This document shows positions 1-64,000 of a stretch of DNA of 64,000 nucleotides, piece by piece. The notes under the pieces were generated by a model that did no database searches, was not told where the DNA came from, and was given only the letters and a program-made list of their open reading frames with translations. How positions within the stretch are numbered: the first letter of the stretch is position 1; every line of letters begins with the position of its first letter. A program made the translations under genes and the position numbers. Source of the stretch: Diphasiastrum complanatum (taxonomy: Eukaryota; Streptophyta; Lycopodiopsida; Lycopodiales; Lycopodiaceae); assembly GCA_029204225.1 (NCBI GenBank), contig CM055112.1, positions 27,673,063 through 27,737,062 of the forward strand. The letters run 5' to 3'.

Positions 1-659
1 TGGAGCATTGTTCAAGGATCTCTATCAATTCCCAGTCATAGATATTACACCAAACTCGCATATGGAATTGGAAAAGGTCCTTCTTCAAATGTAGATGGGG
101 TGATAGATGCAAAAACAATTCCTCCATTATTTGGTTTGACCACGTTGTGTGGTTCATGATGAACAACCTTAGCAAATTCTTTCCTAGTGCTTCCATGCAA
201 AACCAAGTCAATGTCATCTTTCTTTGGTTACACAAGCCCGCTAGGGATGTTGTTAAGTCCCATACCAACTTCCTTTATATTAGGCAGTACACGATTGAAG
301 CCTCCATTGAATTGTCACTCGATCCTTCCTACAAACTCCTTTCCAGACTTGGGGATGCTCAAAACATGTGAGATTAAAAGGCTATTAAATATACCGAGCT
401 TCTTTACTCTCCAAAACAAATACGTTCAGAATTCAAACAATAAGACCTGGGACTTCTAATTTAAACACACATGACTTCTACTTTTCAAAATGGCCACTTT
501 TTTTACTGGAGCTCTTTGTATGCTGACTCATCTCCTCATGGAGGGAGCATGCCTTAAAGGAAAATACTTACCAGAGTATCCTTAATGTGGATACCAATCT
601 TTTTGGAAGTGCGATTCATTTTATGAATACTATCTTAATGTATCACATAAGATTAGTTC
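1..659. other. AT-rich stretch, no supported gene
   Basis: No reading frame here resembles a known protein and no structural RNA or terminal repeat was recognised. The short open frames at 147-459 overlap each other and have low-complexity composition, so I treat them as chance. The stretch may belong to the element whose reverse transcriptase relic follows. Confidence 0.4.
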
Positions 660-1290
660 TATGTGGACAACTGATATAGCGAAATGCTAAGAAAATATTT
701 CGCTTAACGGCCTCGAGGACTAAAACCGGTTATGAGTAAGCTTACTAAGTTTGCCATTAAACAAGTTAAACACGATTCTTTGTCATACAAATGGAAACCA
801 CGAAGTGGTAAGTTTATGTGGTCATGGGATTGTAAACAATAGAAGATATGGACTATGATTAGCATGAGTAAGTTATGCGTATGTAATGACTTCTTGGTAG
901 ACAACTGTGTCATCAGACTCGGTGACAAAACTTGGAGACAAGTTCGTGGAATGCCTATGGGTTTTTCATGTTCCCCTATGTGGTGTAATTGGTATCTAAC
1001 TTACTATGAAATGCAATTTATCAAGAGACTTGCGAAACAATATGCGAGCTAGACAATATGTGAGCTTTTAAATATACTCGTTACATAGGCATGCGATTTC
1101 TGGACAAAAAGCAACCACGCCATGGATACGAACCCTTTTTGGATTTATCCGCTTTGAGTATCTGGATATTTAGTCGGACATTGTCGAAAACTGTACTCTC
1201 AATTTCTTGAACATTACGACTAAATTTGAACTTGATATTGATTGTTTTCACATGTCCAAATATGATAAGAGCAAGGGGGTGCTAGATTAG
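660..1290 (+). pseudogene. Reverse transcriptase relic (non-LTR or Penelope-like)
   Basis: The clearest coding block is at 855-1052. It contains the motif RGMPMGFSCSPMWCN, the G-x-P-x-G region of a reverse transcriptase palm domain, preceded by a stretch ending in VIRLGDKTWRQ. The coding signal continues in other frames on both sides, for example SKLTKFAIKQVKHDS upstream and ENCTLNFLNITT downstream, broken by several stops and frameshifts. No YxDD motif is intact. The spacing and wording of the GMPMG block differ from the Copia and Gypsy copies elsewhere in the window and recall Penelope-like or other non-LTR enzymes. Family assignment is an inference and low in confidence; that it is a dead RT fragment is fairly sure. 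Confidence 0.55.
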
Positions 1291-1880
1291 CCAAGTTGCA
1301 GGATTGCATGTGCTAGCTAACTATGGTTGGGTGGTGAATACTTGAGGCCACTTGTTATCTACCTTTGTGATTAAGATTAGGGACACAGGTGGAGGAGAGA
1401 TCCTTGGAGGCTTGCAAATTCTTACTTGTAGGTGGAGTCATCCTAGCTTGGAGTTGGGGAGCATCTTGGAGCTTGTAGGTTACTTGGAGGACCTTTGGAT
1501 TAGGAGGATTTCCTGAATCAGAGCTAGACAAAGGATGGTAACCTTTCTAACCTTCTTCAAGTTCTATAAAGATCACAAACTAATTTTTTTTTTGGGAAAG
1601 ATTATTGGCTTTTCTAGTAATAGGAAGCTTGTAGTTGAAGTACCCAATGAATCTAGGTTTCTTGATAAAGAGTAGTGATGCTTAAAGAATTGTTTAGGGG
1701 CTAATTTTTTATTATGTTAGAGAAGTTTTAAAGTGGGCTTTTGGTTTAAAATCTTTTTTAAAAATGATTTGTGGAATGGTTAGAGGAAGTCTTCCTCTAC
1801 ATTCACAATTTTTTTTTTTTTGCAAAAAGATTGATTCTAGCTATGTGTTTTGATTAAAACTAGTGTTTTTTCTTTTTAAA
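1290..1880. other. Non-coding stretch before Gypsy copy A
   Basis: No gene is visible. Several homopolymer T runs (near 1588 and 1810) and G/A-rich text are present. The right part may be the outer portion of the Gypsy leader, which becomes recognisable from about 1880. Confidence 0.3.
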
Positions 1881-2530
1881 GTGTAGAAACTTTTGATTTT
1901 CATTTTAAAGTTCTATTTTTCAGACCTGTAAATCTGAATCAGATATGAAAAGTGAAGTTTTCATAAAAACTTCATTAGTTACACCTTTCTCCTACTAGTT
2001 TCATGAAAATGGCAATTTAGGAAGGAAAAGGTAGTGTAACTTTATGCATAAAAAAGGTTTTGAAGTTCTATTTTTTGTCATTTTGAAGTTTTGCTTTTCA
2101 GACCTGTAAATATGAAAAACAGATCTAAAAAGTGAAGTTTTCTTCATTAGTTTTCCATCTCTAGTCAATACTTTCATGGATTTCAAGACTAGGAAAGTGG
2201 GAAATGTAAAAAAAATTTGTGTTGAATTTGAAATGACAAATGGAAATGGAATTGGAATGGGAACTTTATGTAAACATTACTTTGAAGTAGTTAATTGAAG
2301 TTTACATAAAGATTAGTTTTGATTTTTGCTTTGGGTTGAGGCAAAAGTAGGAAATTGCTTGGTGTAGTTTTCTCTTAAGCTTGGATTGAGCTTGCAAAAA
2401 GTAGGCTTGGATTGAGCTTACTTATAATAAGTATTGAATGAGTAGAAGTAAATGCTTTTATTTCTATTGGATTATGTAAGAATTGAAGCATTTCTATCAT
2501 TCTAATTAGAATTACTTGTTGTTAACTATG

Positions 2531-3255
2531 TTCCTTGAAGGAAGAGCCTTAGTATGGTGGGATGGCCTAGTTGCAAAAGACAATCAACCTTGTACATGGG
2601 AAAATTTTTGCATGGTTTTTGGAGAATACTTCCTACCACTATTAGATGACTATGAACACTCAAAAGTTGAGTCATTTAACAATAAATAAAGGTCTGGAAC
2701 AATTTATTCAAGATTTTCATGAGTACCTGAATCCACTTTATAGTGACATTCCACCAAAGGTACAAATGCTAATGTTTATTGATGGGTTACCAAAATATTA
2801 CCAAGTGGATGTTCATAGGAACCATCTAGAAACCCTAGAGAATGCTATTAGGGCTGCAAAGTATTTTGATGACACACCTAAGCCATCTAGGGTCACCAGC
2901 CTAATGAGCCAAATAAAGTTTTTCAATTTAAGATGAAGGATAGGGAAGCTGATAATGAAACGCATCCTAATCCCAACAATCCTAAGAAAACCAAGAAAAA
3001 CTTTAAAAACCATCAGGGTGGCAAAGATTTAGCTGAAGCTCGTAAAAAGAACATGTGCTTCTAGTGCAATGGCGAGGGTCACCTTGCACGAGATTGTGTC
3101 AAAAAACTAGCTTCTACCTCAGGTAATCTATCTTTAAGTAATGAGATGGATGTATGTTTTCTTAGTTCTTTAGTTTTTGGACCTACTGACCTTATTTGCA
3201 TTAAAGGTAAAGTTAAAGATCAAGCTGTTAATGTCCTTTTTGACACAAGATCCAC
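2531..3255 (+). pseudogene. Gypsy gag with CCHC knuckle, broken
   Basis: The frame opens with MFLEGRALVWWDGLVAKD, the Retrotrans_gag signature also present intact in copy B (31441 onward). A frameshift near 2660 moves the signal to the frame at 2646-2936 (NKGLEQFIQDFHEYL, LPKYYQVDVHRNH). The zinc knuckle near 3050 reads as x-x-C-N-G-E-G-H-L-A-R-D-C after a stop (TAG) that replaces its first part. The protease follows, with D-T-R-S-T-H-N-F in place of the expected D-T-G/D-S-G type motif. Not functional. Confidence 0.75.
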
Positions 3256-3276
3256 TCATAACTTTATTAATATAAA

Positions 3277-3910
3277 TTGGTAAGGTTTTGCGTCGATTAT
3301 AAGAAATTGAACAAGGTAACCGTTAAGAATAGATATCCACTGCCACGGATGGATGACCTAATAGATTATCTTGGTGGTGCTAAGTACTTTACCAAGATAG
3401 ATCTAAAATCAAGATACCATCAGATACGCATTAGGGCAGAAGATATACCAAAAATGGGTTTTCAAACTTGCTTTGGACATTACGAATTTTTGGTGTTGCC
3501 TTTTGGTCTAACAAATGCACCGGCAACTTTCCAATAGATGATGAACGATTTGTTCAGGCCATATTTGAAAATATTCGTAGTGGTAGATGATATCCCAGTG
3601 TTCAGTAAGACTTTGGTGGAACATAAAGAGCATCTTAGGATTGTCCTGGACATCCTAAGAAGGGAAAAGCTCTTTGTCAAAGATTCTAAGTGTGACTCTT
3701 TTGCTAAGGAGTTGTCCTACTTGGGGCATAAGATTTCCAAACGAGGAGTGGAGATCGAGGCCGATCGTATCTAGAGGGTTATTGAATGGCCTATTCTTAC
3801 CACAGTTCGGAAAATCAAGTCTTTCTTGGGGTTTGTAAGAATTTTCTGTTGGCATATTCCCCAATTTGCTCGATTGGCATATCGTCTTACCCAGGCCTTG
3901 AAAGGCTATA
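3277..3910 (+). pseudogene. Gypsy reverse transcriptase fragment
   Basis: The sequence shows [39 protein letters not shown] and [13 protein letters not shown], all characteristic of Ty3/Gypsy reverse transcriptase fingers and palm. A TAG stop follows ATFQ (3535-3537). The catalytic motif region reads VVVDDIPVFSKT, shortened by comparison with the usual F-L-D-D-I-L-V-F-S. A second stop lies near 3772. The domain ends at the Copia LTR at 3918, so RNase H and integrase are missing. Closely related to the RT of copy B at 32.9-33.5 kb. Confidence 0.85.
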
Positions 3911-3917
3911 AGAAACT

Positions 3918-5005
3918 TGTCGAAAATAGGATAGATAATGTAATGTGGAAACTTTCTACTTCCAATGCATGACTACACCTATCAAAAATTAAACAAAGCA
4001 GTAGTGATGAAAATCACGTTCAATCTTTAGCAACTAGCTTTGAAATTGCTAGATACTAAGTAATTCCATAGCCAAACATAACGTATTGAATTCTCGGACA
4101 ATTTCTATCAGTTACAAAAGCAATACAGAGATGCATGCATTCTGACATATACTGAACACAATAAGAAGATAGTATTGATTCAAAAAAGCCAAAATCAGAT
4201 GCTAATGAGCGCAAAACAATAGCGGATAGAAACCGTGCACTCTAAGTTGTCTCTGAGTAACTGAGTATAAGTCTGATAATAAGCAGCTCTGCTGATAAGT
4301 AGTAGTGCAATAGCAACTCTAAAATAAATCTCTAAAACTATGAACTAGAATGTTCAAGAGAGTTCAAGTTTGAAAGCTTGATAGAGAGCTAACAACAATG
4401 CTTTCTGATTATGAATGATCTGCTTGATAAGAGCGCAAGAAGCGTCGTGTAATAACACTCAACTCCTTCACAATTCACAATGTTGATTCGTTGCTTCAGA
4501 ACTTGAAAAGAGATGTATGAACAACTAATTTATACTAAGTAATTAGGTCATCAAATGCGATTGCCAGTTGGCTGGTGTCCGCTGGCATTCGTCTAGTTCC
4601 TTCTCAGAAATTACTTGATGATAAGCGGTGAAAATTGGTCGTAAACAGTTTGTCTGCATAAATGAACTAAAATTGTCACTCTGCAGAAATGAACTAAAAC
4701 TGCCACAGGCGACAGTGTCGCAAAAAGACGACAGTATCATAAAATCTCATTTTTTTAATATTGGGGTAGCCCCACACTTTGCCAGAGTCATATTTTTAAC
4801 ATTTGAGGCACTTTGAAAAAATGCGACTCTGCATATTCACTCGTAATTCCTGACAGGCGAACTCCGTGTATTTATGCAGACTGTGTAAAAACACTTGTAA
4901 ATCTACAGACTGTATAAAGACACGGGAAAATCCGCAGAACTAGATAAACAATGGATGAGGATTAAAATCAATTAGTCGATTAGTAAGAAGGAGAATAATC
5001 CAACA
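3918..5005 (-). repeat. 3' LTR of minus-strand Copia family 1 element
   Basis: The segment begins TGTCGAAAATAGG and ends ...AATCCAACA. On the minus strand it therefore starts TGTTGGATTATTC and ends in CA. A purine-rich tract (minus strand TTAAGGGGGAG, at 5006-5016) sits directly outside it, as expected of the polypurine tract before a 3' LTR. The first 420 bases match 8814-9234, and the whole matches the plus-strand LTR at 9235-10397 in inverted orientation. About 1.09 kb. Confidence 0.85.
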
Positions 5006-5012
5006 CTCCCCC

Positions 5013-8000
5013 TTAATCTGAATCCTTGAATGCCTTGACCTTCAAACTTGGTTCTACACAGAATCTTATGTGTGCTTCCAAACTTAATGCTTTGGTAAAA
5101 ATATCAACTGTCATATCTTGCGTTTTATAGTACTGCAATTTGACCTCTTCGTTGAGAACTTTGCTTCTGACGAAATGATATTTCAGTTCAATGTGCTTAC
5201 TACTAGAATGAAATCTAGGGTTGGCTGATAAAGCAATGGCACTTTGATTATCACAAAATAATGTCGTTGGGACATATTGATTCAGATCAATATCTGAGAG
5301 AAAGTTCCTCAACCAAATTGCTTTCCAGTGTAGTTTGAGAGGCTGCGATATACTCTAATTTTGTGGAAGATAGAGCTATCGAAAATTGCTTGCGACTGTT
5401 CTAAGAAATTGGACCATTGTTGAGGAAGAATGTAAATAACCACTAAGAAATTGAGTTTGTCATTGCCGACTGCTATATAACAAATGCAAAAGTCCATAGT
5501 AGCTCAAAGATATCTCATGACTCTGATAAGAGCCTTCCAATGTGTTATACCAGGATTAGCCATAAACTAACTGAGAGAGCTGATTGCAAAAGCTATGTCT
5601 GGCTTGGTACAGATCATGGCGTACATAAGAGATCCTATAATACAATGGTAAGGATACTCACGCATCTGCTGCTTCTCATGAATTGTTTGGGGACATTGGT
5701 CCTTTGAAAATTTGAGACCTGGTTCCATTGGTGAGAGAGCTAACTTGCATTTAATCCGATTATATCTGACTAACATGTTGGAGATGTACCTCTATTGTGT
5801 AATGTAGATCAACTTCTGTTTTCTGTCTCTATGGATTTGTATACCAAGCCAAAAATGAGCTTCACCCAGATCGGTCATGTCGAATTCGGAAGATAGCATT
5901 GTCTTGGCCTCTTTTATCAGATCAGTACTATTGCTGAAAAGCAATGTATCATCCACGTGTAAAGTGATAATGATAAAAGACTGCTGAACTGTTTTGAAGT
6001 AAACATTCGAATATGAAGAGCTAGGTGTGTAGCCATGATCAATAAAGAAAGTATTCATCCTTTGAAGCCAGCTCGGGCAGATTGCTTCAAGCCATAAAGT
6101 GCCTTATGGAGTTTACACACATGATTGTGTTTACCCTCGATAATATAACCTTTGGGTTGTGCCATGCAAATGTCTTCCTCGATAACTCCATTGAGATATG
6201 TTGTCTATACATCCATTTGATGTATTTCCAAATCTGCTGCAGCAGCAAATGATAGCAAAAGTCGAATAGAAGAATGCTTGACTACTGGATTGAAGGTCTC
6301 AGTGTAATCGACATTGTATACCTAAGAAAATCGTTTGGCGACAAGTCGTGCTTTTCTCTTGTTGATGCTTCCATCTGCATTGTACTTGACTTTGAAAATT
6401 CATTTGCAATCAACTACGTTTCTACTAGCAGGTAATTCAACAATTATCCATGTCTGGTTCTTGATAAGAGATAAATACAAATATCTTCGACTCGATGGGA
6501 TCAAACAACTTGTAGGTTTGATCTAAGTAGTGTAGCTAATGAAAATACATTTGATACTCTGAAAGTCGAGCTTATTTATGAGATCACGAGATATCTGCAC
6601 AAAAGTAATACATCCAAAAACTCGTAGGTTTGATAAAGAAGGATTGGTACCTGTCCAAACTTCGAATGGTGTTTTGTCTGAGAGACCTTTAGTAGGACAT
6701 CTGTTCGAATGTAGGTTGTTGTTGAAACAGCTTCAGCCCAGAAGGACTTCGGAAGTGTTGCATGTGATAACATGCACTTTGCCGATTCAACTAAGGTTCT
6801 GTTCTTTCTCTCAACAAGACCATTTGACTAAGGCGAATAGGAGGTAATGTATTGTTGCTTAATGTCGTTGTTAAGACAATACTCCTTGAATTCGGTGGAG
6901 ATGAATTCTCCCCTGTTATCAGATCTCAGTTCTTTGATTCGTTTGCCAGTTTGATTCTTAGCATGCTCTTTGAATTGTCTGAATTTGATGAAAGCCTCTG
7001 CTTTCTGTTTAATGAAATAAACAACTATTCTTCTGGATAATTTGTCAACAAAAGTAATGAAATACTTTGCATCTAGCAATGAAGGAGTTTGCATAGGTCC
7101 ACATATATTTGTATGAACAACATCTAACAGACCTTTTGTTGCATGCCTATGGTTTGATCTAAAGGGAATCCTAGTCTGTTTTCCAAAGATGCAGCTATGA
7201 CAGACAGAGAGATCGACCTTACCATAAGGATAGTCGAGATCAAGAACCATGGATTGTCTAGACATGTTCAAAACAGATGCATAATTGAAGTGTCCTAAGC
7301 GATTATGCCATAGTAATGCTTTATTGACTAGAACAGAGGTTTTCAAGGCTTGACTAGACTCATAATAACAATGTGCCAATCTATATAAGTAACCATGTCT
7401 CTTGTCGTCTTGCCGAGTGCAAGGATCTTAATACTCCTATCAATAATTTTGCATTGATCAGATTCGAATTCTACCTTATGACCTAAATATGTAAGTCTAC
7501 TTATTGATAATAGATTTGTAGAGAGTTTAGGAACATATAAGACCTTTGATAGTAGTTTGAATTGATCATGTTGGAATCACAATTTTACATACCTTCACCT
7601 TCAATAGTGTGAGTACTGTTGTCACCAAGATGAACAAATTTCTTCGTGCTATAAGGCACGTAGGAGTTGAAGATCTCACGTTGATTGGTCATATGTTGAG
7701 TTGCTCCAGAATCAAGAAACCATGAATCATCCAAAAATGCGCTTTGATCTTTGACCATGAATGTGCCTTCATCCACTTCGACCTGGGGAGATGATGAGAT
7801 TGTGTTTGCTTGTTGATCAGGTTGCTTGGCTGCGCTCTTTGCTTGGAGAATTCGGCAATCCTTGATCTCATGGTTATTGCGCTTGCAATACCTACAAAAC
7901 ATCTTCTTCTTTGACTGTGGATTCGATGATTGTTCTTGACTTTGAGACGACTTTTGATTCGTTGCAGCCTTCTTGGATCCTTTTTGCTTTTGTCGCTTAG

Positions 8001-8650
8001 AGCCTTTGTTGACATATAGAGCTTGAGAGGAGGAAGTAGACAAAGTGTCTTGACTTCTTCTATTGTCTTCTTGCAGCAACATAGTGATAATTCTAGTGAG
8101 AGTTAAATCTGAGTTTGTCGATATGATCATCACCCAGTTCTCATATGTAGAGGGCAAGCTTGAAAGCAATGTCATAATTGCGTCTTGATTGTCTATGACT
8201 AATCCAACAGCGGCCATTTGTTGCAAGAGATTCTTAAACTGGTTAATGTGACTCTAAAGAGAAATTAGCATTAGACATCTTGAATGTGAAGAATTTCCTT
8301 CGTAGATGTAATTTAGTAGTTATATCCCTCACGTCATATAGTGAGTTCAAGATGTCCCAAACATCTTTTGAAGTTTTAGCTTCAACTATGTGTCCAATCT
8401 GTGTATTTGATATATTGAGGATAATAAGCATGAAAGCTTTACCATCCTTCAGTTTCCACTTTGAGTCTTCTGTGTCGTCTTCAGGTTTTCATTCTGTACC
8501 TGTACAACATCCCATAACTCATTGGCGATTAGAAAGGTCTTCATCTTAAATTTTCACAAATGATAATTGGATCCATTCAGCTTGTCTGCAATAAGACCAG
8601 TTTTACTTTGAGAATCCATCTGGAACTTAGTCTGTCGATTGTATTGATGA
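5013..8650 (-). pseudogene. Copia family 1 Gag-Pol, degraded (minus strand)
   Basis: Reading from high to low coordinates the usual Ty1/Copia order is present. Gag: UBN2-type block at 8431-8000 and zinc knuckle CRYCKRNNHEIKDC near 7900. Protease: WFLDSGATQHMT near 7710. Pre-integrase and integrase: LLWHNRLGHFNYASVLN, CHSCIFGKQTRIPF, DVVHTNICGPM and LRSDNRGEF at 7379-6828. Reverse transcriptase: LHVDDTLLFS and the LGEAHFWLGIQIHRDR block at 6058-5567. RNase H: TTLFCDNQSAIALSANPRFHSSSKHIELKYHF, abbreviated here as its CDNQSAI and SKHIELKYHF motifs, at 5312-5013. Frameshifts and stops between blocks (about 7585-7380, 6576, 5560, 5312) mean it cannot make one polyprotein. Confidence 0.9.
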
Positions 8651-8801
8651 CACTAAGATGTAGTAATGCCAACAACAGGAAATCAATTCTCTAATACTAA
8701 AACGATGAAAAGAACTGAAGAATATGATATCAATTTGATATCGCGAAAGATATCAAGTATTAAAGCTTTCGCTCTAATATCAAAATAGTATTAGGCCCAA
8801 C

Positions 8802-8813
8802 GCTCTGATACCA
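8802..8813 (-). other. Primer-binding site of the minus-strand Copia
   Basis: The minus strand reads TGGTATCAGAGC immediately after the LTR end, complementary to the 3' end of plant initiator methionine tRNA. This is the usual primer of Copia elements. It fixes the LTR boundary at 8814. Confidence 0.85.
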
Positions 8814-9234
8814 TGTCAGAAATTGGATAGATAATGTAATGTGGAAACTTCCTACTTCCAATGCATGACTACGCCTATCAAAAATTAAACAAAGCAATAG
8901 TGATGAAAATCACGTTCAATATTTAGCAACTAACCTTGAAATCGCTAGATACTAAGTGATTACGTAGCCGAACATAAAGTATTGAATTCTCAGACAATTT
9001 TTATCAGTTACAAAATCAATACAGAGATGCATGCATTCTGACATATACTGAATGCAATAAGAAAATAGTATTGATTCAGAAAAAACAAAATCAGATGCTA
9101 ATGAGTGCAAAACAATAGCGGATAGAAACCGCGCACTCGAAGTTGTGTATGAGTTACTGAGAATAAGTCTGATAATAAGTAGCTTTGCTGATAAGCAGTA
9201 GCGCAATAGCAACTCTAGAATAAATCTCTAAAAG
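8814..9234 (-). repeat. Truncated 5' LTR of the minus-strand Copia
   Basis: The first 421 bases match the LTR at 3918-5005. The match stops abruptly at 9234, where the next base begins a complete LTR of the same family in the opposite orientation. About 670 bases of this LTR are missing and were not found further on. Confidence 0.85.
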
Positions 9235-10397
9235 TGTTGGATTATTCTCCTTCTTACCATTTGACTAATCGGTTGTTTATCTAGTTCTGCGGATTTTTCC
9301 GTGTCTTTTTACAGTTTGCAGTTTTACAAGTGTTTTTACACAGTCTGCAGAAATACACAGAGTTTCACCATAGTGTTGCATTTCTCTCTCACTTCGATTT
9401 TTTCGCTTTTTGCGAAGCTATTGCCTGTTAGGGATCTCGTGTAAAAATGTAGTGTCGCTTTTTGCATTTTTCACCTGTCAGGATTTGCGAGCAAATATGT
9501 AGAGTCGCATTTTCGCCTAACAGAATGTCACATTTTTTGCATTTTCCAAAGAGCCTCAAATATTAAGGAAATGATTCAGGCAAAGTGTAGGGCAACTCTA
9601 AATGAGATTTAAAGGCACTATCTCCTTTTTCTCATTTTTCGCAAAAAACTTGACACTGTTGTTTTTGTGACAGTGTCACCTGTGGCTGTTTTAGTTCATT
9701 TCTGCAGAACTATAGTTGTGGTTCATTTATGCAGACAGAACATTTATGGGCAATTTCACCGCTTATCAGCAATCAATGACAAGGAACCGGATGGATGCCA
9801 GTGGATACCAGCCAACTGGCAATCGCAATTGACGACCTAATTTCTTAGTGTAAATAGCTGTTCATATTCATATAGTTTTAAGTAAGTTAGAAAATGATCC
9901 AAGAGATCAATCAGCAAGTATTGTTATTAGCTCTCTATCAAGCTTTTAAGCTTGAACTCTCTTGAGAATTCTAGCTCATTCTTTTAGAGTTATATTTTAG
10001 AGTTGCTATTGCGCTATTGCCTATCAACATAGCTGCTTATTATCAGACTTGTCTTCAGTTACTCATAGACAACTTAGAGTGCGCGGTTTCTATTCGCTAT
10101 TGTTTTGCGCCCATTAGCATCTGATTTTGTTTTCTCGAATCAATACTATCCTTTATTGCATTCAATATATGTCAAAATGCATGCATCTCTGTATTTCCTT
10201 TGTAACTGATTGAAATTGTCTGAGAATTCAATACTTCATATTTGGCTACGTAATCACTTAGTATTTAGCGATTTCAAAGTTAGTTACTAAAGATTGAACG
10301 TGATTCCTATCACTCCTGCTTTGTTGAATTTTGATAGGCGTAGTCATGCATTGGAAGTAGGAAGTTTCTGCTACGATTATCTAACTTATTTTCGACA
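9235..10397 (+). repeat. 5' LTR of plus-strand Copia family 1 element
   Basis: Starts TGTTGGATTATTCTCC and ends TTTTCGACA. It is the inverted counterpart of the LTR at 3918-5005, with scattered substitutions. The primer-binding site follows at once (10398-10409, TGGTATCGAAGC, two or three changes from the consensus). Being 5' it would carry promoter and transcription start signals, but I could not assign a TATA box with confidence. Confidence 0.85.
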
Positions 10398-10593
10398 TGG
10401 TATCGAAGCAATTTCACTACTTCTTTATCTGATTCCTACATGATATCAGAACGAAAGCTCTAATATTTGATATCTTTCACGATATCAAACTCTTCAGTTC
10501 TTTCCAACCTTTTAGTATCAGAGAATTAGTTTCCTATTGTTGGAATTACTACATCTTAGCGTCATCGATACAATCGACAGACTAAGTTCCAGA

Positions 10594-12675
10594 TGGATTC
10601 TCAAAGTAAAGCCAATCTTATCGCAGACAAGCTGAATGGATCCAATTATCATTTGTGGAAATTTAAGATGAAGACCTTGCTAATCGCAAGCTAATTATGG
10701 GATGTTGTCACAGGTACATAAGAAAAACCTGAAGACGACGACTCAAAGTGGAAATTGAAGGACGGTAAAGCTTTCTCGCTTATTATTCTCAATATATCAA
10801 ATACACAGATTGGACACATAGCTAAAGCTAAAACGTCAACAGACGTTTGGGACATCCTGAACTCACTATATGACGTGAGGGACGTAACTACTAAGTTACA
10901 TCTACGAAAGAAATTCTTCACATTCAAGATGTCTGTTGGTGATTCACTTCAGAGTCACATTAACCAGTTTAAGAATCTCTTGCAACAGATGGCAGCTATC
11001 GGATCAATCATAGACGATCAAGATGCAATCATGACATTGCTTTCAAGTTGCCCTCTACATATGAGAACTGGGTGATGATCATATCGACACACTCAGACTT
11101 AACTCTTACTAACAAAGGCTCTAAGCGACAGAAGCATAAAGGCTCCAAGAAGGCTGCAACGAATCAGAAGCCGACTCAAAGTCAAGAACAATCATCAAAT
11201 CCACAGTCAAAGAAAAAGATGTTTTGCAGGTATTGCAAGCGCAATAACCTTGAGGTCAAGGATTGCCGAATTCTCCAAGCAAAGAACGTAGCCAAGCAAC
11301 CTGATCAACAAGCAAACACAGTCTCATCATCTCCCCAAGTCAAAGTGGATGAAGGCACATTCATGGTCAAAGATCAAAGCGCATTTTTGGATGATTCATG
11401 GTTTCCCGATTCTGGAGCAACTCAACACATGACCAATCAATGTGAGATCTTCAACTCCTACATGCCTTACAACACGAAGAAATTTGTTCATCTTGGTGAC
11501 AATAGTACTCACACCATTGAAGGTGAAGGTACTGTAAGATTGCGATTCTAGCATAATCAATTCAAATTAATATCAAAAGTCTTATATGTGCCTAAACTCT
11601 CTGCAAATCTGTTATCGGTCAGTAGAATTACATATTTAGGTCATAAGGTAGAATTCGAATATGTTCAATGCAGAATTATTGATAGGAGTGATAAGATCCT
11701 TGCACTCGGCAAGAGGCAGGGTTACTTATATAGATTGGCACACTATTATTTTGAGTCTAGTCAAGCCTTGAAAACATCTGTTCTAGTCAATAGAGCATTA
11801 CTATGGCATCATCACTTATGACACGTGAATCATGCATCTATTTTGAACATGTCTAGACAATCCATGGTCCTTGATCTCGACTATCCTTCTGGTAAGGTCA
11901 ATCTCCCTGTCTGTCATAGCTGCATCTTTGGAAAGCAGGCTAGGATTCCTTTTAGATCAAACCATATGCATGCATCAAAAGGTCTGTTAGATGTTGTTCA
12001 TACAGATATATGTGGACCTATGCAAACTCCTTCATTGCTAGATGCAAAATACTTCATTACCTTTATTGACAAACTCTCCAGAAGAACAATTTTTATTTCA
12101 TTAAATAGAAATCAGAGGCTTTCATCAAATTCAGACAATTCAAAGAGCATGTTGAGAATCAAACTAACAAACAAATCAAAAAGCCGAGGTCAGATAAAGG
12201 GGGAGAATACATCTCCAGCGAATTCAAGGAGTACTGCCTTAACAACGACATTGAACAACAATATATCACCTCCTATTCGCTTCAGTCAAATGGTCTTGCT
12301 GAGAGAAAGAACAGAACCTTAGTCGAATCGGCAAAGTGCATGTTATCACGTGCGACACTTCCAAAGTCCTTCTGGACTGAAGCTAGTTCAACAACAACCC
12401 ATATTCAAAACAAATGTCTTACTTAAGGCCTTTTAGACAAAACAACATTCGAAGTTTGGACAGATACCAAACCTTCTTTATCAAACTTACGAGTTTTTGG
12501 ATGTACTACTTTTGTGCAGATACCTCATGATCTCAGGAAGAAGCTCGACTTCCAGAGTATCAAATGTGTTTTCATCAGCTACACTACTTCAGATCAAGCC
12601 TACAAGTTGTTCGATCCCATCGAGTCGAAGATATTCACTAGCCGGGATGTCATCTTCATCGAAGATCAATTTTAA
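10594..12675 (+). pseudogene. Copia family 1 Gag-protease-integrase (plus strand)
   Basis: Gag begins MDSQSKANLIADKLNG at 10594 and carries in-frame stops near 10692 and 10720. UBN2-type Gag continues to about 11070, then shifts frame. The zinc knuckle CRYCKRNNLEVKDC has a leucine where the metal-binding histidine should be. The protease reads WFPDSGATQHMT. Pre-integrase (11588-11821) and integrase (11825-12322; VCHSCIFGKQARIPF, DVVHTDICGPM, FIDKLSRR) follow in broken frames. The block ends near 12675 with text equivalent to the end of the integrase, after which the protease region starts again. The copy is about as decayed as its inverted partner. Confidence 0.88.
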
Positions 12676-12759
12676 GACCTCAAAGGAAAGGGCAGTCCCC
12701 ATGTAGCTGACCTGTCAGATTCTCCTGACGCATTGAACTTTCTAGTTCCACATGCGACT

Positions 12760-14598
12760 ATTCTGGAGCAACTCAACATATGACCAATCAACGTGAGATC
12801 TTCAACACCTACACGCCTTACAACACAAAGAAATTTGTTCATCTTGGTGACAATAATACTCACACTATTGAAGGTAAAGGTACTGTAAGATTGTGATCCC
12901 AGCATGATCAATTCAAATTACTATCAAAAGTTTTATATGTTCCTAAACTCTCTACAAATCTGTTATCAGTAAGTAGAAATACAGATTTAGGTCATAAGGT
13001 AGAATTCGAATCTGATCAATGCAAAATTATTGATAGGAGTAATAAGATCCTTGCACTCGGAAAGAGACATGGTTACTTATATAAATTGGCACACTGTTAT
13101 TTTGAGTCTAGTCAAGTCTTGAAAACCTCTGTTCTAGTCAATAAAGTATTACTATGGCATTATCGCTTAGGACACGTGAATCATGCATCTATTTTGAACA
13201 TGTCCAGACAATCCAGGGTTCTTGATCTCAACTATCCTTCTGGTAAGGTTGATCTCCCTATCTATCATAGCTGCATGTTTGGAAAGCATGCTAGGGTTCC
13301 TTTTAGAGCAACCATATGCATGCGACAAAAGGTCTGCTAGATGTTGTTCACACATATATATCTGGACCTATGCAAACTCTTTTATTGCTAGCTGCAAAGT
13401 ATTTCATTACCTTTATTGACGAGTTTTCCAGAAGAACAGTTGTTTATTTTATTAAACAAAAATCAGAGGTTTTCATCAAATTCAGACAATTCAAAGAGCA
13501 TGCTGAGAATCAAACTGACAAACGAATCAAAGCGCTGAGGTTAGATAATGGGAGAGAATACATCTCCAACAAATTCAAGGAGTACTGCCTCAACAACGCA
13601 CAATATACCACCTTCTATTCACCTCAGTCAAATGGTCTTGTTGAGAGAAAGAACAGAACCTTAGTCAAATCGACAAAGTGCATGTTATCACATGCGACAC
13701 TTTCAAAGTCCTTCTGGGCTGAAGCTGTTTCAATGCAACCTATATTCAGAACATATGTCCTACTAAAGGCGGGTCAAAAGATGATGATATTGCAGTTTAG
13801 CAACTACAGTATGATAGAAACCATCAACTTCCTCTATTACTCAGAAGATCTTCAAGAACCAGCATACCACCCAACTGGTATATCGACAAGTCTGCAGCCT
13901 ACCTTGTTCAGGAATCGACGTTTGTCGAAGAGGCACTCATTCAACCTGATTCCGATCTCTGGAAAAAGGCTGCGAATAAAGAGTATTCATCTCTTATCAA
14001 AAACCAGACATGGACGATTGTCGAATTACCTGCTAGCAGAAACGTAGTTGATTGCAAATGGATTTTCAAAGTCAAGTACAACGCAGATGGAAGCATCAAC
14101 AGAAGAAAGGCATGACTTGTCATTGGAGGATTTTCTCAGGTATACAACGTCGATTACACTGAAACTTTCAGTCCAGTAGTCAAGCATTCTTCTATTCAAC
14201 TTTTGCTATCATTTGCCGCTGCAACGGATTTGGAAATACATCAAATGGATGTACAGACAACATATCTCAATGGAGTTATTGAAGGAGACATTTACATGGT
14301 GCAATCCGAAGGTTATATTATCGAGGGTAAACACAATGATGTGTGCAAACTCCATAATGCACTTTATGGCTTGAAGCAGTCTGCTCAAGCATGGTTTCAA
14401 AGGATCAATACTTTTCTTATTGATCACGGTTACACACCTAGCTTTTCAGATTCAAATGTTTACTTCAAAGCAATGCATAAAATCTTTTACCATTATCACT
14501 TTATATGTGGATGATACATTGCTTTTCAGCAACAATACCGATCTGATAAAAGAAGCTAAAATAATGCTATCTTTCGAATTTGACATGACCGATCTGGG
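12760..14598 (+). pseudogene. Second Copia family 1 protease-integrase-RT segment
   Basis: At 12764 the sequence returns to the protease motif (GATQHMTNQ region) already read at 11408, and the same order repeats: GAG-pre-integrase (13086-13340), integrase (13316-13760; FIDEFSRRTVVYFIKQKS, PQSNGLVERKNRT), and reverse transcriptase (14040-14598; VQTTYLNGVIEGD, YGLKQSAQAWFQ, LYVDDTLLFS with an intact Y-V-D-D). It is therefore a partial tandem duplicate of the pol region, diverged from the first by many substitutions and small indels. Stops and frameshifts occur between blocks. The RT breaks off after FDMTDLG at 14598. Confidence 0.85.
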
Positions 14599-15670
14599 CA
14601 CCTTGATCACAAGGATGCTTCTGACCAAACTCTCTAACAAGGAGAAGACGAAGAAGCAGTTCAAGCCTAAGAGGGACTTAGACCGAAGGCAGGATCGAGA
14701 CCAGCAAGCAGAGGGAGCCAACAGAGGCAAATGGAAGAACAAAGAGAAGCTGAAACAACAGAATGGCGACAAAAAAAATATGCGTGAGATGCAAACACGA
14801 AGGACATACTGTCGATTCGTGTTGGCTAAATCTGAAGATTGAGTGTATCCATTGTCACAAGAAGGGTCATGCAGCCATGGACTGTTATCAAAATCCAAGA
14901 AACAAACAAGCTCAAAGTAGACGAGAGAACAATAATAGTTCGTCCTACATCGAAGAGCCAGAAAGCTCAAAGATGGGCGAAGAAAGATCGAATCATGGTA
15001 ATTCGACCGCCTACATGTGGGCAGTGTCGACACCTGACACACAGGAGGTAATCCTCAATTCAGGAACAACCTCACACTTCATTACATCAAGACAGATAAT
15101 GTCTGACTTTCGAAGTGTAGATCCATCCAGATTTATTATTCTTGGCAAAACATCAAGTGAATGGTATTGGTTCACTACGGCTCAACACAAACGACAGAGA
15201 CAGACGACTCAAAGACGTTCTGCTCATAACTACACTACAACAAGACTTGTTATCAGTCGCAAGAATAGCAGATGCTGGGATGCGTGTGACATCCTCAGAT
15301 GAAGCATGCAATGTCGTTGATGCAAGCACCAGTACATTGATTACACAAGGTAGAAGAAAAGACAACCTATAACACTTGAAGGTATACCTATCTGCAGATC
15401 AAGTACATCAAATCCATGATGATTCGTCAGATATTCTATGGCACAGAAGACTATGCCATATGAATTCAATGGCATTGTATCAAGCAAACTATCATGGAGC
15501 AATCATAGGGGTGAGCATCTCGAATGCAACCAGTTTGATGACCTGTGATGCATGTATAAAAGTTAAGATGTCAAGTACTCCTTTTGTCAAGGACTCCCAC
15601 ATAACGACAAAGATTTTGGAACTAGTGCATTCGGACATATGTGGACCTATCCACAATTACTCCCACTAAC
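14599..15670 (+). pseudogene. Copia family 2 Gag-protease-integrase fragment
   Basis: Directly after the family 1 RT motif, the text becomes the C-terminal part of a different Gag: basic linker, then two zinc knuckles, CVRCKHEGHTVDSCW and CIHCHKKGHAAMDC. A protease-like region (EVILNSGTTSHF, with N replacing the catalytic D), pre-integrase (ILWHRRLCHMNSMALYQ, CDACIKVKMSSTPF) and the first integrase block (LELVHSDICGPI) follow. The same family is at 42986-44900, 57925-59660 and 62767 onward. The copy ends near 15670. Confidence 0.87.
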
Positions 15671-16474
15671 TCCAACTAGTGTGCTGGCTCTTTTATCTTT
15701 GGATCGCCATTGTATTGCCTTCTAACATTTACATCCATGTAGGCTATCATTGGAGTTGTAGTAGCATGCTCAAAGTTTTCTTTGCATCATGGATGGATTT
15801 TCACATCACTTTTACAATCAATATCGATTACACTTGCGGTGTCTTATGTCCATGTTCTGTATATATGGGATTTGGTATAATCCTAGACTTGGATACCTGG
15901 AACTTCAGTACATGAGACTATTGTTTACGCCTCGTTATTCCAGACTAGGCTAGAATTGTAACTAATAACCTTGTGAGAACCCAATCACATATCTAATGAC
16001 ATGTGGAGCTATTGCATGGACAAGGATGGCTATCATCGTCAATAGTAATTACCTGCATGTATGGAAATATTGTATGTTTGCATGGGCACATGCATAGATA
16101 AAGCATGAGCTATATCATCATGGAGAAACTCACCCTACTCTCATGTGAAAATTATAGCAAAAAGAGATACTGAAACACTTGAAATGATGAGGGAAACAAT
16201 AGATTATGATTCCATAATGTTAGCACAAGTTGCACCATCAAAATCCATCAAAAATCTATGCTTGAACCTCACTAAATGACCCAAATCCTTGAAGAAGCCT
16301 TCACACATGTACAAGTATGGCCTCCCACAGTCTGAGCACCATACACCAAACCCACATTCAATCCTATAATGATTAGAAATCACAAAAACTCAAAGAAATA
16401 TGAACATAGAGAGCAATTGCACCAATATGAGAGAAAAAACATGAATTTGCTTGATTGATTTTGGTGAGAGATCA
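15671..16474. other. No gene recognised
   Basis: Only short, compositionally unremarkable open frames occur. A block around 15840-15900 ('gtccatgt...gggatttggtataatcct') resembles one at 20535-20580, so it is a diverged dispersed repeat. No terminal repeats or RNA genes were seen. Confidence 0.35.
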
Positions 16475-17762
16475 TCACCTATATATACATGATCCATCAT
16501 GAGTTTGAGTAGGTATGAGTAGCCCTAAATTGGATCCATAAATCTTTAGCTCCCATAGTAGTCTCTTGATCCAAAGCACCTCCTTGGTTGTTGTAGTAAG
16601 TGCCTTGTACTGGGGCTCGATTGAAGAGAGTGAGATTGTTTCTTGCTTCTTTGATAGCCAAGAAACTACTCCATCACCTATGAAGGTTGCATATGCACTT
16701 GTTGATCTTATATCTCTCTTGTCACCTGAAAAATATGAATTGCTATAGGCATGCAAGTCAATTACATTTCCTCTATAAAGTATACCAAGATCTAGTGTAC
16801 CCGAGATGTACCTCAAGATCTTTTTGGCTTTCTTCCAATGAATGTTCAATGGATCTTGCATAAATTGACTTAATCTACACACACTACAGCTAAGATTAGG
16901 ATTAGTAATAGTAATCCACATTAAGGATCCTATAAGTTGTCTATATAAAGTGATGTCCATGAAGGATCTTTCATCATCTTTATTAGACACTTTTACATCT
17001 TGCTCCATAGGAGTTTCTACATACTTGCAATCTTGCATCATCAACTTCTTTAGAAAACTTTGAGCATAGTTTTTTTGACTAATAAAGATAAAATTGGACC
17101 CTCTAATGACCTCTATGCCCAAAATATAATGAAAATCACCTAGATCTACCATTTTGAACTCTAAGGAAAGATCTACCTTGACTCTCTCAATTCCAACAAT
17201 ACTATCGCCACTAAGGATGATGTCATCAACATAGATTAGCAAAAGTACACTACCATGATCATCAAACTTAAGGTATAAGCTAGGATCATATTCACTTTGA
17301 GAGAAACAAAGTGAAATAAGATAATGATGTAGTCTTGAATTCGAAGACCTAGAAGCTTGCTTCAAGCCATAGATGCTCCTTTGTAGATGACAAACTTTGT
17401 CCTCCAATCCGAGCTTGATAAATTTTTTGGGGATACTCCCTAAAGATGTCTTTTTCCAAGAATCCATTAAGAAATGCATTTGACACATCCATTTGACAAA
17501 GCATCTATCCAAAATGAGAGGCAAGAGCAAGAATCAACCTTATTGTGACCATCTTGGCCATGGGTGCAAAAGTCTCATCATAATCTATGCCCTTCTCTTG
17601 GGCATATCCCTTGACAACTAGCCTTGCCTTGTGCTTGCTTATGCTTCCATCTGAATTTAACTTGAGTTTGAACACCCACTTACTTCCCATCACATTCTTA
17701 GAAGGTCTATCAACAAGGATGCAAGTACCGTTATTCATAAAAGCATTATACTCATCTAGCAT
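16475..17762 (-). pseudogene. Copia family 4 reverse transcriptase-RNase H
   Basis: Reading from 17762 down: MGSKWVFKLKLNSDGSIS, the RT opening with KARLVVKGYAQEKGIDYDET, a frameshift near 17510, then YGLKQASR, LIYVDDIILSG (catalytic Y-V-D-D intact), LGDFHYILGIEV, and RNase H with the GDKRDIRSTSAY and SLSSIEPQYKAL motifs to 16475. The 351-codon open frame (17530-16475) is the longest intact Copia block in the window and is unlike families 1-3 in sequence. No LTR or primer site was found at either side. Confidence 0.88.
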
Positions 17763-19500
17763 AGCTTGGTACCATTATTTTGAACTCAAAGAATCTTCTA
17801 CATCTCTAATGCTAATTTAGGTGGATCTTGCATCCCTATCAAGTTAGGGTTGGAATCATGGAGATCCCTCAACAATGTAAAAGCTAACAAAAATAGCTCC
17901 TATTTTTTTTCTCTTGTATCTAAACATGATTTGGACTCATTCCAAAGGTTCTATCACTTAGGTCAACTTGAAAACAGCCCTATGAATGGAATCCTATGCT
18001 ATTTGGCACGTGTGACATGCCACGTCATGACCATCTAACTATATACAAGTCACATGACCAAAATTGGTCAAGCTAGAATTGTGAAATTCTAACACTCCTC
18101 AAAATAAATTTGAAAAATAGCAACTTTCCATAATATCCAACTTTTGTATGAAGCACATACAAACAAAGCTTGTAATGTCACCATCTTGACTTCATAAAAC
18201 AATGAACTCCAAATTGGAATCCTTCCAATGAAGGTCTTCATTCCTTGGAAATTCAAGAGAGAATGGATCACAAAACTCCAATCAAAGTAGTAATGATCAT
18301 TATTTCATCATCATAAAATATAGGATGAAAAACAATGTTCATACTAGCATCATCAAAGGACTTTATATCAAATACATGACATGTTTTTTATCAAACACAA
18401 AATAAGATGAGTAAAGGGAAATATGGGTAAAGTTCCTTGCCGCTCCTTTCTCTTTACCCAAACCTTCATATTGATGTAGTTTCAGGTCTCTTTTGCCTTG
18501 AGAAAAGTGCTCCTTCTCGAGTTCCTCCTTGATGTCTTTTTCCTTCATCATGCTCACTCCCTCTTGGTGTTGATGATGGAAACATGGATCCAAACCATAA
18601 ATTTGACTCTCAAGGACTTTGTGCTCAAGTCTCAAAACCTGAATGCTCTCCTTCTCAACATGATAATTTTTCAAGTCAACAAAGCAATCACCAGGATCAT
18701 TTATGCCAAATTGACTAGTCCACAATTGCTTACCACTAGCAATTTGCACTGGTACTTGTTGAACTTGAAACTAATGAGGCCAAATATTCTTGTATGGATA
18801 TAGTGTCTTCCAAAGATGATTCACTTACTCTCATACAAGGTTCACAATATGCCTCTTAAAAAATGAAGTCAAAATCTTTCAACTTGAATGAAAATATCAT
18901 GCTTTCTTCTAGCACATTCAAGAGTAAGTAGGTATGACAACCACCTTTCATTCCATAATTTAGAATTCAAAGTGACTGCATTACAAAACTTAGCAAATGA
19001 AGTACAAAATGTACCCCCCTCTCTCCTTTCCTTATCCACAAAATGAGCATTGATAGCTCCATCTTTGCTCTTGTGGATCTCCTTGGTGTGATAGGATCCT
19101 CCATGAGGTCCTCCTAAAAATCAAGATCTTGCTCCTCAGCCATCTTTTTCTTGATTGTTGGGGTACTTGAGCCTTCTTCAAGCACATGCATATTATGTTC
19201 ATCAAGGCTTTGCTCCATTGCCATTCCTTTGTGTGTGTCTTGTAAGTAGGGTCTTGAGGTGCTTTCCCTTACACTGTGCCATGATATCTTCTTTTATAAA
19301 CAAATTGCAAGCTCTAGAGTCTTCCCTCCTTAGCTTTGGCCATTCTACATGTGCTCAATATCTTGGCATGCCTTTGTTATTTTGCTCCACCTTCTCATTG
19401 CCCTCAATCACACCAACACATTACACTCTTTTAGCAATAACCTCATCTTCCAACCTCAAATTCCATCTTTCAATTCTTCTAGCTAGTATATAAACCTATG
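17763..19500 (-). other. Probable degraded Copia linker, no clear domain
   Basis: Upstream on the minus strand of the family 4 RT there should be the integrase and the IN-RT linker. A 128-codon frame at 18749-18363 is rich in K, E and Q and could be linker, but I see no integrase D-D-E motifs or zinc finger. The rest to 19500 has no recognisable coding potential. Confidence 0.3.
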
Positions 19501-19762
19501 ATCAATTAGTTCCAACATTGTGTGTAGTCATTCATTTGCAAATGTTCACGTGTCTCCTTTGAGATGTCTCAAAGTGCTTTTGGCAACAGTTTTTGCACTC
19601 GTATTTGAGATATTGTAAGTTCTATAAAGGTTATTTAGAACTAGGTAGGTGGGACCATAACCTTCGCAAGCAAAAGTGAAGCAAAATTTTTGATCATATC
19701 AACACAAGCTAAAAATTGAGTTAAATACAAAACATGTAAATGTCAAGCAAAAATCATGTAAA

Positions 19763-19850
19763 CTCCTATGTATCATACCTTATAAGTAGTGGGCATTCGG
19801 CCTCATCTCCTATGTATCATACCTTATAAGTAGTGGGCATTCGGCCTCAT
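19763..19850. repeat. Exact 44-bp tandem duplication
   Basis: The unit starting CTCCTATGTATCATACC and ending GCATTCGGCCTCAT occurs twice in direct succession without a mismatch (19763-19806 and 19807-19850). The identity implies a recent slippage or repair event in otherwise old sequence. Confidence 0.9.
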
Positions 19851-21094
19851 ATACGAAGGACATCAAGATTAAGCCATCAATGCCCATTACATTCATGGAT
19901 GACTTTGAATCTCTACAGATTCACTTGACATGTCAATTTCTACAAATTATTCTTTGTAAAAATATCAGAAAAAGTGATAAGGAAAGCATAAAAAACTATA
20001 GGCAACAAACAATAAGCTAAGGTGTCCTCCTAATGACTAGGGGGTTGGTTTGATCCTCATTTCGTCTCCTGAAGGTTAAGAGAAAAAACAATATGAATGA
20101 GGGATATACAAGAGAAAAAACAATAACATGAGTTGAGTATGATATACTTGAGATTTTTAAGATCTAGGCAAGGGATGTATACAAGCATGTTATGGAAACA
20201 AACTACTTAGTGGTTTTCATATGCAAGGGCCCCCACACTCATCCCCCGCTTTGAAGCTTTGAAGAGACAATAGAAATCTTAGATGAGGCCACTTGATACA
20301 TGACAAAATATGAAAATGTGATAACTCCTGCTTTCATTAGCCCTCAAGTTTCAATGCACAATATGACTACTTGCACTTGGATACATGGATATGTCTGTGG
20401 TACCAACATGTCCGTTAGATAGGGTGGTTTCAGACAAAGGCAGGGAAGCGAAGAGGGCACCAAATTCTTTCCATTTGTAGAGACCACTTCAACTGGCTGT
20501 CATGTTTATCACCTAAGTAACATTGATGTATGCCCCTACGTCCATGTCCAGTATTTGGGATTTAGAATAATTCCTGACATGGATAGCCAACACTCCAACT
20601 GAGAGGCTCTTCACATGCACAACCCATCCCGTGATTAACGTAAGAAGTGGGATGGGCCTCTTCTCTCTCTCTTTCCAATCCGGGTCAGAAGTCCTCTTTG
20701 CATCTCATCTTCACGCTGCCCGGATCTTGTTGCAGTTTGGGAATGAAAGATTCAAGATTTTTGAATCTGTTGCAACTAGGCCCATGATCATGCCAAAAAT
20801 GGCAAAGCATTGAACACAAGCTTAACCTGGGGAAGATGAGCGAGCTCAAAGGAGCGGTGTTGAGAAAACCGCCCCGACAGATAGTATCATGGAAGCAACA
20901 CGAGCACAACTGAAGGTGATTCCTCACCAAGGAACCCGTTCTTGATGTCAAGAAATGCAAGTGAGAGAGCATATGAAGAGGCCCTAAAACCATCTTAAGG
21001 AGTTAATTAGCATGCTTAATTATGTGTTAAGCCAAAAAACAACACAAGTTTAAGTTTCATTGAATGTAGTCAGTTTACTTGTCAGCCAGCAGCT
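19851..21094. other. Intergenic region upstream of the aminoacylase gene
   Basis: No gene is supported. Any promoter of the aminoacylase would be in the last few hundred bases, but no convincing TATA box was identified. The 5' leader just before the start codon contains 'cagccagcagct' text followed by a run of GCGATG repeats that extends into the coding region. Confidence 0.35.
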
Positions 21095-23259
21095 ATGGAG
21101 GATCAGCAGCGATGGCGATGGCGATGGCGATCATGCAGAGCAGCGCTATTGCTGCTCCTTTTTACTGCCACAGCTGATGCTTCTTCCTTGGGATCACAGG
21201 AGCATGGCGATGGAGATGGAGATGGGGATGATGGTGATAAAGCAGCAGTCGAGCGGCTTAGACAGTACCTCCGTTTTCCAACCGTGCATCCCGATCCTGA
21301 TTATGGCCCTGCTGTTCAGTTCCTGCTGGCTCAGGCTGCATCCCTCGCCCTTGATACCATGGTGAAAGAGTTTGTGGCAAAGAAGCCTGTGGTGCTACTC
21401 ACATGGAGGGGCCAGGATCCTTCCCTCCCATCCATTCTGCTGAATTCGCATATGGATGTGGTGCCTGTGGAGGTGGAGGATTGGAAATACGACCCATTTG
21501 GTGCTTTTATGGATTCCAATGGGGATATTTACGCACGGGGAGCACAGGATATGAAGAGCATAGGCATTATGTATCTGGAAGCCATCAGGAATCTGAAAAA
21601 GACAGGATTTAGGCCTTTAAGAAATGTGCATATTTCTTTTGTGCCAGATGAAGAGATCGGAGGTGTCGATGGGTTTGGACAATTTAGCAAATCTGAGGAG
21701 TTCAGAAATTTGAATTTGGCTGTGGGATTAGATGAAGGCTCTGGCACAGAGACTGAAAGTTACAGAACCTTTGCTGGGGAAAAATCTCCCTGGTGGCTAT
21801 CCATCAAAGCCGTGGGAACACCAGGCCATGGTTCCAAATTGTATGACAATAGTGCAGTTGAAAACCTGCTCAAATCTATAGAAGCGATTTCCATCTTCCG
21901 TACATCAGAATTTGACAAAATTAAGTCTGGGAAAGCAACCCTTGCTGATGTTGTCTCAGTCAACCCGGTGTTTCTGAAAGCAGGCACTCCTACTCCTACA
22001 GTAGGCCATTGCTACTCCATTCCATTTAATACCCCAGATATGTTCTTTGACTGCTTTGCTTTGAATGCAGCCATTTGATGGATGTGTTTGTGTAGAAGTC
22101 AGTCAAAATTTCTCATAAAAGATGGCATATCTCTTTATGGAGGACTACACATTATGCACGCTACAACTGCCACTACCCACATTTAGTTTTAGTGCTGTGA
22201 GATAACTTGTTGACTATTTTGTAGTCCAAACAATTTCTGATCGGTGGTGACTGGTAAAATTGCTTTCTCTCTTGTGCCAAATTGCAGCTTCTATTTAGGT
22301 TTAGTAGCAGCCATTTCGAATTGTTGTTGACTAGTTCAATCGATCAAGATAAAGTTCATATACGTCATAAATGCAGGGATTTGTAATGAATGTGCAACCA
22401 TCAGAAGCCGAGGCAGGTTTCGACATACGTCTACCACCATTTGCAGACAGAAAAGCAATTGAAAGGAGAATAGCTGATGAATGGGCACCTCCCCTCCGGA
22501 ACATGACCTATAAGGTACTGAGCCTGACTTTGTTTTTCTTGTTACCCTTGATTTCCAAAGCTAGGTAGTACCAAGCTCTATTAAGAAGGAAAGAATATTG
22601 CTAACACAACACAATCAAACACAGCTGTAATGTGCATAAATTTGCTAGCTTTCTAGTTGATCAGCTACTAATCAATCAAGCTGGATATGTATTCATTACT
22701 GAGATGCTGAAATTTTTTTGAATCCCAGCAAGCTTTGGGCATGACTCAGGCTTGCTAAAATGTAAGTGATACTTGCAGTTTATTCTTAAATCCGGAGGTG
22801 AAGGAAATGCATCTGCCATAGCAGCAGAGTCCTCCAAGTTGTGGTGGAAGCTCTTTGAAACAGCTTTAGCAAAAGCAGGTGTTAAGTTCAGCAAACCTGA
22901 AATAATATATGGAACTACAGATGCAAGATATGTACGAGATCAAGGAGTTCCAGCGCTTGGGTTTTCACCGATTGCTAATACCATATCTTTATTGCACAAT
23001 CATAACGAGGTGTGGGGCTTAGATTTTGTCCTTTATTTTCCCTGTACATTCCCTGGCTAAAGATAATCCGTACATTTTCTGTTTTGGTGCTGACTGTTTT
23101 GACTTGTTTTTGGAACAGTATTTGAACATGAAGGAATTTTTGAAGGGCATCAAAGTCTATGAGGAAATATTGCGAATCTTTGCCAATTACAAAAACTTCG
23201 ACTACCATTCAGACGCTGCAATATATGTGATTGACTCTTTATATATCAGGAATTTCTAG
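21095..23259 (+). CDS. Aminoacylase-1-like M20 metallopeptidase, secretory
   Basis: Four exons read through without stops: 21095-22000, 22377-22514, 22779-23009 and 23119-23259, joined by GT-AG introns, giving 471 residues. The family (M20A, ACY1) hydrolyses N-acyl amino acids to a free amino acid and a carboxylate with two zinc ions. The motifs are intact: LLNSHMDVVPV (zinc His and catalytic Asp), YARGAQDMK (bridging Asp), VPDEEIGG (catalytic Glu and zinc Glu), GLDEGSG, PGHGS (dimer-interface His) and LLHNHNE near the end (last zinc His). Residues 1-30 form a Trp/Arg-rich start followed by a leucine run, ALLLLLFTATADA, typical of a signal peptide, so the enzyme probably enters the secretory pathway, as other plant members are predicted to do. 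A Gly-Asp repeat (about residues 37-48) is encoded by GATGGC/GATGGA repeats. Length is near that of plant homologues. One of two intact host genes in the window. Confidence 0.92.
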
Positions 23260-23281
23260 TATTCTATCAACACTTACCGTA

Positions 23282-23518
23282 GTAGTTGATAGTACAAGGA
23301 GCAGTTTACTCTAGAAACCATCACAATTACACTCTATGAAGGCAGCTCCAGCAAAATTATGCATGCTCGTAAGTTTCCGTTTGAGGATTTCTTCACTGCT
23401 CATAGTTTTGTGTCTATCATGTAGTTGATAATACAAGGAGCAGTTTACTCTGAAAACCATCGCAATTACACTCTACGAAGGCAGCTCCAGCAAAATTATG
23501 CATGCTCATAAGTTCCCG
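23282..23518. repeat. 98-bp direct duplication after the aminoacylase stop
   Basis: The segment at 23282-23379 (from GTAGTTGATAGTACAAGG to AAGTTTCCG) is repeated at 23421-23518 with about seven changes, separated by 41 bases. It begins 22 bases after the stop codon, so it lies in the 3' untranslated region or just beyond, and could affect 3' end formation. Nothing similar was seen elsewhere in the window. Confidence 0.85.
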
Positions 23519-24086
23519 TACAATCCATTCCGTACACTTACCTTACATATATTTCATGAAAATTTCTTCCGGCAGGTTTTTATGTCTCAAAAAAATCAAA
23601 ACAAAAATGAGCTTCTGTCAAGTACACCCTGAGTGCGTTGGGGTAGGTTTGGTGGGAAAATTACTAAATGCCACCAACCACGAATTAGAACAAGACAAAC
23701 TTATTACAGGATTCAAGATGTACGGAACGACTTGGCTCTTCTCAGGGTTTGCTTTCGGTTCCCTCATGGCTGATGTGAAGATGCTCGGCGGGGATGGGCT
23801 TTTGCCATCTCCCATCTATGGGAGGTCTTCTCCTAGACTGGCCTCCCTGCCTCTTCCTTGTTCTCCTGCTCTCTGCTCCTTGGCTCCTTCTTTCTCTATG
23901 CTGGTCTTGCCCCAGCTGCCCTTGCATGGATCTCTGCTGCATCCTCTCCAGTTTGCTCATCTGTTTCATCTCCATCCCCTTTTTCCCCTTTCTTTTTCCT
24001 CCCTTGTGCTCAGCTACTAACTTCTAAGTTCCTGCCTGTCTTGATGCCCAATGACCCCTCTGGCCACAACGCCCAGAGATGGTCCC
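23519..24086. other. Intergenic, no gene supported
   Basis: Overlapping open frames on both strands (23502-24241) arise from C/T-rich text and show no recognisable domain. The pyrimidine-rich section at 23870-24010 could be part of the leader of the Copia element that follows. Confidence 0.35.
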
Positions 24087-24300
24087 CCTTTTGCAGATGG
24101 CTACTAAGATTGCAGATTTGCTTGCCGATATGTTCCCTCTTATGCGGCAGATGGTATAAAGGTTTGTTCCTTTTGCAGATGGCTGCTCAGATTGTCGATT
24201 TGCTTGCCGATATGTTCCCTCTTATGCAGCAGATGATATAAAGGTTTGTTCCTTTTGCAGATGGCTGATCAGATTGCCGATTTGCTTGCCGACGAAAAGA
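24087..24300 (+). repeat. Three tandem copies of a ~80-bp unit
   Basis: Units start near 24087, 24172 and 24255 with CCTTTTGCAGATGGCT and continue with GATTTGCTTGCCGATATG and TGATATAAAGGTTTGTT. The third copy runs directly into the Copia family 3 Gag reading frame (MADQIADLLADEKKK). The duplicated unit therefore contains a potential Gag segment, so it is an internal expansion of the element's coding region or leader. Confidence 0.8.
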
Positions 24301-26840
24301 AGAAGCAGTTCGAACAACAAGCACATAGTGCTACAACCAGTCACTCAAATCAGCAACAACAAGAAGAAGATAAAGCAGCTTTCATGACCAAAGTCGGAGA
24401 ACAACAAGATATTGATTCCTGGTATCTAGATTCCGGAACAACTCAACGCATGACACACCATCGCCACTGGTTCAAAGACCAGAAGTCATTCACCCACGAG
24501 TTGTGCAACTTGGAGACAACTCATCACATTCAATCGAAGTTGAAGGAACAATCAGAGTTGAATTCAAAAAAGGTGAGGTCAAGTTGCTGTCCAACGTTCT
24601 CCACGTTTCAAATTTGACCAAGAATCTGCTCTCAGTTAGCAGAATCACCGATTCAAGTCGGAGGGTCGAATTCGATACAGAAGGCTGCACAATTCTTCAC
24701 AAATCCCAGAAAGTTTTAGTCTACGGAAGAAGAAGCGACTATCTTTACAAACTTAGCCATTGCTATACTTTTAAAAGTCAAGCTCTTCACACAGCCACTT
24801 CTGAATCAATTGATATGTTGTGGCATTTCAGACTTGGCCATCTTAACTTCAACAGTATTCAGCAAATGTCAGCTCAGAGTCTCGTACAAGATCTGCCTTC
24901 AGTCAGCAAGCCAACTTCTCCATGCAAAAGCTGTATTATCAGCAAACATAATAGAAGTCCTTTCAATTTAAACTCAATTCATACATCCAAGGGCTTGCTT
25001 GACCTTGTACATAGCGACATTTGTGGCCCGATGTAGACTGCTTCCACAAGGGGAGCTCTCTATTTCCTAACCTTCATCGACGACTTCTCTCGAAGGACTG
25101 CAACCTACTATATGAAGAACAAATCCGAAGCATTCAAGTTCTTCAAGCAGTTCAAGGCATCTGCAGAAAACTAGACCTAGAGGAAGATCAAGGCTCTACG
25201 CACAGATGGAGGGGGAGAGTACATCTCCATAGAATTCAAGGAGTTCTGCAAGGCCAACGAGATATATCAACAATATACAACCAGCTACTCATCTCAGTCC
25301 AATGGTGTAGCTAAACGGAAGAATCGGACATCATCGAAAGTGCCAAGAGCATGATGGCCCATGTCTCTCTTCCAAAGAAATTCTGGGTAGAAGCTATCAC
25401 TATAGCTGCCTATTTGCAGAATCGATCCATCACCAAAGCCTTGAATGGCAAGACACCTTATGAGGTGTGGATAGGATTAAAACCATCACTCAAACATATT
25501 CGAGTGTTTGGATGCATCGCTTTCGTTCAAATCCCTGAAGATCTAAGAAAAAAACTGGATGATAAAAGCAGGAAGATGATCTTCATCGGCTATTCTCCAA
25601 ATCACAAGACATACAAGCTTTACAATTTGGATATCGAGAAGACATTCACCAATAAAGATGTCATTTTTGTGGAAGACTAGTTCATCGACCACAAAGGAAA
25701 AGCTGCTGATAATTCCGACCCAAGGATCGAGCAACCAAACAATTTCGATCCAGGGATTCAACTGCTGAATAACGACAATGGCTCAGAACCTCAACGAGTC
25801 AATCCACATCAGAGGACCGAAGGTCAACCCAGAAGATCGAACAGGTCCAAATAGCCTCCATCCAGATTTATGGATGATCCATCCTGCTACTTTGTGTAGG
25901 AACCAACCACCGTTTCTAAGGCAATGTCTACTCCTGATGCTGACCAGTGGAAAGCAGCGATGGACATTGAATTCGATTATCTTATGGAGAATCAAGCATG
26001 GACACTCATCGAGTTGCCAAAAGACTGAAACCCAATTTCATGCAAATGGATATTCAAGGCGAAGTATGACGCTCAAGGCCAGGCGTCGCCAAAGGCTTTT
26101 CCCAGATTCCAGATCTGGATTATTCAGAAACCTTCAGCCCAGTCGTCAAACATACTTCGATCCGCCTACTCCTCTCCTTTGCAGCCGCAACAGATCTTGA
26201 AGTCCACCAGATGGATGTCCAGACCGCTTTCCTCAATGGAACCATCGAAGAGGAAATCTATATGACGCAGCTAGAGGGATACGAACTCAACGACAAGCAT
26301 CAGCACCTTGTATGCAAGATCCACAAGGTGCTCTATGGGCTGAAACAGTCACCCAGAGCCTGGTTCCAGAAGATCAACGCATTAGGAGATGTCAACACCA
26401 GAAAATCAACTTCTAGAAGTGTATTTTTATATAACCAAGGCCCAATCTCATGGAACAACCGGAAGCTGACCTCAGTTGCATTATCATCAACGAAATCCAA
26501 ATACATAGCTGCCACAAATGCAACCAAAAAAGTGATCTGTCTAAGGCAACTGCTTGCAGACATCAACCTTGCGCAATCACTTCCTACAACAATCTATTGT
26601 GACAATCAAAACACAATAGCGCTATTTCTCAATCCGAGATTTCACTCTCGAAGCAAACATATAGAAATCAGGTATCATTACCTTAGAGAAAAAGTGCATA
26701 ACAAGGAAGTAGCATTAGTTTTCTGTAGAACAAATTACATGGCAGCAGATTACTTCACAAAGACTCTATCAAAGGAGCAACATCTCAGATTTAACGATAT
26801 GTTAAATCTGAAGATCAAAGTTTTTCAAGATCCACATTAA
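24246..26840 (+). pseudogene. Copia family 3 polyprotein, degraded
   Basis: The order is Gag tail (24261-24400), protease (SWYLDSGTTQRMTHH, a D-S-G site), then a frameshift; pre-integrase (MLWHFRLGHLNFNSIQQM, CKSCIISKHNRSPF), integrase start (LDLVHSDICGPM followed by a TAG stop at 25034-25036, integrase core split over three frames, 25351-25680 with KKFWVEAITIAAYLQN), reverse transcriptase (26150-26370; MDVQTAFLNGTIEEEIYM, YGLKQSPRAWFQK), and RNase H (26380-26840; SRSVFLYNQGPISWNNRK, YCDNQNTIAL, SKHIEIRYHYLREKV). About 150 codons of RT, including the Y-V-D-D motif, are missing between KINA and LGDVNTRKSTSRS at 26380: RT is fused to RNase H. Not functional. Confidence 0.88.
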
Positions 26841-27640
26841 GGGGGAGTGTTAGATTTTTTATGCTCAGTCTTAAACAAATCGTTCAAGTAATGAACATCC
26901 TGAAAACTGAAGGCTGACAACATGTTTTCGGACCTTCACATTTTTCTTTTGAGATTTTTTGTGCCTTAAACGTTTTTAAGACACCTTTTCTTTTTTCGCC
27001 TTTTTCGTCCCTTCGCAAAAAATGCGACAGAGTGGCCAGAATGTCTTAGAAATCATTTTAAGGCACCTTTGTCTTTTTCGCCTATTTCGGCCCTTCGCGA
27101 AAAAAGCGACAAAGTGGCCAGAATGCCTTAGAAACCATTTTAAGGCACCTTCGTTCTTTTCGCTGCCTTCGCTTTAAAGGCGCCTTCGGAATTTACATAC
27201 CTTCAATCTAAGGGCACCTTTGAGATCTACATACCTTCAGTCTAAGGGCACATTCGAGATTTACATACCTTCAGTCTAAGGGCACCTTCGTATTTTTCGG
27301 GTTTTTCGCGTTTTTGCTACATTGGCAGACCGACGTCGCTAACTTATCATCAACTCTAAAACAGCTGGACAAACAAATATCCTAATGGCGGTTACCAAAC
27401 TTTGTACATATGCAAAACTGGAGTAAATGACAGTTAAGACTTATAAGATATTTGTCTTTCGACACTTGTAAATATATATATTAGCTGAATCAAGCTATGT
27501 AAGTGTTAATCAAGCTCTTTTTCAATCAGAGTTATCTGTAGCCGGCGTTATCACGCTCAACAAGCTGAAGTTATTACTTCAAGCCATTGTACTCACTGTT
27601 GATATTAATCAGAGTGCAATTTTTGTCTCATTATTGTTCA
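26838..27640 (+). repeat. Polypurine tract and 3' LTR region, Copia family 3
   Basis: AAGGGGGAG (26840-26848) directly after the RNase H stop is the polypurine tract, and TGTTAGATTTTTTATGC from 26849 is the LTR start. The LTR has repeated blocks of the type TTTTAAGGCACCTTCG and CGAAAAATGCGAC (26970-27310), resembling the text at 56090-56300. The right end is not sharply defined; I place it near 27640 and no matching 5' LTR was found before 24087. Confidence 0.65.
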
Positions 27641-28165
27641 TTTGCGCAATCTGTATGAATCATATTACTTGAATATTTCTGTTGCTAACTGTTGCGTTTC
27701 TATTCCTACACGCCTACGCTTAAAGCCTCGAGCTTCCGCAACCGGTCATACCCACGTTTTACGACAAGTACAAGATCACCTCTTTCGTTGGCAGTTTCTC
27801 ATCCCTTTGGTAGTTGACACCATTTTGTTGGGCAACTCACTGATCCAATAACGCTTCGCTTACATTTTAGCATTTGTTCAGGCTTACCATTTTTTGGCAA
27901 ATATGGATGACGCGAAATCGGCAGGTTTTTGATGGCTCTTCCTCCTCGCTCTCGAGGGCCTGCTTGTGGCTGGTTATGTATATTTGCACTGTTGTTTAGT
28001 TGTATCAGCCTCCCTACGTGGTGTGCAAATAGTCCTATTTACTTTTTGTTGTATAGTGCACCCTTTTGGGTTTGATACTACTTCGGCCTTGGGTTGTCGT
28101 TTACCTTTTTGTATTTGTACATTTGTAAAAATTTAATAGTATATTAAAGCTTTGCAAATAATAAT
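27641..28165 (+). other. Possible 3' tail of a non-LTR retrotransposon
   Basis: GT- and TT-rich, non-coding text with phrases such as TTTACTTTTTGTTGTATAG and ending in AATAATAATAATAAC at about 28156-28170. A simple AAT/TAA tail is typical of some LINE families. No reverse transcriptase or endonuclease coding region precedes it, so this is only a suggestion. Confidence 0.25.
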
Positions 28166-28990
28166 AATAACAACTGCCACGTATCTTAAATAGGAACAAA
28201 ATAGTTCATCACAAGATATGATAACACAATGATTATTGTAGTACAAAATCAAGAACATATCACACAAAGAGATCAATAATCATATGATTAGAAAAAGAGA
28301 TATTCTTGCCCTTGTCATCTATTCATTAAATAAAACCAAAAAGGTACGTATCAAAAAAGTCACTATACTAATGCCAAGAAACCATTCGAGTGAGAAGCTC
28401 TCTAGTTGTTGTCACCTTTTTCGTTTGACATGAATTGGATAGCGCAACAACTAACGGTCGTTAGCCTATGTCCTCAAACCCTCTCTCGCTATTCACTTCA
28501 ATAACACAATATTCATTTATACTTTTAATTCCTATTAAACACCCTTTTGTCATAATGTCAGCTGCCATCCTAGTAGTGGGGGAAAAATTTAACTGTCAAT
28601 AACTTATCTTGGACTAGATCTTAAACAAAATGATATGGATACTAATGTGTTTGCTCCTCTTACGAAATCCAAAATTCTTACTTAGGAATAGACATCCTTG
28701 ATTATTAGTGACCAAAACGATGCTTTGTTCAACGGAAAGGTCCTTCATTAGATTGTTGATCTACAATTACACTTTACTAACGTGGCATAAACCCATATAT
28801 TCTACTTTTGTAGATTAGAGAGCCACAAAGTGTTGTTTGCAACAACTCCAGCTGATGGGAGATCATGCCAACAAGAAAATGTATCCGCATGTGGATTCCT
28901 TGTTGTCTAAGTCGCCTCCCCAGTCTAAATTAGATTATCCAATTATGTCTTGATTATTTTCTTTGAACAGAATTCCATATTTTGAGGTTC
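28166..28990 (-). mobile_element. 3' part of Copia family 5 (RNase H remains)
   Basis: The text at 28300-28500 (AATAAAACC...AAGGTACGTATC, GCCAAGAA, ATGAATTGGATAGCG) matches 55090-55280, showing two copies of one family, both on the minus strand. From 28560 to 28990 the minus strand carries traces of RNase H. No intact frame longer than about 60 codons remains. Confidence 0.5.
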
Positions 28991-30480
28991 CTCTGAGTAT
29001 CGAAGGGCTCTGTTAGCCACAACCAAGTGCTCTTGGCCAAGATCTCATCAAGAACTGGCTTTAAAGTTTAGTCACAGCTACAACAATGTTTAAGCTAGTG
29101 CATATATCCTTTGTCAACTTGACATCAATATCCAATGTTGTTGATATATTGCAACAATTATTCATTTCAAAACTCTCAAGTATGTATTCTACATAATCTC
29201 TTGAGTGATCCAGGTCAAAGCGTTTAGATCTATCCATGTGAATTTGAATTCCTAAGCAATAATGGATAGCTCCCAAATTCTTCATCTCAAATTTCTAGCT
29301 AAGTTTTTCTCAAACTTCTTCAGTGAAGCTTTGTTATTACAAACAAGAATTAAATCATCAATATAAACTTCTACGAGCAAAATTGACTTTCTTATTTGCA
29401 CATACAAACTGGGATCTGAATAACACCTGTTAAATCCATTTTCAAGAAAAAACTTGTCACGTTTCTGGTACCACATCCTAGATGACTGCTTCAATCCATA
29501 GAAAGCCAAACTCGTTACCCACAAACCTGGTGGCTGTTTCATATACGCCATGTAGAAACATTGTTTTGACATCCATTTGCTCATCATCCATGTCCTATAT
29601 AGTCACCCATGCTAATATCAATCGAAAGGAGGCCATTTTCATCACAAGTGCAAATGTCTCGATATGATCTATTCCCTAAATTTAATTGCTTTCTTTTAGT
29701 ACTAACCTGGTATTATAACTTTCAATTGATCTGTCTTCTTGGTATTTGATCTTAAATACCCATTTACACCCAACTGCCTTCCTCCCATTTGGTATATCAA
29801 CTAACTCCCATCCATCATTCTTTTCAGTCTATGGATTCTGATTATTCTTTCATTGCTTCGTTCCATAACTCTCTGTCCGCTCCTTTTTTGATTTCATTGG
29901 TGTTCTTAGGTTCTCTAGTTCTTCCTTGTGTGGTGGTTAGAAAATTCATTTCCTCATAGTGCTCTAGAACATTTCTCAGTCTCTCTCATCTCCTAGGATA
30001 TTTTATCATCCCTTCATCATCTAAGAGGATTTCCATGTCAACTTCTTGAATTGTGGGCTCTTGATTTTCCTCTACCTCTAAGTCATACTCTGTGTCATTT
30101 GCTCGGGACTATAGCTCATTGTGAATTCTTGATGAATTTCTTTCTCACGGTAGATAGCTTTAAATCTTCCACCTTTGTATTCTCCTCCATTATCTGACCT
30201 TATTTGTTTGGTCTTTTCTCTAGTTTGATTCTTAGCCAATTCTTAGTAACTTTATCTTTGGTTTTCAAAGGCTAAAGGAAAATCTTCTTGCTATAATCAT
30301 CTATGAATGTGGCAAAGTATCTGGAATGTGCTAGTGATTCATTCTCCATGGGGCCGGAAATGTCAGAGTGAATTAATTCCAACAACTTGGTGGTCTGCGC
30401 ATCCACTCTCCTCTTGAATGGCTCATGTTACATACCTATGCAACTAGCAGTACTTCAGACCCCTATTGGTCCATTTAGTG
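28991..30480 (-). pseudogene. Copia family 5 integrase-RT fragments
   Basis: On the minus strand, from 29587 down, the frame contains the RT motifs FYGLKQSSRMWYQK and VYIDDLILV (Y-I-D-D), then 29285-29061 has LGAIHYCLGIQIHMDRS and ESFEMNNC. From about 30480 to 30150 traces of integrase (S-R-Y-F-A-T-F-I-D-D, K-Q-I-R-S-D-N-G-G-E type text in split frames) and the linker can be read. Many stops and frameshifts show an old copy. Confidence 0.75.
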
Positions 30481-31150
30481 TTGGGGGCTAAATGGCAAAT
30501 TACCATTGGATAAGGGGTACCCTTAGAATTAAAGGTAGGTGTTTTAGATTAAGGTACTAGTGTCTTTGGTTAAGGACAAGTAGATGTCTATGCCTTGGAT
30601 GGAGGTATGGAACCTAGAGAGGTGTTGCATAAAACAAGTCTTGAAGTTCTGTTTCTTGTCATTTTGAAGTTCTGATTTTCAGATCTATAAATCGAAAAAT
30701 CAGATCTGAAAATTGAAGTTTTCATAGGGTTTCATTAGTTTTCCATTTCTAGACACTAGTTTTATGGATTTGGAGATCTAGAATAGTGAGAAATGTGAAC
30801 ATTTTGGTTTCTTTTGAAATGACAAATGGAAATGGAATTGGAACAAGAACTTTATATAAACATTAGCTTGGATTAGTTAATTGAAGTTTACATAAAGATT
30901 TGGTTTTCATTTTTGCTTTGGATTAAGACAAGTGTAACTTGTTGTTATTTTTCTCTTAAGCTTGGATTGAGCTTGCAAATAGTAGGCTTGGATTGAGCTT
31001 ACAAACAATAAGATTGAATGCGTAGAATTAAATGTTTTTTATTTGCATTGGATATAAGAATTGAAGTTTCTATCATTCTAATTTGAGCACTTGTTGTTGT
31101 ATTTGCATAATAGGAAAACACACAAGCAACTCCAATGGATTAAACCAATG
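30479..31150 (+). repeat. Gypsy copy B 5' LTR/leader
   Basis: The region contains the same leader as copy A (compare 30660-31090 with 2040-2500). A plausible LTR start is TGTTGGGGGCTAAATGG at 30479, directly following the Copia family 5 integrase relic. The primer-binding site could not be pinpointed. Confidence 0.5.
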
Positions 31151-31185
31151 CAAACCCAACATTTGATCTATCAAACCCATCCAAT

Positions 31186-32504
31186 GTGGCACAAGCTCTT
31201 GAACTTTTATACCAACAAATTCAAACCACTCAACTTCTTGAAACTAATAAAAAAAACCAAGACTTAGAGTCTAGGTTAGCCAATCAAAAGAAGCATGTAG
31301 TTCCACCTTCCGTAAAAGTGTTTAAGGGGGAGAATAAAGATGGAAATTTACAAGTGGTAAGTTGTTGGCTAAATGTTTGGAACAAATACTTTGCCATGAA
31401 CCAATTCCCTGAATCTGAAAAGTTATCCACTGTCACCATGTTCCTTGAAGGAAGAGCCTTAGTTTGGTGGGATGACTTAGTTGCAAAGGGCAATCAATCT
31501 TGTACATGGGACGATTTTTGCAAGCTTTTTAGAGATTATTTTCTACCACTTTTAGATGACTATGAACACTTCCAAAAGTTGAGTCATCTAACCATGAATA
31601 AAGGTTTGGAATAATTTATTCAAGATTTTCATGAGTACTTGAATCCACTTTATAGTGACATGTTGCCTAAGGTACAAATGTTAATGTTCATTGATGAGTT
31701 ACCAAAAGATTATCAAGTGGATGTTCATATGAACCATCCAAAAATCCTAGAAGATGCTATTAGGGCTGCGAAATACTTTGATGACACACCTAAGCCACCT
31801 AGGGGTCAACAGCCTAATGAGCAAAAAAAAAGTTTTCAATTTAAGAGCAAGGGTAGGAAAGCAGTTAGTGAAACACATCCCAATTCCAACAATTCTAAGA
31901 AAACCAAGAAAAACTTTAAAAACCATCAAGGTAACATTGATAAAGCTGAAGCTCGTAAGAAAAACGTGTGCTTCAAGTGCAATGGTGAGGGTCACCTTGT
32001 ACGTGATTGCGTCAAAAACAAACTTCAACCTCAGGTAATCTATCTCGAAGTAATGAGATGGATGTTTGTTTCCTTAGTTCTTTAGTTTTTGGATCTAATA
32101 ACCTTATTTGCATTAAAGGTAAAGTTAATGATTAAGTTGTTAATGTTTTTTTTTGACACGAGATCCACTCATAACTTTATTAATGTAAATTTGGTGCAGA
32201 CGCTAAACCTTCCTACCAAAAAAAGAAATATCGTGTGACAATGACATCGAGAAGTGATTCCAATTTGATAGACTTTGTTGTTCCTGATGTAGAATTGCAC
32301 ATTCAAGATTATTTTGAAAAATTAGAATTCCATGCTGTTGCATTAGCTAATGTAGATATTGTTCTTGGGCAACAATGGCATTTTGATAAGAACAAGTCAT
32401 TGAGAATTGATTTTGTTGAAAAATCTTTATCTTTTATGCACGAGAATTCTTTAATTAAGATCAAGGCTAGTTTAAGTGTTGACACTAAAAACCCTAAACC
32501 CTAA
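31186..32504 (+). pseudogene. Gypsy copy B gag and protease
   Basis: The first frame (about 31186-31614) has a coiled-coil-like start (QALELLYQQIQ, NKKNQDLESRLANQ) and the Retrotrans_gag core (NVWNKYFAMNQF, FLEGRALVWWDDLVAKG). A TAA stop at 31612 interrupts it before FIQDFHEYL. The second frame to 32085 includes FIDELPKDYQVDVH, a basic linker, and the zinc knuckle CFKCNGEGHLVRDC (all four ligands intact). The aspartic protease follows after frameshifts (traces near 32150; 32235-32504 with IVLGQQWHFDKNKSL). A run of three telomere-type repeats ends this frame at 32492-32512. Confidence 0.85.
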
Positions 32505-32512
32505 ACCCTAAA
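32492..32512. repeat. Short interstitial telomere-type repeat (CCCTAAA)3
   Basis: Three perfect copies of CCCTAAA, the complement of the plant telomere unit TTTAGGG, lie inside the Gypsy pol region and end its reading frame. They are absent from the surrounding Gypsy text. Chance expansion of an AAACCCTA word or telomerase-mediated repair of a break are both possible. Confidence 0.8.
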
Positions 32513-32749
32513 CATGAACTTAATTCTATTATGAAGAATTCTGATTTTAAAGTTTATTTATATTTTCATAATGATATCATTTGCTGCAATGATAAAGAAC
32601 TTAACATAAATGTCATGAATATACCCAGTGAGAACACTACATAATTTGAAGCTTAGAATGAACTTAGGTAGGAATTTAATGATGTTTTTTTAGACCTTCT
32701 TGTAGGTCTACCACTAGAAAGGAAAGTTGATCATAAAATTGACTTAGTA

Positions 32750-33475
32750 CCTGGAGCAATTCCAATCACACAGCGTCCTTATAGGATGAGTGCATCGGAA
32801 TAGGCTGAGGTAAGTAGGCATTTACATGATTACCTGAAAAAAGGGGTGGGTACAACCTAGTAAGTATCCTTGGGCATCACCAGCGGTTCTGGTTGCCAAG
32901 AAGGATGAGACTATAAGGTTTTGCGTCGACTATAAGAAATTGAACAAGGTAACCGTTAAGAATAGATATCCACTGCCGCGGATGGATGATCTAATAGACT
33001 ATCTTGTTGGTGCTGGGTACTTTACTAAGATAGATCTAAGATTGGGCTACCATCAGATACGCATTAAAGTAGAAGATATACCAAAAACCGGGTTTCGAAC
33101 TCGCTTTGTTCACTCCAAATTTTTGGTGTTGCCTTTTGGTTTGACCAATGCACCGACAACTTTCCAACGATTTGTTCAGGCCATATTTGGGAAGATTCGT
33201 AGTGGTATTCTTAGATGGTATCCTAGTATTCAGTAAGACTTTGGCGGAACATAAAGAGCATCTTAGGATTGTCTTGGACATTCTAAGAAGGGAAAAGCTC
33301 TTTGCCAAGGAGTCTAAGTGTGACTTTTTTGCTAGAGAATTGTCCTACTTGGGACATTATAAAATTTTCGAACAGGGTGTGCAGATTGAGGCCGATCATA
33401 TCCAGAGGGTTATTGATTGGCCTATTCTCACCACAGTTTGGGAAATCAAGTCAAGCTTTGAAATGCTATAAGAAG
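32750..33475 (+). pseudogene. Gypsy copy B reverse transcriptase, broken
   Basis: The block opens with ITQRPYRMSASE (stop at TAG), [38 protein letters not shown] and [15 protein letters not shown], all strongly Ty3/Gypsy. [15 protein letters not shown] follows. A frameshift near 33215 separates these from [15 protein letters not shown], where the second catalytic aspartate of F-L-D-D is glycine, and from CDFFARELSYLGH. The domain ends at about 33475, where an insertion separates it from RNase H. Confidence 0.87.
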
Positions 33476-34317
33476 CTAAGCCGAAGGGCTAAGAGCCCAC
33501 TGGTGGTGTGGATGAAGGATATGAATAATTGTCATTAGAGGAATTCTGAATCCAAAAAAGACCCATTAAGGAATGCCACTTAGATTGACAAAGTTTATTA
33601 ATGTAAATTACCAAAATAAATTCATTTTTTGTTCAAATTCTTTTTCATTTCTGTCCGCACTAGTTTCGAAGCTTAACCATTCTATGTACACTACCGTTTG
33701 TAGTTCATTTAAAATAGCATAAATTTTTAACCGTAGCTTCGATTGAGACGAAAATTATACCGTTGAAAAGCGCTCAATGAGAGCTTTCCAATGGTACCCT
33801 AGATCACCTACTTCCAAACTACCATTCAAAAGTTATGGCCGGTCAAACTTTCAGACCAAAAAGAAAAGGTCCACATATCTTTCTTGTGCGCGGATAGAGT
33901 ACCCTCTCACTGAGAGAGAGATATGTGGACTTTTTTTTTTTTTGAGTCTGAAACTTTGATTGGCCATAACTTTTGAACGGTAGTTTGGAAGTAGGTCATC
34001 TAGAGTACCGTTGGAAAGCTCTCGTTAAGCGCTTTTCAACGGTATAATTTTTGTCTTAATAGGAGCTACGGTTAAAAAGTTATGCTATTTTAAATGATAT
34101 TGCATATTATACTATGAATAACATGTCATGCTTGTGGGCTGCCCTCGGCGCCGAATTATAGCATTATTAAGAAAACTTTTTTTTTTCAATTCTAATGAAC
34201 TACGTTACGTAGATTTCAAATTTGAGTGTTTTGATTGGTCCATGTATAAGCAAAATTTGAGAAAAAATATAAAAAATATCTTTACAAAGGGTCTTTTTTG
34301 GATTTATAACTCATCTA
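33476..34317. mobile_element. Insertion with long inverted repeat (foldback/MITE-like)
   Basis: Between the RT and RNase H of Gypsy copy B lies about 840 bp of foreign text. Its centre is an imperfect palindrome: left arm about 33706-33890 and right arm about 33911-34096, pairing CATTTAAAATAGCAT with ATGCTATTTTAAATG at the outside and GGTCCACATATCTTTC with GAGATATGTGGAC at the inside. The arms are about 90 percent complementary by eye, separated by about 20 bases. No open frame codes a recognised protein. Such a foldback could be a miniature inverted-repeat element; transcription would give a long hairpin RNA. Confidence 0.75.
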
Positions 34318-34835
34318 ATGTTTGAGTTGCTTAAGAAAAGTGTCACTTCGGCACCAATACTAATCATTGACGATCCTAATAAGGCTTTTGTGGTTAGGAC
34401 CGAAACTAGTGATTATGCTATTGGAGCCATTTTGATGCAGGATGGACATCTTGTGGCTTATGAAAGCAAAAAACTCAATCCTGCTCAGTCTAGTATTGTA
34501 CCTATGAGAGGAATTGTTTGCAATTGTTCATTCCTTGAAAATTTGACGACATTATTTGTATGGAGCTAGATTTGAAGTTTTGACAAATCATCAGAATCTT
34601 CGATATTTCTGTGATGTTGTAGATTTAAAGGGGAGACAAGCTAGATGGGCTGAGCTGATGCAAATCTTTGACTTTTCTATACATTATTGGAAAGGAAGTC
34701 AAAATACTCTAGCAGATGCATTGAGTCGGTTACCAGTTATTAATCAATTGTGCTTTATCGTTACAGAACCGGGGTTGTTTCAGTCTCTTCAAGAACTATA
34801 TGAGTCTGATCTCTTTTTTGAAAAGTATTGACAAC
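34318..34835 (+). pseudogene. Gypsy copy B RNase H
   Basis: The frame starts at FELLKKSVTSAPILIIDDPN and continues AIGAILMQDGHLVAYESKKLNPAQ, the RT/RNase H signature of Ty3/Gypsy, then shifts at about 34556 to GARFEVLTNHQNLRYFCDVV, ARWAELMQIFDFSIHYWKGS and ADALSRLP. One frameshift is visible; the rest is well preserved. Confidence 0.87.
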
Positions 34836-34849
34836 AAGTACTTTCGGGG

Positions 34850-35745
34850 GTCGATTTAGGTTTGCAAGATTCCTCAAGTCAGTGAAAGATTGAAACGGAT
34901 TTTCTAATTCGAAACAAGATTTTGTTTCGTAAAGAAAAAATGTGTGTACCGGAGAATGACACTGTAAGAGCCCAAATCTTGCATGAGTGTCATGATAGTC
35001 CATGCACAGGACATCCGGGTATACAAAAAACACTTGATTTAGTTCGAAGGCAATTTTGGTGGCCTAAGATGAAAAGTCAGGTAGAGGCCTATGTACTTAA
35101 ATGTCCTAAGTGCTAGTTAAATAAAGCAGAGAGGCTAAAAGCTAGTGACCTATTACATCATTTAGATATTCTTACCAGAAAGTAAGAAAGTATATCTATG
35201 GATTTTGTGGTCGGGCTTCCACGTACAAGGAAGGGCCACGATTCGGTTTGGGTCATTGTTGATAGACTTACGAAATCTGCTCAATTTATTCCAACGAAAA
35301 CTACTGTTAAAGCTTCAGAACTAACTCAACTGTTTGTCAACTATACGGGCTGCCTTGCGATATTGTCAGTGACCGTGACCCAAAATTCACTGGGAATTTT
35401 TGGCAAGCAGTATTTAAAAAGTTGGAAACAACTTTAAGTATGAGTTCTACAGATCATCCAGAATCAGACGATCAAACGGAAAGGACCAATCAGATGATGG
35501 AGGATATGCTTTGAGCATATGTGGGCCATCGGCATTCTGATTGGAAACAATATCTTCCACTGGTGAAATTTGCATATAACAATGCAAAACATTCAGCGAC
35601 CAGATTCAGCTCTTTCATGCTTATGTATGGTTTTCAACCTCGATCACCAATTAGTGTTGGCATGAAAATATTAGAGGAGTTTTCAATATCAAAAAGACCC
35701 TTTAAGGAATGCCACGTAGGATATAGAAAAATATCAAAATAAAAA
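34850..35745 (+). pseudogene. Gypsy copy B integrase
   Basis: The HHCC zinc-binding region is at 34922-35116 (LHECHDSPCTGHPGIQKTLDLVRR, abbreviated as HECHDSPCTGHPG, and VLKCPKC). A TAG stop follows. The catalytic core begins with [23 protein letters not shown], the first catalytic Asp in the MDFV block, then a frameshift near 35350 precedes [16 protein letters not shown] text. The C-terminal part (WKQYLPLVKFAYNNAKHSAT, FMLMYGFQPRSP) ends near 35740. No 3' LTR was recognised; the element may be cut by the next region. Confidence 0.85.
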
Positions 35746-36196
35746 AAACAATATTGTTTATTTGCTTGCCCACACCACTCCCAAGCCTCCCCAACTCCCA
35801 ATGATCTAACCACAGTGTCTATAGTCACAGTTAAGAACTGTTAACAGTTCGCAATATAACTTGACTAAATTCAAAAATATTCCCTCCATTGGTTACGAAA
35901 AGGGCAATATTTTCACTGGATCTAGAATATGACCGCCATCCCCAAATTCAATTTTGAAAAAATTGCAAAATGTTTACATATGTATTACTTCCACGAGAAT
36001 GAAAATATGAGCGCCAACTACCTATTGGAATGAAAAAATGAGCGACATTTTCAAATTTGAATCAAGCATACAAGCATGGAGATTGGATTGATCGTACATA
36101 GTATATAATATAATCAAAGATGAATATTTTGTTTTGCTTCATAGAATCTGGTCATAGTACTTTGATGCAACTGATTACTCTATTATTTTTTTGATG
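35746..36196. other. Left flank of the transposase/CENH3-like cluster
   Basis: This AT-rich non-coding text contains two similar words, GAATGAAAATATGAGCGCC (35998) and GAATGAAAAAATGAGCGAC (36031), spaced 33 bases apart. They may be subterminal repeats of the element. I did not find a matching inverted copy near 42846-42990, so no terminal inverted repeat can be called. Confidence 0.3.
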
Positions 36197-38700
36197 ATGA
36201 CATTATATCATTTACGTGTGGATATCCCTATTGATTTGGCACCTTTGTAGAGAAGAGGAGGCAAAGGAATTCAAATATCTGTTGAGGATCGTTCTCGTTA
36301 CAGGGCAGAAGGAAAAAAAAAACTTGGATTTATGGATAGATGGAACATTATATCCACAAAATCCAAGCACTTTGACACATCCCACATTCTCTTCAATAAC
36401 TCATTTAGTTACATGGATATACAATGGGCATAGTGGATTACTAGGATATTGTGAAAGATTGTAGAACCATGGAAAACAACTTTATATGAATTAAGTCACT
36501 TTTAAGAAGGTGAGTTAATTTGGATATCATCTTATTGTTAGAATAGAGATTGTCATCTCCAAAAGACGTTAGAAGAAAATGAACAACTTAAAAAAAAATG
36601 AATCATTATAGAAGATAACAATCAATATCAAATCAGAACTAGAGCAAATGCAATCAATCTTACAGTCTATTCATATTGAAAACTTACAATTATTGAAAGA
36701 TGTGGATTTGGCAAAGAAAAAGGCTGAAAATAAGAAGCGAAAGCGACAAAGTTGCAAGGATATTCAAACGCTTTCAAAAGGAGGTTATCAAAATAGAAGG
36801 ATCCGTGCATTCAAGTAAGCATATTCTGATTTTTGTAAGTTTTTCAATGACATTTGGATTTAATTTCAACTATGGTGATATTCTGTTAACTATCTATTTT
36901 TTTTGCAGATCTGCATTAGTAGCTCCTCAGGATATTAAAGACAAAGCTTCACTAGGAATGTCATTGGGCACAATATTGACTTGCAAATCCACTGAGCGTA
37001 TCATGATGAACAATAGGATTTCAAATGTAAAGTGTAAAATAGTAGAGCCTTTGATGGTGGACATTCAAATTTTTTTAGATAAGACTATAGTTCAGGGTGC
37101 TTGTGATTTTGCAGGTATTAGCAGGGAAGCATATGCAACAATATTTAAACTAATTAGAGAAGCTTTTAAGCAAGTTCAAATTAGAAAAGTCCCAATCCCT
37201 AAGACATATCACTTGAAGAAAGAGAAGGATACATTAAACATAGGTATGCATAAGATCACTGGAACTCCATTTCATATTGAGGAGGTGTATGAAACTGATG
37301 GAAGATCGATATTCTATAATTCATCAAACAATTTATTTGTTGATCTAAATTACTTGCTGAGATACATTGTCACATTCTATGATATAACCTATGAGATGTG
37401 AATGGCAAAATAATCATAGTAATTAAGTTAGATCAGTCAGAAATTGTGAAAGGGCAGAAGATGGAGAGGGTTAGTATAACTCTCATGAATGGTGCTCTAT
37501 CACAAACAGAGAACCAAGAAGATTTCAGATTCAGTGTCCAGTTAGAAAATGATATATGGTGGTTGGCAACGTTTCAGGTAACTAGCCTCATTATTACATT
37601 ACATTCATTAAATAGTATTTATACATTGTAAACTAAGTCTGATTAATTCTTTGGACAGGTGCTGAAAGAGGATCATGATATATTATCATGGATATTCTCA
37701 AGGACATCTTATCCTAGGATCATCAAGGACCATATGGATGAAGGACTTCTCAATGTTCCAAGAGTTGGAGACTTCAATGTTGAATGGCACTTAGCAGATG
37801 ATTTGAAAACATTGAAATGTATGTATAATGTCTCTCACGGTGCTACATCAAAACACCCTTGTTTGTATTGCATGAAAATGGCAAAAGATGTAACTAGGAG
37901 TACATGAACTACTAGAGAATATGCAGATCCAAACTGGAAGCCTATGCTGCCTATCCCCTTAAAAAATGTGCATGTTTGCACTCTTCATGTAGAAGTTAGA
38001 TTAATAGAAAAGATCATTTATCTTCATATAGTTTTTGCTTGGAATACTAAGCCAACATCATTAGCAAAGGAAGCTATCTCTCGATCAGAAGATGTTTTAT
38101 CAAAAGCAGGACTCCATAAAGGACATGTCAAAATTTAAAAGATGAAAAACTCACGTCATTTTCTATCAAATCATACTGGTAAGGCTTCTAACATTCAACA
38201 CTCAGTCTGGACAGATATTATTGCTGCTAAGAAAAAAAAAACTCTGATATTGATAAGAAAGTTGTCCAAAGGACTTGTGTCGAGTTTGTTAATGCAGTAT
38301 CAAAAGCATGGGAAGAAGATCACATCACTCATTACATGGTTAGTATAAAATTTTCAAAATGCTTTTAAATTTTCATATATATTTAGATCCAAACATAAGA
38401 CTAACATTATGATTTTGACATATGCAGCACATACTAAGAGATCATATAGCATTTCTTGCAAATACATATGGAAGCTTGAGTGTATGGTCATCACAAGGGA
38501 TGAAGAAGTCACACTGGCAAGCACGAGCAACATTTCATCGAAATACACAACATGGAGAAACCAATGAAAAACGAAACTACATTTGTCAATTGTTTCAGTG
38601 GTTCTACCGCAGAGTTCAGATTCGACACATAACAAAGTCCACACAATACAACAAGTTTAGAAAAGCATGCAAGTTCATACAGGAAGCGAAAATTAGATGA
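36197..38700 (+). pseudogene. Four-exon transposase-like gene, unrecognised family, decayed
   Basis: Exons: about 36197-36814, 36909-37577, 37659-38338 and 38428-38700, joined by good GT-AG introns. Exon 1 gives MTLYHLRVDIPIDLAPL, then a Lys/Glu-rich coiled coil (LEENEQLKKK, ELEQMQSIL) and a basic stretch KKAENKKRKRQ, a likely nuclear localisation signal. Exons 2-3 have GQKMERVSITLMNGALS, HDILSWIFSRTSYPRI, FNVEWHLADDLKTLKCMYN, HPCLYCMKMAKD and VCTLHVEVRLIEKI. The last exon has VWSSQGMKKSHWQARATFH, RNTQHGETNEK and LFQWFYRR before a TGA. The C-x2-C and C-x2-H elements and the following E-rich blocks resemble transposase-type proteins found in scattered eukaryotes, but I cannot name the superfamily, nor identify D-D-E residues. 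At least eight stops (TAG, TAA, TGA) and about three frameshifts (near 36590, 37395 and 38235) show that it is dead. The surviving protein would be roughly 745 residues. Confidence 0.6.
36815..36908 (+). other. Intron 1 of the transposase-like gene
   Basis: Donor CAA|GTAAGC and acceptor TTTTTTTTGCAG|A follow plant consensus, and removal joins AFK to SALVAPQDIKD in phase. Introns of this quality in a relic imply the ancestor was transcribed by the host machinery. Confidence 0.75.
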
Positions 38701-38834
38701 TTGATGAGTAGAAAATCATCATTGTCATCAAATCATAACATGTTCAGAATTGCTTTGCAAATTCATTGAACAAGAGAGGAGAAATACCCAATGTAAATGT
38801 ATTGATTGTATTATACCAAAATACAAAGTGTCAA

Positions 38835-40323
38835 CTATTCATCATCAGATCTTGTATCAGATTCTATGGCAGTATTGTCATGAAGAAATTCTTTGCTAGC
38901 ATATGCATCTAATAGATGTGCATTATTCTTATTTTCACTAAGCTCAATATAAGTGGAATACAATGAATAATCCTTAAAGGAACATTCCCATCAGTAAAAC
39001 CTAAAATGTTCAAAACATAAGATCTTTTGACAAAAATGATATATTTATGTCCTCCTAGGTAAAATGATAAAGCTTTAACTGCCATTATAAGACTCTCCCC
39101 GACTAGGCTCAGCTTGGAATGAGCAATACAGATCTCATTCTTCAGGAAATGCCTAAGATAGTAGCCTAGTCCACTGTCCCTCTGGAACGAGGATGCGTGT
39201 TGTCTGAAACCACCTCGTCTCGCAGCAAAATCATCTATTATGAGAGCATCCTGGAATAGGAAATATGTTAGCAAAAACACATTCAGTGATTGAAAACATT
39301 CAAATGCAAGGAGGATTAAACACTTACACATTCTTCATCATCAGCAGCAACCAGATTAGGATGATCAATATAATGACCACGTCCTAAAGTGGAATTATTA
39401 GTGAAATGCATTAATGATGGACGAGGGAAGCCCACCTGGGATTGAAATGCCGTGAATTCTTCATCGGATGGTCTGCCTTGCCCATCCTCAACTATATTCG
39501 ATAAAGTCTTATTCAAGCATTCTTCACCGGTCATAAGTCCCTCCTCATCATCAAAATTAATACCAGCAACAAGGTCATCTGTTTCAAAATCTACAAAGTT
39601 GGAGAATTCGGAAATTGTGCCAGATAATAAACATAGAACCTCGTCCTCACGATAGTCAAAAAATTTACATAAATCAGTAGTAGCAAAATATACATTAATA
39701 TAATATACAGACAAATTGAAAAGACATTTTGCCTCCTCCATAGATTTGGATTCATCATCAATTGTATTTTGGCCAATGAAAGAATCCCGAAGAACATCAG
39801 TATTTACATCAATAAAGTCACTTTTCTTATCAAGAGTGTCGATAAGAAAGTAACTGATATCCTTAATAGCTGACTGAATAGAGGATGGTGCAAAAGGAGG
39901 GTCAGCAACAGAAACATCATCATCATCTGGGATCGGAACTAACAAGAAAAGTACGAAACCACTCTGAAATTCAACCAATCGACATTTCTTGCTGTAATAC
40001 GGACACATTGAACTGCTTTTCAAAAGATCAAACAATTTGGTAAACATTCTATCCAGTCTATGTCTGAAAGCTGAGAAGAAATGAACAAGATCAGTATAAT
40101 GCATGTACTGGAGTGGACCTATGGAGAAAACAGGCTTACTAAGTATATCTTTGAATCTGACATAATGGTCATAAAATACGTTAGAATTTGGTTGTGCAGT
40201 CCTAAAAACATGTAGATATGGCCTGAATAGAATGTGAAAATAGTCTAGGTTTTTAGTAATCCCAAATTCACTAAGAAATGAACTCAAGCTTGAATCTTGT
40301 GAGGATGATGAGGAAGAGGCCAT
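38835..40323 (-). pseudogene. Ser-rich acidic protein of unknown function, two exons
   Basis: I start the gene at the ATG at 40323 (MASSSSSSQDSSLSSFLSEF); the frame is open upstream to 40371, but that part consists of the promoter motif. Exon 1 (40323-39328) encodes about 332 residues with Phe/Tyr-rich blocks (YFHILFRPYLHVF, SIGPLQYMHYTDLVHFFSAF), acidic stretches (PDDDDVSVADPP, DDEEGLMTGEE) and no known domain. An intron (39327-39251; donor GTAAGT, acceptor TTCCAG) leads to exon 2, starting DALIIDDFAARRGGFRQ, then GLGYYLRHFLKNEICIAHSK, SLIMAVKALSFYL. A one-base frameshift near 38970 diverts the original frame, which would end with an acidic tail (IESDTRSDDE) and TAG at 38835. The basic patch followed by two helices in exon 2 faintly recalls a histone fold (H2A/H2B type), which I do not claim. 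It is divergently transcribed from the CENH3-like gene. Confidence 0.55.
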
Positions 40324-41099
40324 GGCAGTAACGTGAATATTGCACTTGTGCACGAGGGAGAACTGAACCAAAACTAACTATCAAGATGGCGCACAAGAGG
40401 GATATGTACGGCAGGCAGAATCCGAATATCGCACTTGTGTGCGAGTAGGTATAGAACGGAAGGCAATGAGCGTGCACAAGAGCGATATGTCGCGAATCGA
40501 GAATGAAAAAGATAAAAAATTAATCGGTTTTCATGACACGTGTCAAATTTCAATTGGACTACAGGCGCAGGCACGTGTGAGGTGACACCAACACACGTGT
40601 GAAATGACACCTACACACGTGTCGTGTATTCATTCGTTTGCTCGACAACACATGTCGCTCTCGCATAGATCGTACAAATCTCACACGTGTAATGTGACAG
40701 AGTGACACGTGTCGCTCTAGCATTTGTCCGTACAACTCCCACACGTGTGACATGAGTTCTTTCATACGTGCGAACCGCAATATAAAATCACAAACTTCGA
40801 TGAATTTTTTTCACTTTTTTTTAGGCTCCGCATATGGCACTTGTGCGCGTCTTTCACAATCAAAATTCCTCCTACCGCCTTCCATGCGCACAGGTTCGAT
40901 ACGTCTGCCTACGTGTCACCCCATATCGCACTTGTGCGTCTTTCCTCAAAACTAATCATTCTCTCTGATATTTGGCTCGCACAGGTCCGATATACTGTAC
41001 ATTCTGTCCGTACATATCGGTCCTCTGCGAGTTCTTTATCACCCCTCCCTGCTCATCCTAACTGTCATGCACAAGTCCGCTATCACATAGTACACGTCC
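40324..41099. promoter_or_regulatory. Bidirectional intergenic region with repeated motifs
   Basis: Two motif sets occur between the divergent genes. Motif 1, close to ATATCGCACTTGTGCG, is forward at 40337-40356, 40426-40445, 40832-40849 and 40923-40938, and inverted or diverged at 40389-40405 (GCGCACAAGAGGGATAT), 40472-40488 (GTGCACAAGAGCGATAT), 40886-40903, 40979-40992 and 41067-41083. It clusters in the 170 bases next to the minus-strand gene and the 270 bases next to the plus-strand gene. Motif 2, a CACGTGT/ACACGTG core (G-box-like), occurs about eight times in the middle (40535-40750). The outer motifs could bind an element-encoded protein and the inner ones host bZIP or bHLH factors; both roles are inference. 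Confidence 0.7.
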
Positions 41100-42845
41100 A
41101 TGGATAGGAGAAAGCAGACAAGGAGGGACTTCTTCTCTCTCGGCTCATCCTCATCCCCTACGGTTGCCATCACACCACCCGCTAGACCTAGAACGCGCAA
41201 CCGCAGCAGGTGGCTCTCTGAGATACGCAAGTATCAGAGATCAACAGCTCTGTTGATCCCAAGAGCTGCATTCTACCGTGCTGTCTAGAACATAATAAGA
41301 AATGATCTTGGACAGCTGGTTAGATTCACACCCAGTGCTCTTCAGTGCCTTTAGGAGGCTGCTGGAGATTACATTAGTCTTTTTTTTTAGGATTCTTTTT
41401 TGCTTGCCATCCATTCCAAGAGGGTTACCATAATGCCCAAGGATTTTCAGCTCATGAAGAGGATGAGAGATAGGTACTGTAGGTTACATATATCTCAGCC
41501 TGCTGCTCCTAGACCAACTCTTGTAGATAGGACTGATCTTCCTACGAAGCATCCTAGGAAGCAGACAGCCCCCAAGCGTGCTCCTAAGAAAGTGAAGCCT
41601 AACCCTCCAAATTCTATGAAGCCTAACCCGGAATCCATTGTAGATAACGCTGCTGTTGATAATGTTGTAAATATAGCTACATCTATTTTGGATACCCCTT
41701 CAATTGCTATAGATACTACACATCCACATCCACCTCCTCCTCCAAATTTTTATACATATATAGATTCGGATGATTATCTTCAATTTGAGAAAGACATATC
41801 TGATGCTATAGATACTATTGGTACTCCCTTTTGCTTTAGACTAGATGCAGTTGATTTTAGTATTAATTTTAGACTTATAGATTGCTTGGATTGCAAAGTC
41901 AGACGGGCTCCTATCAGTGATCCTGTGATAGAGTCCGGGCTCACACTCTTGCAATATGACATTGCAAGAGATTCATCAAATGACTTGCTGGTGCTGAGTA
42001 ACTTTCTGCTTCAGGCCTTCAAAGAGAACAATGACACATTGTCACAGTTTTTGACTAGTAAATTCACACCAGCAACAAAGTATTTGCTCATACCTTATCA
42101 TACGAAGTAAGATATATTAAATGCTTCTTGTTGTTTTATGCATTAACATTGGCATTGTCAATGGAAATAGTTCTCAGAATTGCAACTAAAAAAATTTCAA
42201 TCTTATTTTGCAGTGACCACTGGAGTTTAAACCAGATCTCTATTAAAAGATCTGTAAATAATATTATTAAAGGTTTTTGTGTCAAGATGAATTCGGTGAG
42301 AAATACGCATAAGGATGTAGATATGTACCTTCCATATCTAAGTAAATATATTCCTACAGACGTTTCCCATTCCGTGGATTGGCAGATCATCAGTTTGGAG
42401 GTAAATTTTGTCTTTCTTAATAGCATTTTGAAATCAGTATTCTAATGAAATATTTTCAATCTAATTCATTCTGTTTCATAATTGATTTCTTGTGTGCTGA
42501 ATTATTTTGCAGTCACCCCAGCAAAATGATTCATTCACCTGTGGGTGGTACAATGCCAAGTTATTTTTAGACTGATTCGTCCTTTAACAAGATGTTGATA
42601 TTTCTAAGGTAATAAATTCTGTTTATTCTTATTTTGGAATCATGATTAGTTTTCTATTATGGTGATGTTTTTGGCCATTACTAATACATGAATGTTCTAT
42701 TTTGCAATTTACACTTCCTGAGTACACATCAAGCCAGGTGTACAAATTTAGACAAGAAATTATCCTGAGTATACTGGCTAGGGCAAGGCTTCAGCCTCCC
42801 ATTATTGATGATGGTGCAAAGGATGATGTAGTTATACTAAATTAA
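41100..42845 (+). pseudogene. CENH3-like histone H3 fused to Ulp1/SENP-type protease
   Basis: Exons: 41100-42106, 42214-42400, 42513-42608, 42708-42845; about 476 codons. The N-terminus MDRRKQTRRD echoes the H3 tail (KQT conserved), followed by a Ser/Pro/Arg-rich tail. The histone fold follows: WLSEIRKYQRSTALLIPRAA (alpha-N), a loop 1 one residue longer than in H3, FTPSALQCL*EAAGDYI (alpha 2) and AIHSKRVTIMPKDFQL (alpha 3). T-x-x-A-L, EAA-x-DY, D-S-x-L-x-AIH and KDF-x-L resemble CENH3 more than canonical H3. A basic Pro-rich linker (KQTAPKRAPKKVKP) leads to a C48 peptidase-like domain: YLLIPYH then DHWSL (catalytic His), MNSVRN where D-S is expected (Asp changed to Asn) and PQQNDSFTCGWY (Gln and Cys retained). 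Three TAG stops interrupt the histone fold (41286, 41352, 41391), TGA and TAA stops follow in exon 3, and the last acceptor is CAA instead of CAG. Histones package DNA and Ulp1-type proteases cleave SUMO; a joint role is inference. Confidence 0.75.
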
Positions 42846-42985
42846 GATAAAAAAAAAATATAGATAGCATAGAACAAAAATACATGTATAGACTTCATAG
42901 AAAGATATACATTGATATATCAAATGTTGCTCCAGTTTATAGATTTGGGAGCACAAAATACATGTATAGATGCCCAACTTGGGCT
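42846..42985. other. Right flank of the cluster and junction to Copia
   Basis: The text contains two similar words, AACAAAAATACATGTATAGA (42872) and CACAAAATACATGTATAGA (42952), about 80 bases apart. From about 42986 the minus strand reads Copia family 2 integrase. No inverted terminal repeat was found to pair with the left flank. Confidence 0.35.
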
Positions 42986-44898
42986 TTCATTCCACGATCA
43001 TTGCAGAAATCAGTGAATCGGTTTGAGATGTATTCTCCACCCCGATCAATTCTGATCTGCTTCACCTTGTTTCATGTGCATCTTTCTGTCCAATTCACAT
43101 ACTCTGTAAATTTGTTAAATGCATCTGATTTATTGTGAATGAAATAGACTCTGGCAAACTTACTGTGATCATCAATAAAGGTGATATAATATTTTGAGCC
43201 TCCTACTGAGATCACGTTGAAAGGTTCACAGATGTCTAAATGTACTAGCTCCAGAATCTATGTCGTTCTATAGGAGTCCTTGACAAAAGGAGTACGTGAC
43301 ATCTTACCCTTTATACATACATCACAGGTCATCGAACTGGTTGCATTCGAGATGCTCACCCCTATGATTGCTCCATGATGGCTTGCTTGATATAGTGTTA
43401 TTGAATTCATATGGCATAGTCTCCTGTGCCATAGAATGTCTGATGAATCATCATGGGTTTGATGCACGTGATCTGTAGGTAGGCGTATCTTCAAGTGATA
43501 CAGGTTGTCTTTTCTTCTACCTTGAGTAATCACTGTACTGGTGTCTTCATCAACAACATTGCATGCTTCGTCTGAGAACGTCACACACATCCCTGCATCA
43601 GCTATTCTTGCCACTAATAGCAAGTCCTGCTGCAGCATAGGCATGAATAGAACATCTTCGAGCCGTCTATCTCTGTCGTTAATGTTGGGCCATAGTGAAC
43701 CAATACCATTCACTTGATGCTTTGATCTGTCTCCAAGAATAGTAAATCTTGATGGATCTGCACTTCGGAAATCAGACATTATCTGTCTTGATGTAACAAA
43801 GTGCGAGGTAGCTTCTGAATCAAGGATTACCTCCTGTGTGTCAGGTGTTGATACTGCACACATGTTTGCATAGATGTAGGCGGTCGAATTTCTGTGATTC
43901 GATCTTTCTTCGCCCATCTTTGAGCTCTCTGGCTCCTCGACATAGGATGAACTATTATTGTTCTCCTGTCTGCTTTGAGCTTGTTTGTTTCTTGGGTTCT
44001 GGTGGCAATCCATGGCTGCATGACCCTTCTTATGACAGTGAATACACTCAATTTTTGGAATTAGCCAACACAAATCGACAGTATGTCCTTCGCGTTTGCA
44101 TCTCACGCAGGTCTTCTTGTCTCTGCTCTATTGTTTTGACCTTCCTTTGTTCTTCCATTTGCCTTTACTGACTCCTTCTGCTTGCTGATCTCGATCATAC
44201 TTTCGGTCTGACTTCCTCTTAGGCTTGAATTTCTTCTTAGTCTTTTCTTTGTTGCTGTAAAGAGCTTGGTCATAAGCATCCTTGTGATCAAGGTGCTCTC
44301 GAGCATCGACTTCTTCTCAAATCTCGACAACTGCCTTTTCGAGTGTCATAGTAGGATCCTTTGCTAGCAGCGTTCTGGTTGTCTAAAAGGATCTTGGTAA
44401 GGCTCTCAACAGATAGGTAAGCTGCTTTTCTACTGATACTGCATTCTCTGCTCCGGAATTGTGTAATGAAAGAAACAGATCATTCATCTTTTTGATAAAG
44501 GATGTGAGGTCTTTGCCATCCCATTACAGGTTTGTCAGCTGATCTTCAAGAAGCATGATCTGATTGCGTGATTTCGTCTGAAATCTTATGAGTAAAGTAT
44601 CTCACGTCTCTTTTGCTTTAGAGAGTGTAGTCAGGTTTTGATCCAGGCTATCCTCGATGGATGATGACAACACGGCTACTGCCTTGTCATTCTTCTCTCT
44701 CCATTTGCGTAGCTCCTTGCCTGTAGTTGTAGGCATCTCCTCGGTGCCATCTACCCAGGGAAATAATCCTTCTCCCTTTAGTATAAGAGAGGTCTTAACC
44801 TTCCATGCTAGGAAGTTAGATCCTGATGAGTCGAAGATTGTACAGATTTTTGATTGTATACTGCTTATTGAAGTCATTGTTGTGAATTGTGTTCTCAC
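42986..44898 (-). pseudogene. Copia family 2 Gag-protease-integrase (minus strand)
   Basis: From 44898 down: Gag start (MTSISSIQSKICTIFDSSGS, LSSSIEDSLDQNLTTLSK), a degraded middle, a basic segment, two zinc knuckles (CRRCKREG-type, first partly lost, and CIHCHKKGHAAMDC), then protease (VILDSEATSHFVTSRQ, with E replacing the G of D-S-G), pre-integrase (ILWHRRLCHMNSITLYQ, CDVCIKGKMSRTPF), and the integrase up to K-Q-I-R-I-D-R-G-G-E-Y at about 43000. It then stops at the junction with the unusual cluster. The same family as 57925-59660 and 62767 onward; this copy has a 282-codon open frame (44106-43258). Confidence 0.88.
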
Positions 44899-44976
44899 TT
44901 GTTAATGGTTCTTTGTCTTGAATGTTTTGCCTCCTCCTGGATCTGATAGCTTTGTGGCTATGTCAGACTATGATTG

Positions 44977-45068
44977 GCTCTAATACCACTGATGAGTTCA
45001 GAAATGTCAAGAACGCTCTGATACCACTGATGCAGTCAGAAACATCAAGAACACTCTGATACCACTGA
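44977..45068 (-). repeat. Three tandem copies of the primer-binding site region
   Basis: A 38-base unit containing GCTCTGATACCACTGATG occurs at 44977-45014, 45015-45052 and, in part, from 45053 to the LTR start. On the minus strand each contains TGGTATCAGAGC or a one-base variant, the initiator-tRNA primer site. Copies 1 and 2 also share the following CAGAAA-x-x-TCAAGAAC text. Confidence 0.8.
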
Positions 45069-45688
45069 TGCAGAAATTTTGCAAATCTATCAGGCTCTAT
45101 AACAAAACGAAACTTGAACGAGCTCTGATAGTCGCGAATGAAAGTAATTCGGATGGAGTTTGGATATGATTGATGGTCATTGCCTGCTATATCATTCCTA
45201 CAATCCTCCAGAAAGTAGATAGACATTGCTGACCTACGTTATAAATTAGTTCAACATTCAACAAGATTGAACCAATGTGTGGAATAGATAAGACAACTAA
45301 ATGAGATACACGAGCAATAGCAGACAGTAATTCATTCGAGATCAGACAAGATTTAGAATGATATGTGCATAACAACTACAATATCATCTATTGATCTTCT
45401 TTATTTCAAGCATTGTGTGATAGACTCACACAGCACATTGACATGAGAGAAGTTGTGTTCTCCCACAAACAGTGTCTCGCTTACTAGCGGACTTCTTGGA
45501 TCTCTGTGGATCCTGCTTACAAAATTGTCTCGTTCACAGACGAACTTCTTTTTTTATATTCTCTATTTTCTACTTTTTATGCATCTAGCAAATTGCATAT
45601 ATTCAGAGTAGCATATCTGATTAGATAGATTAAACAATCTATAACTAATCATGGATTACAAGAGTGGTGGGTTAGGCACGTCCTAACG
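45069..45688 (-). repeat. LTR of Copia family 2 (minus strand)
   Basis: The left end TGCAGAAATTTTGC adjoins the primer site and the right end matches the inverted LTR start TGTTAGGACGTGCC seen at 61884. Segments such as AACGTAGGTCAGCAATGTC and the GATTGTAGGAATGATATAGC block are shared with the LTR at 61884-62650. About 620 bp. RNase H of the same family lies outside it. Confidence 0.8.
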
Positions 45689-45810
45689 CTCTTTTGTTGA
45701 CGTCATCATATCAGATCATGGATCTGTACTTTATGGTACTCGTTTGATTTTTTTGATCTTCTGGAGCGTGAAGGGTTTTGTGTTGCGAACATTTTTCTTT
45801 CGCGAACATT

Positions 45811-46128
45811 TCACTTTCGTGTCTTTTCGTCAAATTGGGAGTTGAGAGCTAGCAGAGCTTTGGTAACAGAAAAATTTTGTTTCTTCAGCTCCCTCTCAAA
45901 GCGTGATAGCTTGATGACTCCAAGACTGCTCCTTTGTTTCTCGAATAGACCTTTGTCTAAGGCCTTTGTGAAAATGTCAACAACCATCTCTCTCGTTCCA
46001 GTGAAGGTAGTCTGCAGCTTCTTCTTCTTGATCAAATCTCTTATCAAGTGGTATTTGATTGCAATGTGTTTCATCCTTGAGTGAAACACGAGATCATTTG
46101 TGAGATGTATTGCGGATGTATTATCCAT
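45811..46128 (-). pseudogene. Copia family 2 RNase H C-terminus
   Basis: The minus strand encodes DNTSAIHLTNDLVFHSRMKH, IKYHLIRDLIKKKKL and VDIFTKALDKGLFEKQR, which are the RNase H and C-terminal polyprotein motifs of Copia, followed by a variable tail (VTKALLALNSQFDEK). It sits upstream, in its own transcription direction, of an LTR and a Gag of the same family, so this is the 3' end of one element joined through one LTR to the 5' end of another. Confidence 0.85.
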
Positions 46129-46526
46129 CTACAGACTGTATTAATGGTTGTAAGACCCCAAACTCATACTAGAGGCACAAAGGACCACTATAAATAGCTA
46201 ACCTAGTGCTAAGTTTGGAGGCTATTCTACATTTGTCATTTTTGAACTCTATGTGTTCTTGGAGCTTCTCTTTGAGAGCTTTCATGTGTCTAAAATCACA
46301 TGAGAGCTTTGATCATGCTCTAGATTCAAACCAAATGTATGGAATGATCAATAATGATAAAGAATGCTATCTTACTTTGTACATGTCTAATTCGCTGAAG
46401 ATTTTCTAATTTTATCTATTTTCTTGATTTCTTGTTTTGCCATGCTAATTTGATTCTTAAGAATGGATTAGATGTTTGAATGCTATAGCACATGATAAAG
46501 GCAACTTCGTTCTCAAGAGTTTGATT

Positions 46527-46558
46527 TTTTTTTTTTTTTTTTTTTGGGGGGGGGGGGT
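46527..46558. repeat. Poly-T followed by poly-G tract
   Basis: About 20 T are followed directly by about 11 G. It is probably replication or repair slippage, and its length is likely to be unreliable in an assembly. Confidence 0.7.
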
Positions 46559-46586
46559 TGTTTCACCCTCAAAGGCCGTTTTGTCA

Positions 46587-47449
46587 GGGAATTGTTAAAA
46601 TTCACATGTGTGGGAATGCCCTAAAGTGTGAATATGATCTCCTAAGCAAAGCTTTTGCACTTTAGATCAACACTAGATTGAAATCCAAGATCTATGTCAA
46701 AATCTAAGGCAAAGAAGCAAAGATAGATGCATAGATTGATAACCAAAAGTGTTTCACACGTTGACTAGAAATCTTTATGACACCCCAAAAGTCAACATTA
46801 TAAACTAATTTTAACTATTTTACACATGTGGGAACATGCTCCACACGTGTGAAATGTACTTACAAACATAAAGTCATAAAATAACCAAACCAAAAGTGTC
46901 CACACAGGTCTAGGTGCCATACCTAACCCTCTTCAAAAGCTTATAACTTTTGATTGGCTCAACCAAATGGATTGAAACAATTTGCTACAAAAACTAGACA
47001 GATCTAGCTCTCAAACAAGCTATCTAACACCAAATTTGGATCTAACTTGGAAGAGAACCACCCAAATGAATTTGGTTGTCCTTCACACGTGTCTGAGCAC
47101 TAAATTCCGTATAGTACTAGATCTGGTCCAATCCATATGATAATGAACCCTCTTGATCCAAAAATCACTAAGATAGCATGGGAGATGCAATCAACACTCT
47201 CTAGATCTTGATTTTCATGAAATTTTCGAATTTATGGATGATAGATGCATCAATAGCTTAGGTAGGCTCTGATACCATGTGAAAATTCACACATGCGAAT
47301 GCCCTAAAGTGTGAATATGATCTCCTAAGCAAAGCTTTTGCACTTTTGATCAACACTAGATTGAAATCCAAGATCTATGTCAAAATCTAAGGCAAAGAGG
47401 CAAAGATAGATGCATAGATTGATAACCAAAAGTGTTTCACACGTGGGAA
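46587..47449 (-). mobile_element. TRIM-like LTR element without coding capacity
   Basis: Two direct repeats of about 167 bp (46593-46761 and 47278-47444) start TGTxAAAATTCAC and end ...TTTCACACGT. They differ by a few percent. Immediately left of the second is the complement of TGGTATCAGAGC (47266-47277), so on the minus strand this is 5' LTR, primer-binding site, about 0.5 kb of internal sequence, 3' LTR. A 5-bp GGGAA occurs on both outer sides (46587-46591 and 47445-47449), a candidate target duplication, though the exact boundary is ambiguous by 1-3 bases. The internal part has no coding potential, as in terminal-repeat retrotransposons in miniature. Confidence 0.75.
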
Positions 47450-49093
47450 AAGTACATCATGAAAAAACTCAAACAAATGAAGCTCCTCTCCTAGGGTAGA
47501 GAGAGAATAGAGTAAATTGCCCTCGGGTAGAGAGAGAAGGAAATACAAGCAAAATTGATTGATGTCACAACTGACTCAAAAACTCACATTAGATTATGAT
47601 AGAAAATCAAAGTACATATAGAACTTGTGGAGATCCATGCTTCAATCCTATGGGACCCCTCAATCCTAGCCTCTCTAATCCTATTGGATGTGTGATGCAA
47701 CATCCCTCACTTTGATTGGACCCTTACAGCACATCTCCCTCTTATGATGGACCCTTTGACTTTTGCCACCACATAGGGTGCATCACTCATCAAACCTAAA
47801 CTTAACATGGGTAAGCAACCTAACTAGATCGAGTTTGTCATCTTTGACTTTTGGTCAAATCAACACAAAACAAGTGCACTTGCATTCACATTAGTTTACT
47901 GGAACCTGCTTTAAACCCACCCGATATGTTCTCGACATATATCAAACATCTTGAAGCTACATTGTTGACATCTTGGACCTTGCAAGTTCATATCAGTATA
48001 CTAGGGCTCTTGTTAAGGAGTGCACTGCATGCACTCCATGTAAGGGAGTGCATGTGTGCAATCCTCACCACCCCTCTCCTAGCTTAAATTTTTGTCTTTT
48101 TTCATGTGCAGATGCGCTCACTCCCCTACATGGTGCAAGCAGTGCATTTCTTAAGTAGGCTTATATACTAGAACCTGTTCATAGTATGTGAGCAAGCACA
48201 TGCTCCATTTTAGTCTACATTAAAAGGAAAAAAAGAAAGAAAGGTAGAAAGTCCCCCCAAATGCAAGGATAATAGACACACATGTTACCGTTGGTTAGCC
48301 CTAGTAAATGGTAACCGTTTGAACGTAGAAGCAAAATTCAAATCTGTTTCTCTATTCTCCCTCTTTCTTCACTCCCACCCCTATAGCTCACCATGCTTCG
48401 ATCTCGATCGATCCATTGGATCTCTGGCTAGATTTCCCAGACCCTTCGATCTGACATATGTCCTCGCAGATTGAGCAAGTGCTGACGATGAGGAGGGTGT
48501 TTTGCTGTTGGCAATTATGAGCTCTTGTCATTGCTTGTTTTGGAAATCTATCTGTCCAATGTCTGGTTTTTTGGATGCTGCATTTAGACAGTAATGCATG
48601 CTGCCAAGCTGATCAGCAAGCTAATGGCTCAATTTTAGTATGTCCTGGTTTGTGATTAGGATTCTAGTTTCAGCAAAGAAGCTGCACTGACATCGAAAAG
48701 CCTTGTTCTTCTTTGTCTCTGGTTTTCTATACAGGTTGCCCAGTCCTCATCCCTCAAAAAATATGCAGAACGTTTCCATAAATGCATGCAAATTTTGTCA
48801 AGAACAAGCAATTTTGCAGATATTGATGTTAACTGTTGATAGAGCATTGAACTGTGCTGATGCTGATAGGAAGCTAGACATATTGTTGCTTGGTTGGGGT
48901 CCTTATGAACTGGGTGTTACGCTGAGCTCTTGGTAATGCCAGTGGCCACACGCCCCAAAAGAGGTACCACTCCAGAGCTGCAGCACCTCCACCGCATAGA
49001 ACGAAACATCCAAGGGAGGTGCACCAGCGAGAAACAAGTCCACCTGGATTTCTGAAAGCTTCAGAGGCACAATATTGCATCGATTCTTTCCAG
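47450..49093. other. Region upstream of the kinesin gene
   Basis: A short tandem duplication of GGGTAGAGAGAGAA text occurs near 47492-47537. A GTGCACTGCATGCACTCC near-palindrome lies at 48019-48036. C/T-rich text at 48340-48410 (CTATTCTCCCTCTTTCTTC) may be the 5' leader of the kinesin, but no start site could be fixed. The acceptor TTCTTTCCAG at 49084-49093 suggests a 5' untranslated exon further upstream. Confidence 0.4.
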
Positions 49094-53422
<4,329 letters not shown>

Positions 53423-54044
53423 GCATGTAAAAGAGTGGGTTATTTGGGCTGTACTTGCAATGATCAGGATAGATCGTGCTACACCCAGTAGAACAAAGTC
53501 AGGGCACAGCTTTTTCTAGAAATCAAAAGCCCAAAAGGGGGGCTATATTCAGTGAATTGAATTTGAATTTCATTGGAATTCTGAGCAGCAGTGTACATAA
53601 AAAAATCATTAAGCTTTCCTTTCGATTAAAAGATTTGGATATTGTCAAGGTGATCAACAATTATTCCTTTTAAAGAACATTGTGTGTATGTTTGCCACAA
53701 TGTGAGTCCTTGGACTATTTTATTTCTGATGAGAGGCATTATGTTGACACAAGTACATAAAAGCTTGCATTGTTTGGAAAAAAAAAGTTCGAAGCAAAAG
53801 TTTAACTTTCCAAGAACAAATCATTTGTAGATGCAGCTCCAGAATTTGAACAATAGCTGTGTATAAATTTCATCCATATCAGGACCTTACAAAAATACTT
53901 ATAAAATAATGCTTGGATATTCTCTCTTTAAGAGTGCTTTCTGAATCATCATGGTAAGTGAGATATTCTATTGTTCTGGTTTAGGATAGGTGGTGACGAC
54001 TAGTGATTTTTCCTCCCATAAGATCTACTCCATCGGACTTAAGT
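53423..54044. other. Downstream of the kinesin gene, dispersed repeat traces
   Basis: No gene is seen. Text at 53560-53760 (GATTTGGATATTGTCAAGG, TTTGCCACAATGTGAGTCC) resembles 54890-54990, so both are diverged copies of an unidentified repeat. The kinesin 3' end should be in the first few hundred bases; no polyadenylation signal was singled out. Confidence 0.35.
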
Positions 54045-54163
54045 CATATCTAATCACTACAACCCAACGGGGTTGGCTCAGTTGGTTGGCTTGGCATCCA
54101 AAGTTTCTTTGGTCCCAGGTTCGAGCCTTCCCTTGGAAACCAAGAAGCATATCTAATCACTAC
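54045..54163 (+). mobile_element. tRNA-derived retroposon with 16-bp target duplication
   Basis: A perfect 16-base direct repeat CATATCTAATCACTAC (54045-54060 and 54148-54163) flanks an 87-base insert. The insert contains TGGCTCAGTTGG (54074-54085), a match to the RNA polymerase III A box, and GGTTCGAGCC (54118-54127), a match to the B box, 32 bases apart. It is thus a tRNA-like head of a SINE, or a retroposed tRNA-like sequence. It is not a functional tRNA, as the ends do not form an acceptor stem. The 3' part lacks a clear A tail. Identical duplications imply a fairly recent insertion. Confidence 0.85.
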
Positions 54164-55060
54164 ATGTTCCGTATATTTTGGTATGCACATTTCAATTAAT
54201 CACTACCTGTTCCGTATATTTTGGTGTGCCCATTTCATTTCATACATTTTGTTGATAAATTGTTTGGTTCTAAATTCTAATATATGGTAAGTGGAAGTTA
54301 ATAATTTTTCATAGACTCGAAGTCATAACTAGTCATGCATGTTGACTTACAAAAACCAACACCATTTTCTGACTTACAAAAAACCAACACCATTTTCTTT
54401 TGTACGGAAGTTTTTGTTCGACAAAGATGATTAAAGGACTTTAAAGTCAAAGTTTTCTAGTATGATAGGATACTCAAATAAATAATCTATGAAAACATCT
54501 AAAAGTGTATGAATTGTTATGCATGAATATTTTATAATATAGGGGAGGGGAAGAAAACCAAGGAACTTTTAAACATTCGGATATCATAAATCTATGATAT
54601 TATTCATAGCTAAGATAAGTTGATTGCAAATCTTAAGCTGCTGTATAGCTAATCCCAAAATTTAGACTATATGTGTGGGACCTCAAGGCCAAGGGCATAA
54701 AGCCCCTACTTAGTGGCACACTCAAAGGGATTTTTCTTGCCCAGACCTTTAGAGCCTGGGGTTGCTCCAACGAATGCCTAAGGTGTTTTATGAATATAAT
54801 ATTTATCGACAAAGCTAGCATCTATACGAGATGACAAGAATCTTGATTTGTAGGATAGGCAACGTTCAAAAAATGTAATCTCCATGAAAGTTTTCTAAGC
54901 TTCTTTTGGGTAAATAATCTGGACATTGTCATTTTCTTAATTGAAAGTGCATGGAGTGTATATGTTTGCCATAATGTAGGTCCTTGGGATGATGTAATCA
55001 TTGAAATTGTACATAATACCAAACACAACAAATCAAGCAATCAAAGCATCTAAAAGCAAA
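54164..55060. other. No gene; small tandem duplication at left
   Basis: The text after the retroposon duplicates itself: TCACTACATGTTCCGTATATTTTGG (54157-54181, shown here by its first 12 bases TCACTACATGTT) recurs at 54202-54226 with one change. Further on there are only short frames without recognisable content, and LTR-like AT-rich text shared with 53560-53760. Confidence 0.35.
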
Positions 55061-55900
55061 AGGCACAATCATAAAAAGTAGGGTAAAGTTGCCCTTGTCC
55101 TATTTCATGAAATAAAACCCAAAAGGTACATATCAAGAACATAAGAGTTATTATGCCAAGAACTTAGCAAAATGGCAGGTTTCTTAGCTTTTGCCACCTA
55201 GGCTTTCACATGAAATGGATAGCGTTACCGGTGACGACAGTTACTCTATACAAACCTTCTCTCGCTATTCAATTTCATGGCACTATAGTCATTTGTGTTT
55301 TCAATCCCTATTAAACCTCTTAAGAAAACAAAACAAGATTTCATTCGTCATAATATCAACTGCCCTTCTGATTGTAAGACAAAATTTGACTGTCTGCAAC
55401 TCCTCTTGAACTAGGCCTCAAACAAAAACATATTGGATACTGACATGCTTATCCTTTTATGGAATTCGAAATTTTTACTCAGGAGCAAACACCCTTGATT
55501 ATTGATGAACAAGATGATGGTTTGCTCAATAGCAAAATCCTTCATGAGGCACTTTATCCATAGGTACTCTTTACTGACATGGCACAAACCCATGTATTTT
55601 GCTTCAGTCGACGAAAGTGCTACAGAATGTTGTTTGCAACAGCTCCAACTAGGCGATCCTGCTACTAAGAAATATAGTCAAAAGTGGTTTTTCTATCATC
55701 TAAATCACCTCTCCAGTCTTTGTTGGAAATTAAGCCCACAGTTTCCTCCTTGGTGAATGACTACTTTCTATTTCATGATTCTTCTTGCATTTTATTGATC
55801 ATTGATCTAGAGTTAGGTGAAACCAACTTTGGTTCTACGTCTGCTCATCTGATACCTGCAGGAATCACAAACTTAGACAACCAATTTATTTGAAGAACGT
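55061..55900 (-). pseudogene. Second Copia family 5 3' end (RNase H remnants)
   Basis: Text at 55090-55280 matches 28310-28490. The minus strand at 55593-55411 encodes KEYLWIKCLMKDFAIEQ, IILFINNQGCLLLSKNFEFH and KRISMSVSNMF, equivalent to the Copia RNase H block in which a short D-N-Q/D-N-x-x and an S-K-H-I-D-I-x-x-H-F motif occur; D has become N at the metal-binding position. Not functional. Confidence 0.65.
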
Positions 55901-55949
55901 TTACAACGGGCTTCCGGCTGATCTCCAGGAAAGGGTAACCAATCTTGTC

Positions 55950-57060
55950 ATAGTTTCAAAGTTCAGATGTCAAGTTTAATAACTTGAAATCATTGAAGAC
56001 TTGGCCATCTTCAACGACTTCCACAAAATTTGCAATTAGAACAAGTCTGCAGAAATACATTACTTTTTCAACAGCAACAGCTTCGGCTTTTTCGCATTTC
56101 CCCGAAATGCGACACTTTCATAGTTCAAAAGCTTAACTATTTTAAACACACCTTCGGCTCTTTGCAAAAAATGCAAAGAGAGAGATAATTCCCGAAGGTC
56201 ATCTACTTTCATGCGTTAAGCTGTTTTAAAGACATCACCGTCTTTTTAGGGCACCTTCGGCTTCTTGCGAAAAATGCGAAGAGAAAAATCCCGAAGGTCA
56301 TCTCAAATAAACGAGGAACGTTCCAGCGACGTCCTCATCCTCGTCAACGATGCTAAATTATTGACCATATATACTGTGTACAGTTGTTATTAAAGCCATA
56401 TACTTCCAAGTACAATGGCTTTCCTAATCAGGTGACAAGCATTCAATGTAATTAATACACGGATGAAGTCTATAACTAGATCATCCAAGCACAGCTTAAG
56501 GGTTGCTCCATCCATGAGACACATTATTTGAGCATCCCAATTACGCCATCATTTTTTTGGTTGTAATTGCTATTTTGTATTGTGCTTCAGTGTAATATAG
56601 CAGCAGCTTGCTTTTATCTATGTACAACGTAGATGAAAGCCTGTTGTGATTGAATGCATTTTCATTGTTGTTTGATCGCTTGTTACTCACTCTGATCAGA
56701 ACACGGACGTCAATGACTCCTCAGTTTCTGATCAGACGATGGCTGTCTTTGACGCCTGAGAAACTCACGTTATCATACTGCTCTTCTGTTTATTTCAAAA
56801 TATACTTCACGTTGAATCTGATTTCAGTAGTACCACATACAAATCATCTCTAATCTCTTCGGTGGACTGTACTCTTGTTTCTAAGTATGAATTAATTTTT
56901 AAGATCATGTTGGGCAATTAGGACACTTGAAGCTGCAATTACATTTAGCATATGCTATCTATTCAACTGTTTTTGCATTTAGCAGTTGATTAGAGAGCTA
57001 TTCCGAAATATTCATGCTCTCTTCTCCATTCACGTTCTTCTATCTCCCTTGCCCCATCAG
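55950..57060 (+). repeat. 5' LTR region of a plus-strand Copia (family 3-like)
   Basis: The repeated CTTCGGCTTTTTCGCATTT and GGCACCTTCGGCTTCTTG text at 56080-56300 resembles the family 3 LTR at 26970-27310. The right end is fixed by the primer-binding site TGGTATCAGAGC at 57063-57074. The left end is not defined. Part of the LTR is likely to drive the Gag that follows. Confidence 0.55.
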
Positions 57061-57062
57061 AT

Positions 57063-57074
57063 TGGTATCAGAGC
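57063..57074 (+). other. Primer-binding site (initiator tRNA type)
   Basis: TGGTATCAGAGC is an exact match to the complement of the 3' end of plant initiator methionine tRNA. It is followed 52 bases later by the Gag start codon. Confidence 0.85.
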
Positions 57075-57126
57075 ATAGCTCAAATAAACCGAGAGATTAA
57101 GTTTGTTTTATTTGCATACTGTTATC

Positions 57127-57708
57127 ATGTCTCATATAGGTAGCTCTTCATCTTCATCACTCAGTGAAGCTAGAGTCATTGACAAGCTCAATGGTTCTAA
57201 CTTCCACATTTGGAAGTTAAAACTTAGAATGATGTTGATAGATAGAGATTTTTGGGATGTAGTTGAAGGTGCAGACCTGAAACCAGAAGATGGTGATCAA
57301 GCAAAGGCCTGGATGATCAAAGATCAGAAGGCCCTAGCATGTATCACACTCAATCTGGCCGACTCCCAAATATCTCAAGTCTTTATGAGACTCACGATGT
57401 GACCACGAAATTACATCTTAGAAGGAAGTTATTTACTCTTAGCATGTCTGATTCTACTGCCATCACTTCTCACATCAACAGCTTCAAGTCCCTGTTAGAT
57501 TAGTTATCAGCTGTCGGATGTTCTATTCAAGATGATGATGCCGTTATGACCTTGCTTTCTTCTCTTCCAAAGTCCTATGAGCACTTTGTGGTGATGATCT
57601 CTACACAACCCGACCTCACTCTTCAAAAGGTGATCGGTCATGTTCTTCAAGAAGAAATGTGGAGAAAGACCAGCAGCCTATATGGTTCAAAGAACACCAT
57701 TGGATGAA
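57127..57708 (+). pseudogene. Copia Gag fragment (UBN2 type)
   Basis: The frame begins MSHIGSSSSSSLSEARVI (DKLNGSNFHIWKLKL follows), typical of Copia Gag N-terminal regions. A shift near 57390 moves to TKLHLRRKLFTLSMSDS, one TAG stop occurs at 57501-57503, and the remainder (LLSSLPKSYEHFVVMIS) ends with a TGA at 57706-57708. The element breaks off soon after this. Confidence 0.82.
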
Positions 57709-57828
57709 GTTAGATCAATTGAATACTTGTTTACAAACTATTTTGAAATTTAACCAGTTCTCAGGAAGGAAGTCGTGAATGATGTTCCACCATGACTGAA
57801 CACGTCCTTAGAAATCTGATGAGGCAAA

Positions 57829-57930
57829 AAAAACCATACTACTGTCACCAATACATCCACTATAGTAGAAAAAAACCATACTACTGTCACCAATACATCC
57901 ACTGATGAGACAAAGAAAACCATACTAGCA
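57829..57930. repeat. ~48-bp tandem repeat at an element junction
   Basis: AAACCATACTACTGTCACC and the following AATACATCCACT occur twice, with a third partial copy (AAACCATACTA) at 57918. It lies at the junction between the Gag fragment and the next Copia copy, and could be filler from end joining. Confidence 0.8.
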
Positions 57931-59660
57931 GTTTGAGATGTATTCTCCACTCCTGATCTGCTTCACCTTGCTTCTTGTGCATCTTTCTACCCAGTTCACA
58001 TATTCTGTGAACATGTCGAGTGCATCTGATTTGTTGTGTATGAAGTAGACTTTGGCAAACTTCTTGTAGTCATCAATGAAGGTGATATAATATTTCAACC
58101 CTCCTACTGAGATCACATCAAAAGGTCCATAGATGTCCAAATGTACCAGCTCCAGAATCTTTGTAAAAGGAGTTTGGGACATCTTCCCTTTCATGCACAC
58201 ATCACAGGTCGTCGAATTTGTGGCATTCATGATGTTGACTCCTATGATAGCTCCATGTTGGTTTGTTTGATACAATGCCATTGAGTTCATGTGGCATAGA
58301 ACATCTGCAGATTCGTGAGCTTGGTGGGCTTGATCTGTCGGTAGGCATACTGTCAAATGATACAGGTTGCCTTTTTGTCTACCTTGAGTGACAAGTGTGT
58401 CGGTGCTGGCATCAATGACATTGCATGTTTCATCCAAAAACGTCACACGCGTCTCAGCGTCTGCTATTCTTGAGACTGATTGCAAGTCTTGCTGCAGTGT
58501 AGGTACAAAGAGAACATCTTCTACTCATCTGTCTTTGCCGTTTGTGTTGAGCCACAGTGAACCAATACCATTCACTTGATATTTTGATCCGTCTCCAAGA
58601 ACTATAAATCTTGATGGATCTACACTCTGAACGTCATACAATATCTGTCTTGATGTAACGAAGTGTCATGTAGCTCCTGAATCAAAGATTATCTCTTGTG
58701 TGACAGATGTCGATGCTGCACAGATAGGCTGTCAAATTTCTGTTGTTCGAATTTTTTTAGCCCATCTTTGAGCTTTCTGACTCTTCCACGGAGGATGAAC
58801 TGTTGTTGTTCTCCTGTTTGCTTTGAGGTTGCTTGTTCCTCGGATTTCGGTAGTAGTCCATGGCTGCATGACCCTTCTTGTGGCAATGGATACACTCGAT
58901 CTTCAAATTTAGCCAACACAAATCGACAATATGTCCTTCGTGTTAGCATCATAAGCATACTTTCTTGTCGACATTTTGCTTTATCGGCTTTCTTTTGTTC
59001 TTCCATTTGCCTTTGCTGGCTCCCTCTGGTTGCTGGAGCCTTTGATCTGACTCCCTCTTAGGCTTGAACTACTTCTTTGGCTTCTCTTTGTTGTTGTAGC
59101 TTGGTCAAAAGCGTCCTTGTGATCAAGGTGCTAACGAGCTTCGACTTCTTCTCGAATCTCGATCACTGTGTCATAGCTGGATCCTTTGCTAGAAACATTC
59201 AGGTTGTTTGGAAAGATCTTGGTAAAGCTCGTAAAAGGTAAGTGAGCTACTTCTCTGCTGATACTACACTCTCCGTTCCGACGTTGTGTAATGAAAGGAA
59301 TAGATCCTTCATCTTTCTAATAAAGGAGATGAGGTCCCTGCCATCCCATCGCAGATTTGTCTGCTGATCTTCGAGAAGCATAATCTAGCTGCACGACTTC
59401 GTCTAAAATCTCGTAAGCAATGTATCCCACATCTCTCTTGTATTAGAGAGTGTCGCGAGGTCAAGCGTTAGGCTATCTTCGATGGATGATGACAACAAGG
59501 CTACTGCCTTGTTGTTCTTTTCTCTCCATTCTTGTAGCTCTTTGTTGGTGGTTGTAGGCATCTCTTCGGTGCCATCTACCCAGGGAAATAGCCCTTCTCC
59601 CTTTAGTATGAGAGAGGTCTTCACCTTCCATGCTAGGAAGTTGGACCCTGATGAGTCGAG
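57925..59660 (-). pseudogene. Copia family 2 Gag-protease-integrase (minus strand)
   Basis: From 59624 down: Gag (MKTSLILKGEGLFPWVDGTE, SSSIEDSLTLDLATLSN), basic linker, one complete zinc knuckle and one degraded (C-x2-C-H-K-K-G-H-A-A-M-D region), protease remnants, pre-integrase (ADVLCHMNSMALYQ, CDVCMKGKMSQTPF), integrase (LELVHLDIYGPF, FIDDYKKFAKVYFIH, KQIRSGEYIS). The integrase D-D-E core is damaged: DICGP reads DIYGP, and the SDNG-E block is shortened to RSGEY. A close relative of 42986-44898. Confidence 0.87.
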
Positions 59661-59807
59661 AATTGTACAGATCTCGACTGCATGCTGCTTATTGATGCCA
59701 TTGCTTGTGAACTATTCTTCAGTCTATTTTTTGGTTTCTTGTTCTGAATGCTTGTCTTTGGATCTGATAACTCTTAAGCTATATCAGCTCTCGGATATCA
59801 GCCTAAG

Positions 59808-59867
59808 GCTCTGATACCACTGATGATCTATGTTTCGATATACAAAACGTCAAATGCTCTGATACCA
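59808..59867 (-). repeat. Two copies of the primer-binding site
   Basis: GCTCTGATACCA occurs at 59808-59819 and 59856-59867. As at 44977-45068, the sequence between Gag and LTR of this family holds more than one copy of the initiator tRNA site. Confidence 0.75.
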
Positions 59868-59871
59868 CTTT

Positions 59872-60340
59872 TGATAAATGAAGGCCGGATGGGAGTTCGA
59901 TTCTGTTTGTTGGTCAACTGCCTACTATCACAGATCTACAACCCTCCAGAACGTGGATAGACATTGTTGACCTATGTTGTAATTTGTTTTAGCATTCAAC
60001 AAGATGAAACCAGTGTGCGGAATGAGTAGTAAACAGCTGATTACAAACAGATAACAATAGGAAATCAAAGCATTCAAGATAAGAAAATCGTCTACATAAC
60101 ATCTACTGAATTATCAGTGAATTTCTTAAGCGTTGCTGTGACAAACCCACACAGCGCGTCGACGTGAGAGAATTTGTGTCTCTCACGAATCATAAACTAT
60201 CTCGCTTACTAATGGACTTCTTGGACATCTATATGATGTTCAACTAATCCTCTCGTTTTCAATTTGTTTATATAGTGAAGGAGGATAAAGGTTTAAGCTA
60301 AACTGAGATTACAAGAATTGCTGATTAGGCACGTCCTAAT
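59872..60340 (-). repeat. LTR of Copia family 2, shorter copy
   Basis: The left end is adjacent to the primer site; the right end has GGCACGTCCTAA, the inverse of the LTR start TTAGGACGTGCC. It shares TAGACATTGTTGACCTATGTTG with the other family members (text at 45220-45240 and 62520-62550) in one orientation or the other. About 470 bp, so it has lost about 150 bp. Confidence 0.7.
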
Positions 60341-60740
60341 GGTGTCTAGATTTTTCGTGGAGGATGACGTCCTCTTTGTACTTTCCTAATTTCCTTTGTA
60401 CTTTGAAGCGTGAAGATCCATCGCCTTTCGGTCTTCGTGTCTTCTTCGTCTTTCGTCCTCGCCATTGAGCTTTTCTGGGTCCATGAACATTTCTTCTTCG
60501 TGTTCGGGTATCCTCCAGTCAACGAGCCTTTGACCATTGTCTTCGGGTCGTCAGTCCTCGAAGCTTTGGTGTTCGCATGTGGAAAGCTCCCTTGCATTTC
60601 TGCGGACTTGAGCTCTAAAGCTAGCAAAGCTTTGTGGCTCGAAACAAACTGTTTGTTCAGCATTAGCATAGTGACTTTCTTGATATGTATCTGTTTTGTT
60701 TTATTTAATGAATTATAGAGGACGAGGGCATAAATACCCT
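60341..60740 (-). pseudogene. 3' end of a further Copia family 2 element
   Basis: The minus strand at 60669-60580 encodes LNKQFVSSHKALLALELKSAEM, equivalent to the C-terminal tail of the family 2 polyprotein (compare KALLALNSQFDEK at 45840-45880 and EALLALDSQSDKK at 61630-61670). Its position upstream of an LTR repeats the arrangement at 45-46 kb. Confidence 0.6.
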
Positions 60741-60842
60741 ATCTTTTAAACATATGCTTATGTTGGACAACAGAACTTATAAAAAAAGCATTAGCAAATT
60801 ACGTGAATTTAGTAGGAAAAAAAAAAAGACAAGACAATCGCA

Positions 60843-61560
60843 ATGGTAGTAGCTAGAGTGAAGCAAGGCATGAAGTGTTACAAGATAATAGTGAACAAGA
60901 GAAAAGGCATCATTTTTTTATTGCGAGTCATGAGCTTGGAATCTACAAGATTAGGAGTCATTTACCAAAATGACTCTTGGTATCTAGACTTAGGGGCAAT
61001 AGCGCGCTGTTTTCATTGCCTACAGAGAACTGTCACTTTAAAAAAAAACTTGTGGTTCTAACTACCACAATTCTGAAGGCACCTAGAATGGGATATGTGT
61101 GCATCATATTGTCTAAAGGCAATTTTGCAAGAAATTCTGTATGCACTAGGATTAGCAAAGAATCTAATCTCTATCAATAAAATGACTGCGATTGGAATTA
61201 ATGTGAATTTCTCAAGAAGAAGATGTGAACTGCATAAAGGCGAGGAATTATTGACAATCAGACTGAAAACAGGAGAAGACTTGTTCAAGATTAGAGGGGA
61301 AGTGATGAGATTGCACCATGACTTCTCTGTTGTAGTAGAAAGCAAGAAGAATAGCTTTTGGCACAAAAGGCTTGGTCACCTAGGGGTTGAAGCACCTGAA
61401 AAGATGTGGAGAGGAGAGATGGTGTTGAGCTTCCATTACAATGGAAATAATGATTCATATACTTGCGAAGGATGCACTGTTGGGAGGCAACATCGTGAGC
61501 TACAAGTAGAGGTGAGGAAGTCCTCCAAATCCAAGGTAGAGCCTCCAAATGTCCTCCAAG
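60843..61560 (+). pseudogene. Copia protease/pre-integrase fragment of another family
   Basis: NDSWYLDLGAIARCFHCLQ is a Copia protease motif (D-L-G for D-S-G), and LGLAKNLISINKMTAIGINV, NSFWHKRLGHLGVEAPEKM and CEGCTVGRQHRE are pre-integrase zinc-finger text (H-x-H and C-x2-C). It lacks Gag upstream and integrase downstream. It ends near 61560, where text repeating CCTCCAAATCC/CCTCCAAATGTCC appears before family 2 sequence. Confidence 0.8.
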
Positions 61561-61589
61561 CAATCTGCAAGCTCCAAGATGCTCCCCAA

Positions 61590-61670
61590 CTCTGAAGAAA
61601 CAAAATGTTTCTGTACATGTTACCGAAGCTCTGCTAGCTCTCGACTCCCAATCTGACAAAAAGACATGAA
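61590..61670 (+). pseudogene. Family 2 polyprotein tail
   Basis: The frame reads KKQNVSVHVTEALLALDSQS-DKKT and ends in TGA at 61668-61670, homologous to the tails at 45811-46128 and 60580-60669. The following 3' region runs into the LTR at 61884. Confidence 0.7.
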
Positions 61671-61883
61671 AACGAAATGTTCGCGAACAACACGAACAAC
61701 AGAAGAAGGTCAAACAATGCAAAAGGAAAATGTTCTGGACACAACAGGAAAAGGTCAAACAACACGAAATGACACAAAACTCTTCGCGACACGAAATCCT
61801 TTGCGCTCCAAAGGACCAGGAAGCCCAAACAAGTACCATGAAGTATAAATCCCTGATATGATATGGTGACGTTAGCAGGAGAG

Positions 61884-62650
61884 TGTTAGGACGTGCCTAA
61901 TTCGCCACTCTTGTAATCCATGATTAGTTATAGATTGTTTAATCTATTTGATCATGAATGTTACTCTGATTCTACAATTGCTAGATGTATCAAAATATAC
62001 ACAAACATAGATAGAAAAAATACAGAACTAAATAAAAGTCCGCCAGTGACCGAGACAATTTTGTAAGCAGCATCCACAGATATTCAAGAAGTCCGCTAGT
62101 AAGCGAGACACTGCTCATGGGAGAACACCGCTTTCTCTCCCGCCAATGCGTTGTGTGGTTTGTCACACAGTTCTTGAAACCAAGAGGATCAAAAGATGAT
62201 CTTGTAGTTGTTATGCACATATCACTCTAAATTTTGTCTGATCTCGATTGAATTATTGTCTGTTGTTATTCGCGTATCTCATTCACTTGTTTTATCTATT
62301 CCGCACATTGGTTCAATCTTGTTGAATGGAATTAATCTATAACGTAGGTCAGTAGTGTCTGTCTACATTCTGGAGGATTGTAGGAATGACGTAGCAGGTA
62401 GTGACCACCAATCATATCCGAACTCCATCCGAATTGATTTCATTCACGATTGTTCCGCTTCGCGTTTCGTTTTTCGCACATTGGTTCAATCTTGTTGAAT
62501 GCTGAATTAATTTATAACGTAGGTCAGCAGTGTCTATCTACATTCTGGAGGATTGTAGGAATAATATAGCAGGCAATGACCAACAATCATATTCAAACTC
62601 CATCCGAATTGATTTCATTCGCGATTGTTTCGCTTCCCAATTATTTCGCA
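61884..62650 (+). repeat. LTR of Copia family 2 with internal duplication
   Basis: Starts TGTTAGGACGTGCCTAA and ends ATTATTTCGCA; four bases (TCAG) separate it from the primer-binding site at 62655-62666. An approximately 173-bp unit is tandemly duplicated (62302-62474 and 62475-62640; both begin CGCACATTGGTTCAATC), which explains why it is longer than the 620-bp LTR at 45.1 kb. Confidence 0.85.
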
Positions 62651-62654
62651 TCAG

Positions 62655-62666
62655 TGGTATCAGAGT
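62655..62666 (+). other. Primer-binding site of plus-strand Copia family 2
   Basis: TGGTATCAGAGT matches the initiator tRNA-type primer site with one change at the last base. It follows the LTR end by four bases (TCAG), as in the other family 2 copies. Confidence 0.8.
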
Positions 62667-62766
62667 CTGCCATAGTCTGACATAGCGACAAAGCTATCAG
62701 ATCTAGGAGGCAAAACATTCAGAACAAGAAACCAGAAAGAACAGCTGAAGAACATGATCTACAACA

Positions 62767-64000
62767 ATGGCCTCAATAAGTAGTATACAATCAAAGATCT
62801 GTACAATCCTCGACTCATCAAGATCTAACTTCCTAGCATGGAAGGTCAAGACCTCTCTTATACTAAAGGGAGAAGGATTATTTCCCTGGGTAGACGGCAC
62901 CGAGGAGATGCCTACAACTACAGGCAAGGAGCTACGCGAATGGAGAGAGAAGAACGACAAGGCAGTAGCCATGTTGTCATCATCCATCGAGGATAGTCTG
63001 ACACTTGACCTGGCTACACTCTCCAATGCAAGAGAGATGTGGGATACTTTACTCACAAGATTTCAGACAAAATCACGCAATCAGATCATGCTTCTTGAAA
63101 ATCAGTTGACAAGCCTGCAATGGGATGGAAAGACCTCACCTCCTTTATCAGAAAGATGAAGAATCTGTTCCTTTCACACAATTTCGGAGCAGAGAATGCA
63201 GTATCAACAGAGAAGCAGCTTACCTACTTGTTAAGAGCTTTACCAAGATCCTTCCAGACAACTCGAACATTGCTAGCAAAGGATCCAGCTATGACATTCA
63301 AAAAGGCAGTGATCAAGATTCGAGAAGAAGTCGAAGCTCGTGAGCACCTTGATCACAAGGATGCTTCTGACCAAGCTCTCTACAACAACAAAGAGAAGAC
63401 AAAGAAGCAGTTCAAGCCTAACAGGGAGTCAGACCGATGGTTCCAGACCTAGCAGAATAGATAAAGGCAAGAGCATTGCAGTACCAGAAGGATCTCCCAG
63501 AAGATCAACAAGAGAACGAAGAGCGCCAGCAAAGTTTGTGCTAGGGTCAGCTTCTACATCTAAAGAGTTTTGTGGATTCAGTGGAGAACCACAAACATTC
63601 GAGGAAGCAATTCAATGTTCAAACAAGGTCAAATGGATCCAAGCCATGAATGAGGAGATAGAATCTATGAAAAAGAATGAGGTATAGACATTGCAACCAT
63701 TACCAGATAAGCAAAGGACTATACAGTGCAAGTGGGTATACAAGCTGAAGTATGGACTGAATGGAAATATTTCAAAGTATAAAGTCAGACTTGTAGCAAA
63801 GGGTTTTTCTCAGAGATATGGTATCGACTATGTTGAGACCTTTTCTCCTGTTATGAAACATTCGTCCCTACGTCTTTTGTTTGCATATACAGTCGCTTAT
63901 GATCTCAGGATTCACATCGTGGATGAAAAGACAACGTTCTTACATGGTGAGCTAGACGAAGAAGTCTACATGGATCAACCTCCAGGCTACATTTCAAACT
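62767..64000 (+). pseudogene. Copia family 2 Gag fused to reverse transcriptase, runs off window
   Basis: Gag reads MASISSIQSKICTILDSSRS, FLAWKVKTSLILKGEGLFPW and LTLDLATLSNAREMWDTL from 62767, with a frameshift near 63140 into NLFLSHNFGAENAVSTEKQL and the basic tail NNKEKTKKQFKPNRES. Near 63437 it jumps to the integrase-RT linker (SRPSRIDKGKSIAVPEGSPR) and reverse transcriptase (WIQAMNEEIESMKKNEV, a TAG, then CKWVYKLKYGLNGNISKYK, LVAKGFSQRYGIDYVETFSP, LHGELDEEVYMDQPPGY). Zinc knuckles, protease and integrase are missing. The element continues past the window end. Confidence 0.87.

Follow-up and report, generated by a model that had tools for sequence, protein, structure and literature searches.

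A spliced gene at 41100-42846 (+) of the window, the whole stretch of 64,000 nucleotides of Diphasiastrum complanatum DNA that was analysed, runs in a single reading frame from a histone H3 fold through a linker into a Ulp1-type C48 peptidase. It is almost certainly a dead copy of a gene that belongs to a DNA transposon which has four genes and terminal inverted repeats and is repeated in the genome, and it is equally close to certain that the encoded protein is a transposon-specific histone H3 variant with a basic linker and a Ulp1/C48-type domain. A function is proposed more tentatively: we put a probability of about 40% on the protein being an anti-silencing factor that is nucleosome-competent, not methylatable at K9, and equipped with a SUMO protease or SUMO-binding domain.

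The fused gene and its copies

The element and its gene are laid out in the window as follows.

33533..34320, unstranded: non-autonomous short relative that has both termini and lies inside a gypsy frame
35669..35703, +: 5' terminal inverted repeat, TTAGAGGAGTTTTCAATATCAAAAAGACCC..., with TA as its first two bases (CA in other copies)
37099..38625, +: decayed transposase gene in several pieces and frames (tblastn, 26-43% identity to sister-element transposase pieces)
39053..40323, -: ORF2, putative protein whose first part is an open frame of 335 aa beginning MASSSS, in divergent orientation to the histone gene
40324..41099, unstranded: intergenic region in which the motifs ATATnGCACTTGTG and ACACGTGT recur
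41100..41189, +: H3-like N-terminal tail, MDRRKQTRRDFF..., with K4 present and D at residue 9
41190..41489, +: histone H3 fold (alphaN, alpha1-3), with TAG in frame at codons 63, 85 and 97
41490..42106, +: linker with a basic PRKQTAPKRAPKK stretch and the N-terminal Ulp part, up to the end of exon 1
42214..42400, +: exon 2, Ulp domain, with a DHW of the catalytic-His type
42513..42608, +: exon 3, with PQQNDSFTCG for the Gln and Cys positions and two in-frame stops in the window copy
42708..42846, +: exon 4, encoding the C-terminal end, after an intron without a final AG in the window copy
42991: end of homology to other copies, with a minus-strand copia beyond (ORFs within 43072-46128)

Exon 1 (41100-42106) keeps one frame from the H3 fold into the linker despite its three in-frame TAG codons, the tail accounting for 30 residues, and exons 2, 3 and 4, which hold HW and PQQNDSFTCG, are phase-consistent with it. 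With TAG read as Q, exon 1 of the window matched the Pfam Histone profile (PF00125) with 82.9 bits (E 2.8e-23; cut-off 26.4). Without read-through, the open piece before the first stop still scored over the cut-off (27 bits, E 5.6e-06), and the piece after the last stop scored under it (20.5 bits, E 5.9e-04). The closest PDB sequences to the window histone were H3s, with E values of about 1e-19. The scores for Peptidase_C48 (PF02902, cut-off 20.7) were 28.6 bits for the window gene and 29.8 bits for that of a further copy, L037. The preliminary description had read an H3 fold continuing in frame into a Ulp1/C48 domain on three further exons, with an HW and PQQN...CG core; the profile matches of both domains and the phase of exons 2-4, on which that core lies, bear this reading out.

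The two best PDB matches to the Ulp part of L037 were both Ulp1, and both were weak (E 0.032 and 0.29). In the former alignment, the His, Gln and Cys positions are retained, and the position of the catalytic Asp is not Asp. The domain thus resembles Ulp1/SENP C48 peptidases in its profile score and in these three positions, but differs from them in the replaced Asp and in being fused behind a histone. Since the Asp of the triad is absent by this weak alignment, protease activity is doubtful.

The window copy itself carries five in-frame stops (exon 1: three; exon 3: two), and its last acceptor is not AG, hence this copy is dead. A chance origin of the fusion was rejected because both domains score over curated cut-offs and are found again in many copies; two separate genes were rejected because the exons are phase-consistent and the intron spacing is fixed; and an ordinary host H3.3 was rejected because the host H3.3-like genes, which are multi-exon, are distinct (L052 and L053).

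The search covered the 1.745-Gb assembly of 5,176 contigs, in which the window lies at C21:27673063-27737062. All 120 scored places for exon 1 (the best 120 of 9,710 candidates, including the window) matched at 80-99% identity and spanned at least residues 26-330, several rows having identical scores and possibly being duplicates of each other. Exon 1 was free of stops in 25 of these best 120 and had one to five stops in the other 95. A match to Ulp exon 2 was likewise scored at 150 of 150 places (the best 150 of 4,045 candidates). At least 23 of the 120 exon 1 places are followed on their own strand by a scored exon 2 after 90-107 bases, at least 22 of them after 103-107 bases; ten more hand-picked copies, known through their histone domain, have it at 716-745 bases, and in two C6 copies it lies about 9.75 kb from the histone. 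Among the matches listed, 117 of the 150 scored exon 2 places had no histone within 4 kb on the same strand, which may or may not reflect a real separation of H3 and Ulp. One of the copies read, L055, has all four exons open with GT/AG borders, its usual stop codon being changed. In L054, exon 1 is open, exon 2 has a stop, no GT follows exon 3, and exon 4 is shifted.

Six family-B copies (see below) were compared by the Nei-Gojobori method, with stop codons left out. For the H3 part, one pair had a dN/dS of 0.62 and the other 14 of the 15 pairs had 0.13-0.35; for Ulp exons 2-4 it was 0.27-0.50 in eight of the ten pairs with enough codons and above 1 in the other two, which have low dS; the linker gave 0.31-0.83. 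The histones of family A yielded a pooled pN/pS of 0.37 (12 distinct among 16 sequences). These ratios show signs of purifying selection. The stop at codon 97 (window 41388-41390) is common to the window, L038 and L050, i.e., three of the six aligned copies, and implies that this branch was still amplified when its histone was no longer full-length and that an intact gene is not needed in each moving copy.

The transposon

The element copy in the window begins near 35669, and the copia element truncates it at 42991; gene 4 and the 3' terminus were not found beyond this point within the window. Its family, B (window, L037-L040 and L050), has the order transposase, ORF2, H3-Ulp and gene 4, with ORF2 and gene 4 on the strand opposite to the other two and with parts lost from some single copies. 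Family A (L031-L036, L041, L043-L045 and L051) consists of transposase and ORF2, followed by two genes of opposite strand, H3 and gene 4. The family-A H3 begins with the canonical MARTKQTAR, carries a long insert rich in proline ahead of the fold, and ends after the fold; no Ulp match was found inside family A elements (tblastn, E 1e-3). The preliminary description had set the fusion against the possibility of separate genes: the fusion stood, being repeated across copies, although the sister family has an H3 gene without a fused Ulp, and the two domains therefore do not always act together. At a third kind of locus, that of family C (L042:6721-9545, on C13), two different histone H3 genes flank ORF2, which is perhaps the ancestral arrangement of families A and B. 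The second histone and the linker are kept at this locus (L042/L057), and tblastn detected no Ulp exons there.

No Pfam match over the cut-off was obtained for the ORF2 region 39316-40377 or for nine sister-element pieces covering transposase, ORF2 and gene 4, and the predicted structure of the transposase had a mean pLDDT of 37. Gene 4 (L035:6530-7720 (-) and L050:53-856 (+)) is multi-exon; its C-terminal part gave a weak PB1 match under the cut-off, and its N-terminal part is, to our eyes, reminiscent of a BAH domain.

The termini read CATTAG...CTAATG, continuing as CATTAGAGG... in family B and CATTAGGGCCC... in family A, and the inverted termini match each other in L035/L046, L032 and L037/L047. 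The exact 35-base terminus of family B occurs in 1,084 copies in the genome (544 forward and 540 reverse; the reversed control gave 0 in both directions), and some neighbouring termini are opposed in orientation at distances of 8.1-9.5 kb. Together with the 120 scored exon 1 matches, the inverted repeats support the earlier view of an element-borne gene, which is repeated across the genome. Insertion leaves no target-site duplication where it could be read: the bases on either side of a short insertion of family A in L039 (3286-4371) are neighbours at window 37970-38030, none of them repeated, and the gypsy frame runs on directly across the insert at 33533-34320 without a duplication. The flanks of L035 and L037 have no direct repeat, and in L032 the two flanks have TG in common, a match of two bases that chance could produce.

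Several known groups were compared with these features. MULE elements have a MULE transposase domain and a target duplication of 9-10 bases; MULE/VANDAL was rejected on the Pfam-negative sister pieces and the lack of a target duplication. CACTA elements carry CACTA/CACTG ends and a 3-base duplication, and were rejected on the ends observed here and the lack of a duplication. Helitrons are not known to have terminal inverted repeats and were rejected on the matching inverted repeats of this element, and PIF/Harbinger ends were rejected from the observed termini. The Pfam-less transposase and the duplication-free insertion may point to a group of transposons that is as yet undescribed.

In the region that separates ORF2 from the histone gene, ATATnGCACTTGTG is found four times, which are all of its occurrences in the whole window, and one to two times in the corresponding region of L037-L039. 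Six ACACGTGT palindromes lie within about 210 bases (window 40536-40748) and are also repeated in that region of L037-L039. Both motifs are possible sites of a two-way promoter or of protein binding; the ATATnGCACTTGTG repeats would fit self-recognition, e.g., by ORF2, and would fit promoter sites equally well.

The histone in relation to H3 and CENH3

In H3 register, the tail of the window histone has R2, K4, Q5, T6 and R8. The H3-like KQT near the N-terminus that had been noted before is present, as part of a tail that is H3-type in register and not CENH3-type. The tail begins MARTKQTARDP in family A, with D at residue 9 in eight and G in two of ten distinct sequences, and MDRRKQTRRDF in family B, with D in all eight distinct sequences. 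The single family-C sequence begins MARTKQTAREP and has E, and the second histone of L042 begins ARAKQTTRAD and has A, counted from its first A. Residue 9 is thus never K (10/10, 8/8, 1/1 and the second L042 histone), whereas K4 is kept in 10/10 sequences of family A, 7/8 of family B, 1/1 of family C and in the second L042 histone (1/1), and K9 is present at 15/15 host H3 loci read. The search patterns for families A and B leave residue 9 free, as does the host pattern that gave the host count; the pattern for family C and another host pattern fix it. The sample is not random, as loci were mostly found through the Pfam histone score, which favours H3-like copies. ARKS is absent from the family-B tail, which does not have the canonical K9 and K27.

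Identity of the fold is 38-46% among families A, B and C and 45-54% between these and host H3, and the distances between families that share a gene set point to a histone that is old within the element. A 12-row alignment of the fold (four sequences of family B, six of family A, one of family C and one host H3) left six H3-numbered residues invariant, which we take to be R69, H113, R116, D123, L126 and R129 of H3, presumably serving in DNA contact and the H3-H3' bundle. The predicted structure of the H3 fold had a mean pLDDT of 54 and gave 0 Foldseek matches at E <= 0.001.

Plant CENH3 and CENP-A are resembled in the divergent H3 fold, in LIP after alpha1 (families A and B), and in family B also in the longer loop 1 and in the T of T-x-x-A-L that opens alpha2. 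The one extra residue in loop 1 relative to H3, as described before, was seen in family B; families A and C have none. On the other side stand the H3-type tail, the Ulp fusion, at least 120 copies and a separate branch in the tree. Against three plant CENH3s, the family-B fold is 47-52% identical, compared to 50-54% for host H3, and element histones are no nearer to these CENH3s than to host H3. The tree placed the element histones on one side and H3, CENH3s, CENP-A and Cse4 on the other (86/93, weak support); it contains three plant CENH3s and long branches, the split is not starred, and the tree tool warns that joins may be false. The proposed identity as a CENH3 is not supported by fold identity or tail. 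The suggested phylogeny, which covers these three plant CENH3s, sets the H3 part outside host H3 and, with weak support, apart from CENH3 as well.

A host CENH3 was not found in the genome search. One candidate, C11:15454779-15454931, is 61% identical to rice CENH3 and was rejected as a lone diverged H3 C-terminal fragment with no upstream exons within 3.5 kb.

Proposed function, known systems and competing readings

If the protein acts as an anti-silencing histone, its H3 part would pair with host H4 and be incorporated into nucleosomes on element DNA. With a residue other than lysine at position 9 and no ARKS further along, such chromatin would be unable to take H3K9 (or K27) methylation, while K4 would remain available on the element nucleosomes. 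The Ulp domain would act locally on SUMO by cutting it off silencing proteins; alternatively, should the missing Asp render the Ulp inactive, the domain could bind SUMO as a decoy. Plant transposon silencing consists of H3K9me2 coupled to DNA methylation, and the outcome would be relief from this loop, leaving the element expressed and mobile. We infer expression, nucleosome incorporation, targeting, SUMO action and anti-silencing of the H3-Ulp protein from its sequence. The loss of K9 may simply follow from a relaxed constraint on the tail; CENH3 tails are not known to carry K9 either. In its widest form, the proposal describes a DNA-transposon superfamily of its own, without target duplication, each lineage of which carries a selected H3 with K4 and without K9, one of them tethered to a SUMO protease, and forms nucleosomes that the host H3K9 loop cannot mark; as a whole, this is doubtful. 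If the histone does enter chromatin, a selfish element would overcome silencing by its host with a nucleosome of its own, and a natural K9-less H3 would provide a test of H3K9-dependent silencing.

A transposon with an H3 gene is already known, since fungal hAT transposons carry H3-like genes, as described for Pyrenophora tritici-repentis (H3L; PMC3538342) and for Pseudocercospora fijiensis and relatives (PMC6710886). H3L of P. tritici-repentis matches neither H3 nor CenH3 (PMC3538342), and P. fijiensis harbours hundreds of copies with one to two H3-like sequences per element, comparable to the two histones at L042, and inactivated by RIP (PMC6710886). Both the fungal elements and those described here are DNA transposons with terminal inverted repeats and H3-like genes. 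However, the hAT domain and the 8-base target duplication reported for the fungal elements (PMC6710886) were both not found here, the former by Pfam on the sister pieces, and membership in the hAT H3L elements is not supported. The term ulp1 has 0 occurrences in PMC6710886 on the fungal elements. While the fungal reports treat the H3-like genes as captured, partly decayed cargo, the present histone stands out by signs of selection, an Ulp-like fusion in one family, and the keeping of K4 with the loss of K9. No report of a transposon H3 with an Ulp fusion, with K9 replaced, or in plants was found in the open-licence literature, which is weak evidence of absence.

Anti-silencing by a protein of the element itself has a precedent in VANC, which acts through repeated non-coding motifs to remove methylation from its own family and to release that family from repression, recognising the DNA sequence directly (PMC5735166). 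KIU (Kaonashi) is a VANC group with a Ulp1 domain in Arabidopsis VANDAL non-TIR MULEs, and the role of this domain is not established according to a review (PMC13317346). The H3-Ulp protein is similar in being an element-coded accessory protein, with a Ulp1 domain in the case of KIU, but no histone fold is described for VANC or KIU in the sections consulted, and transposase and ends are different.

Four other readings compete with an anti-silencing histone. The H3 and Ulp genes could have been transduplicated long ago and carried along without function; DNA transposons that have captured genes have been described in both plants and fungi (PMC13317346, PMC3538342 and PMC6710886). The stops in the window copy and in 95 of the best 120 exon 1 matches (of 9,710), as well as the one stop common to three of six copies, agree with such passive cargo. 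We nevertheless consider it unlikely in view of the low H3 dN/dS in 14 of 15 pairs, the pooled pN/pS of family A, the H3 core residues that stayed invariant although the folds diverged so far, and the 25 copies of the best 120 in which exon 1 is still open. A free K9-less H3-Ulp might instead titrate H4, chaperones or SUMO-dependent silencers and not mark element chromatin at all. Such a silencing decoy draws on the same sequence evidence as the anti-silencing histone, and its action in trans fits the shared stops, but the conserved DNA-contact residues suggest entry into nucleosomes, and general titration would presumably damage the host; it appears quite improbable.

The protein could also serve transposition directly, the histone compacting or wrapping the element ends and the Ulp freeing SUMO-held host repair proteins during excision and duplication-free insertion. 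Termini without target duplication do imply an unusual strand-transfer step, and both main families have the histone gene. However, copies with the shared stop were still amplified, so that action in trans would be required, and a role of this kind is a long shot. Finally, the preliminary description had suggested that the protein enters centromeric chromatin and guides integration or segregation there. LIP in families A and B, the extra loop 1 residue and T-x-x-A-L in family B speak for it, as may the exact family-B termini (first 100 of 1,084), of which the 80 on C1 are dense in two blocks, at 64.97-66.68 Mb (15/80) and 95.0-100.6 Mb (27/80). With the KQT tail of H3 type, the weakly supported tree position apart from CENH3, at least 120 copies, and an even spread of the 67 exon 1 places on contigs of known length (KS p 0.73; 99 of the best 120 on C1-C24), we regard centromeric targeting as very unlikely.

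Among the exact termini on C1, three pairs of neighbours lie 32.3-32.7 kb apart, as if they belonged to a larger repeated unit. The window also contains copia and gypsy elements and a short stretch of AAACCCT at 32489.
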